Of a stretch of 64,000 nucleotides of DNA, positions 1 through 64,000 are shown piece by piece. Each line of letters starts with the position of its first letter. Position 1 is the first letter of the stretch. The notes beneath the pieces were generated by a model. The model saw only the letters and a list, made by a program, of their open reading frames with translations, was not told the DNA's origin and ran no database searches. Position numbers and translations under genes: made by a program. This stretch comes from Aureimonas fodinaquatilis (GTDB lineage: Bacteria > Pseudomonadota > Alphaproteobacteria > Rhizobiales > Rhizobiaceae). Location of the stretch: assembly GCF_008369445.1 (NCBI RefSeq), contig NZ_VTWH01000001.1, positions 186,001 to 250,000 of the forward strand. Direction: 5' to 3'.

Positions 1-109
1 CGCGTATTTTCCCATGTGAAGCCGCAATGGCGTTTGAAGCATGGCATTGCACACCGGTCGTTGATTTCTTACACAGGGCCCAATCCAGCCTGCGATCGGA
101 AAATGATAG

Positions 110-1168
110 ATGTCTGCCACCGGCCTGCCTTTTGATGATATTCGCGCACTGATTGGCCAGATGCCCGGCCCGGATATGCGCGCCCGCCATGATGCGCGCC
201 ATCGGCAGGAACAATTGACCAAACCTTCCGGGGCGCTGGGCCGGCTGGAGGAAATCGCCGAGTGGATGGCTGCATGGCAGGGGCGTGCACCGACGGTCAA
301 TCGCCCGGTTGTGGCAATTTTTGCGGCCAATCACGGGGTCGCCGCCAAGGGCGTTTCACCATACCCATCTGCCGTTACCCAGCAGATGGTGGAAAATTTT
401 GCTGCCGGTGGCGCTGCCATCAACCAGATCTGCGCGACCTTCGATCTTGGGTTGAAGGTGTTTGACCTGGCATTGGATTTCCCCACTGCCGATATTTCCG
501 AGGAAGCGGCCCTCTCCGAGCGGGACTGTGCGGCCACTATGGCCTTTGGCATGGAGTGTCTGGCTGGAGAGCCGGACCTGTTGTGCCTGGGGGAAATGGG
601 CATCGGCAACACCACTGTGGCTGCTGCCTTGTTTGCTGCCCTGTTCGGCGGCGATGTGCGTGAATGGGTTGGCCCTGGCAGTGGGCAGCGCAGCGACAGG
701 CTGGAGCACAAGATTGACGTGGTCCGTCAGGCACTTGCACTGCATGCTGGCAATCTGAACGATCCGCTGGAAGTTCTCCGCCGTCTGGGTGGACGGGAAA
801 TCGCAGCCATGGCCGGTGCCATCATGGCCGCCCGCTTGCAGCGGGTACCGGTGATCATCGATGGTTATGTGGCCACTGCCGCTGCCGCGGTTTTGTTCAA
901 GCTGGCGCCGGAAACGCTGGACCATTGCCTGTTTGGCCATGTATCCGCCGAGCCGGGGCACCAGAAAGCATTGCAGATGATGGGCAAGGTGCCATTGCTG
1001 GCACTGGGAATGCGCCTTGGTGAAGGCACGGGCGCTGCACTTGCCGCCAGCATCGTCAAGGCTGCCGTCGCCTGCCACAATGACATGGCCACATTCTCGC
1101 AGGCCGGTGTTTCAGACCGGGATGCGCCAGGCGGCAAGCCGAACGGAGCTCACTCCGGCGCCTTGTAA
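110..1168 (+). CDS. cobT: Nicotinate-nucleotide--dimethylbenzimidazole phosphoribosyltransferase
   Basis: This 352-residue cytoplasmic enzyme transfers phosphoribose from nicotinate mononucleotide to 5,6-dimethylbenzimidazole, making alpha-ribazole phosphate for the lower loop of cobalamin. The family shows in KPSGALGRLEE near residue 37, GEMGIGNTT near 160 and FGHVSAEPGH near 280; the length is normal for CobT. It is the only cobalamin gene in the window; the 109 bases upstream show no recognisable cobalamin riboswitch, but the window starts too close to exclude one. Its last 19 bases overlap convergently with the DUF3329 gene. Function is called from family motifs. Confidence 0.95.
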   Translation: MSATGLPFDDIRALIGQMPGPDMRARHDARHRQEQLTKPSGALGRLEEIAEWMAAWQGRAPTVNRPVVAIFAANHGVAAKGVSPYPSAVTQQMVENFAAGGAAINQICATFDLGLKVFDLALDFPTADISEEAALSERDCAATMAFGMECLAGEPDLLCLGEMGIGNTTVAAALFAALFGGDVREWVGPGSGQRSDRLEHKIDVVRQALALHAGNLNDPLEVLRRLGGREIAAMAGAIMAARLQRVPVIIDGYVATAAAAVLFKLAPETLDHCLFGHVSAEPGHQKALQMMGKVPLLALGMRLGEGTGAALAASIVKAAVACHNDMATFSQAGVSDRDAPGGKPNGAHSGAL

Positions 1169-1335
1169 TTGATGAACAGAGTGAAGATGCCGTAGGCGGT
1201 GATAGCCAGCATAATTGCCGCCCAGAGCATCTGATCATTCCACCACTCGAAACCGGCCCACGCAACGCAGAAAGCAATGACAGCAACTCGCCGCCAGAGG
1301 GGCCGGAAAAACGGATGGTTGGAATCACGCACCAT
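1150..1335 (-). CDS. DUF3329-like small membrane protein
   Basis: A 61-residue protein with a basic N-terminus (PLWRRVAVI) and two hydrophobic segments, about residues 14-29 and 36-54, so probably a two-pass inner-membrane protein. It resembles the short DUF3329 proteins common in Rhizobiales; no biochemical role is known to me. A GAGGAA-like ribosome site lies upstream of the ATG. It sits downstream of opgC on the same strand but a palindromic repeat (1372-1415) separates them, so co-transcription is uncertain. Its 3' end overlaps cobT by 19 bases. Confidence 0.7.
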   Translation of the reverse strand: MVRDSNHPFFRPLWRRVAVIAFCVAWAGFEWWNDQMLWAAIMLAITAYGIFTLFINYKAPE

Positions 1336-1371
1336 GAACTTCAGGTTCCTCAGATAATTTCAATTCAGGGC

Positions 1372-1415
1372 GCATTCCCCCGTTGCAGCGAAATCGCTTC
1401 AACGAGGGACAGTGC
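1372..1415. repeat. Dispersed intergenic palindrome, copy 1 (diverged)
   Basis: The core is CGTTGCAGCG, AAAT, CGCTTCAACG (1381-1404), a 10-bp hairpin with one mismatch, flanked by GCATT on the left and GGACAGTGC on the right. The same layout recurs at 42426, 42482, 44985, 49620 and 58728. This copy lies directly after the opgC stop codon. Confidence 0.65.
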
Positions 1416-1416
1416 T

Positions 1417-2610
1417 TTATAACACCTTTGGCAAAGGCTGTGCAGCATCCGCCGCTTCGGCTTTGGCCGGCTTGGTGGATGCCACGCGGCGCGGTGCTGG
1501 CTTGGAAACCTGCCCCCACCAGTCCAGGTACCGGGCCAGACCAAACTGTATGGAAAGTCCGGCTGCAACCAGAATCGTATCGTAGGCTATGGTCGTGTCA
1601 TGCCCGAAGCGCAAAGCCTGCGCCCACAGCGACAGAAATGTGCCAACGGCGAACACTGGAAGTGAATGGCGCCCCAGCATCGTCAACGGATTGTCTCTGC
1701 CGACCCTGGAAATTGCCGTGAACGAGGGCGCATACGCCAGGACATAGACCAGTGCCGCAAGGTGCAGCAGACGTGGCACCGAAGCAAAGGTTTTATCGAA
1801 GCCAACAAACAGCGATGGCAAGGGTATCATCCGCTCCAGATACCACCAGCGGAAAGCGATGAACGCCCAGGAAAACAACAACCAGGCAACGGCTACCGCA
1901 TAGAGCTTGGGCGAATAGGCAACAGCAGCGCGCCCGCGCAGTTTCTCAAAGCCGCAATACAACCCCATGGCAAAAATCAACTGCCATGAGAACGGGTTGA
2001 AAAACCAGCCACCGGCATTTGGATAGTTTGGAATGTTCAATCGCAACATTCCGGCCGCAAGCCAAACAGCCACGGAAGCTGCCAGAAACCCCTTCAGCCC
2101 GATCAGCCGGATGCAGAACAGCATGACGGGAAGCAGGAGCAGCAACGCACTGTAGAGCGGCAAAATGTTCAGGTAACCAAGCTGATTGCCCAGTGTGGCC
2201 ACGCCATACAAAGCATCAAGAGGTTGGGTCAACAAGGTGCCAAGCCCGATCTGCCGAAGGATTTCGCCATTGCCGCGCGCCATCGCAAACCAGATGAACA
2301 GCGAAATGACCGACATCGTCAGGGCGATGTGCACCAGATACAAAACGCCGGAACGCCGTGCGGCCTTCAGTGAGGCAACCAGTGGCGAACCTTCCAGATA
2401 CAGCCGGCCATAGGCAAAGGCGCTGGCCAGGCCGGCCAGAAACACAAACCCTTCGGCTGAGTCGGAAAAGCCAAAATTGCGGCTGGTGAAATGCTCCCAC
2501 ATAATGCCGGGAATGTGGTTTACGAAGATCATGACCAGAGCTATGCCCCGGAAAAAATCAACGCGGTAATCCCTCTCCGGCCGGAGAAATGCTTTTTCAG
2601 AAATGCTCAT
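1417..2610 (-). CDS. opgC: OpgC family acyl (succinyl) transferase of periplasmic glucans
   Basis: A 397-residue polytopic membrane protein of the OpgC/acyltransferase-3-like family, which in relatives adds succinyl groups to osmoregulated periplasmic glucans. The N-terminal signature RVDFFRGIALVMIFVNHIPG (near residue 17) is typical, followed by roughly ten hydrophobic segments and a polar C-terminus. It starts 13 bases after the opgH stop, so it is the last gene of an opgG-opgH-opgC operon. Succinyl as the transferred group is inferred from the family. A palindromic repeat follows the stop codon. Confidence 0.88.
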   Translation of the reverse strand: MSISEKAFLRPERDYRVDFFRGIALVMIFVNHIPGIMWEHFTSRNFGFSDSAEGFVFLAGLASAFAYGRLYLEGSPLVASLKAARRSGVLYLVHIALTMSVISLFIWFAMARGNGEILRQIGLGTLLTQPLDALYGVATLGNQLGYLNILPLYSALLLLLPVMLFCIRLIGLKGFLAASVAVWLAAGMLRLNIPNYPNAGGWFFNPFSWQLIFAMGLYCGFEKLRGRAAVAYSPKLYAVAVAWLLFSWAFIAFRWWYLERMIPLPSLFVGFDKTFASVPRLLHLAALVYVLAYAPSFTAISRVGRDNPLTMLGRHSLPVFAVGTFLSLWAQALRFGHDTTIAYDTILVAAGLSIQFGLARYLDWWGQVSKPAPRRVASTKPAKAEAADAAQPLPKVL

Positions 2611-2623
2611 TGTCTCCAGCCCT

Positions 2624-4429
2624 TTAACCTTGGGCTACCGTGAGTGTTGGTCCCGGCTGCGAGTCCCTTCGCAGTGAAGATAGGGTGCTGGCCGAACGGG
2701 CAAGCCTGTCGCGCCATGCATAGGACGCCAGGATCACGGGTTCGGGAGCAATTTCAAACGGTGTCGCAAAGATCGACAGACGTTGGGCAATTCGACCCAG
2801 AGCCGGATTGCCGGTCAGCGAAATGAAAAAGGGCGATACCACAAGCGGAAGCCCGATTGGCAGCATCCACAGAAACAGGTTGGTGGCGTAAATGAAGGTG
2901 GTGGACAGGAGAACCGCCCCGGCAATGACCATCCACCAGCTTGCCGCAAATGCGGTGCTGAGAGGCAATCCCTCGTCATCACGATCGGTGGAAGGCCAGC
3001 CACTATCACGCGCCATCAAAATTTCGGCAACGGCTTTTGATTGAAACAGCATCATAATCGGCGCAAGGGCGCTGGTCAGGATCAGTTCGCAGGTTGCACC
3101 CATCAGCACTGCAATGCCACCGCCAAAGCGTTTTGCCCGGTGCGACAGGGCTGTGCGAAACGCTATCAGTGTTTTGGGAAGAAGCAGCAATGTGAAAATG
3201 CCAAGCAGCAACAGCAGCGCCTTGCCGGTTTCCGGACGTGGAAACACCGGGAACAGGCTGTCTGTCGGGAAGTAGTTGGGGGCAGTGGCCAGAATTGGAT
3301 CCAGCATGGAAACAATCAGAAACATGAGCCAGATGGGCGAGGCGGCATAAGCCATAATGCCGCAAATCATGGCAACCCGGCTCCAGAACGACAGCCGGGG
3401 CGCGCCAATCAGCAAACCGTGCTGCAGATTGCCCTGACACCAGCGCCGGTCGCGCTTGGCATATTCGATCAGATTGGACGGGGCTTCTTCAAACGAGCCC
3501 TCAAGATCGGGCTCCACACGCACTTTCCAGCCTTCACGCGCCAGCAAAGCTGCTTCAACGAAATCGTGGCTTAAAATATGCCCGCCGAAGGGCGGTACAC
3601 CCGGCAAATGCGGCAGCCCGCAGCTCTGGGCAAAAGCCCTGATGCGGATGATCGCGTTGTGACCCCAGAACGGTCCCTCGCGCCCCTGTAAAGCGGCGAT
3701 CCCGCGCGAGAAAAACGGCGAATACAACGCAGCGGAGAATTGCAGCGCTCGTCCAAAAATCGTGCTTCGGTTGATGATCAACGGCTGGGTCTGCAGCAAG
3801 GCCAGCTCCTGGTCGTCATCCATCCGCGCAACCATTTCCACCATGGTTTCAGGCCGCATCAGGCTGTCTGCATCCAGCACCAGCATATATTCGTAGGCAC
3901 CACCTTGCTGCGTCACAAACTCTGCAACATTGCCTGCTTTGCGGTTGGTGTTCTTTTCCCGGTGGCGGTAATAGAGGTGGGTGCCAGTTTCCAAGGCCCC
4001 CGCAACTTCAAAAACCGTACGACGTTCTTCATCCACGCAGTCGGCGCGGGTGGAATCGGACAGGACAAAGAAGTCAAATCCAGCCAGTCTGCGTATGCGG
4101 CGCAACCCTTCAAGCATGGCGGCAACACGCGCCATGACCGCACCAGCATCTTCATTATAGACCGGCATTAAAATTGCAGTGCGGTTGCGCGAAACCGCAG
4201 GCAAAACACCGGCGCGGCGGCGCTTATGCGCTCTGGAAAAGAAAATACCGGCTACTGCAGTATTGAAACCCCAGGCCAGCCAGACGCAGCAGACGATCAA
4301 CAAGCCAATCTGAACGAAATGCAGCCACGTGGCACCATTGGCCGTAATGACCGTGGCAAACAGCACACCGGCCAATACAGCAAGCACAAACGCGGCAAGC
4401 GCGAAGACAAATCTTCCAATGACGACCAA
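2624..4429 (-). CDS. opgH: Glucans biosynthesis glucosyltransferase H (inner membrane)
   Basis: A processive GT2 glucosyltransferase that builds the glucose backbone of osmoregulated periplasmic glucans from UDP-glucose. At 601 residues it lacks most of the cytoplasmic N-terminus of the 847-residue E. coli protein. Visible motifs are ILMPVYNED, LDADSLM, a GHNAIIR-HDFVEAALL stretch and KRDRRWCQGN (the QxxRW-like region), with membrane segments at both ends. The start is a TTG; the frame stays open upstream without ATG, GTG or TTG, so the true N-terminus is uncertain. It follows the 107-residue gene by 14 bases. Confidence 0.9.
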   Translation of the reverse strand: MVVIGRFVFALAAFVLAVLAGVLFATVITANGATWLHFVQIGLLIVCCVWLAWGFNTAVAGIFFSRAHKRRRAGVLPAVSRNRTAILMPVYNEDAGAVMARVAAMLEGLRRIRRLAGFDFFVLSDSTRADCVDEERRTVFEVAGALETGTHLYYRHREKNTNRKAGNVAEFVTQQGGAYEYMLVLDADSLMRPETMVEMVARMDDDQELALLQTQPLIINRSTIFGRALQFSAALYSPFFSRGIAALQGREGPFWGHNAIIRIRAFAQSCGLPHLPGVPPFGGHILSHDFVEAALLAREGWKVRVEPDLEGSFEEAPSNLIEYAKRDRRWCQGNLQHGLLIGAPRLSFWSRVAMICGIMAYAASPIWLMFLIVSMLDPILATAPNYFPTDSLFPVFPRPETGKALLLLLGIFTLLLLPKTLIAFRTALSHRAKRFGGGIAVLMGATCELILTSALAPIMMLFQSKAVAEILMARDSGWPSTDRDDEGLPLSTAFAASWWMVIAGAVLLSTTFIYATNLFLWMLPIGLPLVVSPFFISLTGNPALGRIAQRLSIFATPFEIAPEPVILASYAWRDRLARSASTLSSLRRDSQPGPTLTVAQG

Positions 4430-4443
4430 TGTTTTAAGTCCAG

Positions 4444-4767
4444 TCAGTTTGCCGGAGTTTCGTGCAGATGCGAATGCGAGACGGCGCTGTAGTGTGAACG
4501 CATGATTGGCCTCTCGGGCATTTCCAGCGTGGCAACGCGTGGCGGCAGAACCAGCTTGCGCAGGAATGCCAGCGCTTTGCGTTTGCCTATCCGGGCCGCC
4601 AGAAGCACGACGGCAGGCTCTGGCCCATGGCGGCCTTCAAAAGCCAGCCGTTCCGCAATGGCCTGCAGAACCTGCTGTTCCGTAAGGTCAGGTCGCCCCA
4701 CAAGCTCGCCTGCCGGCAAAGCGGCGGCTGTCAGTTGATCCATGCGAATATCCATGAGTGCGGTCAT
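4444..4767 (-). CDS. Small protein between opgG and opgH, function unknown
   Basis: A predicted 107-residue soluble protein that I do not recognise. The ATG chosen (4767) overlaps the opgG stop as ATGA, typical of translational coupling; an in-frame ATG at 4791 exists but lies further inside opgG. The protein has a helix-rich first half (LTEQQVLQAIAERLAF), a basic stretch GKRKALAFLRK and a His/Ser-rich end. It could be the detached cytoplasmic N-terminal part of OpgH, which this OpgH lacks, or an independent regulator. The position in a tight operon argues that it is real. Confidence 0.6.
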   Translation of the reverse strand: MTALMDIRMDQLTAAALPAGELVGRPDLTEQQVLQAIAERLAFEGRHGPEPAVVLLAARIGKRKALAFLRKLVLPPRVATLEMPERPIMRSHYSAVSHSHLHETPAN

Positions 4768-6452
4768 TGGCCGATCCATTGATAAAGCCATGTTTCGCTG
4801 ACAACGCGCCCGGCAACCGAAAGTTTCGCTCGCAATTCAACTGGCGCGGAGTCAAGCTTTTCCAACTCGATAGAAAGCCGCCAGCCCCCGGATGGTAGCC
4901 GGCTTACCCCGATATGCTCAACTCTGGCATTCTGCGCCACATCCACCAGCGGTTCAACCACCGTTCCACCCGGCATGTTGGCAGCCGTGCCGCCTTCGAA
5001 ATTGATTTCGAAACGTCGTGTGTTGACATCCCCGGTCTGTGCGGCGTTGCCACCCAGTCCGGCGAAGCTGCCCGTGATCACTGCCAGATCGCTGCGTTTC
5101 TCGTCAAGTGTACCCCAGCGCATCCGATAGCGAAATTCGTATTCGCTGCCGGCTTCAGGTCGTTCTTCCGGTACCCAGAAGGCCACAATATTATCATTGA
5201 TTTCGGATTCGGTTGGAATTTCGACCAGTTGCACGACCCCGCGTCCCCAGTCACCCAACGGCTCAACGATCAGAGACGGGCGCACCTCGTAACGGGCTTC
5301 CACATCCTGATAGTGGTCAAAATCGCGGTCCCGCTGCAATAGCCCGAAGCTTTTGGGTGAGGATTCGCCAAAATAACTCAAGGCCAGCTCTGTCGGGTTC
5401 TTCAGCGGTCGCCAAAGCTTCTCACCGTTCACCCGCTCAATGAACAGGCCGTCACTGTCATGCACCTCGGGTCGGAAATCCTCCCGCTCCGGATGATCAT
5501 TCTCGCCGAAGAAATACATCGACGTGAGAGGTGCAACGCCCAGGCGCTCTACCGGCTGGCGGAAATACAACCGCTTCGTCACGTCGATCACGGTTTCTGC
5601 GCCGGGGCGGATATCAAATGCGTAGGCACCCGTCAGGCTGGGGCTGTCCAGTTCGGCATAAATGCGAATTGATTCTTCGCCCGGTTTGGGCTGCACGATA
5701 TAAAAAGCCGAAAACCGCGGGAATTCTTCTGCCACGCTGGTGGCCGTGTTCAGCGCAAGACCGCGGGCGGAAAGGCCATAGCGGTTGCCCATGCCCAAAG
5801 CGCGGAAATAGCTGGCGCCCAGAAAGGACACCAGCTCGTCGAACCTGTCTGGAAGATCCAGCGGATAATTCAATCTGAAGCCTGCCACGCCGGGCAAAGG
5901 CAATTCGTTGAACTGGTTGGCATCCAGCGGTGCGAGAAACTCAAAATCAGCACCTGAAAACGGGTAGAGTGAGAAGCGGGTGCCATCACCAATATGAACG
6001 CGAGTCGTAGCCTTGTACAAAAAGCCAGGGAAATAGGCCTGCATGTGAAAATTGAACGGATCGTTCAGCCAGACTGTTCTGTCCCGCCGGTACAGAATGC
6101 GCCGATAGGAATCATAATCCAGTCCCTGAATGGGGGGCGGCAGGTCACTTGGCGGCGGCGAATAGGGCTGGGCAGCCCGATTCCGCATTGCAGCAGAAAG
6201 TGCATCGAAGCTGAAATTGTTCAGATCCACCACGGTTGCAGCCTCTCGCGCAACGGCCTCTGCCGCAGGCACTTCAGCCGGCGCAGCGGGCACCGGCGCG
6301 GGCTCTGCGTCCTGTGCGAAAGCACTGCGGGACAGCAGCGTGGAAAGAACGCCAGCAAGGGCATATTTCAAGGCGCTTCGCCTTGTGGGAGCGTGGAAAA
6401 AGTTCACCGGTTCGGAAATCTTCTTTTCAGGGCCTGTGCGCTTTGTGAGCAT
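4764..6452 (-). CDS. opgG: Periplasmic glucan biosynthesis protein OpgG/OpgD (MdoG family)
   Basis: A 562-residue exported protein of the MdoG family, needed in the periplasm for synthesis and branching of osmoregulated glucans. The N-terminus carries a TRRSALK twin-arginine-like motif, a hydrophobic stretch and a SAFAQ cleavage site, which resembles Tat-exported OpgD more than Sec-exported OpgG. The MdoG domain begins around FSFDAL and includes YFPGFLYK and FFGENDHP. It is the first gene of the operon. The start at 6452 gives a sensible signal peptide; a TTG at 6467 is an alternative. Confidence 0.9.
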   Translation of the reverse strand: MLTKRTGPEKKISEPVNFFHAPTRRSALKYALAGVLSTLLSRSAFAQDAEPAPVPAAPAEVPAAEAVAREAATVVDLNNFSFDALSAAMRNRAAQPYSPPPSDLPPPIQGLDYDSYRRILYRRDRTVWLNDPFNFHMQAYFPGFLYKATTRVHIGDGTRFSLYPFSGADFEFLAPLDANQFNELPLPGVAGFRLNYPLDLPDRFDELVSFLGASYFRALGMGNRYGLSARGLALNTATSVAEEFPRFSAFYIVQPKPGEESIRIYAELDSPSLTGAYAFDIRPGAETVIDVTKRLYFRQPVERLGVAPLTSMYFFGENDHPEREDFRPEVHDSDGLFIERVNGEKLWRPLKNPTELALSYFGESSPKSFGLLQRDRDFDHYQDVEARYEVRPSLIVEPLGDWGRGVVQLVEIPTESEINDNIVAFWVPEERPEAGSEYEFRYRMRWGTLDEKRSDLAVITGSFAGLGGNAAQTGDVNTRRFEINFEGGTAANMPGGTVVEPLVDVAQNARVEHIGVSRLPSGGWRLSIELEKLDSAPVELRAKLSVAGRVVSETWLYQWIGQ

Positions 6453-6652
6453 ACGCAAAAAAACCAAATTTACCAGCGCCGCATTGGGCGATGATGTCTG
6501 TTTACAGCATTATCGATGAACGACTTCTGAACCATTTGCGCAGAAGCGTCTTCAATATGGTTGTTGCGTTAGATGCGTATCAAGGCAAAGCTTGGGCCGC
6601 TTTGCGCTCTTGTTGAGCTAGAGCGGTTAGATCAGAAAAAAAGAGGCAGGCA

Positions 6653-7060
6653 ATGGCTGATGTCAGGGTTATTTGCGCCATAGGGCAGAGCGGGCAACTA
6701 GGGCTGGATGGTCAATTGCCCTGGGAAGGTGCCCGCGAGCGTGCATTTGTGGAGGATGTAGAGCGCTTTTTTGAGATCACTCAGGGCCATGTGTTGATTG
6801 CCGGTCCGAAAACCACCGCATCATTCCCGGATTTTGTGCGCCGCACCAGAACCATTGTCGAGATTCGCAGATCTGACGACCCGCAAAACATTCTGGCGCG
6901 ATTTGCCGACAGGGTGGTCTATGTTGGAGGCGGACCCGCTGTCTGGGATGTTTATGCACCCTTTGTAAGACACTGGGACATCAACAGGATGCCCTATGAC
7001 GGACCAGCAGACCGTTGGTTCAAGCCGGAATGGCTGGTTGCCGTAGGTGCACAGCGCTGA
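6653..7060 (+). CDS. Short dihydrofolate-reductase-like protein
   Basis: A 135-residue protein with a DHFR-like N-terminus, AIGQSGQLGLDGQLPWEG, a GHVLIAGPKT segment and a VVYVGGGPAVW segment matching the cofactor-binding GG of DHFR. It is shorter than FolA (about 160 residues) and its middle and C-terminal regions do not align well with the classical substrate pocket. Similar short proteins occur in Rhizobiales. The ATG has an AAGAGGCAGG ribosome site. It is divergent from opgG and overlaps the 3' end of pabA by 41 bases; the neighbouring pabAB genes suggest a folate link, which is inference. Confidence 0.7.
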   Translation: MADVRVICAIGQSGQLGLDGQLPWEGARERAFVEDVERFFEITQGHVLIAGPKTTASFPDFVRRTRTIVEIRRSDDPQNILARFADRVVYVGGGPAVWDVYAPFVRHWDINRMPYDGPADRWFKPEWLVAVGAQR

Positions 7061-7625
7061 CAACCGATAGAAAATTTTCGATGATCCGCAAGCCATCCGG
7101 AGTCAGCACCGATTCCGGATGAAATTGAATTCCATATGTCGGGTGCTGCCGATGGCTCAGCGCCATGATCTCGCCCTCCGCAGATCTGGCGTCGATTCGC
7201 AACTGGCTCAACATGGCCGGCGTTTCACGCACGATCAGCGAATGGTATCGCCCGCCCGTTGCCGGGTGCGGTAAACCGGCAAACAAGCCTTCCCCCGTAT
7301 GTTCCAGCACGGAAGCCTGGCCATGCAACGGGCGGTGAGCACGGGTAACCTCGCCGCCGAAGGCGGCACCGATGACCTGATGTCCGAGACAAACACCCAG
7401 TATCGGCAGCTTGCCGGAAAGTGCCTGAACAATCGGCAGTGACGCGCCAGCCTCAAGCGGGCTGCATGGGCCGGGAGAGACAACCAGCGCCTCTGGCATG
7501 TCGGCCATCAGTGATTCTGCCGACACATCATCATTGCGCACAACCTGCACCGTCTGGCCAAGCCGTTCAAAGTATCGCGCGATATTGAAAACGAAGCTGT
7601 CATAATTATCGATGATGAGAATCAT
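7020..7625 (-). CDS. pabA: Aminodeoxychorismate synthase glutamine amidotransferase, component II
   Basis: A 201-residue class I glutamine amidotransferase that supplies ammonia to PabB for p-aminobenzoate and folate synthesis. The nucleophile motif GVCLGHQ is near residue 77 and HPES near 165, together giving the Cys-His-Glu triad; it begins with IDNYDSFVFN. The ATG overlaps the pabB stop as ATGA, so the two are translationally coupled. An anthranilate synthase role (TrpG) cannot be excluded by sequence, but the PabB partner argues for PABA synthesis. Its end overlaps the DHFR-like gene convergently. Confidence 0.92.
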   Translation of the reverse strand: MILIIDNYDSFVFNIARYFERLGQTVQVVRNDDVSAESLMADMPEALVVSPGPCSPLEAGASLPIVQALSGKLPILGVCLGHQVIGAAFGGEVTRAHRPLHGQASVLEHTGEGLFAGLPHPATGGRYHSLIVRETPAMLSQLRIDARSAEGEIMALSHRQHPTYGIQFHPESVLTPDGLRIIENFLSVVSAVHLRQPAIPA

Positions 7626-8989
7626 GTGTCTGCTCCCGCAAAGGCTTGCAGCAGACGCGCTGCCTTGGCGAAGCTTTCATCATATTCCCCGGCGGCATCA
7701 GATAGAATGGTGATTCCGCCGCCGGCCGAAAAACTGGCCCGGTTCTGCGCAATGCTGACAGTGCGTATCGCAATATTCAGATCCATCGCCCCATCGAAGC
7801 CGATATAGCCGATTGCCCCGCAATAGACCCCGCGCAGGCGGTTCTCGATTTCAGTGATGATGTCCATGGCGCGAATTTTCGGTGCGCCGGTGATCGATCC
7901 GCCGGGAAAGGTTGCCGCCACCAGATCAAGCGCATCATATCCTGTCCGCAATTCTCCCGTTACGGCCGAAACGAGGTGGTGCACCGATGCGTAGGTTTCC
8001 AGCCCGCACAATACTGAAACATTGACCGATTCCGGGGTGCAGACGCGTGAAAGGTCATTGCGCAGAAGATCGACAATCATGATGTTCTCGGCCCGGTCCT
8101 TGACCGATGCCTGCAACGCCGCGGCAGTTTGTGCATCGCGCACCGGGTCTTTTTCCCGCCGTGCCGTGCCTTTGATCGGACGGGTTTCCACGTTTCGGCC
8201 CTGAAGTCTGATGAACCGCTCAGGCGAGGATGACGCAATGATTTGGCCGGGTGTTTCCAGATAGGCGGCAAATGGCGCGGGGTTGGTTTGCCGCAACCGC
8301 GCATAGAATGCCATGGCGTCGAAATCCGAAGGCAAATCTGCCTCAAAGCACTGGGCGATGTTGGCCTGATAAATATCGCCGGCACGAATGTAGTTCTGCA
8401 CCCGTTCAATAGAGGCGGCATAGGTCTGAGGCGTAAAATCTGATTTGAAACTGGTGACAAGCGGATTTTCAGCCAAAGCCCGCGGTGCACGGGCCAATGC
8501 TGTTTCAAACAGTTCCAGCCGTTTTTCTGCTTGTGCCTTGCGGTCACGCAGCGGCGAGGAATTGTCCAGCGTTTCCGAAAATCCGGTACTGATCAGGAAA
8601 CATTTGTTACTGTGCAGGTTGATGGCGAGCACGGTGTCGTAGAGCGCCAGATAAGCGAGGCGTGCAGCATTGTGCCAGTCTTGCGGCCGGTCCAGCCGCT
8701 CAAGAGTCTGGCCGAAATCATAGGCAAAATACCCGATCGCACCGCCGATAAAGGGTGGCATATCCGGCTCAGGAGCAATTCTGTACCGTGCGAGCAAAGC
8801 CCGTAGGGCATTCAGATCTCCTTCGCCCGGTCGTGCCTCGAATTCAGCGAAAGGCGCCGCCGCTACGAAGCTGTAGAGTGACTGTTTTGAATCGCCAAGG
8901 GCACTGTCCAGAAATGCAACTCCGCCAAGGGGTTGCAGTCTGCGTGCGGCCTCAAACGGGTCGGCAAATTCAAGCGAGCGTATCCACAT
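7622..8989 (-). CDS. pabB: Aminodeoxychorismate synthase component I
   Basis: A 455-residue chorismate-binding enzyme that aminates chorismate to 4-amino-4-deoxychorismate for folate. Motifs seen are ETRPIKGTARR (the PIKGT lysine typical of PabB rather than the PxAGT of TrpE), VDLLRNDLSRV, and GGSITGAPK near the C-terminus. It leads the pabB-pabA pair. The 526 bases upstream hold no gene I can support. The N-terminus is less conserved, as usual for the family. Confidence 0.93.
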   Translation of the reverse strand: MWIRSLEFADPFEAARRLQPLGGVAFLDSALGDSKQSLYSFVAAAPFAEFEARPGEGDLNALRALLARYRIAPEPDMPPFIGGAIGYFAYDFGQTLERLDRPQDWHNAARLAYLALYDTVLAINLHSNKCFLISTGFSETLDNSSPLRDRKAQAEKRLELFETALARAPRALAENPLVTSFKSDFTPQTYAASIERVQNYIRAGDIYQANIAQCFEADLPSDFDAMAFYARLRQTNPAPFAAYLETPGQIIASSSPERFIRLQGRNVETRPIKGTARREKDPVRDAQTAAALQASVKDRAENIMIVDLLRNDLSRVCTPESVNVSVLCGLETYASVHHLVSAVTGELRTGYDALDLVAATFPGGSITGAPKIRAMDIITEIENRLRGVYCGAIGYIGFDGAMDLNIAIRTVSIAQNRASFSAGGGITILSDAAGEYDESFAKAARLLQAFAGADT

Positions 8990-9515
8990 CTAACTTCACT
9001 GGCACATGCATGGCTGTAACGTCAAAACGTCTTGGCCCAATGATACAATCAGGCAATGGAAACCGTCAAAAGTCACCGGTCATGATGAAATTTTATACTG
9101 CGATTAAATGACGAGCAGAAATTGCTGCCCACCATCTTTAATTGTTTTTTATGCGTTTAAGGGTTGCAAATCGTTTGAATCCGACCAATCTTCCAGCCAG
9201 TTCGCCGTGACAGTTTCGCCGTGACGATCAGTCATTAGTTGCCTGTAAGTGATGGGCAAGAGGTATCTGCATAAGACGCGATTGCGTCTGGCAGGTTGCA
9301 ACGGAGAGGATAAGGTCTTGAAGACTCGTCTTGTCAGTAAACCCCAGATTGAAATCAACCAAGGTGATCATGATACCGTGGACAGCCCTGCCAGCGCAGC
9401 ACGGGAGGCCGCCTATCCGGCATTTTTCCACGGAGTGGGATTTGCTTTCAGCGCAATTGAAAGCACGCGCAAAAACTGAAGCGTTGCGCCAGATCTATCG
9501 ATCATCCGCAATGCT
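8990..9515. other. Intergenic region, no supported gene
   Basis: This 526-base gap lies upstream of pabB and downstream of the phosphatase gene. It holds an 11-bp direct repeat TTCGCCGTGAC at 9201-9211 and 9215-9225, and a perfect 6-bp hairpin AGACGC-GATT-GCGTCT at 9274-9289. Two overlapping plus-strand ORFs (9249-9479 and 9331-9519) have no recognisable content. The pabB promoter is expected near 9000-9150. Confidence 0.5.
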
Positions 9516-10343
9516 CTAACTCTGCTGTTCACTGGCCACCAGGGCCGGGCGGACAAGACCACCCGGGCGGTTCGACAGAAACCTGCCCGTGTGGTGCCAG
9601 ATCCGCATACCGGTCAGCCTCCCTGTCAGGCACGCCCCGGTGTCAAGATTGACCCTGTTCGCTTCATAGATTGGCTGTTCCACCGGAGTGTGCCCATGCA
9701 CAACGAGCCGGTCGAGCAGGTGCGATTGCGAGTAAAATTCCGAGCGGATTGTTGTCAGAAGCGTGTCGCCCTGTTTTTCAAGCGGAATGTTTGGCATAAG
9801 TCCGGCATGCACGAACAAATATCCCGGGGCTTCAATAAACACTGCCAATGATTTCAGAAATTGCAGATGCGCGAGTGGGATATTCTTGCGCACAAGCACG
9901 TTCAGCGCTTCCTGCCCGGCCGCGGTCTGATCGTACTGGCTCACGTCCACTCCGTAGGATGCCAGAGTTTGCGCTCCGCCATAGCCCAGCCACTCGGCCA
10001 GCCTGACCCGCCCTTCCAGATAATCCAGCATCATCAGTTCATGGTTGCCAGCAAGGCAGAACCTGACAAAGCCCTGTGGCGGTGGCTGCATCAAATGATC
10101 AATGACACCGGAAGACGCAGGGCCTCTGTCAACGTAATCACCCAGCATGATGATCAGCTTGTCGCCGGGAAAATTGGCTGCGTCGATGATGATCTGTTGC
10201 TCCAGTGCGCGCAGTTCATCAAAACAACCATGAACATCACCGATAGCGTAGGTAACGCAGTCCAGGTGTTCCAGTCCGATGCGCTTCAACGCATTGCGAG
10301 GTGCCTCTTCAGACTGCGGAGAACTTCGCGACAGGTTTTTCAT
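9516..10343 (-). CDS. Calcineurin-like metallophosphoesterase (serine/threonine phosphatase family)
   Basis: A 275-residue PPP-family phosphatase. The family metal-binding signatures are all present: GDVHG near residue 37, GDYVDRG near 68 and GNHE near 99, plus VVHGHTP with the late histidine near 215. Such bacterial enzymes act on phosphoproteins or on dinucleoside polyphosphates (ApaH, PrpE types), so the substrate is open. The gene stands alone on the minus strand. It is soluble with no signal peptide. Confidence 0.88.
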   Translation of the reverse strand: MKNLSRSSPQSEEAPRNALKRIGLEHLDCVTYAIGDVHGCFDELRALEQQIIIDAANFPGDKLIIMLGDYVDRGPASSGVIDHLMQPPPQGFVRFCLAGNHELMMLDYLEGRVRLAEWLGYGGAQTLASYGVDVSQYDQTAAGQEALNVLVRKNIPLAHLQFLKSLAVFIEAPGYLFVHAGLMPNIPLEKQGDTLLTTIRSEFYSQSHLLDRLVVHGHTPVEQPIYEANRVNLDTGACLTGRLTGMRIWHHTGRFLSNRPGGLVRPALVASEQQS

Positions 10344-10519
10344 TCAACAGGTCCACCCGTTCTGTGCAATTCCTGACTGTTTAACGGTTTGGCACAGAAA
10401 TTCACGGCTTCCAACCGCAAGTTGTTGGTTGCGCGCACCAAGTTTATTAGTCCCGGAAGCTTGACGTTACTCCTTCGAAGGCAATTTCACATTTGTAGAT
10501 TGATCTGATGGAGGTTTGC

Positions 10520-10780
10520 ATGGACGGCGTGGGTTGGATTGCAGCAATTATTATCGGTGGGTTGGCAGGCTGGCTCGCCACAATGTTCATGAAAAGCGAC
10601 ACTGGCGTTTTCATGAACATCATTCTGGGCATCATTGGCGCGGCAGTGGCCAGCTTCCTGTTTGGCATTCTTGGCATTTCGTTTGGTGGCTGGCTTGGCT
10701 ACCTCGTTGCCGGATTCGTTGGAGCTTGCATATTGATTGCGCTGGCGCGAGCCATTCGTGGAAATAGTGCTCGTGTTTGA
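10520..10780 (+). CDS. GlsB/YeaQ/YmgE family small membrane protein
   Basis: An 86-residue glycine-rich protein with three hydrophobic segments, of the transglycosylase-associated (GlsB/YeaQ/YmgE) family, often stress induced; its activity is not known. Motifs GGLAGWLA and GIIGAAVASFLFGIL are typical. I choose the ATG at 10520 because GGAGG at 10510-10514 sits five bases before it; an in-frame ATG at 10508 overlaps that ribosome site. A strong hairpin follows at 10800-10835. Confidence 0.85.
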   Translation: MDGVGWIAAIIIGGLAGWLATMFMKSDTGVFMNIILGIIGAAVASFLFGILGISFGGWLGYLVAGFVGACILIALARAIRGNSARV

Positions 10781-10799
10781 CGTCATTTTGTGACAACGC

Positions 10800-10835
10800 A
10801 AATACTCGCCTGCCCATCGGGGCGGGCGAGTATTT
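10800..10835. terminator. Strong hairpin, probable terminator
   Basis: A 16-bp stem with one G-T pair: AAATACTCGCCTGCCC, loop ATCG, then GGGCGGGCGAGTATTT. It lies 20 bases after the YeaQ-type stop codon and just before the DUF808 ribosome site. There is only a short T-rich tail, so partial termination or mRNA stabilisation is possible. Confidence 0.65.
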
Positions 10836-10849
10836 AGCAGGAGGGGGCG

Positions 10850-11848
10850 GTGGCAACAGGTCTGATTGCGCTGCTGGACGACGTTGCGGCCATAGCCAAG
10901 GTCGCAGCCGCATCACTGGATGATGTGGTGGCACAATCTTCGCGAGCCGGGTTGAAGGCCGCCGGCATCGTTATTGACGACACGGCGGTTACACCAAGAT
11001 ATGTCGTCGGTTTTGCTGCAGATCGGGAATTGCCGATCGTAGGGCGCATCGCCCTTGGCTCTTTGCGCAACAAACTTCTGTTTCTGCTTCCAGCGGCATT
11101 GGCGCTCAGCGCCTTCGCTGCGTGGTCCATTACGCCACTTCTCATGCTGGGTGGATTGTACCTCTGCTATGAGGGAGCGGAAAAGGTTCTGGAGGTCGTC
11201 TGGCCTCATGACGCTTCACATGGCACCGACCATGCCGCCCAGCCTCAGAATGCCGCCGCGCTGGAAGAGGAAAAAGTGCAAAGCGCCATCCGCACAGATT
11301 TTATTCTGTCTGCGGAAATTATGGCCTTAACCCTGGCAACCATCACCGTTGGTGGCTTTGCCATGCAGGCCACGGTTCTGGCCGTGGTGGGTATTCTTGT
11401 AACCGCAGGCGTTTATGGGGCCGTGGCGTTGATCGTCAAGGCGGATGATGCCGGTATGGCCATGGCAGCCAGCCAGCTCCGCACGCCGGTTGTGGGTGCG
11501 GCTATCCGGGCGATGGGCAGGGGCCTTGTCCTCGGTATGCCCTATCTTCTCAAAGTTCTGGCATTTGTTGGCACCGCTGCCATGCTGTGGGTTGGTGGTG
11601 GAATTCTGTTGCACGGGCTGGAAGCCTACGGGATTTCCGGTCCCGCACACTGGATTGAAGGTGTGTCCGAAACTGTCGGCCATGCCGTGCCGGTTGGCAG
11701 TTCGGTGCTTGGCTGGTTAAGCGGAGCCGCAATAGCCGGAGTTATCGGCCTTGTTGCAGGCGTGGCCACAATACCGGTGGTCCAGTATCTGCTGGCACCG
11801 GTTTTCACTGCAGTCCGGCAGAGCGGTATTTTCAAACGGGCGGCGTAG
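10850..11848 (+). CDS. DUF808 family membrane protein (YedI-like)
   Basis: A 332-residue integral membrane protein of the DUF808 family (E. coli YedI). It begins GLIALLDDVAAIAKVAAASLDDV, the family hallmark, and has about six hydrophobic segments with ITPLLMLGGLYLCYEGAEK between them. The start is GTG at 10850 preceded by AGGAGGGGG. Function is unknown. It follows the hairpin at 10800-10835, so it may be partly read through from the YeaQ-type gene. Confidence 0.85.
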   Translation: MATGLIALLDDVAAIAKVAAASLDDVVAQSSRAGLKAAGIVIDDTAVTPRYVVGFAADRELPIVGRIALGSLRNKLLFLLPAALALSAFAAWSITPLLMLGGLYLCYEGAEKVLEVVWPHDASHGTDHAAQPQNAAALEEEKVQSAIRTDFILSAEIMALTLATITVGGFAMQATVLAVVGILVTAGVYGAVALIVKADDAGMAMAASQLRTPVVGAAIRAMGRGLVLGMPYLLKVLAFVGTAAMLWVGGGILLHGLEAYGISGPAHWIEGVSETVGHAVPVGSSVLGWLSGAAIAGVIGLVAGVATIPVVQYLLAPVFTAVRQSGIFKRAA

Positions 11849-11859
11849 AACTTACCGGT

Positions 11860-12492
11860 CTATTGAGCAGTCCCTGCCAGCGGCGCGGGAGGAATCGGCG
11901 GTGCCTTGTTCTGCCGAGAAGCAGTGGCAACCGGGGCAGGCGGTTTCACAGCCTTCGCCAATGTCTCGTCACGCAGATATTGAGCTTTCACCCAACCGGT
12001 GAAAATTCCGGCGTCCACCCTCTGCCACTCGCCCTTATTGTCCACCACCCGCACTTTCTGCCCGGCATCCAATGTCGTGCGTATCGACGCTGTGGTGGAT
12101 GGCTCTGCGCGCAGTTGCACGCGCGTTGTCGTCAGCGCGGGCTTGGGTTGCAGGCGTGATGCGGGGGCGGAGGCGGGTGCAGCGGCTTGCTGTTTTACAG
12201 GTTTGGCGGGCGCAGTTTGCGGCCGGGGCGTGGTCAGTGAAGCTTGTCTCTGAGTCTGCGTGTTTGGCGTGGCTGTGACCGGTTGACGAGCTGCAACTCG
12301 TGGCGCTGACGGAGCTGCGGGTTTGGCTTGCTGCTGCGCAAAGTTAAGTTGGCGCATTGCACTGTCCAGCAAAGTGGGGTTGCTGGAATGCACGATCCAG
12401 CCAATCGCAACGACACCCGCTATCCACCAGCCCATGCCAATGCTGGATTTGGCGGGGCTCTTGCGCGTGGTTTTCCGGCGCGGCTTTTTCAT
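11860..12492 (-). CDS. SH3-domain protein with N-terminal membrane anchor
   Basis: A 210-residue protein with a very basic N-terminus (KKPRRKTTRKSPAK), one membrane segment at about residues 20-36, a long Ala/Pro/Gln-rich linker (residues 55-118) and a bacterial SH3 domain at about 120-172 (VQLRAEPSTTASIRTTL through GWVKAQYL). The topology suggests an inner-membrane anchor with a periplasmic SH3 domain, which in this family often contacts peptidoglycan. No enzyme domain is present. It is convergent with the DUF808 gene, 12 bases apart. Confidence 0.75.
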   Translation of the reverse strand: MKKPRRKTTRKSPAKSSIGMGWWIAGVVAIGWIVHSSNPTLLDSAMRQLNFAQQQAKPAAPSAPRVAARQPVTATPNTQTQRQASLTTPRPQTAPAKPVKQQAAAPASAPASRLQPKPALTTTRVQLRAEPSTTASIRTTLDAGQKVRVVDNKGEWQRVDAGIFTGWVKAQYLRDETLAKAVKPPAPVATASRQNKAPPIPPAPLAGTAQ

Positions 12493-13129
12493 GACTCAAA
12501 CCTTCTCAGCTGCGTGGATTGCTGTCGTCGTGAAAATAGCGGGCAAGCCGAACCAATTGGTTAATGTCACCACGGTTTGGCGGGCGATTCGTTTCGGGAT
12601 TGTCACACGAGGGACCCGCAGGTTCGTCAAAACAACAGCCGGGCGAGCGTGAAATATTTTATTTTCGACGCTGCCGATTTTCGGTCTGCTTTCGACGAAT
12701 CATGGCTGTGCGGATTCGGTGCAAGCCACAGCGAACATAAACCTCTGGCCACACCTCGCCACTTTCATTACCCTTGCCAATGCCAGTAGAAGGACTTTGC
12801 ATGGTAAAATATTATTTGATGTATGTAATTTTATGCACTAATTTAGTTAAATAGTAGTTTTTTCGCTTAAATCAGCTTGGTTTTGTATGCTTTCGGTTGG
12901 TCGTTGCAGGTCAAAACAAGACGCGCAATTTGCTCGCACGCGTTTAAGAAACGCCCCTCGCTCAGTCACGCAACCTCCTCGAAAATCGATTCTACGACGT
13001 CCCAAAAGAGCGCCGGGCTGTTGCTTGGCGTAAACTTTTTCGGCCATTGCGGGGGTGTTCTCACACGATATCAAATGTAGATATTTCTTCGTGTTTTGAC
13101 ATTACGGCTGTTATATTACGTCAGGCTGT
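12493..13129. other. Gene-poor region, partly AT-rich
   Basis: There is no gene I can support between the SH3 gene and the lone regulator at 13248. From about 12790 to 12880 the sequence becomes distinctly AT-rich compared with the rest of the window, a sign of foreign or non-coding DNA. Several short ORFs on both strands have no recognisable content. The stretch may hold the SH3 promoter near 12500-12560. Confidence 0.5.
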
Positions 13130-13171
13130 ATGTCGACATTAGTTGACATCATGTCGTTAATAAAATACAAA
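13130..13171 (+). promoter_or_regulatory. Candidate promoter with overlapping palindromic operators
   Basis: TTGACA at 13143-13148 and TACAAA at 13166-13171 are spaced by 17 bases, a plausible sigma70-type promoter with a weak -10. Two palindromes overlap or precede it: ATGTCGACAT at 13130-13139 and GACAT-C-ATGTC at 13145-13155, the latter overlapping the -35. They share the half-site ATGTC/GACAT and probably bind the Cro/C1-type regulator encoded just downstream. Confidence 0.45.
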
Positions 13172-13247
13172 TTTGCTAGATCGGCGCTGGTATGCAAACA
13201 TTTCGTATTGCACGACATACAGATTTCAAAAAAACGGAGACATTATA

Positions 13248-13697
13248 GTGGGTAAAGATATTAATGGCTTGGGCGGTGATGACTTTAAGGCGGCAGACAA
13301 AGCCGAAGACCTTCTAGGTCGTCAGCGCGCAAAGCGGATTTTCAGCGAACGGCTTAAGGAGCTAATGAGAGAGAAAAATTGGTCGCAGTCTGAATTGGCC
13401 CGACGTTCAAATTTGAGCCGGGATAGAATTTCAGTTTACCTGCGCGCGGCAGCGCTCCCTTCTGCGTCGGCCTTAAAAATGTTGGCTTCTGCTCTGGATG
13501 TTACGGTGGAAGCGCTCATGTCTACAGCTACCTCCGCACACGGCATTGACAATGAGCTTAAAGGACAGACGCCGTTTCAATTAAAGGTCATCCCTGGTAG
13601 CGGGCACCTCGCGCTCATCAAAGTGTACCAAACTGTGTCACTTAAAACCGCGTTGAAAATTGCAGAGTTGTTGGCGAACGACGAACCTAACCCATAA
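13248..13697 (+). CDS. Cro/C1-type helix-turn-helix transcriptional regulator
   Basis: A predicted 149-residue DNA-binding protein. The HTH lies at about residues 32-92 (FSERLKELMREK, SQSELARRSNLSRDRISVYLRA, LKMLASALDVTVEALM), as in phage-repressor-like proteins. The C-terminal 50 residues are unrecognised. I prefer the GTG at 13248 with GGAGA seven bases upstream over a TTG at 13173 that has no ribosome site. It is isolated in AT-rich DNA near two tRNA genes, suggesting a remnant of a mobile element or an orphan repressor. Autoregulation through the palindromes upstream is inferred. Confidence 0.8.
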   Translation: MGKDINGLGGDDFKAADKAEDLLGRQRAKRIFSERLKELMREKNWSQSELARRSNLSRDRISVYLRAAALPSASALKMLASALDVTVEALMSTATSAHGIDNELKGQTPFQLKVIPGSGHLALIKVYQTVSLKTALKIAELLANDEPNP

Positions 13698-14238
13698 GCG
13701 GCGCAGAAAGAGCTTCTGATTCTGCGCACCTGCCTGAACTGGCACACAGACACCAAATGCGGCCGGGCCAAGCTACTCGCGCCTGCTGACATTCCGACGT
13801 CAGCTTGCCAGTAGCTCCAGGGCCGCGCATGCGTTGGCTGGGCCTGACAGGCTTCGGGGCTTGCCCGGGGTGCATGTCACCGGGCTCGATGTACATCGGC
13901 TTTGGAGAGCCCGGCGTTTGGGGCGCGGGCGGGAATGGCGCGAACTCTCCAAACTGGCTTCGCAAAGCTTTTGACAATCGCTCTGCTAGCTCGCTTGCCG
14001 GGGCTGCGCCGTCGGTCACGGGCGGCAAGGCAGCGGCAGGCCTAGACCCGGCCACAGCCGGACCTCGGTTCGCTGCCTTTGCTATTTGCGCAACAGCAAG
14101 ACAGGCAACGTCATAGGCATGCTGAAGGAAAAGCGGCAGCCGATGCTCGCCGCACCGCGCTGGGATGAAACGAATTGGATACGGGTGTATAAAGGCACAA
14201 CAGCCTCTGCCTGACACCGCAGAAAAATAAATTTTAGC

Positions 14239-14268
14239 AAAATGCCGGAAAGAATCACTCCGGCTTTT
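14239..14268 (+). terminator. Rho-independent terminator-like hairpin
   Basis: GCCGGA (14244-14249), a nine-base loop, then TCCGGC (14259-14264) followed by TTTT, with AAAA on the other side so it could act on both strands. No upstream gene on the plus strand is clear apart from the small ORF ending near 14214. Confidence 0.55.
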
Positions 14269-14339
14269 GCGTTTCTTGTGGGCGGAGGCCGAATTGAGCA
14301 TTCAACACAGGGGAGGTTGATTCTAAATAGCTCTCGAAT

Positions 14340-14360
14340 GTGCGCAAAAAGGTGCGCAAA
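14340..14360. repeat. Short direct repeat GTGCGCAAA near tRNA-Thr
   Basis: GTGCGCAAA occurs at 14340-14348 and again at 14352-14360, a 12-base period, 69 bases beyond the 3' end of tRNA-Thr. Tandem short repeats in such a place resemble arm-type integrase binding sites, but no integrase gene is present. Confidence 0.3.
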
Positions 14361-14428
14361 TTCCGTATGTCGGCCCGTTATATGCCATCTATCGGAGTGA
14401 GAAGCGCAAGCAAAAGCAGCGCTCTAGC

Positions 14429-14503
14429 TGGTGCTGCGAGAGAGGATTGAACTCTCGACCTCTCCATTACCAATGGAGTGCTCTACCACTGAGCTACCGC
14501 AGC
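14429..14503 (-). tRNA. tRNA-Thr (anticodon GGT)
   Basis: Read on the minus strand the gene begins GCTGCGGTAGCTCAGTGG and ends with an encoded CCA at 14429-14431. The acceptor stem GCTGCGG pairs with TCGCAGC (one G-T), the anticodon stem CTCCA/TGGAG holds the loop TTGGTAA giving anticodon GGT, and the T-arm GAGAGTTCAATCCTCTC is intact. It decodes ACC and ACT threonine codons. Confidence 0.96.
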
Positions 14504-14681
14504 GTTTTTGCCAACGGCGGCTCTATTACATAGCCAGACCGTAAGCGCAAGCCGTGCGGGCAAACCATATTCTCACCAGATGCAAAAGAAGGGCTGGACA
14601 CGGAAAAAACGCTTGCCTATAAGGCGACCACTCCTGCCGCATGCCGGTTCGCGAATTTGACCGCAACATGCAAGGCAGCGG

Positions 14682-14757
14682 GCCTAGGTAGCTCAGTTGG
14701 TAGAGCATGCGACTGAAAATCGCAGTGTCGGCGGTTCGATCCCGTCCCTAGGCACCA
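14682..14757 (+). tRNA. tRNA-Phe (anticodon GAA)
   Basis: The 76-base gene has acceptor stem GCCTAGG/CCTAGGC, D-arm GCTCAGTTGGTAGAGC, anticodon stem TGCGA/TCGCA with loop CTGAAAA (anticodon GAA), a T-arm with GGTTCGATCCC, and an encoded CCA at 14755-14757. The accessory cluster begins about 115 bases downstream. Confidence 0.96.
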
Positions 14758-14872
14758 CTTCATTTTCCAGGATGCTGAACTCGTCTGCTCAATTGCACTC
14801 CGTGGGCTTCATCACCCCTCGCACCATATCTGCGTGCTTTGTGCAAAGCTGCCCTATCATTTAATGGGAGCG

Positions 14873-15643
14873 TTATGTGCGGGAGATCTGCGCGTCGTGT
14901 TTCTCAATTTCGTCCGAGATGTTGGCAGCGGTCCGCACAACGCCCTGGATGAGCGATGGCAGCCTGCTTTCCAGATCGACCTGCTTTGCGTCTGTCACCA
15001 GACTGATGCTTGCGACGACAACCGACATGCGCATGATTGGGGCGGCAATGCCGACGCGCCCGGAGCCCACCTCCGATGAGGTGACAGAATAGCCCTGCCG
15101 GCGAACCACCTTCAACGTCTCGCGCATTTCCGCATAAGATGCAGCACCGGTTCGGCGAAGCTCTTCCTCGTTGCGAAGGTAAAGCGCCTTCAATGCGCGT
15201 TCGGGGAGAAAGGCCAGTATGGCCTTGGCGGGCGCTCCAACGAAGAGCGACATTGCCGCTCCTCGCTCATAGCTGACAGGCAGGTGGGGCGCGTCGCCAT
15301 CCCGCTTGTGAACGCTCATGATCCGATCTCGAAACCGGCGGCACATGATCACGCTGGCGGCTTGTGATGCCAGTTGCAGCAATTCGGCCATCGGGCCGTC
15401 CGCAATGTGGATCAGCGGATCGCTCTGGCGGATGAGCCGATCGAAATGAATGAAGGCTGGTCCGAGCGCGTAGCCGGCACCTGTTACCGGATCGAGAAAC
15501 TCGGCCTGACTGAGTTCGCGCACGTTGCGATAGGCGGTGCGTACAGACATGCCAAGCGCTGCAGCAATGTCCTCCACCGTCAGTACCACACCATCGCCAT
15601 CGAACAGCTGAAGGATGTTCAGGAGGTTGTTTTGACTGGCCAT
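14873..15643 (-). CDS. IclR family transcriptional regulator
   Basis: A 256-residue regulator with an N-terminal winged helix-turn-helix (about residues 5-55, TVEDIAAALGMSVRTAYRNVREL) and a C-terminal IclR effector domain (GAPAKAILAFLPERALK and SSEVGSGRVGIAAPIM). The ATG at 15643 starts the HTH directly; an upstream in-frame ATG at 15754 would add an AT-rich, non-coding-looking leader. It is divergent from the transport and catabolic operon starting at 15812, with inverted repeats in the shared intergenic DNA, so it is the likely local regulator of that operon. The effector is unknown. Confidence 0.88.
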   Translation of the reverse strand: MASQNNLLNILQLFDGDGVVLTVEDIAAALGMSVRTAYRNVRELSQAEFLDPVTGAGYALGPAFIHFDRLIRQSDPLIHIADGPMAELLQLASQAASVIMCRRFRDRIMSVHKRDGDAPHLPVSYERGAAMSLFVGAPAKAILAFLPERALKALYLRNEEELRRTGAASYAEMRETLKVVRRQGYSVTSSEVGSGRVGIAAPIMRMSVVVASISLVTDAKQVDLESRLPSLIQGVVRTAANISDEIEKHDAQISRT

Positions 15644-15690
15644 TTTGTATCCGGATCGGGCTTTCGGCCTGCCAATATAGTCATATGAGA

Positions 15691-15742
15691 AATTTTGCAA
15701 ATATACAAAATTGACAAAATACGACAATTGAGATTGATTGTT
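15691..15742. promoter_or_regulatory. Candidate IclR operators
   Basis: Two inverted repeats lie in the iclR/operon intergenic DNA: AATTTTG-N8-CAAAATT (15691-15712, 7-bp arms) and ACAAT-N8-ATTGT (15724-15741). Both share an 8-base spacer, fitting two adjacent dimer sites. The second overlaps the -35 of the candidate operon promoter. Confidence 0.45.
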
Positions 15743-15761
15743 CAAATAGGGCAATTATAGT
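15734..15761 (+). promoter_or_regulatory. Candidate promoter of the cluster A operon
   Basis: TTGATT at 15734-15739 and TATAGT at 15756-15761, 16-base spacer, would place the transcript start near 15768, about 44 bases before the binding-protein ATG. Confidence 0.4.
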
Positions 15762-15811
15762 CAGCCACAAGCAAAATTCGCGACAACGCAACGGACAGAT
15801 CAGGAGCAAAT

Positions 15812-16783
15812 ATGAGACCTTTCAAATTCATCACTGCATGTTTCGCTGCGGCCACGATAGCGTTCGCCTCACCCGCAGCCATAGCCCAGGAAAAGCATCA
15901 GGTGCGGGTCGCCATGCTTGGCCCCAGCTCGCTTCTCTGGCTTCATGCCATCGCCAAGGATCAGGGCTTTTATGACGCCCATAACATCGAGGTGCAGGAA
16001 CTCATTGCATCGACCAGCCCTGCGCTTCTTCAGGCAGTATCGAGTGGCAGCGTTGAAGCGGGTGTGTCCGTTGCGGACCTTGCCATGCGTGCGATTGATC
16101 AAAATGCGCCGATCATCATTTCCGGTGCCGTTCTGGGTAAGTCCATTCTGCGCTTCGTTGGTGGTAAGGGCGTGGAAACGGTTGCCGACATCGATGGCCG
16201 GCCGGTTACGGCGGGTGGCGTGCAGGGTGGAACCGCAAATCTTCTGCGATACCTGATGAATGAGAATGGCGCGGACGGTACTGGCGCCCAGCTGGTTGCC
16301 ATGGCGAACTCCCGCGACCGCATCGTGGCAATGCAGAACGGGCAGGTTGCAGCATCCCTTCTGATCGCTCCGTTTGATTCCATGGCCCAGCGGGACGGTA
16401 TGAAAGTGCTCGGCGACTATACTGAGGACTATCTTCAGACACCGCTCATCTTGAACACTGCCTGGGCGAAGGATAACCGCGAGGCCGCAATCGGCATTAC
16501 GCAGGCAACGCGTGATGCGGCCAACTGGATTTATGATCCGGCCAACAAGGAAAAGGCGATCGATATTCTGGCCGCTTACACCAATGTTGATCGCGCACTC
16601 TGCGAAGAATCCTATGCTTTCATCGTGGAGCAGCAGAAGGCCATTGGAGCAGGGTTGGAAGTCACAGCCGCTAGCCTCGAAAATCTGATGAAAATCAGCG
16701 ACGCCGTGGGCGCATCGCGTGAGAGTGACCAGACCTTCGATCTCTCGCGCTACTACGATCCGAGCTATCTCGCCGGAAACTGA
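15812..16783 (+). CDS. ABC transporter substrate-binding protein (NMT1/TauA/SsuA type)
   Basis: A 323-residue periplasmic binding protein of the NMT1/TauA-SsuA-ThiY superfamily. Residues 1-26 are a Sec signal peptide ending at AIAQ; the mature part starts with KHQVRVAMLGPSSLLWLHAIAKDQGFYDAHNIEVQ-like strand-helix pattern of the fold. AGGAG sits five bases before the ATG. It heads the operon whose distal genes encode the matching permease (21839) and ATPase (22680). Relatives bind sulfonates, taurine, pyrimidine or nitrate; the ligand here is unknown and may be a cyclic amide. Confidence 0.88.
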   Translation: MRPFKFITACFAAATIAFASPAAIAQEKHQVRVAMLGPSSLLWLHAIAKDQGFYDAHNIEVQELIASTSPALLQAVSSGSVEAGVSVADLAMRAIDQNAPIIISGAVLGKSILRFVGGKGVETVADIDGRPVTAGGVQGGTANLLRYLMNENGADGTGAQLVAMANSRDRIVAMQNGQVAASLLIAPFDSMAQRDGMKVLGDYTEDYLQTPLILNTAWAKDNREAAIGITQATRDAANWIYDPANKEKAIDILAAYTNVDRALCEESYAFIVEQQKAIGAGLEVTAASLENLMKISDAVGASRESDQTFDLSRYYDPSYLAGN

Positions 16784-16852
16784 AACGCTGAACCGGAACC
16801 GCGCATCCAACCTTGATGCGCGGTGGCCGGTGGCATTTTCCAAGTGGATATC

Positions 16853-17887
16853 ATGCGTATTCCCGTGACCCTGCTGACCGGCTTTCTGGGCAGCGGCAAG
16901 ACAACTTTGCTCAACGCCTGGCTTCGCGATCCCTCGCTTGCGGATGCCGCGGTCATCGTCAACGAATTCGGCGAGATCGGCATCGACCATGCTCTGATTG
17001 CGGCCAGCAATGACAACACCATCGAACTGAGCACCGGCTGCCTCTGCTGCATGGTGTCGGGCGATCTGGTCAACACGTTGCGCGAACTGAACGAAAAACT
17101 CGCCCGTGGTGACGTTCGACCGTTCAACCGGGTCTTTATCGAGACCACGGGCGTTGCCGATCCTGTTCCGGTTATCCAGTCTCTCATGACGTTTCCGGTG
17201 GCCGGTCGCTATGTTCTCAACCGCGTGGTGACCGTTGTCGATGCTGTCCAGGGCGAACGCACGCTGAATGATTTCCAGGAAGCATCGCGCCAGGTCGCGG
17301 TGGCGGACGACATTATCCTGTCCAAGGTCGATCTGGCTGCGGAGCACGCATCGGTCGTGGCAAAAATCCGCTCCCTCAATGCGTCAGCACGACTTATGGA
17401 ATCCAGTGTGGCCGAACCGGTGCTGCCTTCCGATCTTCTGGCGCCCGGTGCGTTCAATCCGGTTGGCAGCGTGGTGGACGTCGAAAAGTGGATGGCGGAT
17501 GCGGGCTTCTCGCCTGGTCAGGCTGCACATGGCGGACATGGCCATCACCACCACCATCATCACGACAGCGTTTTCACCACCTTTACGCTCGAATTCGACG
17601 AGCCGCTTGAATGGTCGCATGTCGCCCATTGGCTCGATGCGCTGGTTATCGCCCATGGCAGCGATCTGCTGCGCGTGAAAGGCATATTCGACATCGCCGG
17701 CAAATCAAAGCCGATCGTGCTTCAAGCGGTTCAGACGCTGTTTCATCCGCCCTTTGAACTGCCGCACTGGCCGCAGGGCGAACGCCGATCACGCGTGGTT
17801 TTCATAACGCGCAATCTCTCAAGGGAATTTGTTGTCGAGGTTCTCGATACGCTGCGCGGACGCGCGCCAGAGGCCAAACAGGCCTGA
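16853..17887 (+). CDS. CobW/ZNG1-type GTPase, probable metallochaperone
   Basis: A 344-residue P-loop GTPase of the COG0523 family. Walker A GFLGSGKTT is at residues 10-18, the metal-binding CxCC motif (GCLCC) near 63, ETTGVADP near 96, SKVDLA near 160, a His-rich stretch (HGGHGH then six more His) near 225-237, and the CobW C-terminal domain to the end. The ATG at 16853 is preferred to an upstream GTG. Members insert zinc or other metals into client enzymes; the metal-dependent amidohydrolase gene that follows 33 bases later is the obvious client, which is inference. A nitrile hydratase or cobalamin link is not supported by neighbours. Confidence 0.88.
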   Translation: MRIPVTLLTGFLGSGKTTLLNAWLRDPSLADAAVIVNEFGEIGIDHALIAASNDNTIELSTGCLCCMVSGDLVNTLRELNEKLARGDVRPFNRVFIETTGVADPVPVIQSLMTFPVAGRYVLNRVVTVVDAVQGERTLNDFQEASRQVAVADDIILSKVDLAAEHASVVAKIRSLNASARLMESSVAEPVLPSDLLAPGAFNPVGSVVDVEKWMADAGFSPGQAAHGGHGHHHHHHHDSVFTTFTLEFDEPLEWSHVAHWLDALVIAHGSDLLRVKGIFDIAGKSKPIVLQAVQTLFHPPFELPHWPQGERRSRVVFITRNLSREFVVEVLDTLRGRAPEAKQA

Positions 17888-17920
17888 TCCCTTTTCCAGT
17901 CGAACATGAAGGAATGCAAG

Positions 17921-19318
17921 ATGGACACGCTTATCAAAAACGGAACCATTGTCGTGCCGGAAGGTCGGTATGAGGGCGATATCGCCATTGCCGACGGCAA
18001 GATTGCCGCCATCTATGAGCCCGGCAAAGCGCCGGAAAATGAAGCAGCTGAAATCATTGATGCAGCAGGTCTGGCGGTGTTTCCAGGAGTCATCGACATG
18101 CATTCGCATCATCGGCAGGGCTCAAAGCCCGGCTTTGAATACAAGGACACAATCTACACCTCGACGCAGCAATGCGCGGCTGGCGGCGTGACGACTTCGG
18201 TTGCGATGCCGAATGTGACGCCGCCGCCAAACACAATGCAACTTCTGCAAGACCAGTTCGCCGTCTACAAAACTGATGCGATTGTGGACTGGAACTTCAA
18301 TCCCGCTCCGACCATCATCGACGAAGTGCCAGCTATGGCAACAGCGGACATTGCAGCATTCAAGTTTTTCATGGTGGTGGATACTGGCCGCGATTATCCG
18401 CACATGCCAGGCATCGGTGTGCATGATCACGGCAAGATCCTCGAGATCATGCTGGCATGCGCCAAGGAAGGCGTTCCGTTGATGGTGCATCCGCATGATC
18501 AGGCGCTGATGGATATCATCGAGCAGGAATTCTGGGCGCGTGGCGAACGCGATGCTCTTGCCTATGCAAAAGCCTATGCGGCCTATGACGGCGTCATCTG
18601 GGAAACGGCAATCGCTACACTGCTGCGTCTTCAAAAAGCGGCCGGATGTCACCTTCATATATTGCACACACAGACAGCCGGCAGTGTCGATCTGATCCGC
18701 AAGGCAAAGGCCAATGGCCAGAAGGTCACCTGCGAGATCAATCCATGGGCATTGTTCCTCGGCTGCGACTGGTCTTCGATCCAGCGGCTCGGTTCTTACG
18801 CGTTGTCATACTGGGTGCCGGAAAAGAATGTGCCGGGACTTTGGGAAGGTCTCATTGACGGGACCATCGACATTGTGGCGACCGATCATGCGCCTCATAT
18901 GCGAGAGGAAAAGGAAATCGGCTGGACCGATGGCTGGAAGGCTCACACCGGCACGCCATCAGCCCAGTTCTACCTCAGCATGTTCGTAACAGCCGCGCTT
19001 GAAGGCAAGATTCCCCTCGAGCGCGTTTCGGAAGCCACCTCGGCGTCTCCGGCCCGGCTGTTCGGCCTTACAAGCAAAGGCCGCATTGCGGAAGGATATG
19101 ATGCCGATCTTGTTCTCGTCGATCTCGAAAACGAGTATGAAATCCGCGACGAGGATGTGCTTAGCCTTTCGGGCTGGAGCCCCTATGCCGGGCGCAAGCT
19201 CAAGGGCAAGCCAGTGCGCACTGTCCTGCGCGGCCACACCATCTTTCTGGATGGCAAGGTCGTGGGAGAAAAGGGATATGGTCGGCAGGCCAAGGCGGTT
19301 CACGGAGCCCGGGCCTGA
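17921..19318 (+). CDS. Cyclic amidohydrolase, dihydroorotase/allantoinase/hydantoinase-like
   Basis: A 465-residue TIM-barrel amidohydrolase predicted to open a cyclic amide ring with a binuclear metal centre. The ligands are visible: DMHSH gives His61 and His63, AFKFF gives the carboxylated Lys148, VHPHD gives a His near 190, ILHTQT a further His near 246, and ATDHAP gives Asp322. The C-terminal half has the usual GRIAEGYDADLVLVD. The ATG at 17921 has AAGGA seven bases upstream; an ATG at 17906 overlaps that site. It differs clearly from the hydantoinase at 31353, so substrate could be allantoin, a hydantoin or another cyclic ureide. Confidence 0.85.
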   Translation: MDTLIKNGTIVVPEGRYEGDIAIADGKIAAIYEPGKAPENEAAEIIDAAGLAVFPGVIDMHSHHRQGSKPGFEYKDTIYTSTQQCAAGGVTTSVAMPNVTPPPNTMQLLQDQFAVYKTDAIVDWNFNPAPTIIDEVPAMATADIAAFKFFMVVDTGRDYPHMPGIGVHDHGKILEIMLACAKEGVPLMVHPHDQALMDIIEQEFWARGERDALAYAKAYAAYDGVIWETAIATLLRLQKAAGCHLHILHTQTAGSVDLIRKAKANGQKVTCEINPWALFLGCDWSSIQRLGSYALSYWVPEKNVPGLWEGLIDGTIDIVATDHAPHMREEKEIGWTDGWKAHTGTPSAQFYLSMFVTAALEGKIPLERVSEATSASPARLFGLTSKGRIAEGYDADLVLVDLENEYEIRDEDVLSLSGWSPYAGRKLKGKPVRTVLRGHTIFLDGKVVGEKGYGRQAKAVHGARA

Positions 19319-20736
19319 TGAGCCTTTTGCATTGCCCCGACAATGACGGCAAAACGATAGCGGCAACTCTGGCTGGCTGGCTGGTGAGGCTGGATGCGTC
19401 CACAATTCCCGGGGAGGCGGTGACCGCCGCTCGCCGGGCGTTGATCGACGTTGCCGGGGTGATGCATGCAGGACTTGATATGCCCCTTGCCCGCCTTGTT
19501 CGCGAGGAAGCCATTCAGGAAAGCGCTTCGGGGCCGGCAAGCGTGCCGGGCACCGGGCTGCGGTTTGCGCCCGTGGTCGCGGCCCGTGTGAACTCGACAG
19601 CCGCCCATGTCCTGGACTTTGACGCAAATTTCAACCGCGGAATGGTCTTTGGCCCGGCGGTGCTGTTTCCGGCGCTGCTTGCGCTTGGCGAGGCGGAAAA
19701 CACTGACGGCAGCACGGTGCTGAACGCGTTCGCGATCGGCACGGAGGTTTGCCGGACTCTGGCCGAGAGCTTGTCCCCGCGGCCTTACACGAAGTCGCGG
19801 GACAGCCTGTTCTATCTTGGTTGGTTCAACACCGGAGTGCTAGGGCCGATTGGCGTGGCCGCCGCCTGCGGCTGGATGATGAAGCTGCCTGCTGAGCAGA
19901 TGCGCAACGCCATCGCCATTGCGGCGGTGCAGGCTTGCGGTCTCAGAATCGGGGTCGGTTCCGATATGAAGCCGTTGATGGCGGCACGGGCTTCAGAAAC
20001 AGGACTGCGCGCTGCATTGCTGGCACGCAGGGGAGTGTTGGCGCCTGCCGATGCAATGGAAGGGCACCGGGGGTTCATTCAGGTTGTTAATGGCGGGAAA
20101 TGGACGCCGGACGCGTTCGACGCCCTTGGCAGCTTCCAGGATGCAGGCCCCTCGTTCAAACTGTACCCCGCCTGTTCTTCGGTTCAGGCTGCAGCCGAGG
20201 CGCTGGATGCCATTCTCCAGCAAAGCGGCATTGCGGGCGAACAGGTCGAAACCGTCACATGCGAAGTAACAAACCATATCGCCAGCAACCTGGCCTTTGA
20301 TGATCCACAGAACGTTACACAGGCGCAATTCTCCATCTCTTATGCGCTTGGCTGCATTCTTGCAGATGGCGAGTTTTCATATCGACATCTGACTGCCGAA
20401 AAGCTCGCATCGCCTGCCATACGAAGTGCGATGACGAAAATCAGCATGCAAGCTACTCTGGACTTCGATGACGAGGTGCTGGAACGCGCATCGCCGGAGG
20501 CCACGCGCGTGATTGTTCGCACCAGTCAGGGTGCCGTGCACGACATGCGCCTGAATGCATCCACGGGAAAACCGGTAAACCCGATGAGCGACGAGATGCT
20601 GGAAAGAAAGTTTCTGTCGAACACCCGCGACAGGCTCGGCATGCCCGCTGCCAAGGCGTTGCTGGCAAGGCTGAATGGCATTGATCAGATAGGCAACCTG
20701 CAAGATCTGTTTTCCAGAGCGGGAGAACCGGCATGA
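19318..20736 (+). CDS. MmgE/PrpD family protein
   Basis: A 472-residue member of the MmgE/PrpD superfamily, which includes 2-methylcitrate dehydratase, cis-aconitate decarboxylase and an iminodisuccinate epimerase. Family features are RRALIDVAGVMHAG, AAHVLDFDANFNRGMVFGPAVLFPALLALGE and KLYPACSSVQAAAEALD. Its ATG overlaps the amidohydrolase stop by one base (TGATG) and its own stop overlaps the next ATG by four. Given no methylcitrate-cycle genes nearby, I infer a role as an epimerase, dehydratase or decarboxylase acting on the ring-opened product. Confidence 0.85.
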   Translation: MSLLHCPDNDGKTIAATLAGWLVRLDASTIPGEAVTAARRALIDVAGVMHAGLDMPLARLVREEAIQESASGPASVPGTGLRFAPVVAARVNSTAAHVLDFDANFNRGMVFGPAVLFPALLALGEAENTDGSTVLNAFAIGTEVCRTLAESLSPRPYTKSRDSLFYLGWFNTGVLGPIGVAAACGWMMKLPAEQMRNAIAIAAVQACGLRIGVGSDMKPLMAARASETGLRAALLARRGVLAPADAMEGHRGFIQVVNGGKWTPDAFDALGSFQDAGPSFKLYPACSSVQAAAEALDAILQQSGIAGEQVETVTCEVTNHIASNLAFDDPQNVTQAQFSISYALGCILADGEFSYRHLTAEKLASPAIRSAMTKISMQATLDFDDEVLERASPEATRVIVRTSQGAVHDMRLNASTGKPVNPMSDEMLERKFLSNTRDRLGMPAAKALLARLNGIDQIGNLQDLFSRAGEPA

Positions 20737-21842
20737 AGTTGGCGATTCTCGGCGCGGGCGCAATGGGGCTGACCGCGGCGGCTGTCGCAACGTCTCGTGG
20801 CCACGAAGCCGTTCTATGGTCGCCGTCTGGCAAATCGACGACTGGCCTTGCCGAAAAAGGGTTCGTCACCTCCACCGGTGCGATCGAGGGCAACTGGCCC
20901 GTGAAGTTCGGCAACAGCATCGACGAAACGCTGGCCAATGCAGACGCAGTTCTTCTGGCCGTTGATGCCAATGGGCACCGGGGGGTGATGGAAGCGGCTG
21001 CGCCTCATATGAAGTCCGGCGTACCGTTCATCGTCAGCGCCGCGCATTCGCTGAGTGGCCTTTATCTGGCGCAACTTTTGGCCATGCGCGGAACCGATGC
21101 CCCCGTTGTTTCATGGAACACCAGCGCAGGAACGGCCCACCGCACCGCAAACGGCGCTGTTGATATACGCGTGGTGCGTTCCCGCATTGAGGCGTCAGTT
21201 ACGCCGGCAAGTGCATCCGCCGATGCAATGGCCATGTGTCGGGCACTGTTCCCGGCGCATTTCGAAGAACGGGCCAGCGCGCTTGAGATCGGGCTTCTTG
21301 CCAATTGCAATCCGGTGTTTCATGTGCCGGTCTGCCTGGCGAACATTGCGCGTATTGAGAACGGGGAGCATTGGGCGCCCTATGAACAGACCACACCCGC
21401 CGCAGGGCGTCTGATGGAAGCGCTGGACGGCGAACGGATTGCCATAGCGAACGCGTATGGTTTCGATATTCATTCGGTGAATGAGCATTTCCACCGCTCT
21501 TTCAAAACGCCTCTGGCCAGCATGGATGTCATGAATGCGACGCTTCATGCCGTTGGTCGAGGGCCGAAAGGCCCGATGAGCGTTCAGCATCGCTATCTGA
21601 TGCAGGACATACCTTACGGTCTTGTCTTTGCCGCCGCTGTCGGGCGCATCGCTGCAGTGCCGACGCCAGTCCACGATGCCACTATTCTTCTGGCGAGTAC
21701 GATGCTCGATTTCGATTTCGCCGGGGCCAACACCATCCTCGAAGCGCTGGATCTGGGCGAAATGTCTCGAAACGAGCTTACCGCATTTGCAAACAGCGGG
21801 CACAGACCAACCATGGATCTCCGTACGGGAACAAGCCAATGA
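20733..21842 (+). CDS. NAD(P)-dependent opine/octopine dehydrogenase family oxidoreductase
   Basis: A 369-residue oxidoreductase with an N-terminal Rossmann fold (LAILGAGAMGLTAAAVATSRGHEAVLWSP) and a C-terminal helical octopine-dehydrogenase domain. HxPVCLANIARIE near residue 196 and a His-rich NEHFHRSF stretch are where the family carries its catalytic His-Asp pair (HVPVCLAN here). Such enzymes reductively couple, or oxidatively split, an amino acid and a keto acid. In an uptake operon the splitting direction, releasing keto acid plus amine, is more likely; this is inference. ATGA overlaps link it to both neighbours. Confidence 0.82.
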   Translation: MKLAILGAGAMGLTAAAVATSRGHEAVLWSPSGKSTTGLAEKGFVTSTGAIEGNWPVKFGNSIDETLANADAVLLAVDANGHRGVMEAAAPHMKSGVPFIVSAAHSLSGLYLAQLLAMRGTDAPVVSWNTSAGTAHRTANGAVDIRVVRSRIEASVTPASASADAMAMCRALFPAHFEERASALEIGLLANCNPVFHVPVCLANIARIENGEHWAPYEQTTPAAGRLMEALDGERIAIANAYGFDIHSVNEHFHRSFKTPLASMDVMNATLHAVGRGPKGPMSVQHRYLMQDIPYGLVFAAAVGRIAAVPTPVHDATILLASTMLDFDFAGANTILEALDLGEMSRNELTAFANSGHRPTMDLRTGTSQ

Positions 21843-22633
21843 CTTTTTGGGATCGCACCTACCTTTTTCTGCAGGGAGACAGCCGGACCAGCGCGCTTGT
21901 TCGCGTCGGGTTTTCGGTCGCCCTGGTCCTGCTTGTCTGGGAGATACTGACGGCGACGGTGGTAACCAATCGGCTTTTGCTGGTGCCGCCGCTTGAAGTG
22001 TTCGAGGCGCTCAGCCGCGAATTTGCGAACGGCAATGTGTGGAAAAACGGTGCTGCCACCGGGCTGGCCCTTCTGATCTCGTTTCCGGTTGCTGTGTTTA
22101 TAGGTGTCGCAGGCGGATTGATCCTGGCATCAAACCGGCTTTTCTCGCTGACTGCCGGCCCGATGCTGATGGCCCTGTACTCGGTGCCCGTTGTCGCGCT
22201 GGCGCCCCTGTTCATTGCCTGGCTGGGTCTGGGCTTTGCATCGAAGTTCGTCATTGTATCGCTGGTGGCGGTGTTCCCGGTGCTGGTCACAACCGAAGTG
22301 GGCCTTCGCGCCACTGATAAAGGGCTGGTGGACGCGGCACGTTCGTTCAACGCGAATGGCTGGCAGATTTTCACGACGGTCACACTGCCCTATGCACTTC
22401 CATACGTTGTCAGCGGCGTGCGTGTGGCCTGGGCGCGCGCGCTGGTTGGAATTGTCGTCGCGGAATTCTTCGGATCCTTCGCCGGTTTCGGCTTTGCCAT
22501 TCTTGCAGCAGGCCAGACTTTCGATACGGCAACGCTGCTTGCCTACGTCATTTTGCTGGGTGCAATGGGCGTGATCGGCAGCCTGTTCTTCGAGAGCGCG
22601 GAGCGCCGTCTTGCGCCCTGGCGGCATGAGTAG
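21839..22633 (+). CDS. ABC transporter permease (SsuC/TauC type)
   Basis: A 264-residue inner-membrane permease with six or so hydrophobic segments and the binding-protein-dependent transport signature around EVGLRATDKGLVDAARSFNANGWQIFTTVTLPYALPYVVSGVRVAWARALVGIV-like region (the EAA loop, residues about 155-205). It forms the channel for the binding protein at 15812 with the ATPase at 22680. Its ATG overlaps the oxidoreductase stop by four bases. Confidence 0.9.
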   Translation: MTFWDRTYLFLQGDSRTSALVRVGFSVALVLLVWEILTATVVTNRLLLVPPLEVFEALSREFANGNVWKNGAATGLALLISFPVAVFIGVAGGLILASNRLFSLTAGPMLMALYSVPVVALAPLFIAWLGLGFASKFVIVSLVAVFPVLVTTEVGLRATDKGLVDAARSFNANGWQIFTTVTLPYALPYVVSGVRVAWARALVGIVVAEFFGSFAGFGFAILAAGQTFDTATLLAYVILLGAMGVIGSLFFESAERRLAPWRHE

Positions 22634-22679
22634 ACCGGGTGACCATGCCGAACAAAATTTCTTCACTGTGGAGACAGTC

Positions 22680-23462
22680 ATGACCGTCGCGCTTGAAATC
22701 AGCAAAATCTTCAAAAGGTTTGAACGCCCGGGTCGTCCGACGATCGAGGCGTTGAAAGACATCAATCTTACTGTCAGGCAGGGTGAATTCGTCTCCATCG
22801 TCGGGGCGAGCGGCAGCGGAAAATCGACCCTCCTGCGGATCATCGATGGGCTGACGCCAGCCAGCTCCGGCACAATCTCGGTCAACGGCACGCCGGTGAC
22901 ACGTCCGGGTAAGGACAGGGCAGTGGTTTTTCAGCAGGATTCGCTTCTGCCATGGAAGACCGTGATCGAAAATGTTGCCTATGGCCTTGCTATCAACGGC
23001 GTGAAGCGGAAGGAACGCGAAAAGACTGCGCGCCATTTCATCGACGTATCCGGATTGCAAGGCTTTGAACATCACTATCCGCACCAACTGTCCGGAGGTA
23101 TGCGCCAACGGGTGAACGTCGCGCGCGCACTGGCAGTGAGCCCGGATATTCTTCTTCTGGACGAGCCGTTCGCGGCGCTGGATGCGCAGACCCGGGAGGT
23201 GATGCAGACCGAGTTGCTCCGCATCTGGGAGGAAGAGAAAAAAACGGTTGTTCTGATCACTCACCAGATTGACGAAGCCGTTTTCCTTTCCGATCGCGTC
23301 GTCGTTTTCAGTGCGCGTCCCGGTCAGATCCGGGAAGAAATCGAAATCGACCTGCCACGCCCGCGAGATCTTGAAGTTAAACGAAGCGCTCCATTCGTCG
23401 CTTATGTCGATCACATCTGGAAACTGATCGAGCAGGAAGTGCGCCTTGGAATGAAAAGCTGA
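22680..23462 (+). CDS. ABC transporter ATP-binding protein (SsuB/TauB type)
   Basis: A 260-residue ATPase: Walker [10 protein letters not shown] near residue 42, Q-loop [13 protein letters not shown], signature LSGGMRQRV near 138, Walker [13 protein letters not shown] and the H-loop THQIDEA. LPW after the Q-loop is characteristic of the nitrate/sulfonate/taurine class. I take the ATG at 22680 because GGAGA lies five bases upstream; an earlier ATG at 22611 would lie inside the permease gene. This is the last gene of cluster A; a hairpin follows. Confidence 0.92.
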
Positions 23463-23490
23463 CAGCGATCTTTCCCTGACGCAACCGATG

Positions 23491-23526
23491 CACAATCCGG
23501 CAGGTCCCGCTTGCCGGATCAATTGT
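23491..23526. terminator. Bidirectional terminator-like hairpin
   Basis: ATCCGGCA (23495-23502) and TGCCGGAT (23512-23519) form an 8-bp stem with a 9-base loop, extended by CACAA/TTGTG with a small bulge. It lies between the convergent ABC ATPase gene and the SLC13-type gene. Confidence 0.55.
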
Positions 23527-23543
23527 GTAGACGCAAAGCCAGC

Positions 23544-24770
23544 TTACAGCCACAGGATCCACAGCCCCGCCAGAATAAGGCAGAGGATAGAGGTGGGCAC
23601 ACCCGCGCGGCTGAATTCGCTGAAGCTGATCGTAACTCCGTGTGTTCGCCCCTGCTCAACGACAATGATTCCAGCCAGGCTGCCAAAAATCAGCATGTTG
23701 GATGAAAAACCCGTGCCCAGTGCAATTGCAGCGCCAAGAGCCTCGGGCCGCGCGACGTCGGTGAGGAACGGCGACACAAGCATGACCGCCGGGTTGTTGC
23801 CCACAACATTGCTGAGCACAGACATGACAACCAGCATTGAGAACGGGTCATGCAAATCCAGGCCAATGGCCTGAAGGCTGGTCAGCAATTCCTGCGGAAG
23901 GCCGGTTGCAGCCAGCGCCGCGTTCACGATGAAAAGTCCGATCAGCAGCAACAGGAGATCGCCATCGACCTTGCCCAGCATGTCTGTTGATGCGATGCGC
24001 CGGCTGACCAGCAGTACGGCTGCGCCCGCCATGGCGACCAGCATGTGCGGCCAGTCGGTCAAGACAAGCCCGGCAACCACGGCAATGGTGATGACCGTGG
24101 CCTTGATGGTCGCATTCCGGTTGAAGGTTATGACCGGGCTGGCCACACCGCTTTCACTCGCGGCGGGCAACGTCCATTTGCCGCGGTAAAACAGCACGAT
24201 CACTGCCCAGACAATCAGCAAGCCAAGCATTGAGGGAACAAATGCAACCTTCATGAAGCCGATGAAGCTCAGGTGAAGTGCCTCGGCGGCGATCATGTTC
24301 TGCGGCCCGCCAATGATTGTTGCGGAAGAGCCGACATTTGCGGCGAAGCAAAAGGCAAGCAGAAACGGTATCGGGTTCAATCGCCGGGCCAGGGCGATCG
24401 AGATCAGCACAGGCGTCATGGCCACAACCACCACGTCATTTGTCAGCAGCGCGGATAACCCAGCCGAAACTGCGATCAGAATGGCAAGCAGCAGCGGATA
24501 GCTGACCTTCAGCCCGCCAATCACCTGTGCCACCTTGTCGTAGAAGCCTGCGACGACGAAAGCGGCAGAGATGACCATCAAGCCGAACAGGAATCCGATG
24601 GTGCGATAGTCAATCGCCGCCCAGGCTTCGGCGGGTGTGATAAGGCCAAGTGCAATCAGCAACATCGCCCCTACGACGGCCGCTCCGGTCCGGTCCACCT
24701 TGAAACCCGGCAGGTGTCCGAAGCCCATTGCAACGTAAACCAGCAGGAAAATGGCAATCGTCAGATCCAT
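23544..24770 (-). CDS. SLC13/ArsB-type anion or dicarboxylate permease
   Basis: A 408-residue permease with about eleven hydrophobic segments, of the ion transporter superfamily that includes SLC13 (DASS), ArsB and CitMHS. Signs are LLTNDVVVVAMTPVLISIA near residue 95, GGPQNMIAAEAL and VLSNVVGNNPAVML, the two hairpin-tip repeats that bind Na+ and substrate. Substrates in the superfamily are dicarboxylates, sulfate, arsenite or Na+/H+. It lies between clusters A and B and could carry a carboxylate product, but no direct link is visible. Confidence 0.8.
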   Translation of the reverse strand: MDLTIAIFLLVYVAMGFGHLPGFKVDRTGAAVVGAMLLIALGLITPAEAWAAIDYRTIGFLFGLMVISAAFVVAGFYDKVAQVIGGLKVSYPLLLAILIAVSAGLSALLTNDVVVVAMTPVLISIALARRLNPIPFLLAFCFAANVGSSATIIGGPQNMIAAEALHLSFIGFMKVAFVPSMLGLLIVWAVIVLFYRGKWTLPAASESGVASPVITFNRNATIKATVITIAVVAGLVLTDWPHMLVAMAGAAVLLVSRRIASTDMLGKVDGDLLLLLIGLFIVNAALAATGLPQELLTSLQAIGLDLHDPFSMLVVMSVLSNVVGNNPAVMLVSPFLTDVARPEALGAAIALGTGFSSNMLIFGSLAGIIVVEQGRTHGVTISFSEFSRAGVPTSILCLILAGLWILWL

Positions 24771-24983
24771 GGGAAGCTCTTGTCCTTGTTCCGTGCCTTT
24801 GGTCTATCAGTGCCGGGACGGCAGAATCCGGGTCGAGCACAAAGATTGAGCTGACGATAGAGGTGATCCTGAATTTATAAAGACCGGCAACCATATTTTC
24901 ACCGTAACGTTTCCCGATCGTGCTTCCAGGCTGGCTTCGGTCAAGGTTGCGCATGCTTTGCTTCAGCAGTCAGGAACCCTCAA

Positions 24984-25985
24984 ATGCGGAAAGTGCCCAT
25001 GCTGAACCGACGCGTTTTTTCAATCGGTCTCGCATCGTCCATCGCTGTTCCACTGGCTGTCCCGGCGCTGGCGCAGCAACGCAGCGATGTACGGTCGGCA
25101 ATTGACGGCCTTTCACAGCTCCATGCAATCATCGTTCAGCATGGTGACGATATCGTCATTGAACATGCGGCGCGCGGCCCGGGTGTCGACCGGGTAGCCA
25201 ATATCAAATCCTGTTCAAAGAGCATCGTCGGACTGCTACTGGGCAATGCTGTTGACAGCGGGGCGATCACAGGCGTCAACGCCACCCTTGGTGACGTGGC
25301 ACCATCGCTTATCCCTGCAGACGCGTCGGCCGAGGTCGGATCCTTGACCCTGGAGGATCTGGTGACAATGCGCGCTGGACTGGAAGGGACATCCGGTGGC
25401 AATTACGGAAACTGGATCAGCTCTTCCAATTGGGTGGCATATGCGTTGCGCAGGCCAATGGTTGCTACACCCGGCGAACGGATGATCTATTCAACCGGTA
25501 CAACGCATGTTCTGGGCGCTGCGTTGACGGTTGCAACTGGCGAAACCTTGCTCAGGCAAGCGCGGATGGTGCTTGGTGAACCGCTGGGCATTGAAATCCC
25601 GGCGTGGACACGAGATCCGCAGGGCAATTATCTTGGTGGCAACGAAATGGCGCTGACACCCCGCGCCATGTTGCGCATTGCCGTCATGATGCGGGATGAG
25701 GGACTTTTCGAGGGAAAGCCCGTCATCTCCACCGACTGGTTCCGCAGCTCGACGCAAAGGCTCGCGCGGTCCCCTTATTCCGGCCTCGACTACGGCTATG
25801 GATGGTTTCTGAGCGAAAGTGGCTACATCATAGCCCGTGGTTATGGCGGCCAGATTATTGCGGCTCACCCTGAGCGAAAACTGGCCATCGCAATTACGTC
25901 GGACCCGAACATGCCCGCTCGCTCGGACGGGCATTTCGGTCGGTTGATGGAGCTGCTTGAGGGACCTGTGCTGGCGCTGGCCTGA
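24984..25985 (+). CDS. Exported serine hydrolase (beta-lactamase class C fold)
   Basis: A 333-residue serine hydrolase of the penicillin-binding-protein/class C beta-lactamase superfamily. The N-terminus (LNRRVFSIGLASSIAVPLAVPALAQ) has a twin-arginine-like motif and a cleavage site, so it is exported. The nucleophile motif is SCSK near residue 77 and the second motif YST near 170; the third KTG-type motif appears as GYGGQ near 293, as in esterases and amidases rather than lactamases. ATG at 24984 has AGGAA seven bases upstream. Isolated gene; possible role is hydrolysis of an extracellular amide or ester. Confidence 0.82.
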   Translation: MRKVPMLNRRVFSIGLASSIAVPLAVPALAQQRSDVRSAIDGLSQLHAIIVQHGDDIVIEHAARGPGVDRVANIKSCSKSIVGLLLGNAVDSGAITGVNATLGDVAPSLIPADASAEVGSLTLEDLVTMRAGLEGTSGGNYGNWISSSNWVAYALRRPMVATPGERMIYSTGTTHVLGAALTVATGETLLRQARMVLGEPLGIEIPAWTRDPQGNYLGGNEMALTPRAMLRIAVMMRDEGLFEGKPVISTDWFRSSTQRLARSPYSGLDYGYGWFLSESGYIIARGYGGQIIAAHPERKLAIAITSDPNMPARSDGHFGRLMELLEGPVLALA

Positions 25986-26622
25986 AATCGCTCAAGCCTG
26001 AATCCTGAGCCAAAGTGTCTGATGCGTGATGTCGGAGCGTCTTGAGGGCGGCTGCTTCCGGCACTACGCACGGCGGCAAAACGCCCGGCCTTCCGATCAA
26101 CAATCTCCAGGAAACGATCCGCGTCTCTGCTTCGCGCCACTATTCGATCTGTTGGCACCGCATATGCGATGTTCCGAAGCACTGTTTTCCCTTTAAAGCC
26201 GTCTTTTTGGCAAAAGTTGTCTCTTGCAGTGCAGTAGCCGCTTGACAGCTTTATGACAGGATGCAACGCTCACTACAACAGATGCCGTCTAATATATTGG
26301 ATTTGTGGGCGCTCCATGTCGGGATTCATCACAGGTGTTGCAGCGTCACTGTCGTGCCTTCGGGCAAGATCGTAGCGCAATGTCTGACGTCTGGCGATGA
26401 GGTGTCTCTGCCTGCAGCAATCTGGATATGGGCAGGTCTCACAGGAGCACGAACTTCCACTTTGAAGCGCCTTGCCAGTCCCGGCAGCACGGGTTGCTGG
26501 CCGAGTGCAAGAGGCAGTCACTGAAGCTAAGTCGGAGCGCTTGCTCCGTCGTTGAAAGTTGGAACCGCGAGAGAACAGTTTTTCGGGCGTGGGGCCGCAA
26601 CACGAAGCGAAAGGAAATGCAC
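25986..26622. other. Intergenic region upstream of cluster B
   Basis: This 637-base gap should hold the promoter and control sites of the LivK-type operon. I see no gene with a good ribosome site. A minus-strand frame ending at 26329 (about 57 codons, containing RRFKVEVRAPVRP) and a plus-strand ORF 26261-26524 are unrecognised and might be decayed coding DNA. Confidence 0.45.
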
Positions 26623-27822
26623 ATGCCGATAAAGAAGACAGTCTTTCTGGCCATGGCTTTTGCTGCCTTGGCACCGCTCATCTCCGGAGGCGTTGCCAAT
26701 GCCCAGGACAAGGTGATCAAGATTGGTCAGCTCGGGGTTATGAGCGGGCCGGCAGCCTCCTGGGGGCTGGTTAATCGCTACGCCGCCGAGGCGCATGCCG
26801 CAATGATCAACGCGGGAGGCGGCTGGGACGTCGATGGCGAGAAATATCGCATCGAGATCGTCAGCATCGATGACCGCAACGATCCGCGCACGGCCATCGC
26901 CGGCGCCGAACGCCTGATTTATCAGGAAGGCGTGAAGTACATTATCGGCACCAATGTCGACGATACCACCCAGGCGATCCTGCCGACGCTGGCCACCGGG
27001 GGCGCATTTGCCGTGTCCTACGGCCATACCCGCTCGCTGTTCGAGACGCCGAACGACAATACAGGTCTGGGCAATATCGCCGGCTACCAGATGTCGCCGA
27101 TCATCTACAAATTCCTTGTGGAGGATCGCGGCATCAAATCCGTCAGCTTCATAGCCCGCAACGACCTTAATGGCTTGGGCAATCGCGATGCCGGTGTCGA
27201 GGCGGCCAAAGCGCTCAATCTTGAAATAATGTCTTCAAACGCGACTTATGAGGCCGGCACAACAGACTTTTTCCCCGTCCTCTCGCCGCTTGTTCGTGCC
27301 AATCCTGACATGATTGTGCTGTCCGGGGTTGCGCCTTCAGACGCGGGCCTGCTGATCCGCGCTGCGCGGGAACTGGGCTATGGCGGAATCATCAGCACCG
27401 AAACGGCCCATGACGCGGCTGTGCTCAGCGAAATCGCAGGCGAGGCTGCCAATGGCTTCATTTCGCAGGGCGGTGCCAGCACGCCCGAAATCCGCACACC
27501 CTATGTGGAAGAGTTCATGGAGAACTATACCAAAGTGGCCGGTGAGTGGAATGACGAAGCGGGCACCAAGATCTATGCGCTTGAAATGATCCTTCAGACC
27601 ATCAGCGCCGCCGGAGCCGAGGCTTTGACCGATGTCGAGGCTTTCAAGGCCGCCATCCCGGAAGTCGACCTTGAAAACCCGTTTGTCATCGGTGGCGAGC
27701 CGCGCCTGCGCTGGGTGGGCGCCGATTGGTTCGGTCATCCGCGCCAGGTCAGCGTTCCAGTCGTGGTCAATGCCTTTCAGGACGGAGCCTTCGAAACTCT
27801 CGTCGTCACCAGCGTCGAGTGA
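26623..27822 (+). CDS. Branched-chain-amino-acid-type ABC transporter substrate-binding protein
   Basis: A 399-residue periplasmic binding protein of the LivJ/LivK (type I) family. A Sec signal peptide covers residues 1-25 (ending ANAQ); the mature protein begins KVIKIGQLGVMSGPAASWG and shows VDVD-type DDRNDPRTAIAGAERLI and a GADGIVLSG-like strand. The ATG at 26623 has AAGGA seven bases upstream. It heads a complete transporter operon followed by hydantoinase genes, so the ligand is probably a hydantoin, carbamoyl amino acid or similar polar amide, not necessarily leucine or valine. Confidence 0.9.
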   Translation: MPIKKTVFLAMAFAALAPLISGGVANAQDKVIKIGQLGVMSGPAASWGLVNRYAAEAHAAMINAGGGWDVDGEKYRIEIVSIDDRNDPRTAIAGAERLIYQEGVKYIIGTNVDDTTQAILPTLATGGAFAVSYGHTRSLFETPNDNTGLGNIAGYQMSPIIYKFLVEDRGIKSVSFIARNDLNGLGNRDAGVEAAKALNLEIMSSNATYEAGTTDFFPVLSPLVRANPDMIVLSGVAPSDAGLLIRAARELGYGGIISTETAHDAAVLSEIAGEAANGFISQGGASTPEIRTPYVEEFMENYTKVAGEWNDEAGTKIYALEMILQTISAAGAEALTDVEAFKAAIPEVDLENPFVIGGEPRLRWVGADWFGHPRQVSVPVVVNAFQDGAFETLVVTSVE

Positions 27823-27830
27823 TTGATTGC

Positions 27831-27855
27831 CGGGGGCGGCGCGTTGTCGCCCCCG
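27831..27855 (+). terminator. GC-rich intercistronic hairpin
   Basis: CGGGGGCG and CGCCCCCG form an 8-bp stem with a 9-base loop, followed by TTTCG, between the binding-protein stop and the LivH-type start. Such hairpins usually lower transcription into the permease genes and stabilise the upstream message, so that more binding protein than permease is made. Confidence 0.6.
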
Positions 27856-27892
27856 TTTCGCCTGAGCGGACACTTTCCACCCTGGAGCTTCG

Positions 27893-28753
27893 ATGGAACA
27901 AGCGCTGGTAAATGGCCTCGTCCTGAGCATGAACTACGGTCTCATTGCGCTGGGCCTGACCATGATCTTCTCGCTCATGAATGTGCTCAATTTCGCGCAC
28001 GGGCAAATGTATGTGTTGGGCGGGTTCGTCACCTATTTCGCTCTCAACAGTCTGGGTGTGCCCTATTTTGCGGCCGTTTTGCTGGCAGTTTTCGCGCTCG
28101 CCGCCGTCGGTCTGCTGTTTGAATATGCCCTGTTTCGGCCAGTGCGCAAACGCAGCACGCGTGAGGAAAGCAGCATGCTTCTGGCCGCCGGCACGGCGCT
28201 GCTGCTGGAAAGCCTGATCCTGCTGTTCTTTGGCGAGAAGCAGCGCGGCGTTCCCGCCGTCGTTTCTGGCGTGTTCGAGGTGGGGGGTGCCTTCATCCCG
28301 GCCAGCCGTGTTCTGGTCTTCTGCGTCTCGCTCATCGCCATCATCGCCTTCATGCTGTTCATGCGGTACACGCGACCCGGCCGGGCGCTGCGTGCCATCG
28401 CACAGGATCGGGAGGTGACGGCGTTGCAGGGTGTCAACATCCAGCGCTATTCCGCCCTGGGATTCATGATCGGGGCGGGCCTTGCCGGCCTGGCGGGAGC
28501 GCTTCTCATCACCGTGCTTTCGGTCAATTCGGGCATGGGCACCTCTATTTCCATCAAGGCTTTCATAATGGTGATGCTGGGCGGGGCAGGGGTCATTCCG
28601 GGCGCCATTATCGGAGCCTTCGTGCTCGGGTTTGCCGAAGCTTTTGGTTACGCCTTCATGCCAAGCTCCATGACGTACCTGCTGATTTTCATCGGTCTCA
28701 TCCTGTTCCTCATCATCCGACCACAGGGGGTCATGGGCAAACCATGGGGCTGA
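27893..28753 (+). CDS. LivH-type ABC transporter permease
   Basis: A 286-residue inner-membrane permease with about eight hydrophobic segments. It starts LVNGLVLSMNYGLIALGLTMIFSLMNVLNFAHGQ, the LivH hallmark, and has the EAA-like loop ALRAIAQDREVTALQGVN near residue 165. It forms the membrane pair with the LivM-type protein that follows 46 bases later. Confidence 0.92.
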   Translation: MEQALVNGLVLSMNYGLIALGLTMIFSLMNVLNFAHGQMYVLGGFVTYFALNSLGVPYFAAVLLAVFALAAVGLLFEYALFRPVRKRSTREESSMLLAAGTALLLESLILLFFGEKQRGVPAVVSGVFEVGGAFIPASRVLVFCVSLIAIIAFMLFMRYTRPGRALRAIAQDREVTALQGVNIQRYSALGFMIGAGLAGLAGALLITVLSVNSGMGTSISIKAFIMVMLGGAGVIPGAIIGAFVLGFAEAFGYAFMPSSMTYLLIFIGLILFLIIRPQGVMGKPWG

Positions 28754-28799
28754 ACATCAGGCGACCGTTTTCTTCACCGACCGGCAGGGGGGCTGCAGC

Positions 28800-29810
28800 A
28801 TGACACAGATACAGCGCAACAGGCTGGCCTTCGTCGCCTTCGCCCTTGTCTATCTTTGCATTATCCCCGTGCTTCTTTCCGGGGCGCCCTATATGCTGGG
28901 CATTCTCTCCATGTCGGCGGCGCTCAGCGTTATTGCCATGGGAGTGTGGGTGACGTTCACCATTGGCCGCATCAACCTGGGTCAAGCCGCCTTCGCGCTG
29001 GTCGGCGGATTTACCGCCGCCATTCTGACCACACGGTTCGGATTGTCCTTCTGGATTGCCTTACCTGCCGCCGGGCTCGTCTCGGCGCTGGTTGGTGTTG
29101 TGCTGGGACTGGGCATTCTGCGGCTCCGTGGGGTTTATTTCGCCATGATCACGCTCAGCCTTTCGGAGACGATGCGTCTTGCCCTGCTGAATGGCGGTGA
29201 ACTGACCGGAGGCGCCACGGGCATCACCTCCATCCCGGTGCCGGGAGAACTCAGTTTTTTCGGGCTGGTGATCATTCCCGATTTTGCCAGTGTCAATTCG
29301 CATCTCGCCTACTATTTCCTTTCGGCCACACTGCTGCTGCTCAGCATCGCGCTGGTCTGGCGCCTCATGAACAGCCGGCTGGGTCGCGTTTTCGCCTCGC
29401 TCCAGCAAGGGCAGGAACTGTCCCAAAGCCTTGGGATCAACATTACCAAGTACAGGCTGATCGCCTTCGCTGTCAGTTGCTTTCTCGGCGGTATTGGCGG
29501 AGCATTCTTCGCCGCAAGCCAGCAAAGCATTTATCCCGGCAGCTTCGTGGTGTCAGACTCAATCTCATTCACGCTCTATTGCTTCCTGGGCGGTCTGGCC
29601 TTCGTCGCCGGGCCCGTGGTCGGTGCGTTTTTGCTGACGCTGAGTTTTCAGTTCCTGCACGGACTTCAGCAGTATCAGCAGCTTGCCTATGCGCTCATTA
29701 TGATTGGCATCATGATGTGGCTGCCCAATGGCTTGCTGAGCCTGCGGCTGCCCGGCTTCCGGCGCAGGTCGGCCAATCCTGTCAGTGGGGAGACCGGCAA
29801 TGTCAGATAG
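28800..29810 (+). CDS. LivM-type ABC transporter permease
   Basis: A 336-residue permease with around nine hydrophobic segments. FTIGRINLGQAAFALVGGF near residue 57 and the loop SLQQGQELSQSLGINITKYRLIAFA-like region near 200 identify LivM. The 3' end overlaps the LivG-type start by 11 bases. Confidence 0.92.
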   Translation: MTQIQRNRLAFVAFALVYLCIIPVLLSGAPYMLGILSMSAALSVIAMGVWVTFTIGRINLGQAAFALVGGFTAAILTTRFGLSFWIALPAAGLVSALVGVVLGLGILRLRGVYFAMITLSLSETMRLALLNGGELTGGATGITSIPVPGELSFFGLVIIPDFASVNSHLAYYFLSATLLLLSIALVWRLMNSRLGRVFASLQQGQELSQSLGINITKYRLIAFAVSCFLGGIGGAFFAASQQSIYPGSFVVSDSISFTLYCFLGGLAFVAGPVVGAFLLTLSFQFLHGLQQYQQLAYALIMIGIMMWLPNGLLSLRLPGFRRRSANPVSGETGNVR

Positions 29811-30597
29811 CAACGCCACCTCGCCGATTTTGAAAGTCAGCGGCCTGACCAAGCGGTTCGGCGGGCTCACAGCCGTCAATGAAGTGAGCTTCAGTGTCAA
29901 TAATGGCCAGATCTTCACAGTTATTGGACCCAACGGTGCGGGAAAGAGCACGCTGTTCAAGCTGATTGGCGGTTTCATACGGCCCAGCGAAGGCGATATC
30001 CGCTTCGAGGACCGCAGCCTTGTGGGCATGCAGCCCCATGACATTGCCCGGCTGGGAGTGGTGCGCACATTTCAGGAAACCACTATTTTCCGGGAAATGA
30101 CCACGCGCGAGACCGTGGAAACCGCCTTCCACCTGCAGTGCAAGGCCAGCAGCTTCGGAGCCTTTTTCAACTCACGCCAGGCGCGCGCCGACGATGCAGA
30201 GGCCAGGCGTTGCACCGACGCCATTCTGAAACTCTTACGGCTGGATCATGTCCAGCATGAGCAAGCCAAAAACCTGCCGCATGGCTATCTGAGGTCACTC
30301 GGCATCGCCATGGCTATGGCCGCGCGACCGCGCATTCTGCTGCTGGACGAGCCTTTCGCCGGGATGAACCCGGAAGAAACGGATGCGGCAGTCGAGATGG
30401 TCCGCCGGATCCGCGACCAGGGAATCACCATTATGCTGGTCGAGCACGATATGCGGGCAGTGATGCGCATCAGCGATCGTATCGCCGTCATCAACTTTGG
30501 CCGCAAGATCGCGGAAGGCTCCCCGCACGACATTCAGAACGATCCGGCGGTTATCGACGCCTATCTTGGACAGGAAGATGAGGAGTTGGGTATATGA
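29800..30597 (+). CDS. LivG-type ABC transporter ATP-binding protein
   Basis: A 265-residue ATPase with Walker A GPNGAGKST near residue 44, Q-loop RTFQETTIF, Walker [14 protein letters not shown] and H-loop VEHDM. The canonical LSGG signature is altered: around residue 160 the sequence reads LPHGYLRSLGIAMAM, so PHGYLR replaces SGGQQR. The ATG at 29800 has GGGGAGA six bases upstream and is preferred to a GTG at 29785. It forms an ATPase heterodimer with the LivF-type protein, whose start it overlaps by four bases. Confidence 0.9.
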   Translation: MSDSNATSPILKVSGLTKRFGGLTAVNEVSFSVNNGQIFTVIGPNGAGKSTLFKLIGGFIRPSEGDIRFEDRSLVGMQPHDIARLGVVRTFQETTIFREMTTRETVETAFHLQCKASSFGAFFNSRQARADDAEARRCTDAILKLLRLDHVQHEQAKNLPHGYLRSLGIAMAMAARPRILLLDEPFAGMNPEETDAAVEMVRRIRDQGITIMLVEHDMRAVMRISDRIAVINFGRKIAEGSPHDIQNDPAVIDAYLGQEDEELGI

Positions 30598-31313
30598 AGG
30601 CCTTGCTCGCTTTGGAGGGTATCGACGCGCGTTACGATAAGGTGCGGGCCCTGAACGATGTGTCCATCCACCTCAACGAGGGGGAAATCGTGGCGCTTAT
30701 CGGCGCCAATGGCGCAGGCAAGTCAACCACGCTTCGTGCCATAACCGGGCTTGTGCGCCCGCATGCCGGGCAGATCCACTGGGATGGTCAGCGCATCGAA
30801 ATGTTGCGTCCGGACCAGATTGTGGCACGCGGAATATCCATGGTCCCCGAGGGCCGGCATGTTTATCCGTTCATGAGCATTCACGACAACCTGTTGATGG
30901 GAGCATTCCTGCGCCGGGACAAGGTGGGCATTGCGAACGATCTTGAACGGCTGTTCGTGCGCTTTCCCCGCCTCAAGGAACGCTATCGCCAGCAGGCAGG
31001 CACCCTTTCAGGTGGTGAGCAGCAGATGGTGGCCATCGGGCGGGCGCTGATGGCACGTCCGCGCCTGCTGTTGCTGGACGAGCCATCACTGGGCCTGGCG
31101 CCGCAGGTGATCCGTGAAATCGCGCGCGTCATCAAGTCAGTTAACCAGGACGACAAGGTCAGCATCCTGTTGGTCGAACAGAATTCCCGTATGGCGCTGA
31201 AGGTGTCTCACCGGGCCTATGCGCTGGCTACGGGCCGCGTGGCGCTGCAGGGCAATTCGGAAGATCTGCTGGGCAACGAAGATATCCGCAAGCTCTATCT
31301 GGGGGTCGCTTGA
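30594..31313 (+). CDS. LivF-type ABC transporter ATP-binding protein
   Basis: A 239-residue ATPase. Walker A GANGAGKST is near residue 39, SMVPEGRHVYPFMSIHDNLLMGA is the LivF-specific stretch near 80, the signature LSGGEQQM is near 137, and Walker B LLLLDEPSLGLAP follows. It completes the transporter; translation is coupled to livG-type through ATGA. Confidence 0.93.
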   Translation: MKALLALEGIDARYDKVRALNDVSIHLNEGEIVALIGANGAGKSTTLRAITGLVRPHAGQIHWDGQRIEMLRPDQIVARGISMVPEGRHVYPFMSIHDNLLMGAFLRRDKVGIANDLERLFVRFPRLKERYRQQAGTLSGGEQQMVAIGRALMARPRLLLLDEPSLGLAPQVIREIARVIKSVNQDDKVSILLVEQNSRMALKVSHRAYALATGRVALQGNSEDLLGNEDIRKLYLGVA

Positions 31314-31352
31314 CCCGCGATCATCACAACCAATGAAATGCCGGAGATGCAA

Positions 31353-32810
31353 ATGATTGATTTTGATGTCGTGATCCGCAACGGCACAGTGGCAACGGCC
31401 AGCGACGTGTTCGCTGCCGATGTGGGAATTGCTGGCGGCAAAGTGGTGGCGCTGGGAACCGGCCTTGCTCTTGGCCGAAAAGAGATTGATGCCACCGGCC
31501 GGCTGGTGCTGCCAGGCGGCGTGGACAGCCATTGCCATATTGAGGAACCGGCGGTTGGCCAGGTGCACAATGCCGATACCTTCGCCTCCGGCACGGCCTC
31601 CGCGGCAGCAGGAGGAACCACCACGGTGATTTCCTTTTCGCAGCAGGTCAAGGGCGAGGGCATTACGCAGCAACTGGCCGATTACCATATCAAAGCAGAA
31701 CAGGCGCTGATCGACTATTCGTTTCATATCGTCATTTCCGACCCGTCGCCCGAAGTCATGGCGGCGTTGCCCGCGCTGATTGAGCAGGGTCACCGTTCGA
31801 TCAAGATTTTCCTGACCTATGACAGTGTGGTTCTGGACGACGAGCAAACCCTCAACGTGCTGGCACTTGCCCGGCAGGAGGGCGCGCTGGTAACCGTGCA
31901 TGCCGAGAACCACTCGGCCATCAAGTTTCTGACTAATGCCTTGGAAAAGGCCGGGTTGACGCTTCCCAAACACCATGCGTGGGCCAAGCCGATGGTCGTC
32001 GAGCGGGAAGCCTGCCACCGCGTTATCGCCCTGGCCGAACTGCTGGATGTGCCAATCCAGATCTTCCACGTGTCCGGGGCAGAAGCGGCAGAGGAAATCC
32101 GCCGTGCGCAAAATCGCGGCCTCAAAATCTTTGGCGAGACCTGTCCGCAATATCTGATGCTGACCGCCGAAGATCTGAACCGCCCCAATTTCGAGGGCGC
32201 CAAGTTTCTGTGCAGTCCGGCGCCACGGACAAGAGCGGACCAGGAGGCGCTGTGGGATTATATCCGCACAGGTGTGCTCGGTATCGTCTCCTCCGACCAT
32301 GCACCAAACCGGTTTGACGATGTTCATGGCAAAAAGGTGCGCGGCACCGATGCTCCGTTCAGCGCCATACCCAACGGAGTTCCCGGGCTTGCCACACGCC
32401 TGCCGATCCTTTTTTCCGAAGGCGTGGGCAAAGGCCGCATCGACCTGCAGACATTCGTGGCGATCACCTCCACCAATCCGGCCAAGCTTTTCGGTATCCA
32501 TCCGCAGAAAGGCACCATCGCTATCGGTGCCGACGCCGATATTGCCATCTGGGATCCAAACAAAACGGTCACAATCCGCAATGAACTGCTGCATCACCAG
32601 GTCGATTACACAGTCTATGAAGGGGTTGAGGTGACGGGGTGGCCGGAAATCACGCTCTCACGCGGCAAGGTTGTGGTCGAGAACGGTGAAATTCGCGGCA
32701 AGCCGGGGGACGGCCGCTTTCTGGCCCGCGGCCCATATGATGCGATCAAGCCGCTTGGCCGCCATGTCACGCCCTTTGACCCGGTCTCGGGAACCCTGAT
32801 CGACAATTGA
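31353..32810 (+). CDS. D-hydantoinase/dihydropyrimidinase
   Basis: A 485-residue cyclic amidohydrolase that opens the ring of hydantoins or 5,6-dihydropyrimidines, giving N-carbamoyl amino acids. All six metal ligands are at canonical spacing: His60 and His62 (DSHCHIE), carboxylated Lys151 (IKIFLTYDS), His183 (HAEN), His239 (FHVSG) and Asp315 (SSDHAP). The ATG at 31353 has GGAG six bases upstream; ATGs at 31338 and 31347 overlap the ribosome site. It follows the transporter by 39 bases and precedes a racemase, so a hydantoin-type substrate is favoured over uracil degradation, since preA/preT and beta-ureidopropionase genes are absent. Confidence 0.92.
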   Translation: MIDFDVVIRNGTVATASDVFAADVGIAGGKVVALGTGLALGRKEIDATGRLVLPGGVDSHCHIEEPAVGQVHNADTFASGTASAAAGGTTTVISFSQQVKGEGITQQLADYHIKAEQALIDYSFHIVISDPSPEVMAALPALIEQGHRSIKIFLTYDSVVLDDEQTLNVLALARQEGALVTVHAENHSAIKFLTNALEKAGLTLPKHHAWAKPMVVEREACHRVIALAELLDVPIQIFHVSGAEAAEEIRRAQNRGLKIFGETCPQYLMLTAEDLNRPNFEGAKFLCSPAPRTRADQEALWDYIRTGVLGIVSSDHAPNRFDDVHGKKVRGTDAPFSAIPNGVPGLATRLPILFSEGVGKGRIDLQTFVAITSTNPAKLFGIHPQKGTIAIGADADIAIWDPNKTVTIRNELLHHQVDYTVYEGVEVTGWPEITLSRGKVVVENGEIRGKPGDGRFLARGPYDAIKPLGRHVTPFDPVSGTLIDN

Positions 32811-32830
32811 GACAGCCATTGGAGGCGAAG

Positions 32831-33565
32831 ATGAAGATCAAAGTGATCAATCCGAATACAACGCAGTCGATGACCGACAAGATTGGGGCGGCGGCAATGG
32901 ATGTGGCAAACGCCCAAACGCAGGTGGTGGCGGTGAGCCCGCGTATGGGGCCCGTTTCGATCGAAGGCCATTATGATGAAGCGATCAGCGCCATTGGCGT
33001 GATCGACGAGGTGCTGCGCGGCGAAGCTGAGGGCTTTGACGGTTATCTCATCGCCTGTTTTGACGATCCAGGCCTCGGAGCGGCCCGCGAGATTGCGCGA
33101 GGGCCGGTGCTGGGAATCGCCGAAGCCGCCATGCACACCGCCAGCTATATCAGCGGTGGCTTTACGGTGGTGTCGACCTTGCATCGCAGCCGCATCATCC
33201 TTGAGCACCTCGTCAGGGCTTATGGAATGGAGCACAAGTGCCGCAAGGTCCGCACCACAGAGCTGGCCGTGCTGGACCTTGAGGTCGAAGGATCGGACGC
33301 GCAATCCATCCTCGTCGAGGAATGCCGCCGGGCTATCGCCGAGGACGGATCGGATTGCATTGTGCTGGGCTGCGCGGGCATGGCTGACCTGGCAGCAACA
33401 ATCTCGCGGGAATGCGGTGTACCGGTGGTCGACGGCGTTGCAAGTGGCGTCAAGGCTCTGGAAGGCCTGATCGGGCTGGGCTTGAGCACCAGCCGGGCTG
33501 GTGGTTACGCCCGGCCTCTTCGCAAAACCTATGTCGGCAGCATGGCACAATATGAACCCAGGTAA
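32831..33565 (+). CDS. Aspartate/glutamate/hydantoin racemase family protein
   Basis: A 244-residue protein with the hydantoin-racemase start KVINPNTTQSM and both catalytic cysteines in place: YLIACFDDPGL near residue 75 and IVLGCAGMADL near 182. These two act as acid and base to invert the C5 centre of 5-monosubstituted hydantoins. GGAGG lies five bases before the ATG. Together with the hydantoinase it would let a D-selective enzyme consume both enantiomers. An allantoin racemase role is the main alternative, as the two activities share this family. Confidence 0.88.
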   Translation: MKIKVINPNTTQSMTDKIGAAAMDVANAQTQVVAVSPRMGPVSIEGHYDEAISAIGVIDEVLRGEAEGFDGYLIACFDDPGLGAAREIARGPVLGIAEAAMHTASYISGGFTVVSTLHRSRIILEHLVRAYGMEHKCRKVRTTELAVLDLEVEGSDAQSILVEECRRAIAEDGSDCIVLGCAGMADLAATISRECGVPVVDGVASGVKALEGLIGLGLSTSRAGGYARPLRKTYVGSMAQYEPR

Positions 33566-33680
33566 GCCGCATCGGGCCCAAGACTATTTCTGTGACCGCG
33601 CTGCTGGCTTTGAACACGTCATTCAATGTCGTCGGCGCCGTTAAGACGTTCTGTTGAACAGGCAGCATCTGGAGGAAAAA

Positions 33681-34061
33681 TTGACCAAACGACTCCTTAT
33701 TGAAGGTGCGACCAAGCGCCTCGGAGCCTATGCGCATGCGGTGACGGCCAACGGGATGGTTTACGTTTCGGGGCAGGGACCTGCCCACCCCGACACAGGG
33801 GCCGTACCTGAGGCGTTTGAAGCGCAAGTCCATCAGGTCTTTGCCAATGTGAAGCAAATTCTGGAAGGGGCTCAAAGTGACATTTCAGAAGTTGTCAAAC
33901 TGAACGTCTATCTCTCCGACCTCAGTTTGTTCGATGCCTACAACCGCATCTATGAAGAGTATTTCGGGCATGTTCTGCCCGCAAGGACCACAATAGGCTG
34001 TGAATTGCCGAACATTATGGTCGAAGTCGATTGTGTAGCGGTGATCCGACTGGATCCATGA
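33681..34061 (+). CDS. RidA family enamine/imine deaminase
   Basis: A 126-residue RidA/YjgF protein that hydrolyses reactive enamines or imines to keto acids and ammonia. The family strands and the catalytic arginine segment LPARTTIGC are at about residues 105-113, with YVSGQGP and LNVYLSDLSLF earlier. The start is TTG at 33681 with GGAGG five bases upstream; the earlier in-frame TTG at 33654 has none. RidA genes are often placed in amino acid, pyrimidine or hydantoin degradation operons. A gap of 115 bases separates it from the racemase. Confidence 0.88.
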   Translation: MTKRLLIEGATKRLGAYAHAVTANGMVYVSGQGPAHPDTGAVPEAFEAQVHQVFANVKQILEGAQSDISEVVKLNVYLSDLSLFDAYNRIYEEYFGHVLPARTTIGCELPNIMVEVDCVAVIRLDP

Positions 34062-34113
34062 CGTATGGCCGAATGGGCAAAGGGCCTGCCGTTCTGTCAT
34101 CGACAGCAGCAGA

Positions 34114-35532
34114 TTAAGTCTGGCCCAGTTCCCTGGCGCTTGCTGCCAGGCCCCATTGCAACAGATCTTCTGCGCGTTCTGCACTTTCCGCCTCTACATA
34201 GCAGCGGAATTCCGGAGCATTGCCAGATGGCCGGAAGTGAACTGTCGCGCCATCCTGCAATGTCACTTTCAAACCATCCAATGCATTCAGCGAGGCAATC
34301 GACCCTGCCGGTCTGAAAAAGTTTTCTGCGTAGGGCGCGTCCGATTCAAGCCTCTGAACGAACTGCCGGCTGGTCGCAGAGGGAATGTTCTGCAACCGGT
34401 TGGCAAGCGCGATCCCCGCTCTCAACTGCGCCGGAACTTCGTGCAGTGGCGAAGTGCGCGCATGGATCAGCGCCGCAATGATCGGCAGAACAGCATCACG
34501 CGTTGGCAACGCCTTAAGCTGCTTGTTGTTACGGACAATCGAACTGCCAAGCAGCACCCCGCCATTGGCCTCAAAACCCAGCACACTCTCATGTCCGGAG
34601 GCCGTTGCCTGAACCATTGCCTCAATGACATAGGGTGAGCCAACCCTGGTGCGATAGACCGATGTGGCCACGCCGGAGCGTTCAACAGCCGAACTGGAAG
34701 TCACCGGTGTGGCCAGCGTCGTCAATCCAAGACTGGACGCTGTCAGCAGCCCAAGCAGATCGCCGCGCAATATCTGGCCGTGCTGGTCGGCAACCAGTGG
34801 CCGGTCTGCATCGCCGTCGGCGGAGATGATTGCATCAAATCGGTTGCTGGCCGCCCATTCGCGAATGAGCGTCACGTCTTCCGGTCTGTGCGCTTCAGTA
34901 TCCACGGGCACGAACTGGTCAGAGCGGCCCAGCACAACAACTTTAGCCCCCAACATGCTCAGGATTTCCACCAGCAAATCTCGTGCCACGGTGCTCTGCT
35001 GATAAATACCAACTGTCAGCCCTGCCAGCGCATCGGCGTCGAAAAAGCGGGTGTAACGCGTTTTATAAGCCTGCAACGCCTCATGCGAGCGGTCTTCGAC
35101 TGGCAAGGAAGATCGCGCGGCAACCGGTGTCGAGGCCGTAAACCGGGCAAGAATTCCTGCCTCGTCAGATTTGGTGATCTCCCCGTCGGATCGATAGAAT
35201 TTCAGGCCATTGCGGTCATCCGGTATATGGCTGCCAGTCACCATTACGCCCGCAGCGCCTGCATCAAACACTGCCATGGCCAATGCCGGCGTTGGCAATT
35301 CGCCGCAGTCTATCGCGGTCCAGCCACATGCCTGTGCTGCGGCAACGCAATTGCTGGCAATTTGCGGGCTGCTGGAACGCAGATCACGACCAACCATCAA
35401 GGTTTTTTGTGTCGCAGGGTCTTCACGTTCCAGATGGTGCAGAAACGCCTGTGTCCATACAATTGCTGCTTCGCCGACAAGATCGGTGACAAGACCTCGC
35501 AGGCCGCTGGTTCCGAATTTCAGGCTCGACAT
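34114..35532 (-). CDS. Phosphomannomutase (phosphohexomutase family)
   Basis: A 472-residue alpha-D-phosphohexomutase, likely converting mannose 6-phosphate to mannose 1-phosphate. It has FGTSGLRG at residues 6-13, the phosphoserine loop MVTGSHIPDDRNG (Ser near 99), the metal loop DGDADRPL near 238 and a sugar-binding GFEANGG near 320. The serine loop reads TGSHIP, as in the family. The ATG at 35532 is nine bases after the manC stop, so the two are an operon making GDP-mannose precursors. Phosphoglucomutase activity is a possible alternative. Confidence 0.88.
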   Translation of the reverse strand: MSSLKFGTSGLRGLVTDLVGEAAIVWTQAFLHHLEREDPATQKTLMVGRDLRSSSPQIASNCVAAAQACGWTAIDCGELPTPALAMAVFDAGAAGVMVTGSHIPDDRNGLKFYRSDGEITKSDEAGILARFTASTPVAARSSLPVEDRSHEALQAYKTRYTRFFDADALAGLTVGIYQQSTVARDLLVEILSMLGAKVVVLGRSDQFVPVDTEAHRPEDVTLIREWAASNRFDAIISADGDADRPLVADQHGQILRGDLLGLLTASSLGLTTLATPVTSSSAVERSGVATSVYRTRVGSPYVIEAMVQATASGHESVLGFEANGGVLLGSSIVRNNKQLKALPTRDAVLPIIAALIHARTSPLHEVPAQLRAGIALANRLQNIPSATSRQFVQRLESDAPYAENFFRPAGSIASLNALDGLKVTLQDGATVHFRPSGNAPEFRCYVEAESAERAEDLLQWGLAASARELGQT

Positions 35533-35540
35533 TTCAGCGC

Positions 35541-36971
35541 TCAACTTCTTGCATAGACATCTTCGAGGCGAATAATATCGTCTTCTCCGGTATAGCTGCC
35601 GACCTGGACCTCGATGATCTTCAGGGCAATTTTTCCCGGATTGTGCATGCGATGCACGCAACCGATCGGCAGATAAGCCGCTTCATTTTCATGATAGAGG
35701 CGGGTTGTGCCATCAATCGTAACTTCAGCCGTGCCGTGAACGACAACCCAATGTTCGGCCCGATGGTAGTGGCGTTGCAACGAAAGCGTTCCGCCCGGAT
35801 TGACGCAGATATGCTTGACCTGCCACCGATCACCCAGATCAATTCGCTGATACCAGCCCCACGGACGGTGAACACGCAGATGGTGGGTTGCCTCGCCATA
35901 GCCTTGGTCGCGCAACTGGCTGACCAGTTCCTTGACCTTGCCGGTTTGCGCACGATCCGCAATCAGCACCGCGTCGGGTGTAGTGACCACGACGACATTT
36001 GCCAGCCCGATAACCGTTGTCAAAGTGCCTTCGGAGCGGATGAGGCTGTTTTGCGTGTCGAGAACCGAAACCGGACCTTCCAGCACGTTGCCTTGCTCAT
36101 CCGCGTTTTTGACCGTGTAGACGGAATCCCACGTGCCAACATCCGACCAGCCGAACGAGGCTGGAATGACACCGGCGCGACGCGTCTTTTCCATGACCGC
36201 ATAGTCGATCGAAATGCGTGGGGCCTTGGCAAAAGCGTCCGCATCCAGCCGCAAAAAGTCCAGATCCCGCTTTCCAAGGTGAACAGCCGTGCGCGCCGCC
36301 TCCAGCACCTGCGGTGCATGGGCGGCCAGCTCTTCCAGCATGCTGGGTGCATGAAAAACAAAATTGCCGCTGTTCCATACCAGACCATCCGCCACATAGC
36401 GCTGTGCCGTTTCCGTGTCCGGCTTTTCAACGAATTGCTGAATGGTGAAAGCGCCGTCATGCGGCAGGGCCTCGCCAGTGGCAATGTAGCCATAGGCCGT
36501 GGAGGGGCCGTCCGGAACGATGCCCAGCGTCATGATCAGGCCGGATTCCGCTGCACGCGCCGCTTTTACACAATCGGCAACAAAGGCCGCTTCATTGTCT
36601 ATGACATGGTCTGCGGCCAGCATCAGGCAGATGGCATCCGGTTCAGCCTGCGCGGCAATCAGGGCGCCAACGGCCACTGCTGCTGCCGAATCGCGCCTTT
36701 CCGGTTCCAGTACTATTTCGCCAGTGATGCCCAGTTGCAGCATTTGTTCGGCAACGACAAACCGGAAATCATTGCTGGTCACAACGATCGGCGCGGCAAA
36801 ACCTTTGCCACTGACCCGGCGCAACGTGGCCTGAAATGTGGAAATCCCGTCATCCATAATCGCGATAAACTGCTTGGGCATTGTCTCGCGGGAAATTGGC
36901 CAGAGGCGCGTGCCCGCACCACCAGCCATGATGACAGGAGTAATGAGGGCGGTGGTTGCGTCAGCGGGCAT
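35541..36971 (-). CDS. manC: Mannose-1-phosphate guanylyltransferase/mannose-6-phosphate isomerase
   Basis: A 476-residue bifunctional type II enzyme. The N-terminal nucleotidyltransferase has MAGGAGTRLWPISRETMPKQF (residues 16-35) and FVEKPD; the C-terminal cupin isomerase domain has GWYQRID, VNPGGTLSLQRHYHRAEHW and the metal-binding His. It makes GDP-mannose for polysaccharide or glycoconjugates. The start at 36971 overlaps the trmL stop by 11 bases and has AAGGA upstream. Operon partner is the phosphomannomutase gene. Confidence 0.93.
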   Translation of the reverse strand: MPADATTALITPVIMAGGAGTRLWPISRETMPKQFIAIMDDGISTFQATLRRVSGKGFAAPIVVTSNDFRFVVAEQMLQLGITGEIVLEPERRDSAAAVAVGALIAAQAEPDAICLMLAADHVIDNEAAFVADCVKAARAAESGLIMTLGIVPDGPSTAYGYIATGEALPHDGAFTIQQFVEKPDTETAQRYVADGLVWNSGNFVFHAPSMLEELAAHAPQVLEAARTAVHLGKRDLDFLRLDADAFAKAPRISIDYAVMEKTRRAGVIPASFGWSDVGTWDSVYTVKNADEQGNVLEGPVSVLDTQNSLIRSEGTLTTVIGLANVVVVTTPDAVLIADRAQTGKVKELVSQLRDQGYGEATHHLRVHRPWGWYQRIDLGDRWQVKHICVNPGGTLSLQRHYHRAEHWVVVHGTAEVTIDGTTRLYHENEAAYLPIGCVHRMHNPGKIALKIIEVQVGSYTGEDDIIRLEDVYARS

Positions 36972-37452
36972 TCCGGTTGGATCCTTCCAAATGGGTTGCG
37001 TGGCGGGTTTGGCGAAGTGCCTCACCCAGCACCATAGATGCGCTGATGGCCAGGTTTAGCGAACGCGCACCGGTTTGCATGGGTATCGTCAGCCGCGCAT
37101 CGGCAGTGAGGTGCACGCTTTCCGGTACACCCGCACTTTCGCGCCCGAACAGAAGAATATCATCCTCTTGATAATTGAAATCCAGATAGGTGCAATCTGC
37201 CCGGGTGGACAGCAGAACGAGGCGGCGTCCTGATTCCTGCCGCGCGGCCTCGAAGGCGGCAAAATCCAGATGCCTCACAAGCGCTGCCTGATCCAGATAA
37301 TCCATTCCTGCGCGCTTGAGGTTGCGGTCGGAAAGGTCAAACCCCGCTGGCTCGATAATTTCGATGCTGACGCCCATACAGGCCCCAAGGCGCAACAATG
37401 TGCCGGTGTTTCCTGCTATGTCCGGCTGATAAAGTGCGATGGAAACTGTCAT
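36961..37452 (-). CDS. trmL: tRNA (cytidine(34)-2'-O)-methyltransferase
   Basis: A 163-residue SPOUT methyltransferase that methylates the wobble nucleotide of tRNA-Leu isoacceptors. It begins ALYQPDIAGNTGTLLRLGAC and carries the knot motifs LLFGRESAGVP and IPMQTGARSLNLAISASM. The ATG at 37452 is preferred to 37500 because family members start MTVxxALYQP. It is divergent from the ABC exporter gene and upstream of manC. Confidence 0.93.
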   Translation of the reverse strand: MTVSIALYQPDIAGNTGTLLRLGACMGVSIEIIEPAGFDLSDRNLKRAGMDYLDQAALVRHLDFAAFEAARQESGRRLVLLSTRADCTYLDFNYQEDDILLFGRESAGVPESVHLTADARLTIPMQTGARSLNLAISASMVLGEALRQTRHATHLEGSNRNAR

Positions 37453-37533
37453 TGCGCCCTGATAAACCCATGTAGCTCCGTGGTGGAAGCCACGATCCAT
37501 ATGCTGAAATTGCTCTCAATTCCGGAAAAAGTA

Positions 37534-39408
37534 ATGTTTGCGAAATTCGAACGGCTTGTCGAGCCGTTTCCCCAGTCCGAAGTCCACAAGCCGCCGAACT
37601 CGTTGTGGCGGTTTATCTGGCACTATGTTCGGCCCATTCGCCCTTATTTTCTTGCGGTTGCAGTTCTGACCGGTGCCGTCGCCATACTGGAGGTGATGCT
37701 GTTTTCCTTCGTGGGCAGCATCGTCGACTGGCTTTCTTCAACACCGCGTGATGTGTTTCTGGCAGAGCAGGGATGGACGCTGGCTGCAATGGCATTTGTG
37801 GTTCTGGTGCTTCTGCCCGCACTGGTTTTCATTGAGTCGCTTTTCACCTTCCAGGCGATTTTTGCCAATTTTCCGATGCGATTCCGCTGGACTGTCCACA
37901 ACTGGTTGCTGGACCAGTCGCTGGGCTTTTTCCATGACGAGTTTGCCGGGCGCGTGGCAACAAAACTGATGCAGACAGCTTTGGCTGTGCGCGAAACGGT
38001 GATGAAGTTCGTTGAGGTGCTGCTTTACGTCGCCGTGTATTTTACCGGTGTGGTGGTGTTGATTGCCGCTGCGGACTGGCGGTTGACGCTGCCCTTTGTT
38101 GGCTGGCTGCTTCTCTATGTCGCAATGCTGCGATATTTCATTCCGCGTCTCATGACGGTTGCAGAGCGGCAGGCCGACGCGCGGGCTGAAATGACGGGGC
38201 GGATTGTCGATGCCTATTCCAACATCGGCACCGTAAAGCTGTTTGCTCATACGCGGCGCGAGGCAGAGCATGCCCGCCGCAGCATGAGCGGCTTTCTGAC
38301 CACGGTTTACGGGCAGGGCAGGCTGATCACCGCTTTTTACGGCTGCCTCTATCTGTTGAACTCACTTCTGCTGTTTGCCGTAGGGGCAATGGGCATCAGC
38401 CTTTGGCTGGATGAGTTGATAACCGTTGGCGCCATTGCGGTTGCCGCCGGCCTGGTGCTGCGGCTGAACGGCATGTCGCAATGGATCATGTGGGAAGTCT
38501 CGGCACTGTTTGAAAATATCGGCACGATCCGCGATGGAATCGGCACTTTCACCACACCCGTTGCACTGCAGGATCGGCCGGATGCAACCGAGTTGAAGGT
38601 GACGCAAGCGGAGGTGCGGTTTGAAAATGTCTCATTTGCCTATTCAGAGGACAAACCCCACCGCGATGCTGGCGCCGTGGTCAGCGATTTCTGCCTGACA
38701 ATTCGGCCGGGGGAAAAGATCGGGCTGGTCGGCCGTTCCGGCGCAGGCAAGTCCACCCTGCTGAACCTGTTGCTGCGATTTTATGATGTCTCCTCCGGGC
38801 GGATAGTGATTGACGGGCAGGACATTGCGCATGTGACGCAATCTTCTCTGCGCCGGCAGATCGGCATGGTGACGCAGGACACATCCCTGCTGCACCGCAC
38901 CGTGCGGGAAAACATCCTGTATGGCCGTCCGGATGCCACCGAAGAGGATCTGGACCGGGCGATCATGCGCGCGGAGGCCAAGGGTTTCATCTCTGAACTG
39001 AGCGACAGGCATGGCGGAACCGGTCTGGACGCCGAGGTTGGTGAACGCGGTGTCAAACTCTCCGGCGGGCAGCGGCAGCGCATAGCCATTGCGCGGGTCA
39101 TGCTGAAAGACGCGCCGGTTCTTCTGCTGGATGAAGCCACCTCGGCGCTGGATTCGGAAGTGGAGGCGGTGATTGCCGAAAACCTGTACAGGTTGATGGA
39201 GGGGAAGACCGTGATCGCTGTGGCGCACCGCTTATCCACAATTGCGGCGCTGGACCGGTTGATTGTGCTGGATAAGGGCCAGATCGTCGAACAGGGCACC
39301 CACAACGAGCTTTTGGCCGCAGGTGGCCTGTATTCACGGCTGTGGCAGCGCCAGGCAGGCGGGTTTCTTGCATGTGAAGCCGGCGAAGAAACAAACACTT
39401 ATGCATGA
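37534..39408 (+). CDS. ABC exporter, fused membrane and ATPase domains
   Basis: A 624-residue half-transporter of the MsbA/multidrug type. Six membrane segments lie within residues about 35-330, followed by the ATPase with Walker A GRSGAGKST near 405, Q-loop VTQDTSLLHRTV, signature LSGGQRQR near 510 and Walker B VLLLDEATSALD. It would act as a homodimer. The ATG at 37534 (MFAKFERLVEPFP) is preferred to 37501. The substrate is unknown; the gene sits between trmL and petABC as in other Rhizobiales. Confidence 0.9.
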   Translation: MFAKFERLVEPFPQSEVHKPPNSLWRFIWHYVRPIRPYFLAVAVLTGAVAILEVMLFSFVGSIVDWLSSTPRDVFLAEQGWTLAAMAFVVLVLLPALVFIESLFTFQAIFANFPMRFRWTVHNWLLDQSLGFFHDEFAGRVATKLMQTALAVRETVMKFVEVLLYVAVYFTGVVVLIAAADWRLTLPFVGWLLLYVAMLRYFIPRLMTVAERQADARAEMTGRIVDAYSNIGTVKLFAHTRREAEHARRSMSGFLTTVYGQGRLITAFYGCLYLLNSLLLFAVGAMGISLWLDELITVGAIAVAAGLVLRLNGMSQWIMWEVSALFENIGTIRDGIGTFTTPVALQDRPDATELKVTQAEVRFENVSFAYSEDKPHRDAGAVVSDFCLTIRPGEKIGLVGRSGAGKSTLLNLLLRFYDVSSGRIVIDGQDIAHVTQSSLRRQIGMVTQDTSLLHRTVRENILYGRPDATEEDLDRAIMRAEAKGFISELSDRHGGTGLDAEVGERGVKLSGGQRQRIAIARVMLKDAPVLLLDEATSALDSEVEAVIAENLYRLMEGKTVIAVAHRLSTIAALDRLIVLDKGQIVEQGTHNELLAAGGLYSRLWQRQAGGFLACEAGEETNTYA

Positions 39409-39590
39409 TGCAGCAGGATATTGTGCGCTAAGTGCAGCCTTAGTCTGGACAAGTTCCAAGTGGCAGCCTAAGAAAACGCGCCGGTCGGATGGACCTTGGG
39501 CCACGTCGTGCCATGCGCGCGGGTGAGTCGCTGCCCCGCCGAAATTTATGCGCCGGAGTTTCCGGCAACCCTGAAGGAGCGTGTTAGCCC

Positions 39591-40151
39591 GTGAGCGTCC
39601 ACGACACATCAGAACCGACCCGCCGGGACTTTCTCTATATCGCGACAGGCGCTGCGGCCGCTGTCGGTGCGGCAGCAGTGGTTTGGCCATTCATTGACCA
39701 GATGAACCCAGATGCAGCCACTCTGGCCCTCGCCCAGATCGATGTGGATATAAGCCAGATTGCGGCAGGTCAGTCGATTACTGCCAAATGGCGCGGAAGG
39801 CCGGTGTTCATCCGCCAGCGCACGCCCGCCGAGATGGAAGAAGCAAAGGCGGTTCCGCTTTCCGCGCTGAAAGACCCGCTTGCGCGCAACAGCAACCTTG
39901 CATCAGACGCCCCTGCCACCGACGAAAACCGCTCGGTACCTGGCAAGGAAGAGTGGCTGGTGATGATCGGCGTCTGCACGCATCTTGGCTGCATCCCGCT
40001 TGGACAGGCAGGAGACTATGATGGCTGGTACTGCCCGTGCCACGGTTCGCACTACGACACGGCCGGGCGCATTCGCGTCGGTCCAGCTCCGGAAAATATG
40101 CATATTCCGGCTTATGAATTTACCAATGACACAACAATTCGTGTTGGCTGA
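39591..40151 (+). CDS. petA: Ubiquinol-cytochrome c reductase Rieske iron-sulfur subunit
   Basis: The 186-residue Rieske protein of the bc1 complex. A twin-arginine signal-anchor [11 protein letters not shown] (residues 10-20) precedes the single membrane helix; the 2Fe-2S box residues are Cys129 and His131 (CTHLGC) and Cys148 and His151 (CPCHGSH), with the disulfide cysteines 134 and 150. The start is GTG. It is the first gene of petABC. AAGGAG lies eleven bases upstream, a longer gap than usual. Confidence 0.96.
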
Positions 40152-40172
40152 CGAGGGGGAAGAGCTGCAATC

Positions 40173-41468
40173 ATGAGTGGTCACTCGTCCTATGTACCAT
40201 CCACCGGCGTTATGCGGTGGATCGATTCGCGGCTTCCACTGCCGCGCCTTGTTTACGACAGCTTCGTTGCCTATCCGGTGCCGCGCAATCTGGGTTATGC
40301 CTACACGTTCGGCGGCATTCTGGCGCTGTTTCTCGTGGTGCAGATCCTGTCCGGCGTTGTGCTGGCCATGCATTACGCCGCATCCACAGAGCTCGCCTTT
40401 GATTCGGTTGAGCGCATCATGCGTGATGTGAACTGGGGCTGGATGATCCGCTATATGCACGCAAATGGCGCATCGTTCTTCTTCATCGCGGTTTACCTGC
40501 ATATTTTCCGTGGTCTGTACTACGGTTCATATAAGGCCCCGCGTGAAATTCTCTGGATTCTCGGTGTCATTATCTTCCTTCTGATGATGGCAACCGCGTT
40601 CATGGGCTATGTGCTGCCCTGGGGGCAGATGTCGTTCTGGGGTGCCACGGTTATCACCGGCTTCTTCACCGCCTTCCCGATAATTGGTGAGCCAATCCAG
40701 ACCCTGTTGCTGGGCGGCTTTGCGGTGGACAATGCAACACTGAACCGCTTCTTCTCCCTGCACTATCTCCTGCCATTCATGATTGTCGGCGTTGTGATTC
40801 TGCATGTGTGGGCGCTTCATGTGACCGGTCAGACCAACCCGACCGGCGTTGAGGTCAAGACACCCAAGGACACAGTGCCATTCACGCCGCATGCCACGGT
40901 GAAGGATGCCTTCGCCATGGTGGTCTTCCTGATTTTGTTTGCCTACTTCCTGTTCTACATCCCGAACTATCTCGGGCATCCGGACAACTACATCCGGGCA
41001 AACTCGCTGGTGACCCCGGCCCACATTGTTCCTGAATGGTACTTCCTGCCTTTCTACGCCATGTTGCGCGCCATCACCTTCAACATCGGGCCAATCGACT
41101 CCAAGCTGGGTGGCGTTCTGGTGATGTTCGGTTCGATCATCATCCTGTTCTTCCTGCCATGGCTTGATACATCCAAGGTCAAGTCCACCGCCTATCGCCC
41201 GGTCTACAAGATTTTCTTCTGGGTCTTTGCGATCAATGCGGTGTTCCTGGGTTGGCTCGGTTCGCGTCCGGCAGAGGGCATCTACCCGTTGCTGTCGCTC
41301 ATCGGCACGATCTATTACTTCGGTCATTTTCTGATCGTGCTTCCGGTGCTCGGCCTGATCGAGAAGCCGAAGAAACTGCCAAATTCGATCTCCGAAGCGG
41401 TTCTGGCCAAGCATGGTGCCACAAGCACACCTGCTGGCGCCGCAGCGTCTCCGGAAATCAAAGGCTGA
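40173..41468 (+). CDS. petB: Cytochrome b of the bc1 complex
   Basis: A 431-residue membrane protein with eight helices that binds hemes bL and bH and forms the quinol oxidation and reduction sites. Paired heme-ligand histidines are in helices B and D ([19 protein letters not shown] and [20 protein letters not shown]), and the Qo motif PEWY is present near residue 288. A Pro/Ala-rich C-terminal tail is normal for alphaproteobacteria. The stop overlaps an unused ATG; petC starts 24 bases later. Confidence 0.97.
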
Positions 41469-41491
41469 TGAAGAGCAAGAAGGAATTTGCA

Positions 41492-42424
41492 ATGAAACGG
41501 CTTCTCTCAGCTCTTCTTGCTGCCGGCGTTCTTTTTGCCCCGGCCTATGCAACAGCCCAAAGCGCCGAACCTTCGGCGGTGGAAGGCACTGCGCAAGAGG
41601 CGGCTCCGGCCGCCTCGGGCGAAACCACCGCAACAGATGAACATGCCGCTGAGGCGCATACGCCGCATTATCCGCTGGAAAAGCCGGAGATGCTCTCATG
41701 GAGCTTTGCCGGTCCTTTCGGAAAATGGGATATTGGCCAGCTTCAGCGCGGGTTGAAAGTCTATCGCGAAGTCTGCGCATCCTGCCATGCCATGGACCTT
41801 GTTGCGTTCCGCAATCTTGAGGCTCTTGGCTACAGCGACGCGCAGGTGCGGGCGATTGCTGCTGAATACACCATTACCGATGGTCCGGATTCTTCGGGCG
41901 ATATGTTTGAACGGCCTGGCATTCCAACAGACCGCTTCCCCTCGCCATATCCAAATGATCAGGCGGCTGCGGCTTCAAATGGTGGCGCTGTGCCGCCAGA
42001 CTTCTCCTTGATTGCCAAGGCTCGTGCGGTTGAACGCGGCTTTCCGAACTTTGTGTTCGACATCTTCACGCAATATGCTGCTTCCGGGCCGGATTACATC
42101 CATGGTCTGTTGACAGGATACGGGCGCGAAGTGCCGGAGCACATCGAAATCCAGCCGGGAACTCACTACAACCCGTTCTTCATCGCTGGTCCGGCATTGG
42201 CCATGGCTCAGCCTATTTCCGAGGGGCAGGTCACTTATGATGACGGTGCGCCGGAAACGGTTGAGCAATATTCGCGCGACATTTCGGCGTTTCTGATGTG
42301 GGCGGCTGAACCGCATCTGGTCAAGCGCAAGGCGACCGGTTTTGTGGTGATGATCTTCCTCGTGCTGTTTGCTGGCTTGATGTATGCGGTCAAGCGTCGC
42401 GTCTGGGCATCGACACCGCACTAA
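41492..42424 (+). CDS. petC: Cytochrome c1 of the bc1 complex
   Basis: A 310-residue periplasmic cytochrome with a C-terminal anchor. Residues 1-22 are a signal peptide, a linker rich in Ala/Glu follows, the covalent heme site CASCH is at residues 95-99, and a membrane helix (GFVVMIFLVLFAGLMYAV) lies near the end. The ATG at 41492 has AAGGA seven bases upstream and gives a good signal peptide; an ATG at 41468 overlaps the petB stop. Two palindromic repeats and a strong terminator end the operon. Confidence 0.95.
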   Translation: MKRLLSALLAAGVLFAPAYATAQSAEPSAVEGTAQEAAPAASGETTATDEHAAEAHTPHYPLEKPEMLSWSFAGPFGKWDIGQLQRGLKVYREVCASCHAMDLVAFRNLEALGYSDAQVRAIAAEYTITDGPDSSGDMFERPGIPTDRFPSPYPNDQAAAASNGGAVPPDFSLIAKARAVERGFPNFVFDIFTQYAASGPDYIHGLLTGYGREVPEHIEIQPGTHYNPFFIAGPALAMAQPISEGQVTYDDGAPETVEQYSRDISAFLMWAAEPHLVKRKATGFVVMIFLVLFAGLMYAVKRRVWASTPH

Positions 42425-42425
42425 A

Positions 42426-42525
42426 GCATTTCCCGTTGAAACGGCAGCGTTTCAACGACAGGACAATGCGACAAGAGTAAAGCATTTCCCGTTGAAACGG
42501 CAACGTTTCAACGACAGGACAATGC
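42426..42525. repeat. Tandem pair of dispersed palindromes, copies 2 and 3
   Basis: Two nearly identical 44-base units (42426-42469 and 42482-42525, period 56) run GCATTTCCCGTTGAAACGG-NN-ACGTTTCAACG or GCGTTTCAACG-ACAGGACAATGC. They start right after the petC stop codon and precede the terminator. Each folds into a hairpin from CGTTGAAACG and CGTTTCAACG. Confidence 0.85.
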
Positions 42526-42533
42526 AGATAATA

Positions 42534-42557
42534 AAAAAGGGCCGCGAGGCCCTTTTT
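42534..42557. terminator. Strong Rho-independent terminator of petABC
   Basis: AAAAAGGGCC, loop GCGA, GGCCCTTTTT: a perfect 10-bp stem ending in a T run, and symmetrical so it can also end the minus-strand MaoC genes converging from the other side. Confidence 0.92.
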
Positions 42558-42583
42558 CTTTGACAAGAGAGCCTTCATCCCGG

Positions 42584-43057
42584 TCAGGCGCCAGTACGGA
42601 CAAACACCGTGGTTGTCATGCTGAGAACCGGCTGGCCCGCCTGATTTTCAGCCTCGACCAGGCTTTCAATCAAGCCCCAACCGGGGCGGGACTGCGAATG
42701 GCGCTTGGAGACCACGGTGGTGCGGTACTGGATTGTCTCGCCAGCAAACACCGGTCGCAGCCAGCGCATGTTCTGAATGCCGGGGGAGGGGCCGAATTCG
42801 GCGCTATCCAGACCTTCGCTGGCTCGCTCACGCATCAGCGTTGCCATTGTGGCCACGTTCCGTTTCATGAACACGGCTGCTGTATGCCAGCCCGATGCGC
42901 ACAAACCGCCGAACAGAGTGGTCTTCGCCTGCTCTTCACTCAAATGAAACGGCTGAGGGTCAAACTTCTCGGCGAAGCGAATAATTTCGTCGGCTGTGAA
43001 GGTGTGAGCGCCAAGATCCAGCACCATACCTTCCCGAATATCGTCATAGAAACTCAT
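42584..43057 (-). CDS. MaoC-like (hot-dog) dehydratase, second of a pair
   Basis: A 157-residue hot-dog protein related to (R)-specific enoyl-CoA hydratases. It has IIRFAEKFDPQPFHLSEEQA (Asp and His at the usual catalytic positions near 36 and 41) and FGGLCASGWHTAAVFMK. NMRWLRPVFAGETIQYRTTV follows. It is a close paralogue of the protein at 43100 and is downstream of it, 42 bases apart; the two may form a heterodimer. The acyl substrate is unknown. Confidence 0.85.
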   Translation of the reverse strand: MSFYDDIREGMVLDLGAHTFTADEIIRFAEKFDPQPFHLSEEQAKTTLFGGLCASGWHTAAVFMKRNVATMATLMRERASEGLDSAEFGPSPGIQNMRWLRPVFAGETIQYRTTVVSKRHSQSRPGWGLIESLVEAENQAGQPVLSMTTTVFVRTGA

Positions 43058-43099
43058 TGTGTAGTCACCTCGAAGACTGCAATTCCAGCAAAAGCATGG

Positions 43100-43555
43100 T
43101 TACGACCGGGTGAGCATCATCACCGTATACTCCGACACCAAAACCGGCTCCTGCCGCTGGTTGGCCAGAGTTGTGCGCATTTTCAGAATGCCAATGGTCG
43201 GGCGCGACTGAGAACGCCGGGCGTCCAGAACCCGTGTTTCGCCCGTCAACTCGTCGCCGGGCCTGACCGGCTGCTGCCATCGAACCGTATCGACCCCGGG
43301 TGAACCTTGAGAGGTGGAACTGTTGAGAAACGAGTCGCACATCATCCGCATCATTATTGAGCAGACATGCCAGCCAGAGGCGGACAAGCCGCCTAGCATG
43401 GTTTTTTCTGCTGCGGCTGCGTCCAGATGCATCGGCTGCGGGTCATACTCCTGCGCGAAGGAAATGATCTCCTCGCGGGTAACAACCCGTGTTGCCATCG
43501 GCAGAACGGTGCCCGTGGGAAATTCTTCAAAAGGTCTTCTTGTTGCTTCTGCCAT
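43100..43555 (-). CDS. MaoC-like (hot-dog) dehydratase, first of a pair
   Basis: A 151-residue paralogue of the preceding protein: IISFAQEYDPQPMHLD, LGGLSASGWHVCSIMMRM and VRWQQPVRPGDELTG carry the same catalytic Asp/His and substrate loop. The ATG at 43555 has GGGAGGAA directly upstream; an earlier GTG-type start is not needed. The tandem arrangement is common in Rhizobiales, and the proteins are likely subunits of one enzyme acting on a CoA thioester. Confidence 0.85.
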   Translation of the reverse strand: MAEATRRPFEEFPTGTVLPMATRVVTREEIISFAQEYDPQPMHLDAAAAEKTMLGGLSASGWHVCSIMMRMMCDSFLNSSTSQGSPGVDTVRWQQPVRPGDELTGETRVLDARRSQSRPTIGILKMRTTLANQRQEPVLVSEYTVMMLTRS

Positions 43556-43743
43556 CTGTTCCTCCCAAACCCTGCGAAGCTTCGGTGTCACCCAGGCCAA
43601 CTCCCCGGTCCGGGTAACGAAAAGGCAGCCTCGCCCTCAAAAGACAAAGCTGCCTCACAATTTCTTACCCGGGAAAACGACACAACGCTCCGGTTCGTCG
43701 TATGATTCCGCCGCTGGAACGATCTGTCTTCAATGAATTCTCT

Positions 43744-44847
43744 TTAGACGTTGAACTTGAACAGCATGACATCGCCATCCTGAACGACATATTCCTTGCC
43801 TTCGTCACGGGCCTTGCCCGCCTCCTTGGCAGCAACTTCGCCACCCAGCCGCACAAAATCATCATAGGCGATGGTCTGGGCACGAATAAAGCCCTTCTCA
43901 AAGTCTGTGTGAATGACGCCTGCTGCTTGCGGCGCACGTGAACCGCGCAGAACTGTCCATGCCCGTGTTTCCTTCGGGCCAACGGTGAAATAGGTGATCA
44001 GATCCAGCAGGGCGTAACCTGCACGGATCAACCTGTCGAGACCCGGCTCTGTCAGCCCCATAGCTTCCAGATAATCGCCAACTTCCTCTTCCGGCAATTG
44101 TGCAATTTCCGCTTCAATAGCCGCGGAAATCACCACACTGCCCGCGCCCTGACGCTCCGCCATTGCCGCCACTGCCTGTGAATGCGCATTGCCGGATGCT
44201 GCATCCGCCTCGGCAACGTTGCAGACGTAAAGCACCGGCTTGGAGGTCAGAAGATTGAGATTGCGCAATTGATTGCGCTCATCTGCGTCCAGGCTGGCAA
44301 GCAGTGTGCGGGCCGGTTCACCTTTTTGCAGCTTCACCAGCACAGCTTCCATGATCGGAAGCTGAGCGATTGCTTCCTTGTCTTTGCCACCGGCCTTTTT
44401 ACGGGTTGCAACAATCCGCCGCTCAATGCTTTCCAGGTCCGACAACATCAGTTCTGTCTCAACCGTGTCAGCGTCCGCCACGGGGTCAATGCGACCCTCC
44501 ACATGGGTGATGTCGTCGTCTTCGAAACAGCGCAAAACGTGGACAATAGCGTCCACCTCACGAATGTTGGCAAGAAACTGATTGCCCAGACCTTCGCCCT
44601 TGGAAGCGCCGCGAACCAATCCGGCAATATCGACAAAAGTTATCCGCGTCGGGATGATCTGGGCTGATTTGCCGATCTGAGCAATCGCCTTCATACGAGA
44701 GTCCGGAACGCCAACATCCCCGGTGTTCGGTTCGATCGTGCAGAAGGGGTAGTTTGCCGCCTGCGCTGCCGCAGTTTTGGTCAGAGCGTTGAAAAGGGTG
44801 GACTTGCCCACATTTGGCAGACCAACAATACCGCAGCGAAAACCCAT
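43744..44847 (-). CDS. ychF: Redox-regulated ATPase/GTPase YchF (OLA1 family)
   Basis: A 367-residue OBG-type P-loop NTPase that prefers ATP and binds ribosomes. G1 GLPNVGKST is at residues 8-16, switch II DIAGLVRGASKGEGLGNQFL near 70, a coiled coil at about 130-160 and the C-terminal TGS domain (TVGPKETRAWTVLRGS) from 278. The ATG at 44847 fits the family start MGFxCGIVGLPN. It is next to pth as in many bacteria. Confidence 0.96.
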   Translation of the reverse strand: MGFRCGIVGLPNVGKSTLFNALTKTAAAQAANYPFCTIEPNTGDVGVPDSRMKAIAQIGKSAQIIPTRITFVDIAGLVRGASKGEGLGNQFLANIREVDAIVHVLRCFEDDDITHVEGRIDPVADADTVETELMLSDLESIERRIVATRKKAGGKDKEAIAQLPIMEAVLVKLQKGEPARTLLASLDADERNQLRNLNLLTSKPVLYVCNVAEADAASGNAHSQAVAAMAERQGAGSVVISAAIEAEIAQLPEEEVGDYLEAMGLTEPGLDRLIRAGYALLDLITYFTVGPKETRAWTVLRGSRAPQAAGVIHTDFEKGFIRAQTIAYDDFVRLGGEVAAKEAGKARDEGKEYVVQDGDVMLFKFNV

Positions 44848-44984
44848 GGGATACACTCTTCATTCAATATGCAGCCCATGCCATCAAGGCTGGTGGGCTG
44901 AAGCGGGCCAAACCTAAGAGCGCAATGCTCCAACGACTTTGCGGGCAATGATGGTGCGCCACTGCCCTGACACATTACTTTGTC

Positions 44985-45032
44985 GCATTGTCCTGCGGTT
45001 GAAACATATCCGTTTCAACGGCAGGACAATGC
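44985..45032. repeat. Dispersed palindrome, copy 4 (longest hairpin)
   Basis: GCATTGTCCTGCGGTTGAAAC, six bases, GTTTCAACGGCAGGACAATGC: a 21-bp stem with one mismatch. Here the left flank GCATTGTCCTGC is the mirror of the right flank GCAGGACAATGC, so the element is palindromic over its full length. It lies between pth and ychF, close to the pth stop codon. Confidence 0.85.
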
Positions 45033-45037
45033 TTTAT

Positions 45038-45748
45038 TCAATCCTTGCCGAATAATCTTTTCAGCATATCCGCCATAGGGCCGGAGACTGGCGGCTTTGG
45101 GCTGTTCTGCGCAACTCTCGCCTGGCGGATATGGCTCTGGCCCTTGCCAGGTTCGCGGCCCTTGGCCGATGCCGGCTCGTCAGACCCGCCAGCCATGGCA
45201 ATGCGGTTCATGAACCGGGCATCGTCGCGTGCCACCAGAAGGTCGCTGTTGCGCGCCACGGCCTCCAGCAAAGGCTCCAGCCAGCTCTGATCTGCCTTGG
45301 CAAAATTCCCCAACACATAAGGGCTGACAAGCTCTTTATTGCCGGGGTGGCCAATGCCAAGCCGCACCCGTTTGTAGTTGGGCCCAAGATGCGCGTCGAT
45401 GCTGCGCAACCCGTTATGGCCGCCATTGCCTCCGCCGGTCTTGATGCGGACTTTTCCCGGTGGAATGTCCAGTTCATCATGCAGAACGACAATATCTTCC
45501 GGGGCAATCTTGAAGAAGCTGGCAGCCGCCGCGACGCTTTCACCGGACAGATTCATGAATGTCTGTGGTTTGAGCAGAAAAACCTTGTCGTTTCCGAGCC
45601 GGCCCTCTGAAAACAGGCCCTTGAACTTCTGGCTCCACGGGGAAAACGATGGGTCGCGGTGAATTTCATCCACTGCCATGAAACCGATATTGTGCCGGTT
45701 TCCGGCATAGGTGGGGCCGGGATTTCCCAAACCTGCAATGAGCAGCAT
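45038..45748 (-). CDS. pth: Peptidyl-tRNA hydrolase
   Basis: A 236-residue enzyme that releases peptides from stalled peptidyl-tRNA. The catalytic His is in GLGNPGPTYAGNRHNIGF (His20 region), Asn and Asp in KPQTFMNLSG and VLHDELDIP. It has a C-terminal extension of about 45 residues beyond the E. coli enzyme, rich in Lys/Arg/Pro, as in other Rhizobiales. The ATG at 45748 gives the family start MLLIAGLGNPG. rplY lies 55 bases upstream, an old rplY-pth arrangement. Confidence 0.95.
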   Translation of the reverse strand: MLLIAGLGNPGPTYAGNRHNIGFMAVDEIHRDPSFSPWSQKFKGLFSEGRLGNDKVFLLKPQTFMNLSGESVAAAASFFKIAPEDIVVLHDELDIPPGKVRIKTGGGNGGHNGLRSIDAHLGPNYKRVRLGIGHPGNKELVSPYVLGNFAKADQSWLEPLLEAVARNSDLLVARDDARFMNRIAMAGGSDEPASAKGREPGKGQSHIRQARVAQNSPKPPVSGPMADMLKRLFGKD

Positions 45749-45802
45749 GAGCGCCCGGCCTCCATTTTTCGTGTTTGCCCGCAAATGCCGGCAAATGAGG
45801 GA

Positions 45803-46414
45803 TTACTCGCCCTCTGGCTCTTCGGTTGTTTCGATGTCTTCTTCGTCAACCTGTGGCGGAACGATCGAGGCGATCGTGAACTCGCTCTCGTCAACCAGCG
45901 TTACGCCCTTTGGCAGCTTGAGAGCTGAGGCGTGAATGCTGTCGCCAATGTCCAGACCAGCAAGATCAAGCTCGAATGCATCCGGAATCTGTTCCGCAGG
46001 TGCGTTCACTTCGATATCGTGCTGAACGATGTTCAGAACGCCATCCTTGTTCTTGATGCCGGGTGATGCATCTTCGTTGAGGAAGTGCACAGGAACCCGA
46101 ACCTGAACGACAGTCTTGGACGAAACGCGCAGGTAATCGATGTGCTGCAGCGTGTCCTTGACGACGTCAAGCTGGTAGTCCTTTGGCAGGACGCGAATCT
46201 TTTTGCCACCCACCTCAATGGTGATAACCGTTGTCAGAAAGCCGCCTGCGTGCAGACGCAGGAAAGTTTCCTTGTAAGGAACAACGATAGGCAGGGGTTC
46301 TTGCTTGTCGCCATAAATGACGGCTGGTACCAATCCGTTGCGGCGAAGATGTCTGGCGGCCCCCTTGCCGACCTTCTCGCGCGCTTCGGCCTTGACCGTG
46401 TAGCTCTCGCTCAT
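45803..46414 (-). CDS. rplY: 50S ribosomal protein L25 (CTC form)
   Basis: A 203-residue L25/TL5/CTC protein that binds 5S rRNA in the central protuberance. It begins [27 protein letters not shown] and has VDFLRV-type IDYLRVSS and the C-terminal CTC domain ending in an acidic tail ([13 protein letters not shown]). The ATG at 46414 has AAAGGA upstream. It forms an operon with pth. Confidence 0.96.
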
Positions 46415-46671
46415 GGTAAAAGTCCTTTGCTTCGTATCGGAGAAGTCGCATCGGCGCACATGCACCGAACGACGAAAAGCGACCTGTGATGCAACAGTCC
46501 GGAAGTGCGTGTGCACCCGGACAGATTTGCCATCTGGTCGCTTCACTCCGCGCTGCCTCCAAGGGTGTCTGCGCGGATGCTGTGCCTATACCGAAGGAGG
46601 GCCGTTTTTTCAAGAGCCGGCCCTGCAACGGCATTGATATTCGACTGTCTCATTCCGAAAGGACATGGCTA

Positions 46672-47295
46672 ATGGCCGAGTTGACGTTTTACACCAACCC
46701 GATGTCGCGCGGGCGGATGGTGCGCTGGTTGCTGGAAGAATTGGGAGTGCCATATGAAACGCGGGTGATTGCGTATGGCCCCGAGATGAAGTCGGCTGAG
46801 TATCTGGCAATCAACCCGATGGGCAAGGTGCCGGCGATTCAGCACAAAGGACAGGTCGTGACCGAGGTCGCGGCGATCTGCGCCTATCTGGCCGATGCGT
46901 TTCCTCAGGCAGGGCTTGCTCCTGCCGTCGATAGTCCAGCGCGAGCTTCCTATTATCGCTGGCTGTTTTTCGGCGCAGGGCCGATGGAATATGCGATCAG
47001 CAATCAGGCTTGCGGTTTTGTGCCGGACGAAAAGCAGCGTCGCTTTGTTGGCTATGGCAGCATGGCAGAGGTGCTGAACGCGCTGGAACAGGTGCTGTCG
47101 GCCAATGACTATCTGGCGGGCACCCAGTTTACAGCGGCTGACGTCTATGTCGGCTCGCAGATTGGCTGGGGCATGCAGTTCAAGACGATTGAGCCGCGCC
47201 CGGTGTTTGAAGCCTATTGGCAGCGGCTTGTTGCCCGCCCGGCAGCACAACGCGCCGCCGAAATTGACAATGCCTTGCTGGAAGCAAAAGGCTGA
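46672..47295 (+). CDS. Glutathione S-transferase family protein
   Basis: A 207-residue protein with the thioredoxin-like N-terminal domain (LTFYTNPMSRGRMVRWLLEELGVPYE, Ser at the usual catalytic place near 11; cis-Pro in GKVPAI; EVAAIC near 65) and an all-helical C-terminal domain (NDYLAGTQFTAADVYVGSQIGW). It would conjugate or reduce with glutathione; the substrate is unknown. It is convergent with prs and divergent from rplY. Confidence 0.88.
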   Translation: MAELTFYTNPMSRGRMVRWLLEELGVPYETRVIAYGPEMKSAEYLAINPMGKVPAIQHKGQVVTEVAAICAYLADAFPQAGLAPAVDSPARASYYRWLFFGAGPMEYAISNQACGFVPDEKQRRFVGYGSMAEVLNALEQVLSANDYLAGTQFTAADVYVGSQIGWGMQFKTIEPRPVFEAYWQRLVARPAAQRAAEIDNALLEAKG

Positions 47296-47306
47296 CGTCC
47301 TGGCCA

Positions 47307-47339
47307 CGGATGCAGACAGCTATGGACTGTTTGCATCCG
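47307..47339. terminator. Bidirectional terminator-like hairpin
   Basis: CGGATGCAGACAG, seven-base loop, CTGTTTGCATCCG form a 13-bp stem with one G-T pair, between the convergent GST and prs genes. T runs are short on both sides. Confidence 0.6.
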
Positions 47340-47352
47340 ACTTGGCTCAACA

Positions 47353-48285
47353 TCAGTCAAACAGGCTGGAAACCGACTGTTCGGAAGCGGTGCGGGCAAT
47401 GGCCTCACCCAGAAGATTGGCCGTTGTCAGCACGCGAATGTTGCCCGCTTCCTTGACGGCGGTGGTGGGCTGAATCGAATCCGTGATCACCAGCTCTTCC
47501 AGATTGGATTTGACGATGCGGGGCACCGCCCCGCCCGACAGAACTCCGTGGGTGATGTAGGCACGAACGCTCTTCGCACCATCAGCCATCAGCGCGTCGG
47601 CAGCGTTGCACAATGTGCCGCCGGAATCGATGATATCGTCAATCAGAATGCAGTGGCGGCCTTTGACGTCGCCAATGATGTTCATCACCTCGGACTCACC
47701 CGGCTTTTCGCGCCGTTTGTCCACAATGGCCAGAAGGGCGTCCAGCCGCTTGGCCAGAGAGCGGGCGCGCACAACACCGCCCACATCCGGCGAAACAACC
47801 ATGACATTCTCAAGATCCAGATGGTGCTTGATGTCGCGTGCCATAAGCGGCACCGCAAACAGGTTGTCTGTCGGTATGTCAAAGAAGCCTTGAATTTGGC
47901 CTGCATGCAGGTCCAGCGTCATGACGCGGTCGGCACCTGCCTCGGTGATCAGATTGGCCACCAGTTTAGCAGAGATTGGCGTGCGCCCGCCCGCCTTGCG
48001 GTCCTGCCGCGCATAGCCGAAATAGGGCAGCACGGCCGTGATGCGGCGGGCAGAGGCCCGACGCAGCGCATCGATCATGATGAGCAGTTCCATCAGATGA
48101 TCATTGGCCGGGTACGATGTGGACTGGATGACGAAAACGTCTTCGCCTCGCACATTTTCCTGAATTTCGACGAAGATTTCTTCATCGGCGAACCGCCGCA
48201 CGGTCGCTTGCCCCAAGGGCAACTCCAGATATCTGGCGATGGCCTGTGCAAGAACAGGGGTGGAATTGCCGACGAAAAGTTTCAT
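47353..48285 (-). CDS. prs: Ribose-phosphate pyrophosphokinase
   Basis: A 310-residue PRPP synthetase that makes phosphoribosyl pyrophosphate for nucleotides, His, Trp and NAD. It has [13 protein letters not shown] near 95, the metal-binding [13 protein letters not shown] and the PRPP loop [12 protein letters not shown] near 215. The ATG at 48285 yields the standard 310-residue length, with AGGAT upstream. No operon partner is clear. Confidence 0.96.
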
Positions 48286-48435
48286 GCCGATCCTGCTCAC
48301 AGAGCTTTGAATGGGCTGGCCAATGACCAGCGAAAAAAGTCTATCAGACGCAAGGCTTTTGTTGCGATGCCGTGGCTCTATGCAACATTGTCATCAGTTT
48401 CAAGGAATTCCCGGTTACGCTTGTTATTTTTTCCC

Positions 48436-49590
48436 TCAATTCCCGGTAACAATCAGTTCCAGCGGCAGTTTCGACAAGGATTCCGGCGCTTCGAGCGTCG
48501 TCAGATAGGTTCTGCCAAGGCACATGGCCACGCCTGATTCTGAATCCATGATGATCATATGCGCAAACAACGTCATGTCGGGGTGGATAAGCTCGGGATT
48601 GCCGGTATAGAACATTTGCGGCTCCATCCACGATGGCGCATAGCGCGCGCCAAGAGAATAGCCGCAGGCCGTCAGGCGATGCCGCACCAGTTCATGGTCT
48701 TCCATGACCCGGGCATGGGCATCAAACACATCGCCAAATGTGTAGCCGGGGCGCATGACCTCTTCCACTGCCAGCAGAGCTTCGTGCGCAGCGCTGAACA
48801 GCTCCTCATGCCGCATCAGCGGGGCGCCGATCGTCACTGTGCGCATCAGCGCGGCGTGATATTGCGCCTTGACCCCGGCCCATTCCAGAGTGAGCTGGTC
48901 CTGCGCTTCCAGTTTGCGCCTGCCCGCCTTGTAACGGCACAACAGCGCATCCGGGCCGGAGCCTATGATGAAAGGATTGGCAGGATAATCGCCGCCCTGC
49001 CGCAGAACCTCGCCCTGCAAAACATAAAGCAACTCGGCCTCATCGGCTCCCGGCTTGACCAATGGCAGCATGGTTTCAAACGCGTGGTCGCCAAGACGGG
49101 CCGCCTCACGCACATAGGCAATTTCCGCCGGGCTTTTGATCAGGCGCAGCCCGGGCACCAGACCGGAGGCATCACGGAGTGCGGCAAAGGAGCCAAGCCG
49201 TTCTTCCACCATCCGACCATTGGCGGCTGTCAGGCCATGCGTCGCCCATTCCACCCCGATGCGCGCGCCCAGAAGGCCCATATCATCGCACAGATCCCGC
49301 AGATCAATGGCCGGATCGGCACCGGCGCGGTCGCGCCAGAGCACAATATCCTGCAAAGTGGATGTGGCCTGTGCCTGCCGTAAATCTGCGGAGCGTGTGA
49401 GAAGCCGCATCTGGCCATCGGCTTTGACAATAAGGCATTGAAAAAAGCAGAAGCCGAACGTGTCATAACCCGTAAGCCAATACATTGAATCCTGGGCGAA
49501 CAGCAGCATGGCGTCGAGCTTCTGCTCTGCCATTTCCACCATCAGGCGGCTCAAACGGTTGGCATATTCGTCGGGCGAAAAATGCAGCAT
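48436..49590 (-). CDS. M24 'pita-bread' family enzyme, creatinase/ectoine-hydrolase-like
   Basis: A 384-residue protein with the creatinase N-terminal domain (MLLFAQDSMYWLTGYDTFGF) and the C-terminal pita-bread domain. The metal ligands of true aminopeptidase P appear lost: where DxGxxxxGYxxDxTR is expected the sequence reads EWAGVKAQYHAALMRT, and GHGIG is GYSLG. This matches the metal-independent branch (creatinase, ectoine hydrolase) rather than a peptidase. Substrate is unknown; no ectoine genes are nearby. It starts with an ATG and stands alone. Confidence 0.78.
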   Translation of the reverse strand: MLHFSPDEYANRLSRLMVEMAEQKLDAMLLFAQDSMYWLTGYDTFGFCFFQCLIVKADGQMRLLTRSADLRQAQATSTLQDIVLWRDRAGADPAIDLRDLCDDMGLLGARIGVEWATHGLTAANGRMVEERLGSFAALRDASGLVPGLRLIKSPAEIAYVREAARLGDHAFETMLPLVKPGADEAELLYVLQGEVLRQGGDYPANPFIIGSGPDALLCRYKAGRRKLEAQDQLTLEWAGVKAQYHAALMRTVTIGAPLMRHEELFSAAHEALLAVEEVMRPGYTFGDVFDAHARVMEDHELVRHRLTACGYSLGARYAPSWMEPQMFYTGNPELIHPDMTLFAHMIIMDSESGVAMCLGRTYLTTLEAPESLSKLPLELIVTGN

Positions 49591-49619
49591 AAAATTCTAT
49601 CCTGTTAACGACGATCAGA

Positions 49620-49663
49620 GCATTTCTCGATGAACCGGTGGCGTTTCAACGGCAAAACAATGT
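49620..49663. repeat. Dispersed palindrome, copy 5 (decayed)
   Basis: GCATTTCTCGATGAACCGG then GCGTTTCAACGGCAAAACAATG keeps the layout and right arm of the family, but the left arm has three substitutions so the hairpin is weak. It lies between pgeF and the M24 gene. Confidence 0.6.
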
Positions 49664-49676
49664 GACAAACAAAGCG

Positions 49677-50486
49677 CTAGCGCTCCAGAACAATGGCGGA
49701 AAGCTGCCGCCCGTAGTCTGCTTCACCGCGATGCGTGGTTCGACGATAGGAAAAGAACCAGTCGGGTTCCTGATATGTGCATTGCTCAACAAAATCTGCC
49801 TGCACGCCGCAGTTTTCCAGAGTTGCGACGATAAACGCGGGCAGGTCAAACTGGAATTTGTCCGCACTGACCCCCGGAGTGAAAAAACGCTCGAATTTCT
49901 GGTCTTTTGTCACCAGTTGGGCCCGCATCTCCGCACCCACTTCATAATTTCGCCGGGTAATCGTCGGGCCAAGAATTGCAAGTGTTGTCTGTCGTGCCGC
50001 GCCCAGATTTTCCATTGTTGCGATGGTTGCCTGCAACACACCGCCAATGGCTCCACGCCAACCGGCGTGGGCTGCGCCAATGACGCCCGCATCACGATCG
50101 GCGAACAAAATTGGCCCGCAATCTGCCGTGACAACGCCGATGGCAACACCGGGTGTGTTGCTGACAACAGCATCGGCCCGGGGTCTCGGGCTTGCGAAAG
50201 GCGCATCGGCAATGACCACATCTGCCGAGTGAAACTGCCACGGCGTGGCAATATCTGCATCCGGTACACCCAGATAGGTCGCTGCCAGGTGCCGGTTCTG
50301 CCGAACCGATTCGGCGTTATCATCCGAGCCGGCACCAGCATTCAACCCGTGATAAATGCCTTCAGACACACCACCGCGCCGGGTGAAAAACGCGTGGCGG
50401 ATACCGTCCAGCGCTGCAAGCTGAGGAGAAAGGATAATGTCTTCGTCGCGCAAGGGCGGTGTGCTTTCGGTCGAACAATTCAACAT
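49677..50486 (-). CDS. pgeF: Peptidoglycan editing factor PgeF (laccase domain, YfiH)
   Basis: A 269-residue cytoplasmic member of the YfiH/LACC1 family, which in E. coli prevents misincorporated amino acids in peptidoglycan. The Cys/His centre is visible in WQFHSADV (His near 83), TADCGPILF (Cys near 123) and AAHAGWRGA (His near 140). I use the ATG at 50486; a TTG at 50522 overlapping the upstream stop is an alternative. It ends the lgt-midA-pgeF operon. Confidence 0.92.
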   Translation of the reverse strand: MLNCSTESTPPLRDEDIILSPQLAALDGIRHAFFTRRGGVSEGIYHGLNAGAGSDDNAESVRQNRHLAATYLGVPDADIATPWQFHSADVVIADAPFASPRPRADAVVSNTPGVAIGVVTADCGPILFADRDAGVIGAAHAGWRGAIGGVLQATIATMENLGAARQTTLAILGPTITRRNYEVGAEMRAQLVTKDQKFERFFTPGVSADKFQFDLPAFIVATLENCGVQADFVEQCTYQEPDWFFSYRRTTHRGEADYGRQLSAIVLER

Positions 50487-50518
50487 GGTGCAGATCGTGG
50501 TTGAGCGCGGCTGTGAAG

Positions 50519-51571
50519 TCAATCGAACGGCGGCAGTGGCAATCTTTGCGAGGCGACCGCCAGCACCTTGAAAAGTTCGCCCATTTCGCCAACGCCATTG
50601 CCGGCCAGCCTCTGCGCATCGGCCTGCCGGTTCAAAACATCTGCGCGCTGCGCCAAACCGAGCGACAGCAAAAACTGACCCTGCGGCACAATGGATGAAA
50701 CCTTTGCGCCGGACGCAGCCAATGCAATAGCGAGCCGCTCGAAATCCACATGCGAGGTGATGTCCTGATAACCGGGCTGTGCCAGCGGATTGGCTGGTTG
50801 ATGCCGGTGCAATGCTTGCAACGTGTCGCCAAAGCCGCTGCGCTCATGTCCGTAATCAATCATCAGGGCTGCGCCACCATGCGCCTGAATTCGTGCGCCG
50901 ATGGCGCGTGCCAGGGCCTCACGCGGGGCGGAGGCTTCGAAAATGTCATCGAGCCGCGGCGCTGGCATATGCGGTGCCAGCGGCAGTCCGGAAACCGGCG
51001 GCCCCAGTTGCCATTCAAAGCCACTTTCGCCAGTGGTCACAAGCTGCTCGCACCAATTGGCGCCATCATGCCTGAACTGGCGAATGGCGATGGCGTCAAA
51101 CAGTTCATTGGCAACCAGCAGCATCGGAATTTCCGGTACTTCAGCAAGGTTGCGGTGCCGCACAATTGGCAGGTCATAGGCTTCCAGCCGGGCAAGTTGC
51201 GCGCTAGCAAGCGCATCACTGACTTCAATCAGCCTTATGGAAGCGGCCTTCAGGAAAGCGATGTCGAGCTGGCGCACAGTGCGCAGAATATCGGCCATCA
51301 AGGTGCCGCGCCCAGGGCCGATTTCCACGAGGGCAAACGAAGCCGGGCGGCCAATATGCCGCCAGGCTGCGACCAGCCATGCGCCTATCAATTCACCAAA
51401 CATCTGGCTGATTTCCGGCGAGGTGGTGAAATCTCCCTGAGCACCGAAAGGCTGGCCGGTTGTGTAGTATCCGGCCTGCGGGTCAAACAGGGCAATGTTC
51501 CAGAACTGCTCCAGCGTCAGCGGCCCATTTTCTGCAATGGCCCGGCTGATGCGATCGGTCAGGTCACTCAC
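50519..51571 (-). CDS. SAM-dependent methyltransferase of the MidA/NDUFAF7 family
   Basis: A 350-residue class I methyltransferase. FWNIALFDPQAGYYTTG (residue 25 on), GDFTTSPEISQMFGELIGAW, and the SAM motif LVEIGPGRGTLMADILR near 90 are characteristic. The human homologue methylates an arginine of complex I subunit NDUFS2; the bacterial role may be similar, but that is inference. The GTG at 51571 overlaps the lgt stop as GTGA, which fixes the start. Confidence 0.88.
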   Translation of the reverse strand: MSDLTDRISRAIAENGPLTLEQFWNIALFDPQAGYYTTGQPFGAQGDFTTSPEISQMFGELIGAWLVAAWRHIGRPASFALVEIGPGRGTLMADILRTVRQLDIAFLKAASIRLIEVSDALASAQLARLEAYDLPIVRHRNLAEVPEIPMLLVANELFDAIAIRQFRHDGANWCEQLVTTGESGFEWQLGPPVSGLPLAPHMPAPRLDDIFEASAPREALARAIGARIQAHGGAALMIDYGHERSGFGDTLQALHRHQPANPLAQPGYQDITSHVDFERLAIALAASGAKVSSIVPQGQFLLSLGLAQRADVLNRQADAQRLAGNGVGEMGELFKVLAVASQRLPLPPFD

Positions 51572-52401
51572 GCAGTCATTGCCGCAGGTTTGGCGGTGAG
51601 TATAGCCCAAAGGCCAATCAGCACCATTGGCACAGACAGCACCATGCCCATCGTCAGCCAGTCTGTTCCGAGGAGATAGCCAAGCTGAATGTCCGGCATG
51701 CGGAAGAACTCGACAAAAATCCGCGCGCAGCCATAGAGCAGGATGAATGTGCCGCTGACCAGCCGCGGGCGACCCAGCGCATGGAAGCTGTGGGTCATGA
51801 TCCGCAGAATGATGAAGATCAGAATTCCTTCCAGTGCAGCTTCGTAAAGCTGGCTTGGATGGCGTGGCAATGGCCCGCCATTGGGAAAAACCATTGCCCA
51901 GGGCACATTGCTGGGCGCGCCCCACAATTCGCTGTTGATGAAATTGGCGATCCGGCCAAAAAACAGCCCAAACGGAACCGACGCGGCAACAACGTCCACC
52001 AGGCTGAAGATTGGCAGTTTGCGGGAGCGGGCAAACAGCAGCATGGCAATGGTGACGCCGATCAGGCCACCGTGGAAGGACATGCCGCCTTCCCAAACCC
52101 GCAAGGCAGAGAATGGATCTGCAACAATGCGTGCAAAGTCGTAAAACAGGATGTGGCCAATTCGCCCGCCTGCCACAATGCCGATGGTGATCCAGAAAAT
52201 GAAATCATCAATGTCGGATTTGGTGATGGGCGAGACGCCGCCTGGCCATAATTTGCCATTGCCCACCAGCGAACGACCGTAGAGCCAGCCACACAAAATG
52301 CCGGCGACATAGGCCAGCCCGTACCAGCGCAATGCCACAGGCCCGATTTGCAGAAACACCGGGTCAATCTGCGGGTACGTCATCAGGCTCAGAAAGGTCA
52401 T
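51568..52401 (-). CDS. lgt: Prolipoprotein diacylglyceryl transferase
   Basis: A 277-residue inner-membrane enzyme that attaches diacylglycerol to the lipobox cysteine of prolipoproteins. The Lgt signature GRIANFINSELWGAPSNVPWAMVFP is at about residues 140-165, with FHGGLIG, and HPSQLYEAALEG; seven membrane segments are visible. Several ATGs are possible (52437, 52410, 52401); 52401 best matches family length. First gene of the lgt-midA-pgeF operon. Confidence 0.94.
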   Translation of the reverse strand: MTFLSLMTYPQIDPVFLQIGPVALRWYGLAYVAGILCGWLYGRSLVGNGKLWPGGVSPITKSDIDDFIFWITIGIVAGGRIGHILFYDFARIVADPFSALRVWEGGMSFHGGLIGVTIAMLLFARSRKLPIFSLVDVVAASVPFGLFFGRIANFINSELWGAPSNVPWAMVFPNGGPLPRHPSQLYEAALEGILIFIILRIMTHSFHALGRPRLVSGTFILLYGCARIFVEFFRMPDIQLGYLLGTDWLTMGMVLSVPMVLIGLWAILTAKPAAMTA

Positions 52402-52562
52402 GCTCTGCATCAGTTCATCCACATTGCTTCGGGACATGGTGTGTCGTGGCGCGGCGGCGCGGTCAAGTGGCATCAGGAACATGGCCAGATTTTGCGCGAA
52501 CCATTGCTAAATGCCCAGGCATCACCTACCTCGATGGTCTATTCCTTTTTGCGGAGAGCGCC

Positions 52563-52868
52563 ATGAACAATCGAGGTCCGAACCGCGTACTCGACGAGTT
52601 CGCCAAACTATTCACCGATACGGCTGGTGCGGCGCAGGGTGTACGCCGGGAAATTGAAACCGTTGCCCGCACGCAGGTCGAACGGCTGTTGAACCAGCTT
52701 GATATTGTGCAGCGCGAGGAATTTGATGCCGTGCGCGAAATGGCCGTGCGGGCGCGCACCGAGAATGAAGAGCTGAAACGTCGCATCGCGGCGCTGGAAG
52801 CCAAACTGGGCGGCGCGGGGCCAGAGCAGCCTTCGCCAATACCAAGCCCGATTCCGCCCACACTGTAG
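52563..52868 (+). CDS. UbiK-like accessory factor (BMFP domain)
   Basis: A 101-residue protein of the BMFP/YqiC family, whose E. coli member UbiK is an accessory factor of ubiquinone biosynthesis. It has the N-terminal amphipathic helix (RVLDEFAKLFTDTAGAAQGVRREIE) and a C-terminal coiled coil (ENEELKRRIAALEAKLGG), ending in a Pro-rich tail. GGAGAG precedes the ATG. It is divergent from lgt and followed by a good terminator. Confidence 0.85.
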   Translation: MNNRGPNRVLDEFAKLFTDTAGAAQGVRREIETVARTQVERLLNQLDIVQREEFDAVREMAVRARTENEELKRRIAALEAKLGGAGPEQPSPIPSPIPPTL

Positions 52869-52880
52869 TAACACCGCAAT

Positions 52881-52918
52881 AAAATCGCCGCCCGGTGCTG
52901 CACTTGGGCGGCGGTTTT
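52881..52918 (+). terminator. Rho-independent terminator
   Basis: AAAATCGCCGCCC, 12-base loop, GGGCGGCGGTTTT then CT: a 13-bp stem with one G-T pair and a T run, just after the UbiK-like stop. Confidence 0.85.
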
Positions 52919-53205
52919 CTGAAACGCCGCGTCTGAACACCTGCTGTTTGAATACATACACAGCTTATCCACAGGCTGCCCGCAAGTTTTCACCAACTTT
53001 TCCCCGGCGGTGGATAAGTCATAAAAGCGTTATGCGCGAATCGTTTAATGACTCCGTATATGCTTCAGCCGAACTCTGCGACCTGTCACTATGGTTAAAA
53101 ATTCGTTTTGCCTCTGGTGTCCGGAATCACTCTCTCTACACTGATTTTAAAGCGTGATTCGGTTTTGCACCGCCAGTGCAGGGCCACAGGGGAATTTTCT
53201 GGAAA
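52919..53205. promoter_or_regulatory. Intergenic segment with DnaA boxes, GANTC sites and a CtrA half-site
   Basis: TTATCCACA (52965-52973) is a perfect DnaA box and GGTGGATAA (53009-53017) is a near-perfect one in the other orientation. ATGGTTAA (53091-53098) is the complement of the CtrA half-site TTAACCAT. GANTC sites for CcrM methylation are at 53038, 53050, 53124 and 53156. The set precedes the YbjN gene and suggests cell-cycle-linked control; it lacks the gene context of a known chromosomal origin. Confidence 0.5.
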
Positions 53206-53706
53206 ATGCATTTTCGCGAACTGGATTTCGTGCGTCTTTCGCACCCGGTAGACATTATTGAATCGGTGGCATCCACACGCGACTGGACGTTTGAGCGCTT
53301 TTGCGACGATGAAATTGCCTTGTCGGTTGCAGGGCGCTGGGCTGCCTACTCAGTTTCATTCTCATGGGTGGAAGATTGCGAGGCGCTGCATCTGGGCTGC
53401 GCCTTCGATTTGAAGGTGCCGACGTTTCGCGTCACGGAAATGCAGCGTCTGCTTGCCTTGATCAATGAAAAACTGCTGGTCGGGCATTTTGATCTGTTGC
53501 CCTGCGAGGGAACGGTGATGTTTCGACATGCGCAATTGCTGTCCGGCGGTGCGGATCCGACGAGCCAGCAGGTCGAGCGGATTCTGACGATGGCGCTGGA
53601 TGCGTGCGACCGCTATTTTCAGGCATTTCAGTTTGTCGTCTGGGCCAACAAGCCTGCAGACGAGGCGCTGATGGATGTATTGTTTGAAACGGTAGGAACG
53701 GCATAG
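53206..53706 (+). CDS. YbjN domain protein
   Basis: A 166-residue cytoplasmic protein of the YbjN (type III secretion chaperone-like fold) family. The pattern WTFERFCDDEIALSVAGRWAAYSVSFSW and LLALINEKLLVGHFDLLPCEGTVMFRHAQLL is typical. E. coli YbjN affects motility and stress responses; the role here is unknown. The ATG at 53206 is used; a GTG at 53176 is possible. It is followed after one base by proC, so the two form an operon. Confidence 0.85.
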   Translation: MHFRELDFVRLSHPVDIIESVASTRDWTFERFCDDEIALSVAGRWAAYSVSFSWVEDCEALHLGCAFDLKVPTFRVTEMQRLLALINEKLLVGHFDLLPCEGTVMFRHAQLLSGGADPTSQQVERILTMALDACDRYFQAFQFVVWANKPADEALMDVLFETVGTA

Positions 53707-53707
53707 C

Positions 53708-54526
53708 ATGAACGGGGCAAAAATTTCGGCACGCGTGCTGCTGCTTGGCGGTGGCAATATGGGCGCGGCCATGGCGCGCGGCTGGTTGGATATTCTGGCG
53801 GAGCCGGGCAATATTCTGGTGATTGACCCGCAAGCTGGCGTGCCTTTGCAGCCTTTGCTTGCAAAAGGCGTGCGCCATGCGGCCACGGTTCCGGACGAGG
53901 TTTTTGACATCGTTGTTCTGGCCGTAAAGCCGCAGATCATGGCGGCAGCGCTGCCGGCGCTGAAACCGGCACTGCGCCCGGATACTCTGGTGATTTCGGT
54001 CGCGGCCGGAAAGACCATCGACTTCATCACCGAGCGGCTGGGTTCTCTGCCGATTGTGCGCACCATGCCCAACACTCCGGCGCTGATTGGCCGGGGCATC
54101 ACCGGCGCGTTTGCCAATTCGCTGGTGGATGCGCGTTTGCGTGACACTGCTTCCGCCTTGCTGGCCGCCAGCGGCGCGGTTGAGTGGCTGGACAGTGAAG
54201 ATGAGATTGACGCCGTGGTTGGTGTTTCCGGTTCCGGGCCTGCCTACGTGTTTCTGATGGCTGAAGTCATGGCGGCCGCCGGTGAGAAACTTGGCCTTAA
54301 GCCTGAACTGGCGATGCGACTGGCACAGCATACCATTGCCGGGGCAGGCGAGTTGATGTTGCAGGCGAGCGATGAACCGGCGCAGCTTCGCCGCAACGTC
54401 ACATCGCCAAAAGGCACCACTCAGGCCGCGCTGGAGGTTTTGATGGCGGACAATGGACTTGCCCCTCTGCTGGAGAAAGCCATTGCTGCTGCTGTGCAGC
54501 GCTCCCGAGAGCTTTCGCAGGATTGA
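53708..54526 (+). CDS. proC: Pyrroline-5-carboxylate reductase
   Basis: A 272-residue NAD(P)H enzyme for the last step of proline synthesis. The Rossmann start VLLLGGGNMGAAMARGWL is at residues 10-27; VVLAVKPQIM and MPNTPALIGRGITG follow, and the C-terminal signature near 235 (RRNVTSPKGTTQAALEVL) is complete. AGGAA precedes the ATG. It sits between the YbjN and CsaA-like genes in one operon. Confidence 0.95.
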   Translation: MNGAKISARVLLLGGGNMGAAMARGWLDILAEPGNILVIDPQAGVPLQPLLAKGVRHAATVPDEVFDIVVLAVKPQIMAAALPALKPALRPDTLVISVAAGKTIDFITERLGSLPIVRTMPNTPALIGRGITGAFANSLVDARLRDTASALLAASGAVEWLDSEDEIDAVVGVSGSGPAYVFLMAEVMAAAGEKLGLKPELAMRLAQHTIAGAGELMLQASDEPAQLRRNVTSPKGTTQAALEVLMADNGLAPLLEKAIAAAVQRSRELSQD

Positions 54527-54531
54527 AAATC

Positions 54532-54888
54532 ATGAAGCATGAAGATGTGGCGGAAGAAATCGGCTTTGACGATTTTCTCAAGGTGGATATCCGCGTTGGT
54601 ACGATTGTCGAGGCAGAACCATTTCCGGAGGCGCGCAAACCGGCTTTCCGCCTGACAATTGATTTCGGGCCCGAAATTGGTCTTAAAAAATCATCGGCCC
54701 AGATCACCATTCGCCATTCGCTGGAAGAGCTTGTGGGCAAACAGGTGATGGCAGTGGTGAATTTTCCTCCGCGTCAGATCGGGCCGATGCGTTCGCAGGT
54801 TCTGACTCTCGGATTTCCGGATGAAGAGGGCAATGTGGTTCTGGCGGCGATCAGCCATGGCGTACCAAACGGCGGGCGGCTGTTTTAA
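54532..54888 (+). CDS. CsaA-like tRNA-binding (EMAP/OB-fold) protein
   Basis: A 118-residue OB-fold protein with the tRNA-binding domain FLKVDIRVGTIVEAEPFPEARKPAFRLTIDFG-type start and KQVMAVVNFPPRQIGPMRSQVLTLGF, ending in SHGVPNGGRLF as CsaA does. CsaA has been described as an export chaperone in Bacillus and binds tRNA. A TTG at 54523 overlapping the proC stop would add three residues. The last gene of the operon; a hairpin overlaps its stop codon. Confidence 0.88.
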   Translation: MKHEDVAEEIGFDDFLKVDIRVGTIVEAEPFPEARKPAFRLTIDFGPEIGLKKSSAQITIRHSLEELVGKQVMAVVNFPPRQIGPMRSQVLTLGFPDEEGNVVLAAISHGVPNGGRLF

Positions 54889-54911
54889 AGCCATTCTCGT
54901 GGAATGGCTTT
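54887..54911. terminator. Bidirectional terminator hairpin
   Basis: AAAGCCATTC, loop TCGTG, GAATGGCTTT: a perfect 10-bp stem between the convergent CsaA-like and histidine kinase genes, with A/T ends on both sides. Its first two bases belong to the CsaA-like stop codon. Confidence 0.8.
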
Positions 54912-54920
54912 GATGGTTGA

Positions 54921-56336
54921 TCAGGCGGGGATACGGATCATTGCCCGCAAACCGCCCAGCGCAGAGTCTGCCAGCAGAATGTCGCCGCCGTGACTGCGGG
55001 CAATGTCTCGGGCAATGGCAAGGCCAAGTCCGGTGCCGCCGTCATCCATATTGCGGGCCGTGTCCAGCCGCACAAAGGGGCGAAATGCCTCTTCCCGGTC
55101 GTTAGCGGCAATTCCCGGCCCGTCATCTTCCACATTGATTGTCAGCCAGCGGTCATCATGCCGGGCGGTAACCTCCACCCTGTTGCCATAGCGCAGTGCG
55201 TTTGAAACCAGATTGCCAATTGCCCGGGTGAAGCCATCGGGCCGAACCACAATGGTGCTTTCGCCATAGATCACGCTGGAGAAATCACGCCCTTTCAGCT
55301 TTGCCTCGCTTTCCAGCCGGGCAAACACAGCTTCAAGGTCGAGGGAGCCAACATCCTCGCCCGCTTCACCTTTGGCAAATGCCAGATAACCTTCCAGCAT
55401 TCGCTGCATGTCATCCACATCCTGCTCCAGTTCCCGCCGATCTTCGCTGTCGGCAAAAAACGCAAGTTGCAGGCGGAAGCGGGTCAGAACTGTTCGCAGA
55501 TCATGACTGACGCCGTTCAGCATCTGCGTGCGCTGCTCCATCTGGCGCTCAATTCTGTCGCGCATCTGAATGAAGGCCAGAGCGGCTTTGCGCACCTCTG
55601 AAGCGCCGCGCAGACGGAAATCCGCGGGCAGGGGCTGGCCGCGGCCAAAGCCTTCCGCTGCAGCAGCAAGTTGCTGAATCGGGCGGATCTGATTGCGCAG
55701 AAACAGAACCGCGATCAAAATCAGCACCAGCGAGGTGCCAACCATCCAGACAATGAAGATATGGGTATTGGACGCATAGGCCGAATTGCGATTGGCGAAA
55801 ATCCGCAGCATGTGATTTTCCAGCTGAATGCGAATTTCCACCAGCCGCGAGTCTCCCACCGTATCAATCCAGAAAGGCCGGGCAATCTGCCGGGTGATTT
55901 CCTCCGACAGAACGCTGTCCAGAATGTTGAAAAACGGGCTGGGCGCCGGTGCGGGCAGCGGTTCAGGCGGCAGAACAAGAATGTTCAGATCCAGCTTGTC
56001 GCGGGCAATGCGGGTTATCTGCGAATAGTCGCCATCTTCCGGAAATGTTTCAATAACATCGATCACCGCCGCAATATCCTGAACCACTGCGGTGGAAAGC
56101 CTTTGCGTGACGGTGGCCCAATGGCGTTCCATGAAAACGGAAGCCACCACGGCCTGCAGCAGCACCATAGGTGCAATGATGATGATCAGAGACCTTGTGA
56201 ACAGGCCCTTCGGCGTGCGCTGTGAAAGCCAGCGCCATAAAGGCGGGCGCAATGAATGGCGCAACCACCTTGCGGCGCGGCTTAATGAACGGCCCGCTCT
56301 CAGACGGCGCAGGCCAAGGCGGTCAGCAAGGCTCAA
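54921..56336 (-). CDS. Two-component sensor histidine kinase (EnvZ-like)
   Basis: A 471-residue inner-membrane kinase. Two membrane helices (IIIIAPMVLLQAVVASVF near 50 and FIVWMVGTSLVLILIAVLF near 205) enclose a periplasmic sensor domain of about 130 residues; a HAMP domain, the H-box GVSHDLRTVLTRFRLQL, N-box NLVSNALRYG and G-boxes DGPGIA and GGTGLGLAIA follow. I take a TTG at 56336 that overlaps the response regulator stop as TTGA; a GTG at 56381 is an alternative. Third gene of the marR-regulator-kinase operon. The signal is unknown. Confidence 0.88.
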   Translation of the reverse strand: MSLADRLGLRRLRAGRSLSRAARWLRHSLRPPLWRWLSQRTPKGLFTRSLIIIIAPMVLLQAVVASVFMERHWATVTQRLSTAVVQDIAAVIDVIETFPEDGDYSQITRIARDKLDLNILVLPPEPLPAPAPSPFFNILDSVLSEEITRQIARPFWIDTVGDSRLVEIRIQLENHMLRIFANRNSAYASNTHIFIVWMVGTSLVLILIAVLFLRNQIRPIQQLAAAAEGFGRGQPLPADFRLRGASEVRKAALAFIQMRDRIERQMEQRTQMLNGVSHDLRTVLTRFRLQLAFFADSEDRRELEQDVDDMQRMLEGYLAFAKGEAGEDVGSLDLEAVFARLESEAKLKGRDFSSVIYGESTIVVRPDGFTRAIGNLVSNALRYGNRVEVTARHDDRWLTINVEDDGPGIAANDREEAFRPFVRLDTARNMDDGGTGLGLAIARDIARSHGGDILLADSALGGLRAMIRIPA

Positions 56337-57049
56337 TCGACGTTCAGCCGGTAACCAATGCCACGAACCGTTTGCAGCCACAGCGGATTGGCGGGGTCAC
56401 TTTCGACTTTGCGGCGCAGGCGGTTGATCTGCACGTCAACCGTGCGCTCGCCCACTTCACCTTCGCTGCCGAGCAGGTCCTGGCGTTGCACAGTCTCGCC
56501 GGCTTTTCCGGCAAATTGCATCATGATCTCCTGTTCGCGATCGGTCAGGCGAATCACCTCTGCTCCGCGCTTCAACTCGCGGCGGGAAAGTGAAAAAGTG
56601 AAAGGTCCAAAACGAACATTCTCGACTTTTTGTATGGATGGTGGCGCTCCGCGACGCAGAATATTGGTGATTCGCAGCAAAAGCTCACGTGGCTCGAACG
56701 GTTTTGGCATGTAATCATCGGCACCAGCCTCCAGTCCCGAGATGCGCTCTTCGGTTTCCGAGCGCGCGGTGAGCATCAGAATCGGCGTGTCCCGCTCCGA
56801 TGAAAAGCTGCGAACGAGGTCCAGCCCGCTCTCTCCCGGCATCATGACATCTACAACCAGAAGGTCAAAATCCAACCCGCCCAGAATCTTCCGTGCCTCA
56901 GCGGCATCGGCGGCGGTGGAGACCCGAAAATCATGCTCCATCAAAAAGCGGGACAGAAGACTGCGAATGCGCCGGTCATCGTCAATGACAAGAATATGTG
57001 GCGCATCGTCATCGGGACGCTGCGTGCTGGTCGATACCGCCTGGCTCAT
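56333..57049 (-). CDS. OmpR-family response regulator
   Basis: A 238-residue regulator: receiver domain at about residues 18-130 (acidic pair in VIDDDRRIR, phospho-Asp in LLVVDVMMPGESG, Thr in LTARS, Lys in PKPFEP) and a winged-helix DNA-binding domain ending at GIGYRLN. The ATG overlaps the MarR stop by four bases and has AGGAGAGG upstream. The MarR-plus-OmpR-type pair resembles petP-petR of Rhodobacter, which lies near petABC there; petABC is 14 kb away here. Confidence 0.9.
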   Translation of the reverse strand: MSQAVSTSTQRPDDDAPHILVIDDDRRIRSLLSRFLMEHDFRVSTAADAAEARKILGGLDFDLLVVDVMMPGESGLDLVRSFSSERDTPILMLTARSETEERISGLEAGADDYMPKPFEPRELLLRITNILRRGAPPSIQKVENVRFGPFTFSLSRRELKRGAEVIRLTDREQEIMMQFAGKAGETVQRQDLLGSEGEVGERTVDVQINRLRRKVESDPANPLWLQTVRGIGYRLNVD

Positions 57050-57633
57050 GTCCTCTCCTTCTGCGCAATGTCCTTGCGGGCATACCAATCCCGCGTGGCC
57101 GCGCGGTCCTTGCCCATTTCCAGCAGGAAAAGGCGGATGGAGTCCGAATGCTCCGGCCCGGTTGCTGCCATTGCCGCATCAATGCGCCTGGCCTGAATGC
57201 GCGACAGTTCCAGTGTCAGCTCCCGTCCCTTGGGCGTCGGATACAGCAACCGTTGCCGCCGGTCATCGTCGCCCGGCATCAGCACTATGAAGCCATCTTC
57301 TATCAACTGCCGCAAGACGCGTGACAAGGATTGCTTGGTGATTTGCAGAAGCTCCAGCAATTCGGCAATCGTCATGCCGGGATTGCGGTTCACGAAATGC
57401 AGAATCCGGTGATGCGCCCGCCCGAAGCCATAGCGCGAAAGCAGTTCATCCGCGTCTGCGGTGAACTCCCGATAAGCGAAAAAGAACAGCTCGATCAGCC
57501 GAAAATCAACATCACCTGTGGTTGGTAATGGAACCTGCTCCACCGTTCGGTTCTGAGGAGGCGTGTCTGTCACTTCTAGCAAATCGGCACCCGTGAAAAA
57601 TAGGTCAGCATTGTTGACGTATCTACATTCCAT
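57046..57633 (-). CDS. MarR family transcriptional regulator
   Basis: A 195-residue regulator with an N-terminal extension of about 40 residues, then the MarR winged helix (MTIAELLELLQITKQSLSRVLRQLIEDGFI, and the wing DDDRRQRLLYPTPKG) and a C-terminal dimerisation helix. First gene of the operon with the response regulator and kinase, translationally coupled through ATGA. It is divergent from the branched-chain aminotransferase gene with a 200-base shared region. Confidence 0.88.
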   Translation of the reverse strand: MECRYVNNADLFFTGADLLEVTDTPPQNRTVEQVPLPTTGDVDFRLIELFFFAYREFTADADELLSRYGFGRAHHRILHFVNRNPGMTIAELLELLQITKQSLSRVLRQLIEDGFIVLMPGDDDRRQRLLYPTPKGRELTLELSRIQARRIDAAMAATGPEHSDSIRLFLLEMGKDRAATRDWYARKDIAQKERT

Positions 57634-57833
57634 TGTTACACGTTATGCAGCGGTGTTGAAATACTCGCATCGTGGCGCGAACACAGGTAAAGTGCGCCGG
57701 GAAGAGTTTTCCCGGAACAAGTGCCGCACTCGCGCAAATCAGGCAGCGCATTGCCGGGCGGCAAACCGGACACCCTCTTTGCCAGACAATGCAATAAGTA
57801 AGAAAGGTCGCCCAAGAGGGCGAGGGGAGAGCA

Positions 57834-58721
57834 ATGAGCGTTCCGTTCGATCAAATGGACGGGCTGATCTGGTTCAACGGCGAATTCGTTGACTGGAAAG
57901 ATGCCAAAGTTCACGTTCTGACACATGGCCTGCACTATGGCAGCTCGGTATTTGAAGGTGAGCGCGCCTATGGCGGTGAAATTTTCAAGATGCAGGAGCA
58001 CAATGAACGGCTGATCGAATCCGGCCGCATCCTTGGCTTCACCATTCCGTATAGCGTGGAAGAGCTGAACTCGGCCTGCAACGAATTGCTGGCCCGTCTG
58101 GGCTACAAGGACGCCTATGTCCGGCCAATCGCCTGGCGCGGCTCTGAATCGATGGGCATTGCAGCCCAGAAGAACAAGATCAATGTTGCCATCGCCATCT
58201 GGCAATGGCCAAGCTATTTCGATCCGGAACAGCGCATGAAGGGAATTCGGCTGGATATTGCCGAATATTGCCGCCCGGATCCGCGCACTGCGCCTTCCAA
58301 ATCCAAGGCCGCCGGCCTGTACATGATCTGCACCATCTCCAAGCATGCGGCGGAAGCCAAGGGCTATGCTGATGCGCTGATGCTGGACTGGCGCGGCCAG
58401 ATCGCGGAAGCAACGGGTGCCAACGTGTTCTTCGTCAAGGATGGCGTGATTCATTCGCCAACACCGGACTGTTTCCTGGATGGCATTACCCGCCGCACCA
58501 TCATCGAACTGGCCAAGCGCCGGGGTTATGAGGTTCAGGTTCGGGCCATTCGTCCGGAAGAGATGGAAGGCTTCAGCGAAGCATTCCTGTGTGGAACCGC
58601 TGCAGAAGTGACGCCAATTGCCGAGGTTGGCCCTTACAAGTTCACTCCAGGCGAAATCACCCGCCAGTTGATTGACGATTACTCCGCTGAAGTGCAGCCC
58701 AAGCGACTGGCTGCCGAGTAA
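57834..58721 (+). CDS. ilvE: Branched-chain amino acid aminotransferase
   Basis: A 295-residue class IV PLP aminotransferase for the last step of Leu, Ile and Val synthesis. THGLHYGSSVFEGERAY near residue 31, RPIAWRGSESMG near 98, the PLP lysine in SKSKAAGLYM (near 160) and EATGANVFFVKDG near 198 mark the family. AGGGGAGAGC precedes the ATG. D-amino acid aminotransferases share the fold, but the length and EGERAY motif favour IlvE. Confidence 0.92.
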   Translation: MSVPFDQMDGLIWFNGEFVDWKDAKVHVLTHGLHYGSSVFEGERAYGGEIFKMQEHNERLIESGRILGFTIPYSVEELNSACNELLARLGYKDAYVRPIAWRGSESMGIAAQKNKINVAIAIWQWPSYFDPEQRMKGIRLDIAEYCRPDPRTAPSKSKAAGLYMICTISKHAAEAKGYADALMLDWRGQIAEATGANVFFVKDGVIHSPTPDCFLDGITRRTIIELAKRRGYEVQVRAIRPEEMEGFSEAFLCGTAAEVTPIAEVGPYKFTPGEITRQLIDDYSAEVQPKRLAAE

Positions 58722-58727
58722 CCTGAA

Positions 58728-58771
58728 GCACCTCTCGTTGAAACGGATGCGTTTCAACGAGAGGACAATGC
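58728..58771. repeat. Dispersed palindrome, copy 6
   Basis: CCTCTCGTTGAAACG, loop GATG, CGTTTCAACGAGAGG: a perfect 15-bp stem, with GCA on the left and ACAATGC on the right as in the other copies. It begins six bases after the ilvE stop codon, like the copy after petC. Confidence 0.85.
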
Positions 58772-58877
58772 GCCCATACAAAGCGTGCGGAGCGTTTTCG
58801 TTGATCGGATGAGATCACCAGACGCTCCGGACGCTTTGCGCTTTCGGGCAAAAGGTTTTACAGCAGAACCCACGTTC

Positions 58878-58897
58878 AGGGCGGCGTCAGCCGCCCT
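58878..58897 (+). terminator. Rho-independent terminator
   Basis: AGGGCGGC, loop GTCA, GCCGCCCT then TTCTGTTT; a perfect 8-bp GC-rich stem that ends the ilvE transcript. Confidence 0.85.
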
Positions 58898-58950
58898 TTC
58901 TGTTTGGCGAAACAAAAGTTTCTCCGCATTGACAAGAGGGTGCCTGCTTT

Positions 58951-59586
58951 ATGCTCCAGGCAAGAATTATTCCCGTGACGCCTTTTTCCCAGAATTGCTG
59001 CCTGCTGTTTGACGGCGAGCAGAAACTTGGCGTGGTTGTGGATCCGGGCGGTGATGTGCCGGACATACTGGCTGCTATTGAGCAACAAGGCGTCAAAGTG
59101 GAAGCGATCTGGCTGACGCATGGCCATATCGACCATGCCGGTGGAGCGATGGCGCTAAAAGACGCATTGGGCGTGGAGATTATCGGGCCTGAGCGATCCG
59201 ATGAGCCATTGATGCAGAGAATTGAAGATCAGGCCCGGATGTTCGGGGTCGGTGGCGACTATCAGAACGCCACGCCGGATCGCTGGCTGGTGGATGGCGA
59301 CAGGCTGTCTATTGCCGGGCATGAGTTCGAGGTCATTCACGCGCCAGGCCATTCACCGGGCCATGTGGTGTTTTACAACCGCGCCGCAGGGTTTCTGCAT
59401 GCTGGGGACGTGTTGTTTGCCGGCTCTATCGGCCGCACAGATTTGCCAGGCGGCAGCCATGAAACCCTGTTGGCAACCATCCGCAATAAAATTTTGCCGT
59501 TGGGAGACGAGATTGGTTTTATCTGCGGGCACGGCCCTGGCAGCAGACTGGGCGATGAACGGCGCACCAATCCATTTCTGGTCTAA
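58951..59586 (+). CDS. Metallo-beta-lactamase fold hydrolase (glyoxalase II-like, YcbL type)
   Basis: A 211-residue metal-dependent hydrolase. The binuclear zinc motif THGHIDHAGG is near residue 50, later ligands are in HAPGHSPGHV near 131, HAGDVLFAGSIGR (Asp) near 150 and CGHGPGS near 193. It most resembles the short YcbL/GloC glyoxalase II-like proteins that hydrolyse S-lactoylglutathione. Transcribed alone after the ilvE terminator. Confidence 0.88.
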   Translation: MLQARIIPVTPFSQNCCLLFDGEQKLGVVVDPGGDVPDILAAIEQQGVKVEAIWLTHGHIDHAGGAMALKDALGVEIIGPERSDEPLMQRIEDQARMFGVGGDYQNATPDRWLVDGDRLSIAGHEFEVIHAPGHSPGHVVFYNRAAGFLHAGDVLFAGSIGRTDLPGGSHETLLATIRNKILPLGDEIGFICGHGPGSRLGDERRTNPFLV

Positions 59587-59778
59587 GCGCCTGTCAGTCG
59601 ATGACGCGTCGCAGTAGCCCCGGCCGAAATTCGACTTCGCCCGGTTCCTGGTTGGCTGCCTGAAAGGCAGTTGAAACTGCAACCAATGCCCGGCCTTTCC
59701 TGAAAATTCAGGACAGCATTGGGTTAAAGATTGCCGCGCCGGCTGACATCCAGCCGGTGCTGGCCCACTGGAAGCCGA

Positions 59779-59994
59779 TTAGTCCTGCGCTTGCAGATTA
59801 ACAGCCTTGGGACCTTTGCCCCGCTTGTCAGGCTCGGTTTCGTAGGAGACCTTCTGGTTCTCAACGAGGTCAGAAAGTCCGGAAGCCTGAACCGCAGAGA
59901 TGTGTACAAAAATATCTGCACCACCATTGTCAGGCTTGATAAATCCGAAGCCTTTTTCGGTGTTGAAGAATTTGACCGTGCCGGTCTGTGCCAT
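59779..59994 (-). CDS. Cold shock protein (CspA family)
   Basis: A 71-residue single cold-shock domain, an RNA chaperone. The RNP1 motif KGFGFIKP (residues 14-21) and RNP2 IFVHIS (28-33) are present. The 5' region beyond 59994 is long and AT-rich further out, as in genes with a structured, temperature-sensitive leader. Transcription is on the minus strand; an AAGGG ribosome site lies upstream of the ATG. Confidence 0.95.
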
Positions 59995-60569
59995 GTTGGA
60001 ACCCTTTTCCCTTGGCTATTCATATCGCCCTTGCGGGCGGTGGCAGGCAAGTCTTGATGCGAGGAAAAGGAACCGATACATCGCAGCTCACTTTCGTGAG
60101 CCACTCGGGGAATGCGCCCCCGATACGCAATTCGTCCATCACCCGTGTTCGCGAAATTGCCCGAACCCCTTGTTTGTGCAAGCGGACGAAAGACTTTGCA
60201 AGCAAAAGTTTTGTGCAATGCTGATTTGTTTATGTGCAGACAGGCGCATGAAGTCGCAGCATTCGCTGTGTCCTACGTCTTTTGGTGCAGCTTATTTCGC
60301 TGCCTGTTCCAAATGACAGACAAATTAAATCATTGTTTTTAAAGTAATTTTATCGGAATTCATACGCATTGCTGTCCGGTTGTTTACCGCGACAATTTTG
60401 CCGTTCACAAACGCGGAAATTTTCAACAGCCAACCACATAATATACAATTCCAAAATGCTGATAAGAATAAATCACGCGCAAAAGTTGATTTTGCAGTGC
60501 AGTATAGTAAGTCTCAGTTAACGAAATTCACGTGGTAGATGTTCGCGGTATTGGCTGCCGATTTCTGCT
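59995..60569. other. cspA upstream region, no supported gene
   Basis: This 575-base gap should hold the cspA promoter and leader. A perfect hairpin GCTCAC-TTTC-GTGAGC is at 60086-60101, and 60320-60540 is clearly AT-rich. Short ORFs on the plus strand (59988-60342) are unrecognised and overlap the expected leader. No terminator with a T run was seen after uvrB. Confidence 0.5.
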
Positions 60570-63374
60570 CTACTTTCCGGGCCGACCCGTCTTGCCAGTC
60601 CGGCGTTTGCGACGCTTTTCATCCCCTGCCTCTTCGTAGGAGCCGATGCCAATTCGCTCCCGGCGAACCGGCCGTGCATCATCGGCCTTTGGCACAGGGC
60701 CACCCAAGGGCTTTTCCGTACGCCCGACCGTCATTTCGTCCAGAGTGTTCTTGCGAAAGAGCGAAGGTGCACTCTCTCCTCGCGGCGCAAGAGGCTCTCC
60801 CCTTGGGCCGAACCGGGGATTGGCGGGCGCCTTGTTCTTGCCGCGCCCGCGTGGGCGCTCACCAGCCTCGCCAATATCCAGCACTCGCGCCATCGGGTCA
60901 TCCGATATGGCCAGTTCTGTCGCCTGCAATCGCTTGATTTCATCGCGCAGCCGCGCTGCACGCTCGAAATCCAGGTCAGCGGCGGAATCCCGCATCTCTT
61001 TTTCCAGATGCTCAAGGTGGCTTTTCAGGTTGGAGCCAACCATGGCCCCTTCCGCTGCCGACGCGCCCGTTTCAACCCGGACATGGTCTTTCTCGTAATA
61101 GCTGTCGAGAATATCGGCAATCTTGGCTTTCACGCTTGCAGGTGTGATGCCGTTTTCGAGGTTGAAAGTCTCCTGCTTTTCCCGCCGCCGGTTGGTTTCG
61201 GCAATTGCGCGTTCCATGGACCCTGTCATACGGTCGGCATAGAGAATAACCCGCCCGTCAATATTGCGCGCGGCGCGGCCAATGGTCTGGATCAGCGAAG
61301 TTTCGGAGCGCAGAAACCCTTCCTTGTCGGCATCCAGAATGCAGACAAGGCCGCATTCCGGAATATCCAGACCCTCACGCAGAAGGTTGATACCAACCAG
61401 AACGTCAAAAGTGCCCAGACGCAGGTCGCGGATAATCTCAATCCGCTCCAGCGTGTCGATGTCAGAGTGCATGTAACGCACACGCACCCCTTGCTCATGC
61501 AGATATTCGGTCAGATCTTCGGCCATGCGCTTGGTCAGAACCGTGCAAAGCACACGATAACCCTGGGCAACCGTGGAGCGGATCTCGCCCAAGAGATCAT
61601 CCACCTGAGTGCGTGCAGGCCGGATTTCCACCTGCGGATCAATCAACCCGGTGGGACGAATGACCTGCTCGGCAAAGACGCCACCCGATTGTTCCATCTC
61701 CCACGAGCCGGGTGTTGCCGAAACAGCAACCGTCTGCGGGCGCATGGCATTCCACTCTTCAAACCGCAGTGGCCGATTGTCCATGCAGGAAGGCAGGCGG
61801 AAGCCATATTCCGCCAGCGTGGCTTTGCGGCGAAAGTCGCCGCGATACATGGCCCCGATCTGCGGAACGGTGACATGGCTTTCGTCGATGAACACCAGGG
61901 CGTTGTCCGGCAGATATTCAAACAGTGTCGGCGGCGGGTGGCCAGGCTGACGCCCGGTCAGATAGCGAGAGTAATTTTCAATGCCATTGCACGAGCCGGT
62001 GGCCTCAATCATCTCCACATCGTAATTCACACGCTGTTCAAGACGCTGGGCCTCCAGCAGACGTCCGGCTCGGTTCAACTCCACAAGCCGGAGCCGCAGC
62101 TCTTCCTTAATGGACTTCACCGCCTGTTGCAGCGTTGGGCGTGGCGTCACATAGTGCGAATTGGCATAGATCTTGACGCTTTTCAGCTCGTCCGTCTTCT
62201 GGCCGGTCAGTGGATCGAACTCAACAATCCGCTCGATTTCATCACCAAACAGCGAAATTCTCCATGCCCGGTCCTCAAGGTGGGCGGGGAAAATTTCAAT
62301 CGTATCACCGCGCACCCGAAACGAGCCGCGAATGAAATCCATATCGCGCCGCTTGTATTGCTGGGCCACCAGGTCGGCCAGCAACTGGCGCTGGTCCAGC
62401 CTGTCGCCGAGACTCATCTGGAATGTCATGGCGGTGTAGGTTTCCACCGAGCCAATGCCGTAAATGCAGGATACGGAGGCAACGATGATCACGTCGTCGC
62501 GCTCGATCAGCGCCCGTGTCGCGGCGTGGCGCATGCGGTCGATCTGCTCGTTGATCGAGCTTTCCTTTTCAATGAATGTGTCAGACCGCGGCACATAGGC
62601 TTCGGGCTGGTAGTAATCGTAATAGGAAACAAAATATTCCACCGCATTGTCGGGGAAGAAATTTTTGAACTCGCCGTAAAGCTGGGCGGCAAGAGTTTTG
62701 TTCGGAGCAAGTATCAGCGCTGGCCGCTGAGTCTTTTCAATAACATTGGCAACCGTAAACGTCTTGCCGGAGCCGGTAACGCCCAGCAGAACCTGCGTCT
62801 GATCGTGATCGGAAATTCCCGCAACCAGATCTTCGATTGCCTGCGGCTGATCGCCTTTCGGGCTGTAGTCGGAAGCAATGCGAAACGCGACGCCGCCTTC
62901 AGACTTGTCAGGCCGCGCCGGGCGGTGAGGCACCCAGACCTCACCATTCTTGATCAGCGGGTCACCTTCGGAAATCAGCTTGGTCAGCGCTTCTACAGTG
63001 GCCGTAACGCCACCTGACGGCAGCGCGGATGCGTCCTCCAGAGAAATATCCATGCCCGCAACCGGACTAAGGCCTGCTCGCGACCGGCTCTCCGGGTCGG
63101 TCGTGCCGCCCATGGATGTGCCGCGCGCGGTTTTGCTGGCTGTACCGGTCTTTTTGGCCGCCGTTTTGCGTTTTACGGCTGGCTTCTTTTCGTCATCAAC
63201 CTGTCCGGCAATCGCCTCTGCCCAGCCGGCAACAGGCCCGTCATAGGGCACACCCTCAAAAGGCGCCTGAGGTGATTCGCTGAAGCCGCCTTGCGGCGTT
63301 GCCGGCTCGGATGCATCGGAATAATCCAGCAGCGGAGAGCGGCGTTTCGGCGGGTTTTTTCGATTTTCAGCCAT
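60570..63374 (-). CDS. uvrB: Excinuclease ABC subunit UvrB
   Basis: A 934-residue DNA helicase-like subunit of nucleotide excision repair. Walker A GVTGSGKT is at about residues 198-205 (39-46 in E. coli), so there is an N-terminal extension of about 160 residues with a Lys/Ala/Thr-rich patch. The beta-hairpin region [29 protein letters not shown]-like stretch, DESHVT, and the UVR motif ([15 protein letters not shown]) are intact, followed by a further C-terminal basic tail of about 100 residues. The start at 63374 lacks a strong ribosome site. Confidence 0.95.
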
Positions 63375-63683
63375 GGTGACTATATGGGCTTTCAACACGA
63401 ACAGGAAAAGGGCTCGGTTTTGTTCACCTTTCGCTTACCAAAGGTGGCTTATGGTAACACTTGTCCGCTTGAGTTTGCGGTCTATATCGCCGCCCCGATT
63501 TGTATTGCGTACCGGGCGGTGGCTGACTGGGCTCGTCGTCGCGAGTTTTTGCGGCGACGGGCACGGCTGGCCTGAAAGCTTGCTTCTGGAACAGTCCTGG
63601 TCGAAACAAAATCGTTTCGACACTGCGACTGATCAAAGAGCTGGATCGTCTCCGGTGCTCGAAGACAACTTCTGACGAACTGA

Positions 63684-64000
63684 CTAGGCGGGCACCGGTG
63701 TTGGCAGACCATTCTGGTCCAATGCCACCATGGTGAAGACCCCCTCTGTCACCTTGACATTATCACTTGTCAAATGCCGTTGCGCCCATGATTCCACCAG
63801 TATGCGGATGGATGAACGGCCAACATGTTCCACTGTGGTGTAAACGGACAATGTGTCGCCAATTTTGACCGGGCGTTTGAAAACCAGCCTGTCCACCGCA
63901 ATCGTGGCAACCCGGCCTTGCGCTCGCTCTGCACCTTTGATGCCAGCGGCAAGGTCCATCTGCGCCATCACCCATCCGCCGAAAATATCGCCCGCAGCAT
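63684..64000 (-). CDS. Acyl-CoA thioesterase (YciA-type hot-dog), 5' end beyond the window
   Basis: The C-terminal 105 residues of a hot-dog acyl-CoA thioesterase. The fold segment AAGDIFGGWVMAQMDLAAGIKG at the window end contains the catalytic Asp of the family, followed by VATIAVDRLVFKRPVKIGDTLSVYTTVEHVGRSS-type strands. The gene runs past position 64000, so the N-terminus is not visible. Substrate chain length is unknown. Confidence 0.88.
   Translation of the reverse strand, partial: AAGDIFGGWVMAQMDLAAGIKGAERAQGRVATIAVDRLVFKRPVKIGDTLSVYTTVEHVGRSSIRILVESWAQRHLTSDNVKVTEGVFTMVALDQNGLPTPVPA

Follow-up and report, generated by a model that had tools for sequence, protein, structure and literature searches.

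Scattered through a 64-kb stretch of the Aureimonas fodinaquatilis genome are short palindromes lying between genes, and the question they raise is what kind of element they are and how they came to be there. The stretch (hereafter the window; C1:186001-250000) belongs to a 3.93-Mb assembly in 8 contigs that is 98% complete. A first-pass annotation of the window had listed six palindromes, at 1372, 42426, 42482, 44985, 49620 and 58728, each of 44-48 bases, as a REP-like family that may act in mRNA stability or termination or be spread by a RAYT-type transposase. All six were found there (table 1). They are one arm, here called arm A, of a two-hairpin repeat of about 100 bases that is scattered through this genome and through the order.

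Table 1. Copies of the repeat and a neighbouring hairpin in the window. R1 is the covariance model of arm A; it was trained on 15 copies that include all six window copies listed at first, so its scores measure consistency and are not independent proof. R2 is the model of the composite.
Feature	Position	Strand	R1 (bits)	R2	Remarks
Diverged arm A (CGTTGCAGCG/CGCTTCAACG)	1372-1415	+	47.1	26.8 bits	no convincing arm B; 1 nt beyond the stop of an OpgC-family ORF (1417-2610, - strand; OpgC_C)
Arm A, tandem copy 1	42426-42469	+	71.6		after petC (cytochrome c1, ORF end 42424); left edge CTAAAGC, a YTAR
Arm A, tandem copy 2	42482-42525	+	71.8		after petC; period 56
Terminator-like GC hairpin (A- and T-tracts)	42533-42558	+			directly after the petC tandem pair
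Composite	44937-45037	-	47.9	42.9 bits	arm A (44985-45032), a nearly symmetric 48-base form, ends 5 nt from the pth stop; linker GACAAAGTAATGTGT; degraded arm B
Arm A (49620-49663) and linker GACAAACAAAG	49615-49691	+	55.1	42.9 bits	arm B unrecognisable; 13 nt from the pgeF stop
Full composite	58723-58833	+	63.5	64.1 bits, E 1.1e-11	arm A 58728-58771, starting 6 nt past the ilvE stop; linker GCCCATACAAAGCGT; arm B
Degenerate composite	63586-63686	+		E 3.5e-4	inner stem GTCGAAAC...GTTTCGAC, linker GACTGATCAAAGAGC; nhmmer E 4.4e-7

The core sequence CGTTGAAACG, allowing at most one mismatch, matches the window 17 times, against 5.5 +/- 2.3 times in 100 shuffled versions, none of which (0/100) reached 17. 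The shared core and flank proposed earlier held in part: both core arms are exact in three of the six copies (42426, 42482 and 58728), but only one is exact in 44985 and 49620 and none in 1372, and the common right flank GGACAATGC is exact in 4/6 and inexact in the remaining two. The description of copy 4 (44985) as palindromic over 48 bases is correct but for several mismatches close to the loop and a single stem mismatch, and it folds strongly (-35.6 kcal/mol, z -8.9). Folding z-scores against shuffles range from -5 to -9 in five of the six copies, and 49620 (z +0.71) folds no better than its shuffles. As the annotation had said, most copies stand just past a stop codon (in 5/6 the distance to the stop of an ORF is 1-13 nt, 42482 being the second of a tandem) and two follow petC in tandem. 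Its length of 44-48 bases applies to arm A alone, but the unit is often larger, as in the full 111-base composite at 58723-58833.

A degenerate seventh copy (63586-63686) had been missed. The one full composite in the window stands at 58723-58833; those at 44937-45037 and 63586-63686 are degraded, and the 1372 copy and the petC pair consist of arm A only, R2 forcing weak second arms on them. R2 also forced its arm B onto the hairpin at 42533-42558, which is separate from the repeat and was not listed by the consensus scanner. Weak R2 matches on both strands at 9446-9576 (E 0.03-0.04) are possibly an older relic or chance. Membership of a known RNA family was considered and rejected: an Rfam search of the window at the gathering score returned only two tRNAs and left the repeat unmatched.

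A genome-wide search with the pattern CGTTGAAACG-N(2-6)-CGTTTCAACG, a check that the annotation itself had proposed, gave 22 exact places; three of these fall in the window, and the reversed control pattern gave 0. Arm A was found at at least 147 distinct places (the best 150 of 3,476 candidates), and at least 35 further composite places were found beyond these among the 103 composite rows listed for this genome. The window copies at 1372 and 63586 also fall outside the 147, which brings the repeat to at least 184 places (147 + 35 + 2) in the 3.93-Mb genome.

The larger unit was seen on reading the downstream context of 108 arm A copies, where a linker and a second palindrome often come next. 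This composite measures 100-111 bases and consists of arm A, which is asymmetric and carries a bulge, a linker (consensus GACAAAACAAAGAGT) and arm B (TAGAGC...GCTCTA), whose consensus in alignment A4 is TAGAGCGTTTCAGGTGATC...GATCACCTGAAACGCTCTA. Alignment A4 comprises 24 composites hand-picked from 38, with 12 of the 31 from this genome and two (L046 and L050) of the seven from relatives left out. The ends of the composite consensus are terminal inverted repeats, CTAnAGCATTTC and GAAACGCTCTA, and the element is non-coding. By profile, arm B was reached in 55 of 101 arrays of arm A, partly in eight and not in 38; 58 of 214 profile matches, at 57 places, were near full length.

The edges of the repeat are rich in TA. 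At the arm A edge, taken at the 5'-most copy of the 101 arrays, YTAR was found in 26/101 (background 0.16%), with Y at -5 in 77/101 and TA at -4/-3 in 35/101 (background 2.0%). The arm B edge has TA in 10 of the 24 aligned composites, and the consensus has TA at both composite ends. The intergenic placement noted in the window extends to the whole genome, none of the 147 arm A places overlapping a called gene; this count, like those of stops and spacers below, uses gene calls from a home-made caller. When spacers were counted by class, as had also been proposed, convergent ones made up 27/101 of those with an element and 16/180 of those without (p 1e-4), and divergent ones 15/101 and 41/180 (p 0.12). 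Genome-wide, a called stop lies within 6 nt of the array edge in 30/101 cases and a called start in 1/101. The proximity of stops may follow from the edge itself, because YTAR contains TAG and TAA, which would make a stop codon a ready target. Insertions close to stops would be tolerated and those near promoters removed, which would give the observed placement.

Two orthologous sites in relatives from the same genus indicate how the repeat moves. At both sites, neither of which concerns a copy from this genome, two sister species (G005 and G014) carry the complete composite and a third (G012) lacks it; over one region the first two are 92% identical to each other and G012 is 89-90% identical to them. 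At site 1, G012 reads CCTTGGCTA followed directly by GGCGATC, and G014 and G005 read CCTTGGCTA, the composite, TC and then GGCGATC. In G014 and G005 alike the right junction thus reads TC in place of TA, which fits TA with one change. At site 2, G012 has CACCCCTGGTCGAG, G005 has CACCCCTG, the composite and TGGTCGAG, and G014 has CACCCCTA, the composite and CAGTCGAG. The edges are TG...TG in G005, TA...CA in G014 and a single TG in G012, and the site in G005 is a clean 2-base duplication. In more distant relatives, for which only lengths were compared, the spacers are shorter than the filled sites by 84-91 bases in five (site 1) and by 112-122 bases in six (site 2). The empty state therefore looks ancestral, and the difference at both sites most likely arose by gain of the composite.

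The nearest relatives of this genome are 72-76% identical to it over the longest matches; being roughly a quarter diverged, they are too distant to provide empty sites for its own copies. A third syntenic site was not alignable and gave no clean junction, and presence also differs between genomes, again without clean junctions, at loci L244 and L238. No insertion of the repeat was found in the syntenic blocks shared by G010 and G016 (~152-160 kb), G005 and G014 (116 kb) and G005 and G012 (85 kb), in which the profiles find no copy, the two matches there being at chance level (E 0.23-0.24).

A discrete insertion with target duplication, as in a MITE, was found at two sites, with 2 bases duplicated cleanly at one and a TA-compatible junction at the other. 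From these sites and the YTAR-rich arm A edges we conclude that the composite is probably a MITE-like passenger whose insertion target is TA/YTAR. What is new here is the pair of filled and empty orthologous sites of a whole composite, with a 2-base TA-type duplication that is clean at one of the two. We consider it likely that the palindromes represent arm A of a mobile repeat about 100 bp long, MITE-like and non-autonomous, built of a YTAR edge, arm A, linker, arm B and a TA edge. A TA/YTAR-specific transposase acting in trans would move the composite, and an autonomous copy would hold a transposase gene bounded by YTARAGCATTTC...GAAACGCTCTAR.

The linker-arm B junction AACAAAGAGWTAGAGC was detected in 22 of the 199 genomes searched within the order, this one among them, with one match for the reversed control. 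Two separate arms with other stem letters were recognised in 8/12 fetched examples, from six other families (folds judged by eye). R2 composites number at least 129 here (among at most the best 132 candidates per genome). The 20 remaining species of the genus have 0-20, six further genera in the family 2-43, and two further families 3-11. Copy number is thus what sets this genome apart, by a gap that is overstated because R2, which took 19 of 24 rows from this genome, leans to it and gives low counts in relatives. A species-specific element had been suggested by the 0-6 R1 matches per genus relative and by 12 scattered single places of the exact core (from a contig scan whose genome set possibly lacked the own genome); this reading was rejected, since the architecture recurs in relatives with different stem letters.

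Similar stretches also occur on 43 plasmid records, 11 of which cover at least 80%. By name these records belong to Agrobacterium (22), Shinella (10), Rhizobium, Ensifer, Methylobacterium and Roseateles (2 each), and Ochrobactrum, Martelella and Peteryoungia (1 each). When a relative's copy was compared with plasmids, 13 Sinorhizobium, three Rhizobium and three other records (Mesorhizobium among the names) matched, 0/19 covering at least 80%. Two plasmids named Roseateles sp. XES5 (NZ_CP084753.1 and NZ_CP084754.1) bear full-length relatives of the repeat; Roseateles is a betaproteobacterium, and the name may be wrong. Carriage by phages was considered and set aside, with 0 matches in 50,697 phage records.

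In 28 of the 101 arrays arm A stands in two to four copies, at a spacing of 54-63 in 39/46 cases and 99-103 in 7/46. Pairs of equal length show 95.8% arm A identity inside arrays and 78.2% from one array to another, and because the former exceeds the latter, arm A appears to have been duplicated locally; arm A with its linker would have expanded in place into tandem arrays via slippage or unequal crossing-over. Composite transposition leaves the arm-A-only copies unexplained, since 38 arrays are without arm B. Two contigs start with arm A arrays (L065, C1:339-558; L148, C6:338-439) that come after almost identical sequence (..GCTTCCAGTTCTAA); the assembly may therefore break within a duplicated region beside these arrays.

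As to the enzyme that would move the composite in trans, a transposase of the IS5 family, to which IS711 belongs, can be considered. According to the available text of the sources, IS711 of Brucella duplicates the TA of YTAR and prefers the Bru-RS palindromes (PMC2266754, PMC3163539), and the edge of our composite likewise favours YTAR. In the relative G013, neighbouring DUF4096 insertion sequences (L284, L290 and L292) were compared in a search that took only TA-flanked ends: one has inverted ends starting GAGC, but the match to the composite is limited to these four letters and others start GG. In this genome, searches for DUF4096 (PF13340), DDE_Tnp_1 (PF01609) and DDE_3 (PF13358) gave 0 matches, the first two of which speak against an IS711-like mover. 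IS630/Tc1 elements, which also duplicate TA, are an alternative, though PF13358 gave 0 matches here. The mover has either been lost, is absent from the assembly or is a transposase of another type; an IS711-like enzyme is possible but on balance doubtful, and we treat it as a lead, not a finding.

A different reading is that the repeats are selected in place as hairpins at RNA 3' ends, with a role in termination, processing or mRNA stability. It draws on the strong folding of five of the six window copies and on the stops near 30 of the 101 arrays, although a YTAR target alone would also yield such proximity. It draws too on the covariation of the stems. Each arm is an inverted repeat, with 91-96% of cells paired in arm A and 83% in arm B (24/38 composites). 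Among the 24 aligned composites, changes on both sides of a pair were seen in 75 cells, compared with 28.8 +/- 4.4 after shuffling and 8-27 with slid partners, and 88.2% of cells are paired, against 34-43% when slid; the structure was derived from the same alignment, which favours it over the slid versions, and related rows can exceed shuffles without structure. Stem letters that differ from species to species are a firmer sign of pairing than this test.

In transcript sense, G-U was counted 39 times and A-C 41 times (58 ungapped copies in tandem spacers); on the element strand, 103 copies gave 61 G-U against 46 A-C (p 0.18). With no excess of G-U over A-C on the transcript strand, there is no support for selection of each copy as RNA, and the copies appear to decay without RNA constraint. 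It is in the source copies that pairing would be kept up, since the stems show covariation across copies and species while single copies decay without a G-U preference. Orientation in tandem spacers shows no significant bias either (34 same, 24 opposite; p 0.24), so that the proposed effect on mRNA stability found no backing in either comparison. An intrinsic terminator in the element sense was rejected, with five or more T in the 8 nt after the hairpin in 0/147 copies, and behind the petC pair there is a separate hairpin that itself looks like a terminator. Both observations speak against termination in the element sense, but in the reverse sense 21/147 arm A hairpins have a T-rich tail (background 3.8%), which favours an RNA role. 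Some arm A copies could terminate opposite-strand transcripts. The evidence opposes selection on each copy as RNA, and selection in place as 3' end hairpins is unlikely; individual copies may still affect transcripts.

The MITE-like composite that we prefer resembles several known repeats. CIR elements (CcrM-associated intergenic repeats) were reportedly described by Chen and Shapiro in 2003, and RIME (Rhizobium-specific intergenic mosaic elements), of which RIME1 is about 108 bp long with two large palindromes, are said to go back to Osteras in 1995. As given in the available part of a 2007 review, CIR are ~110 bp long and lie between genes and not inside them; their two arms, each a long inverted repeat, are connected by a linker, the ends are TA, and GANTC stands near the loop (PMC2229807). 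Their hosts are Caulobacter and related alphaproteobacteria. All of these features but GANTC are found here, so that by architecture, likened through the published description, the repeat is filed with the CIR-type two-armed repeats, to which it would belong. It differs from CIR in its arm-A-only tandem arrays and, as far as CIR have been described, in the evidence for a 2-base target duplication, which the same part of the review lists for CIR as '?' while calling for more information on movement (PMC2229807).

The other difference from CIR bears on a further reading, by which the repeat would be a DNA-level signal, either a GANTC site for methylation by CcrM, a role on which there has been speculation for CIR, or an architecture site. 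GGAATC is the commonest arm A loop (23/147), and GANTC is present in 32/147 arm A copies, 28 of them with it at one position of the loop, at 5.0 per kb against a background of 1.6, and in 5/12 examples from other families. It is missing from 115/147 copies, which argues that the site is not maintained in this genome, and from all seven window copies, and a role of this kind appears quite improbable.

The weakest reading takes the repeats for REP/BIME elements mobilised by a RAYT (Y1 tyrosine transposase). Of it, the intergenic palindromes that spread in high copy genome-wide, with tandem pairs and arrays and an asymmetric, bulged arm, do stand. As to both RAYT and REP identity it was ruled out and is highly improbable, because Pfam Y1_Tnp (PF01797), searched as the check for a REP-associated transposase, has 0 matches in the 98%-complete genome and was positive in 5/14 control genomes, because the unit is often a two-hairpin composite of ~100 bp with TA/YTAR-type edges, and because 2 bases are duplicated at the clean insertion site, a duplication that, to our knowledge, Y1 enzymes of the IS200/IS605 type do not make. 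Short palindromes and tandem arrays are what the repeat shares with REP/BIME as presented in the available text (PMC3733652). The Correia/NEMIS and RUP elements, which are MITEs, are like our composite in their length of ~100 bp, TA ends and non-autonomy; as far as the source text was available, theirs is one stem formed from paired 5' and 3' ends, whereas here each half has its own hairpin (PMC2229807).

Further counterparts exist among the repeats of the order. RIME are, in the accessible portions of the sources, intergenic repeats of rhizobia (PMC2573895, PMC2245857), likened to ours by description. Bru-RS1 and Bru-RS2 of Brucella are given there as 103 and 106 bp long (PMC10800456, PMC3163539, PMC2266754); length, palindromic repeats and an association with YTAR/TA resemble ours and may point to homology by description, with the difference that for Brucella it is the insertion of IS711 into Bru-RS to which the YTAR observation refers. 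By architecture, our repeat probably belongs with the RIME and Bru-RS types as well. No target duplication is reported for CIR, RIME or Bru-RS elements themselves in the literature searched, which was available in part and did not include the original descriptions.

A wider proposal, which we regard as evenly balanced, is that the CIR-, RIME- and Bru-RS-type repeats of the order form one old class of MITE with YTAR insertion and TA duplication. Their hairpins would be kept palindromic by the needs of transposition at the DNA level and not by an RNA function, the stem variant peculiar to each species would be kept uniform by bursts out of a few source copies, and arm A could amplify alone in place. 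Two-armed repeats have been known for decades in Caulobacter, in Brucella and probably in rhizobia; the kind is thus known, and its spread is now testable. The filled and empty sites, the YTAR-rich edge and the comparison of G-U against A-C offer a concrete, testable answer on movement. Targeting of YTAR may explain both the adjacency of these repeats to stop codons and the presence of IS711, which itself targets YTAR, within Bru-RS repeats.
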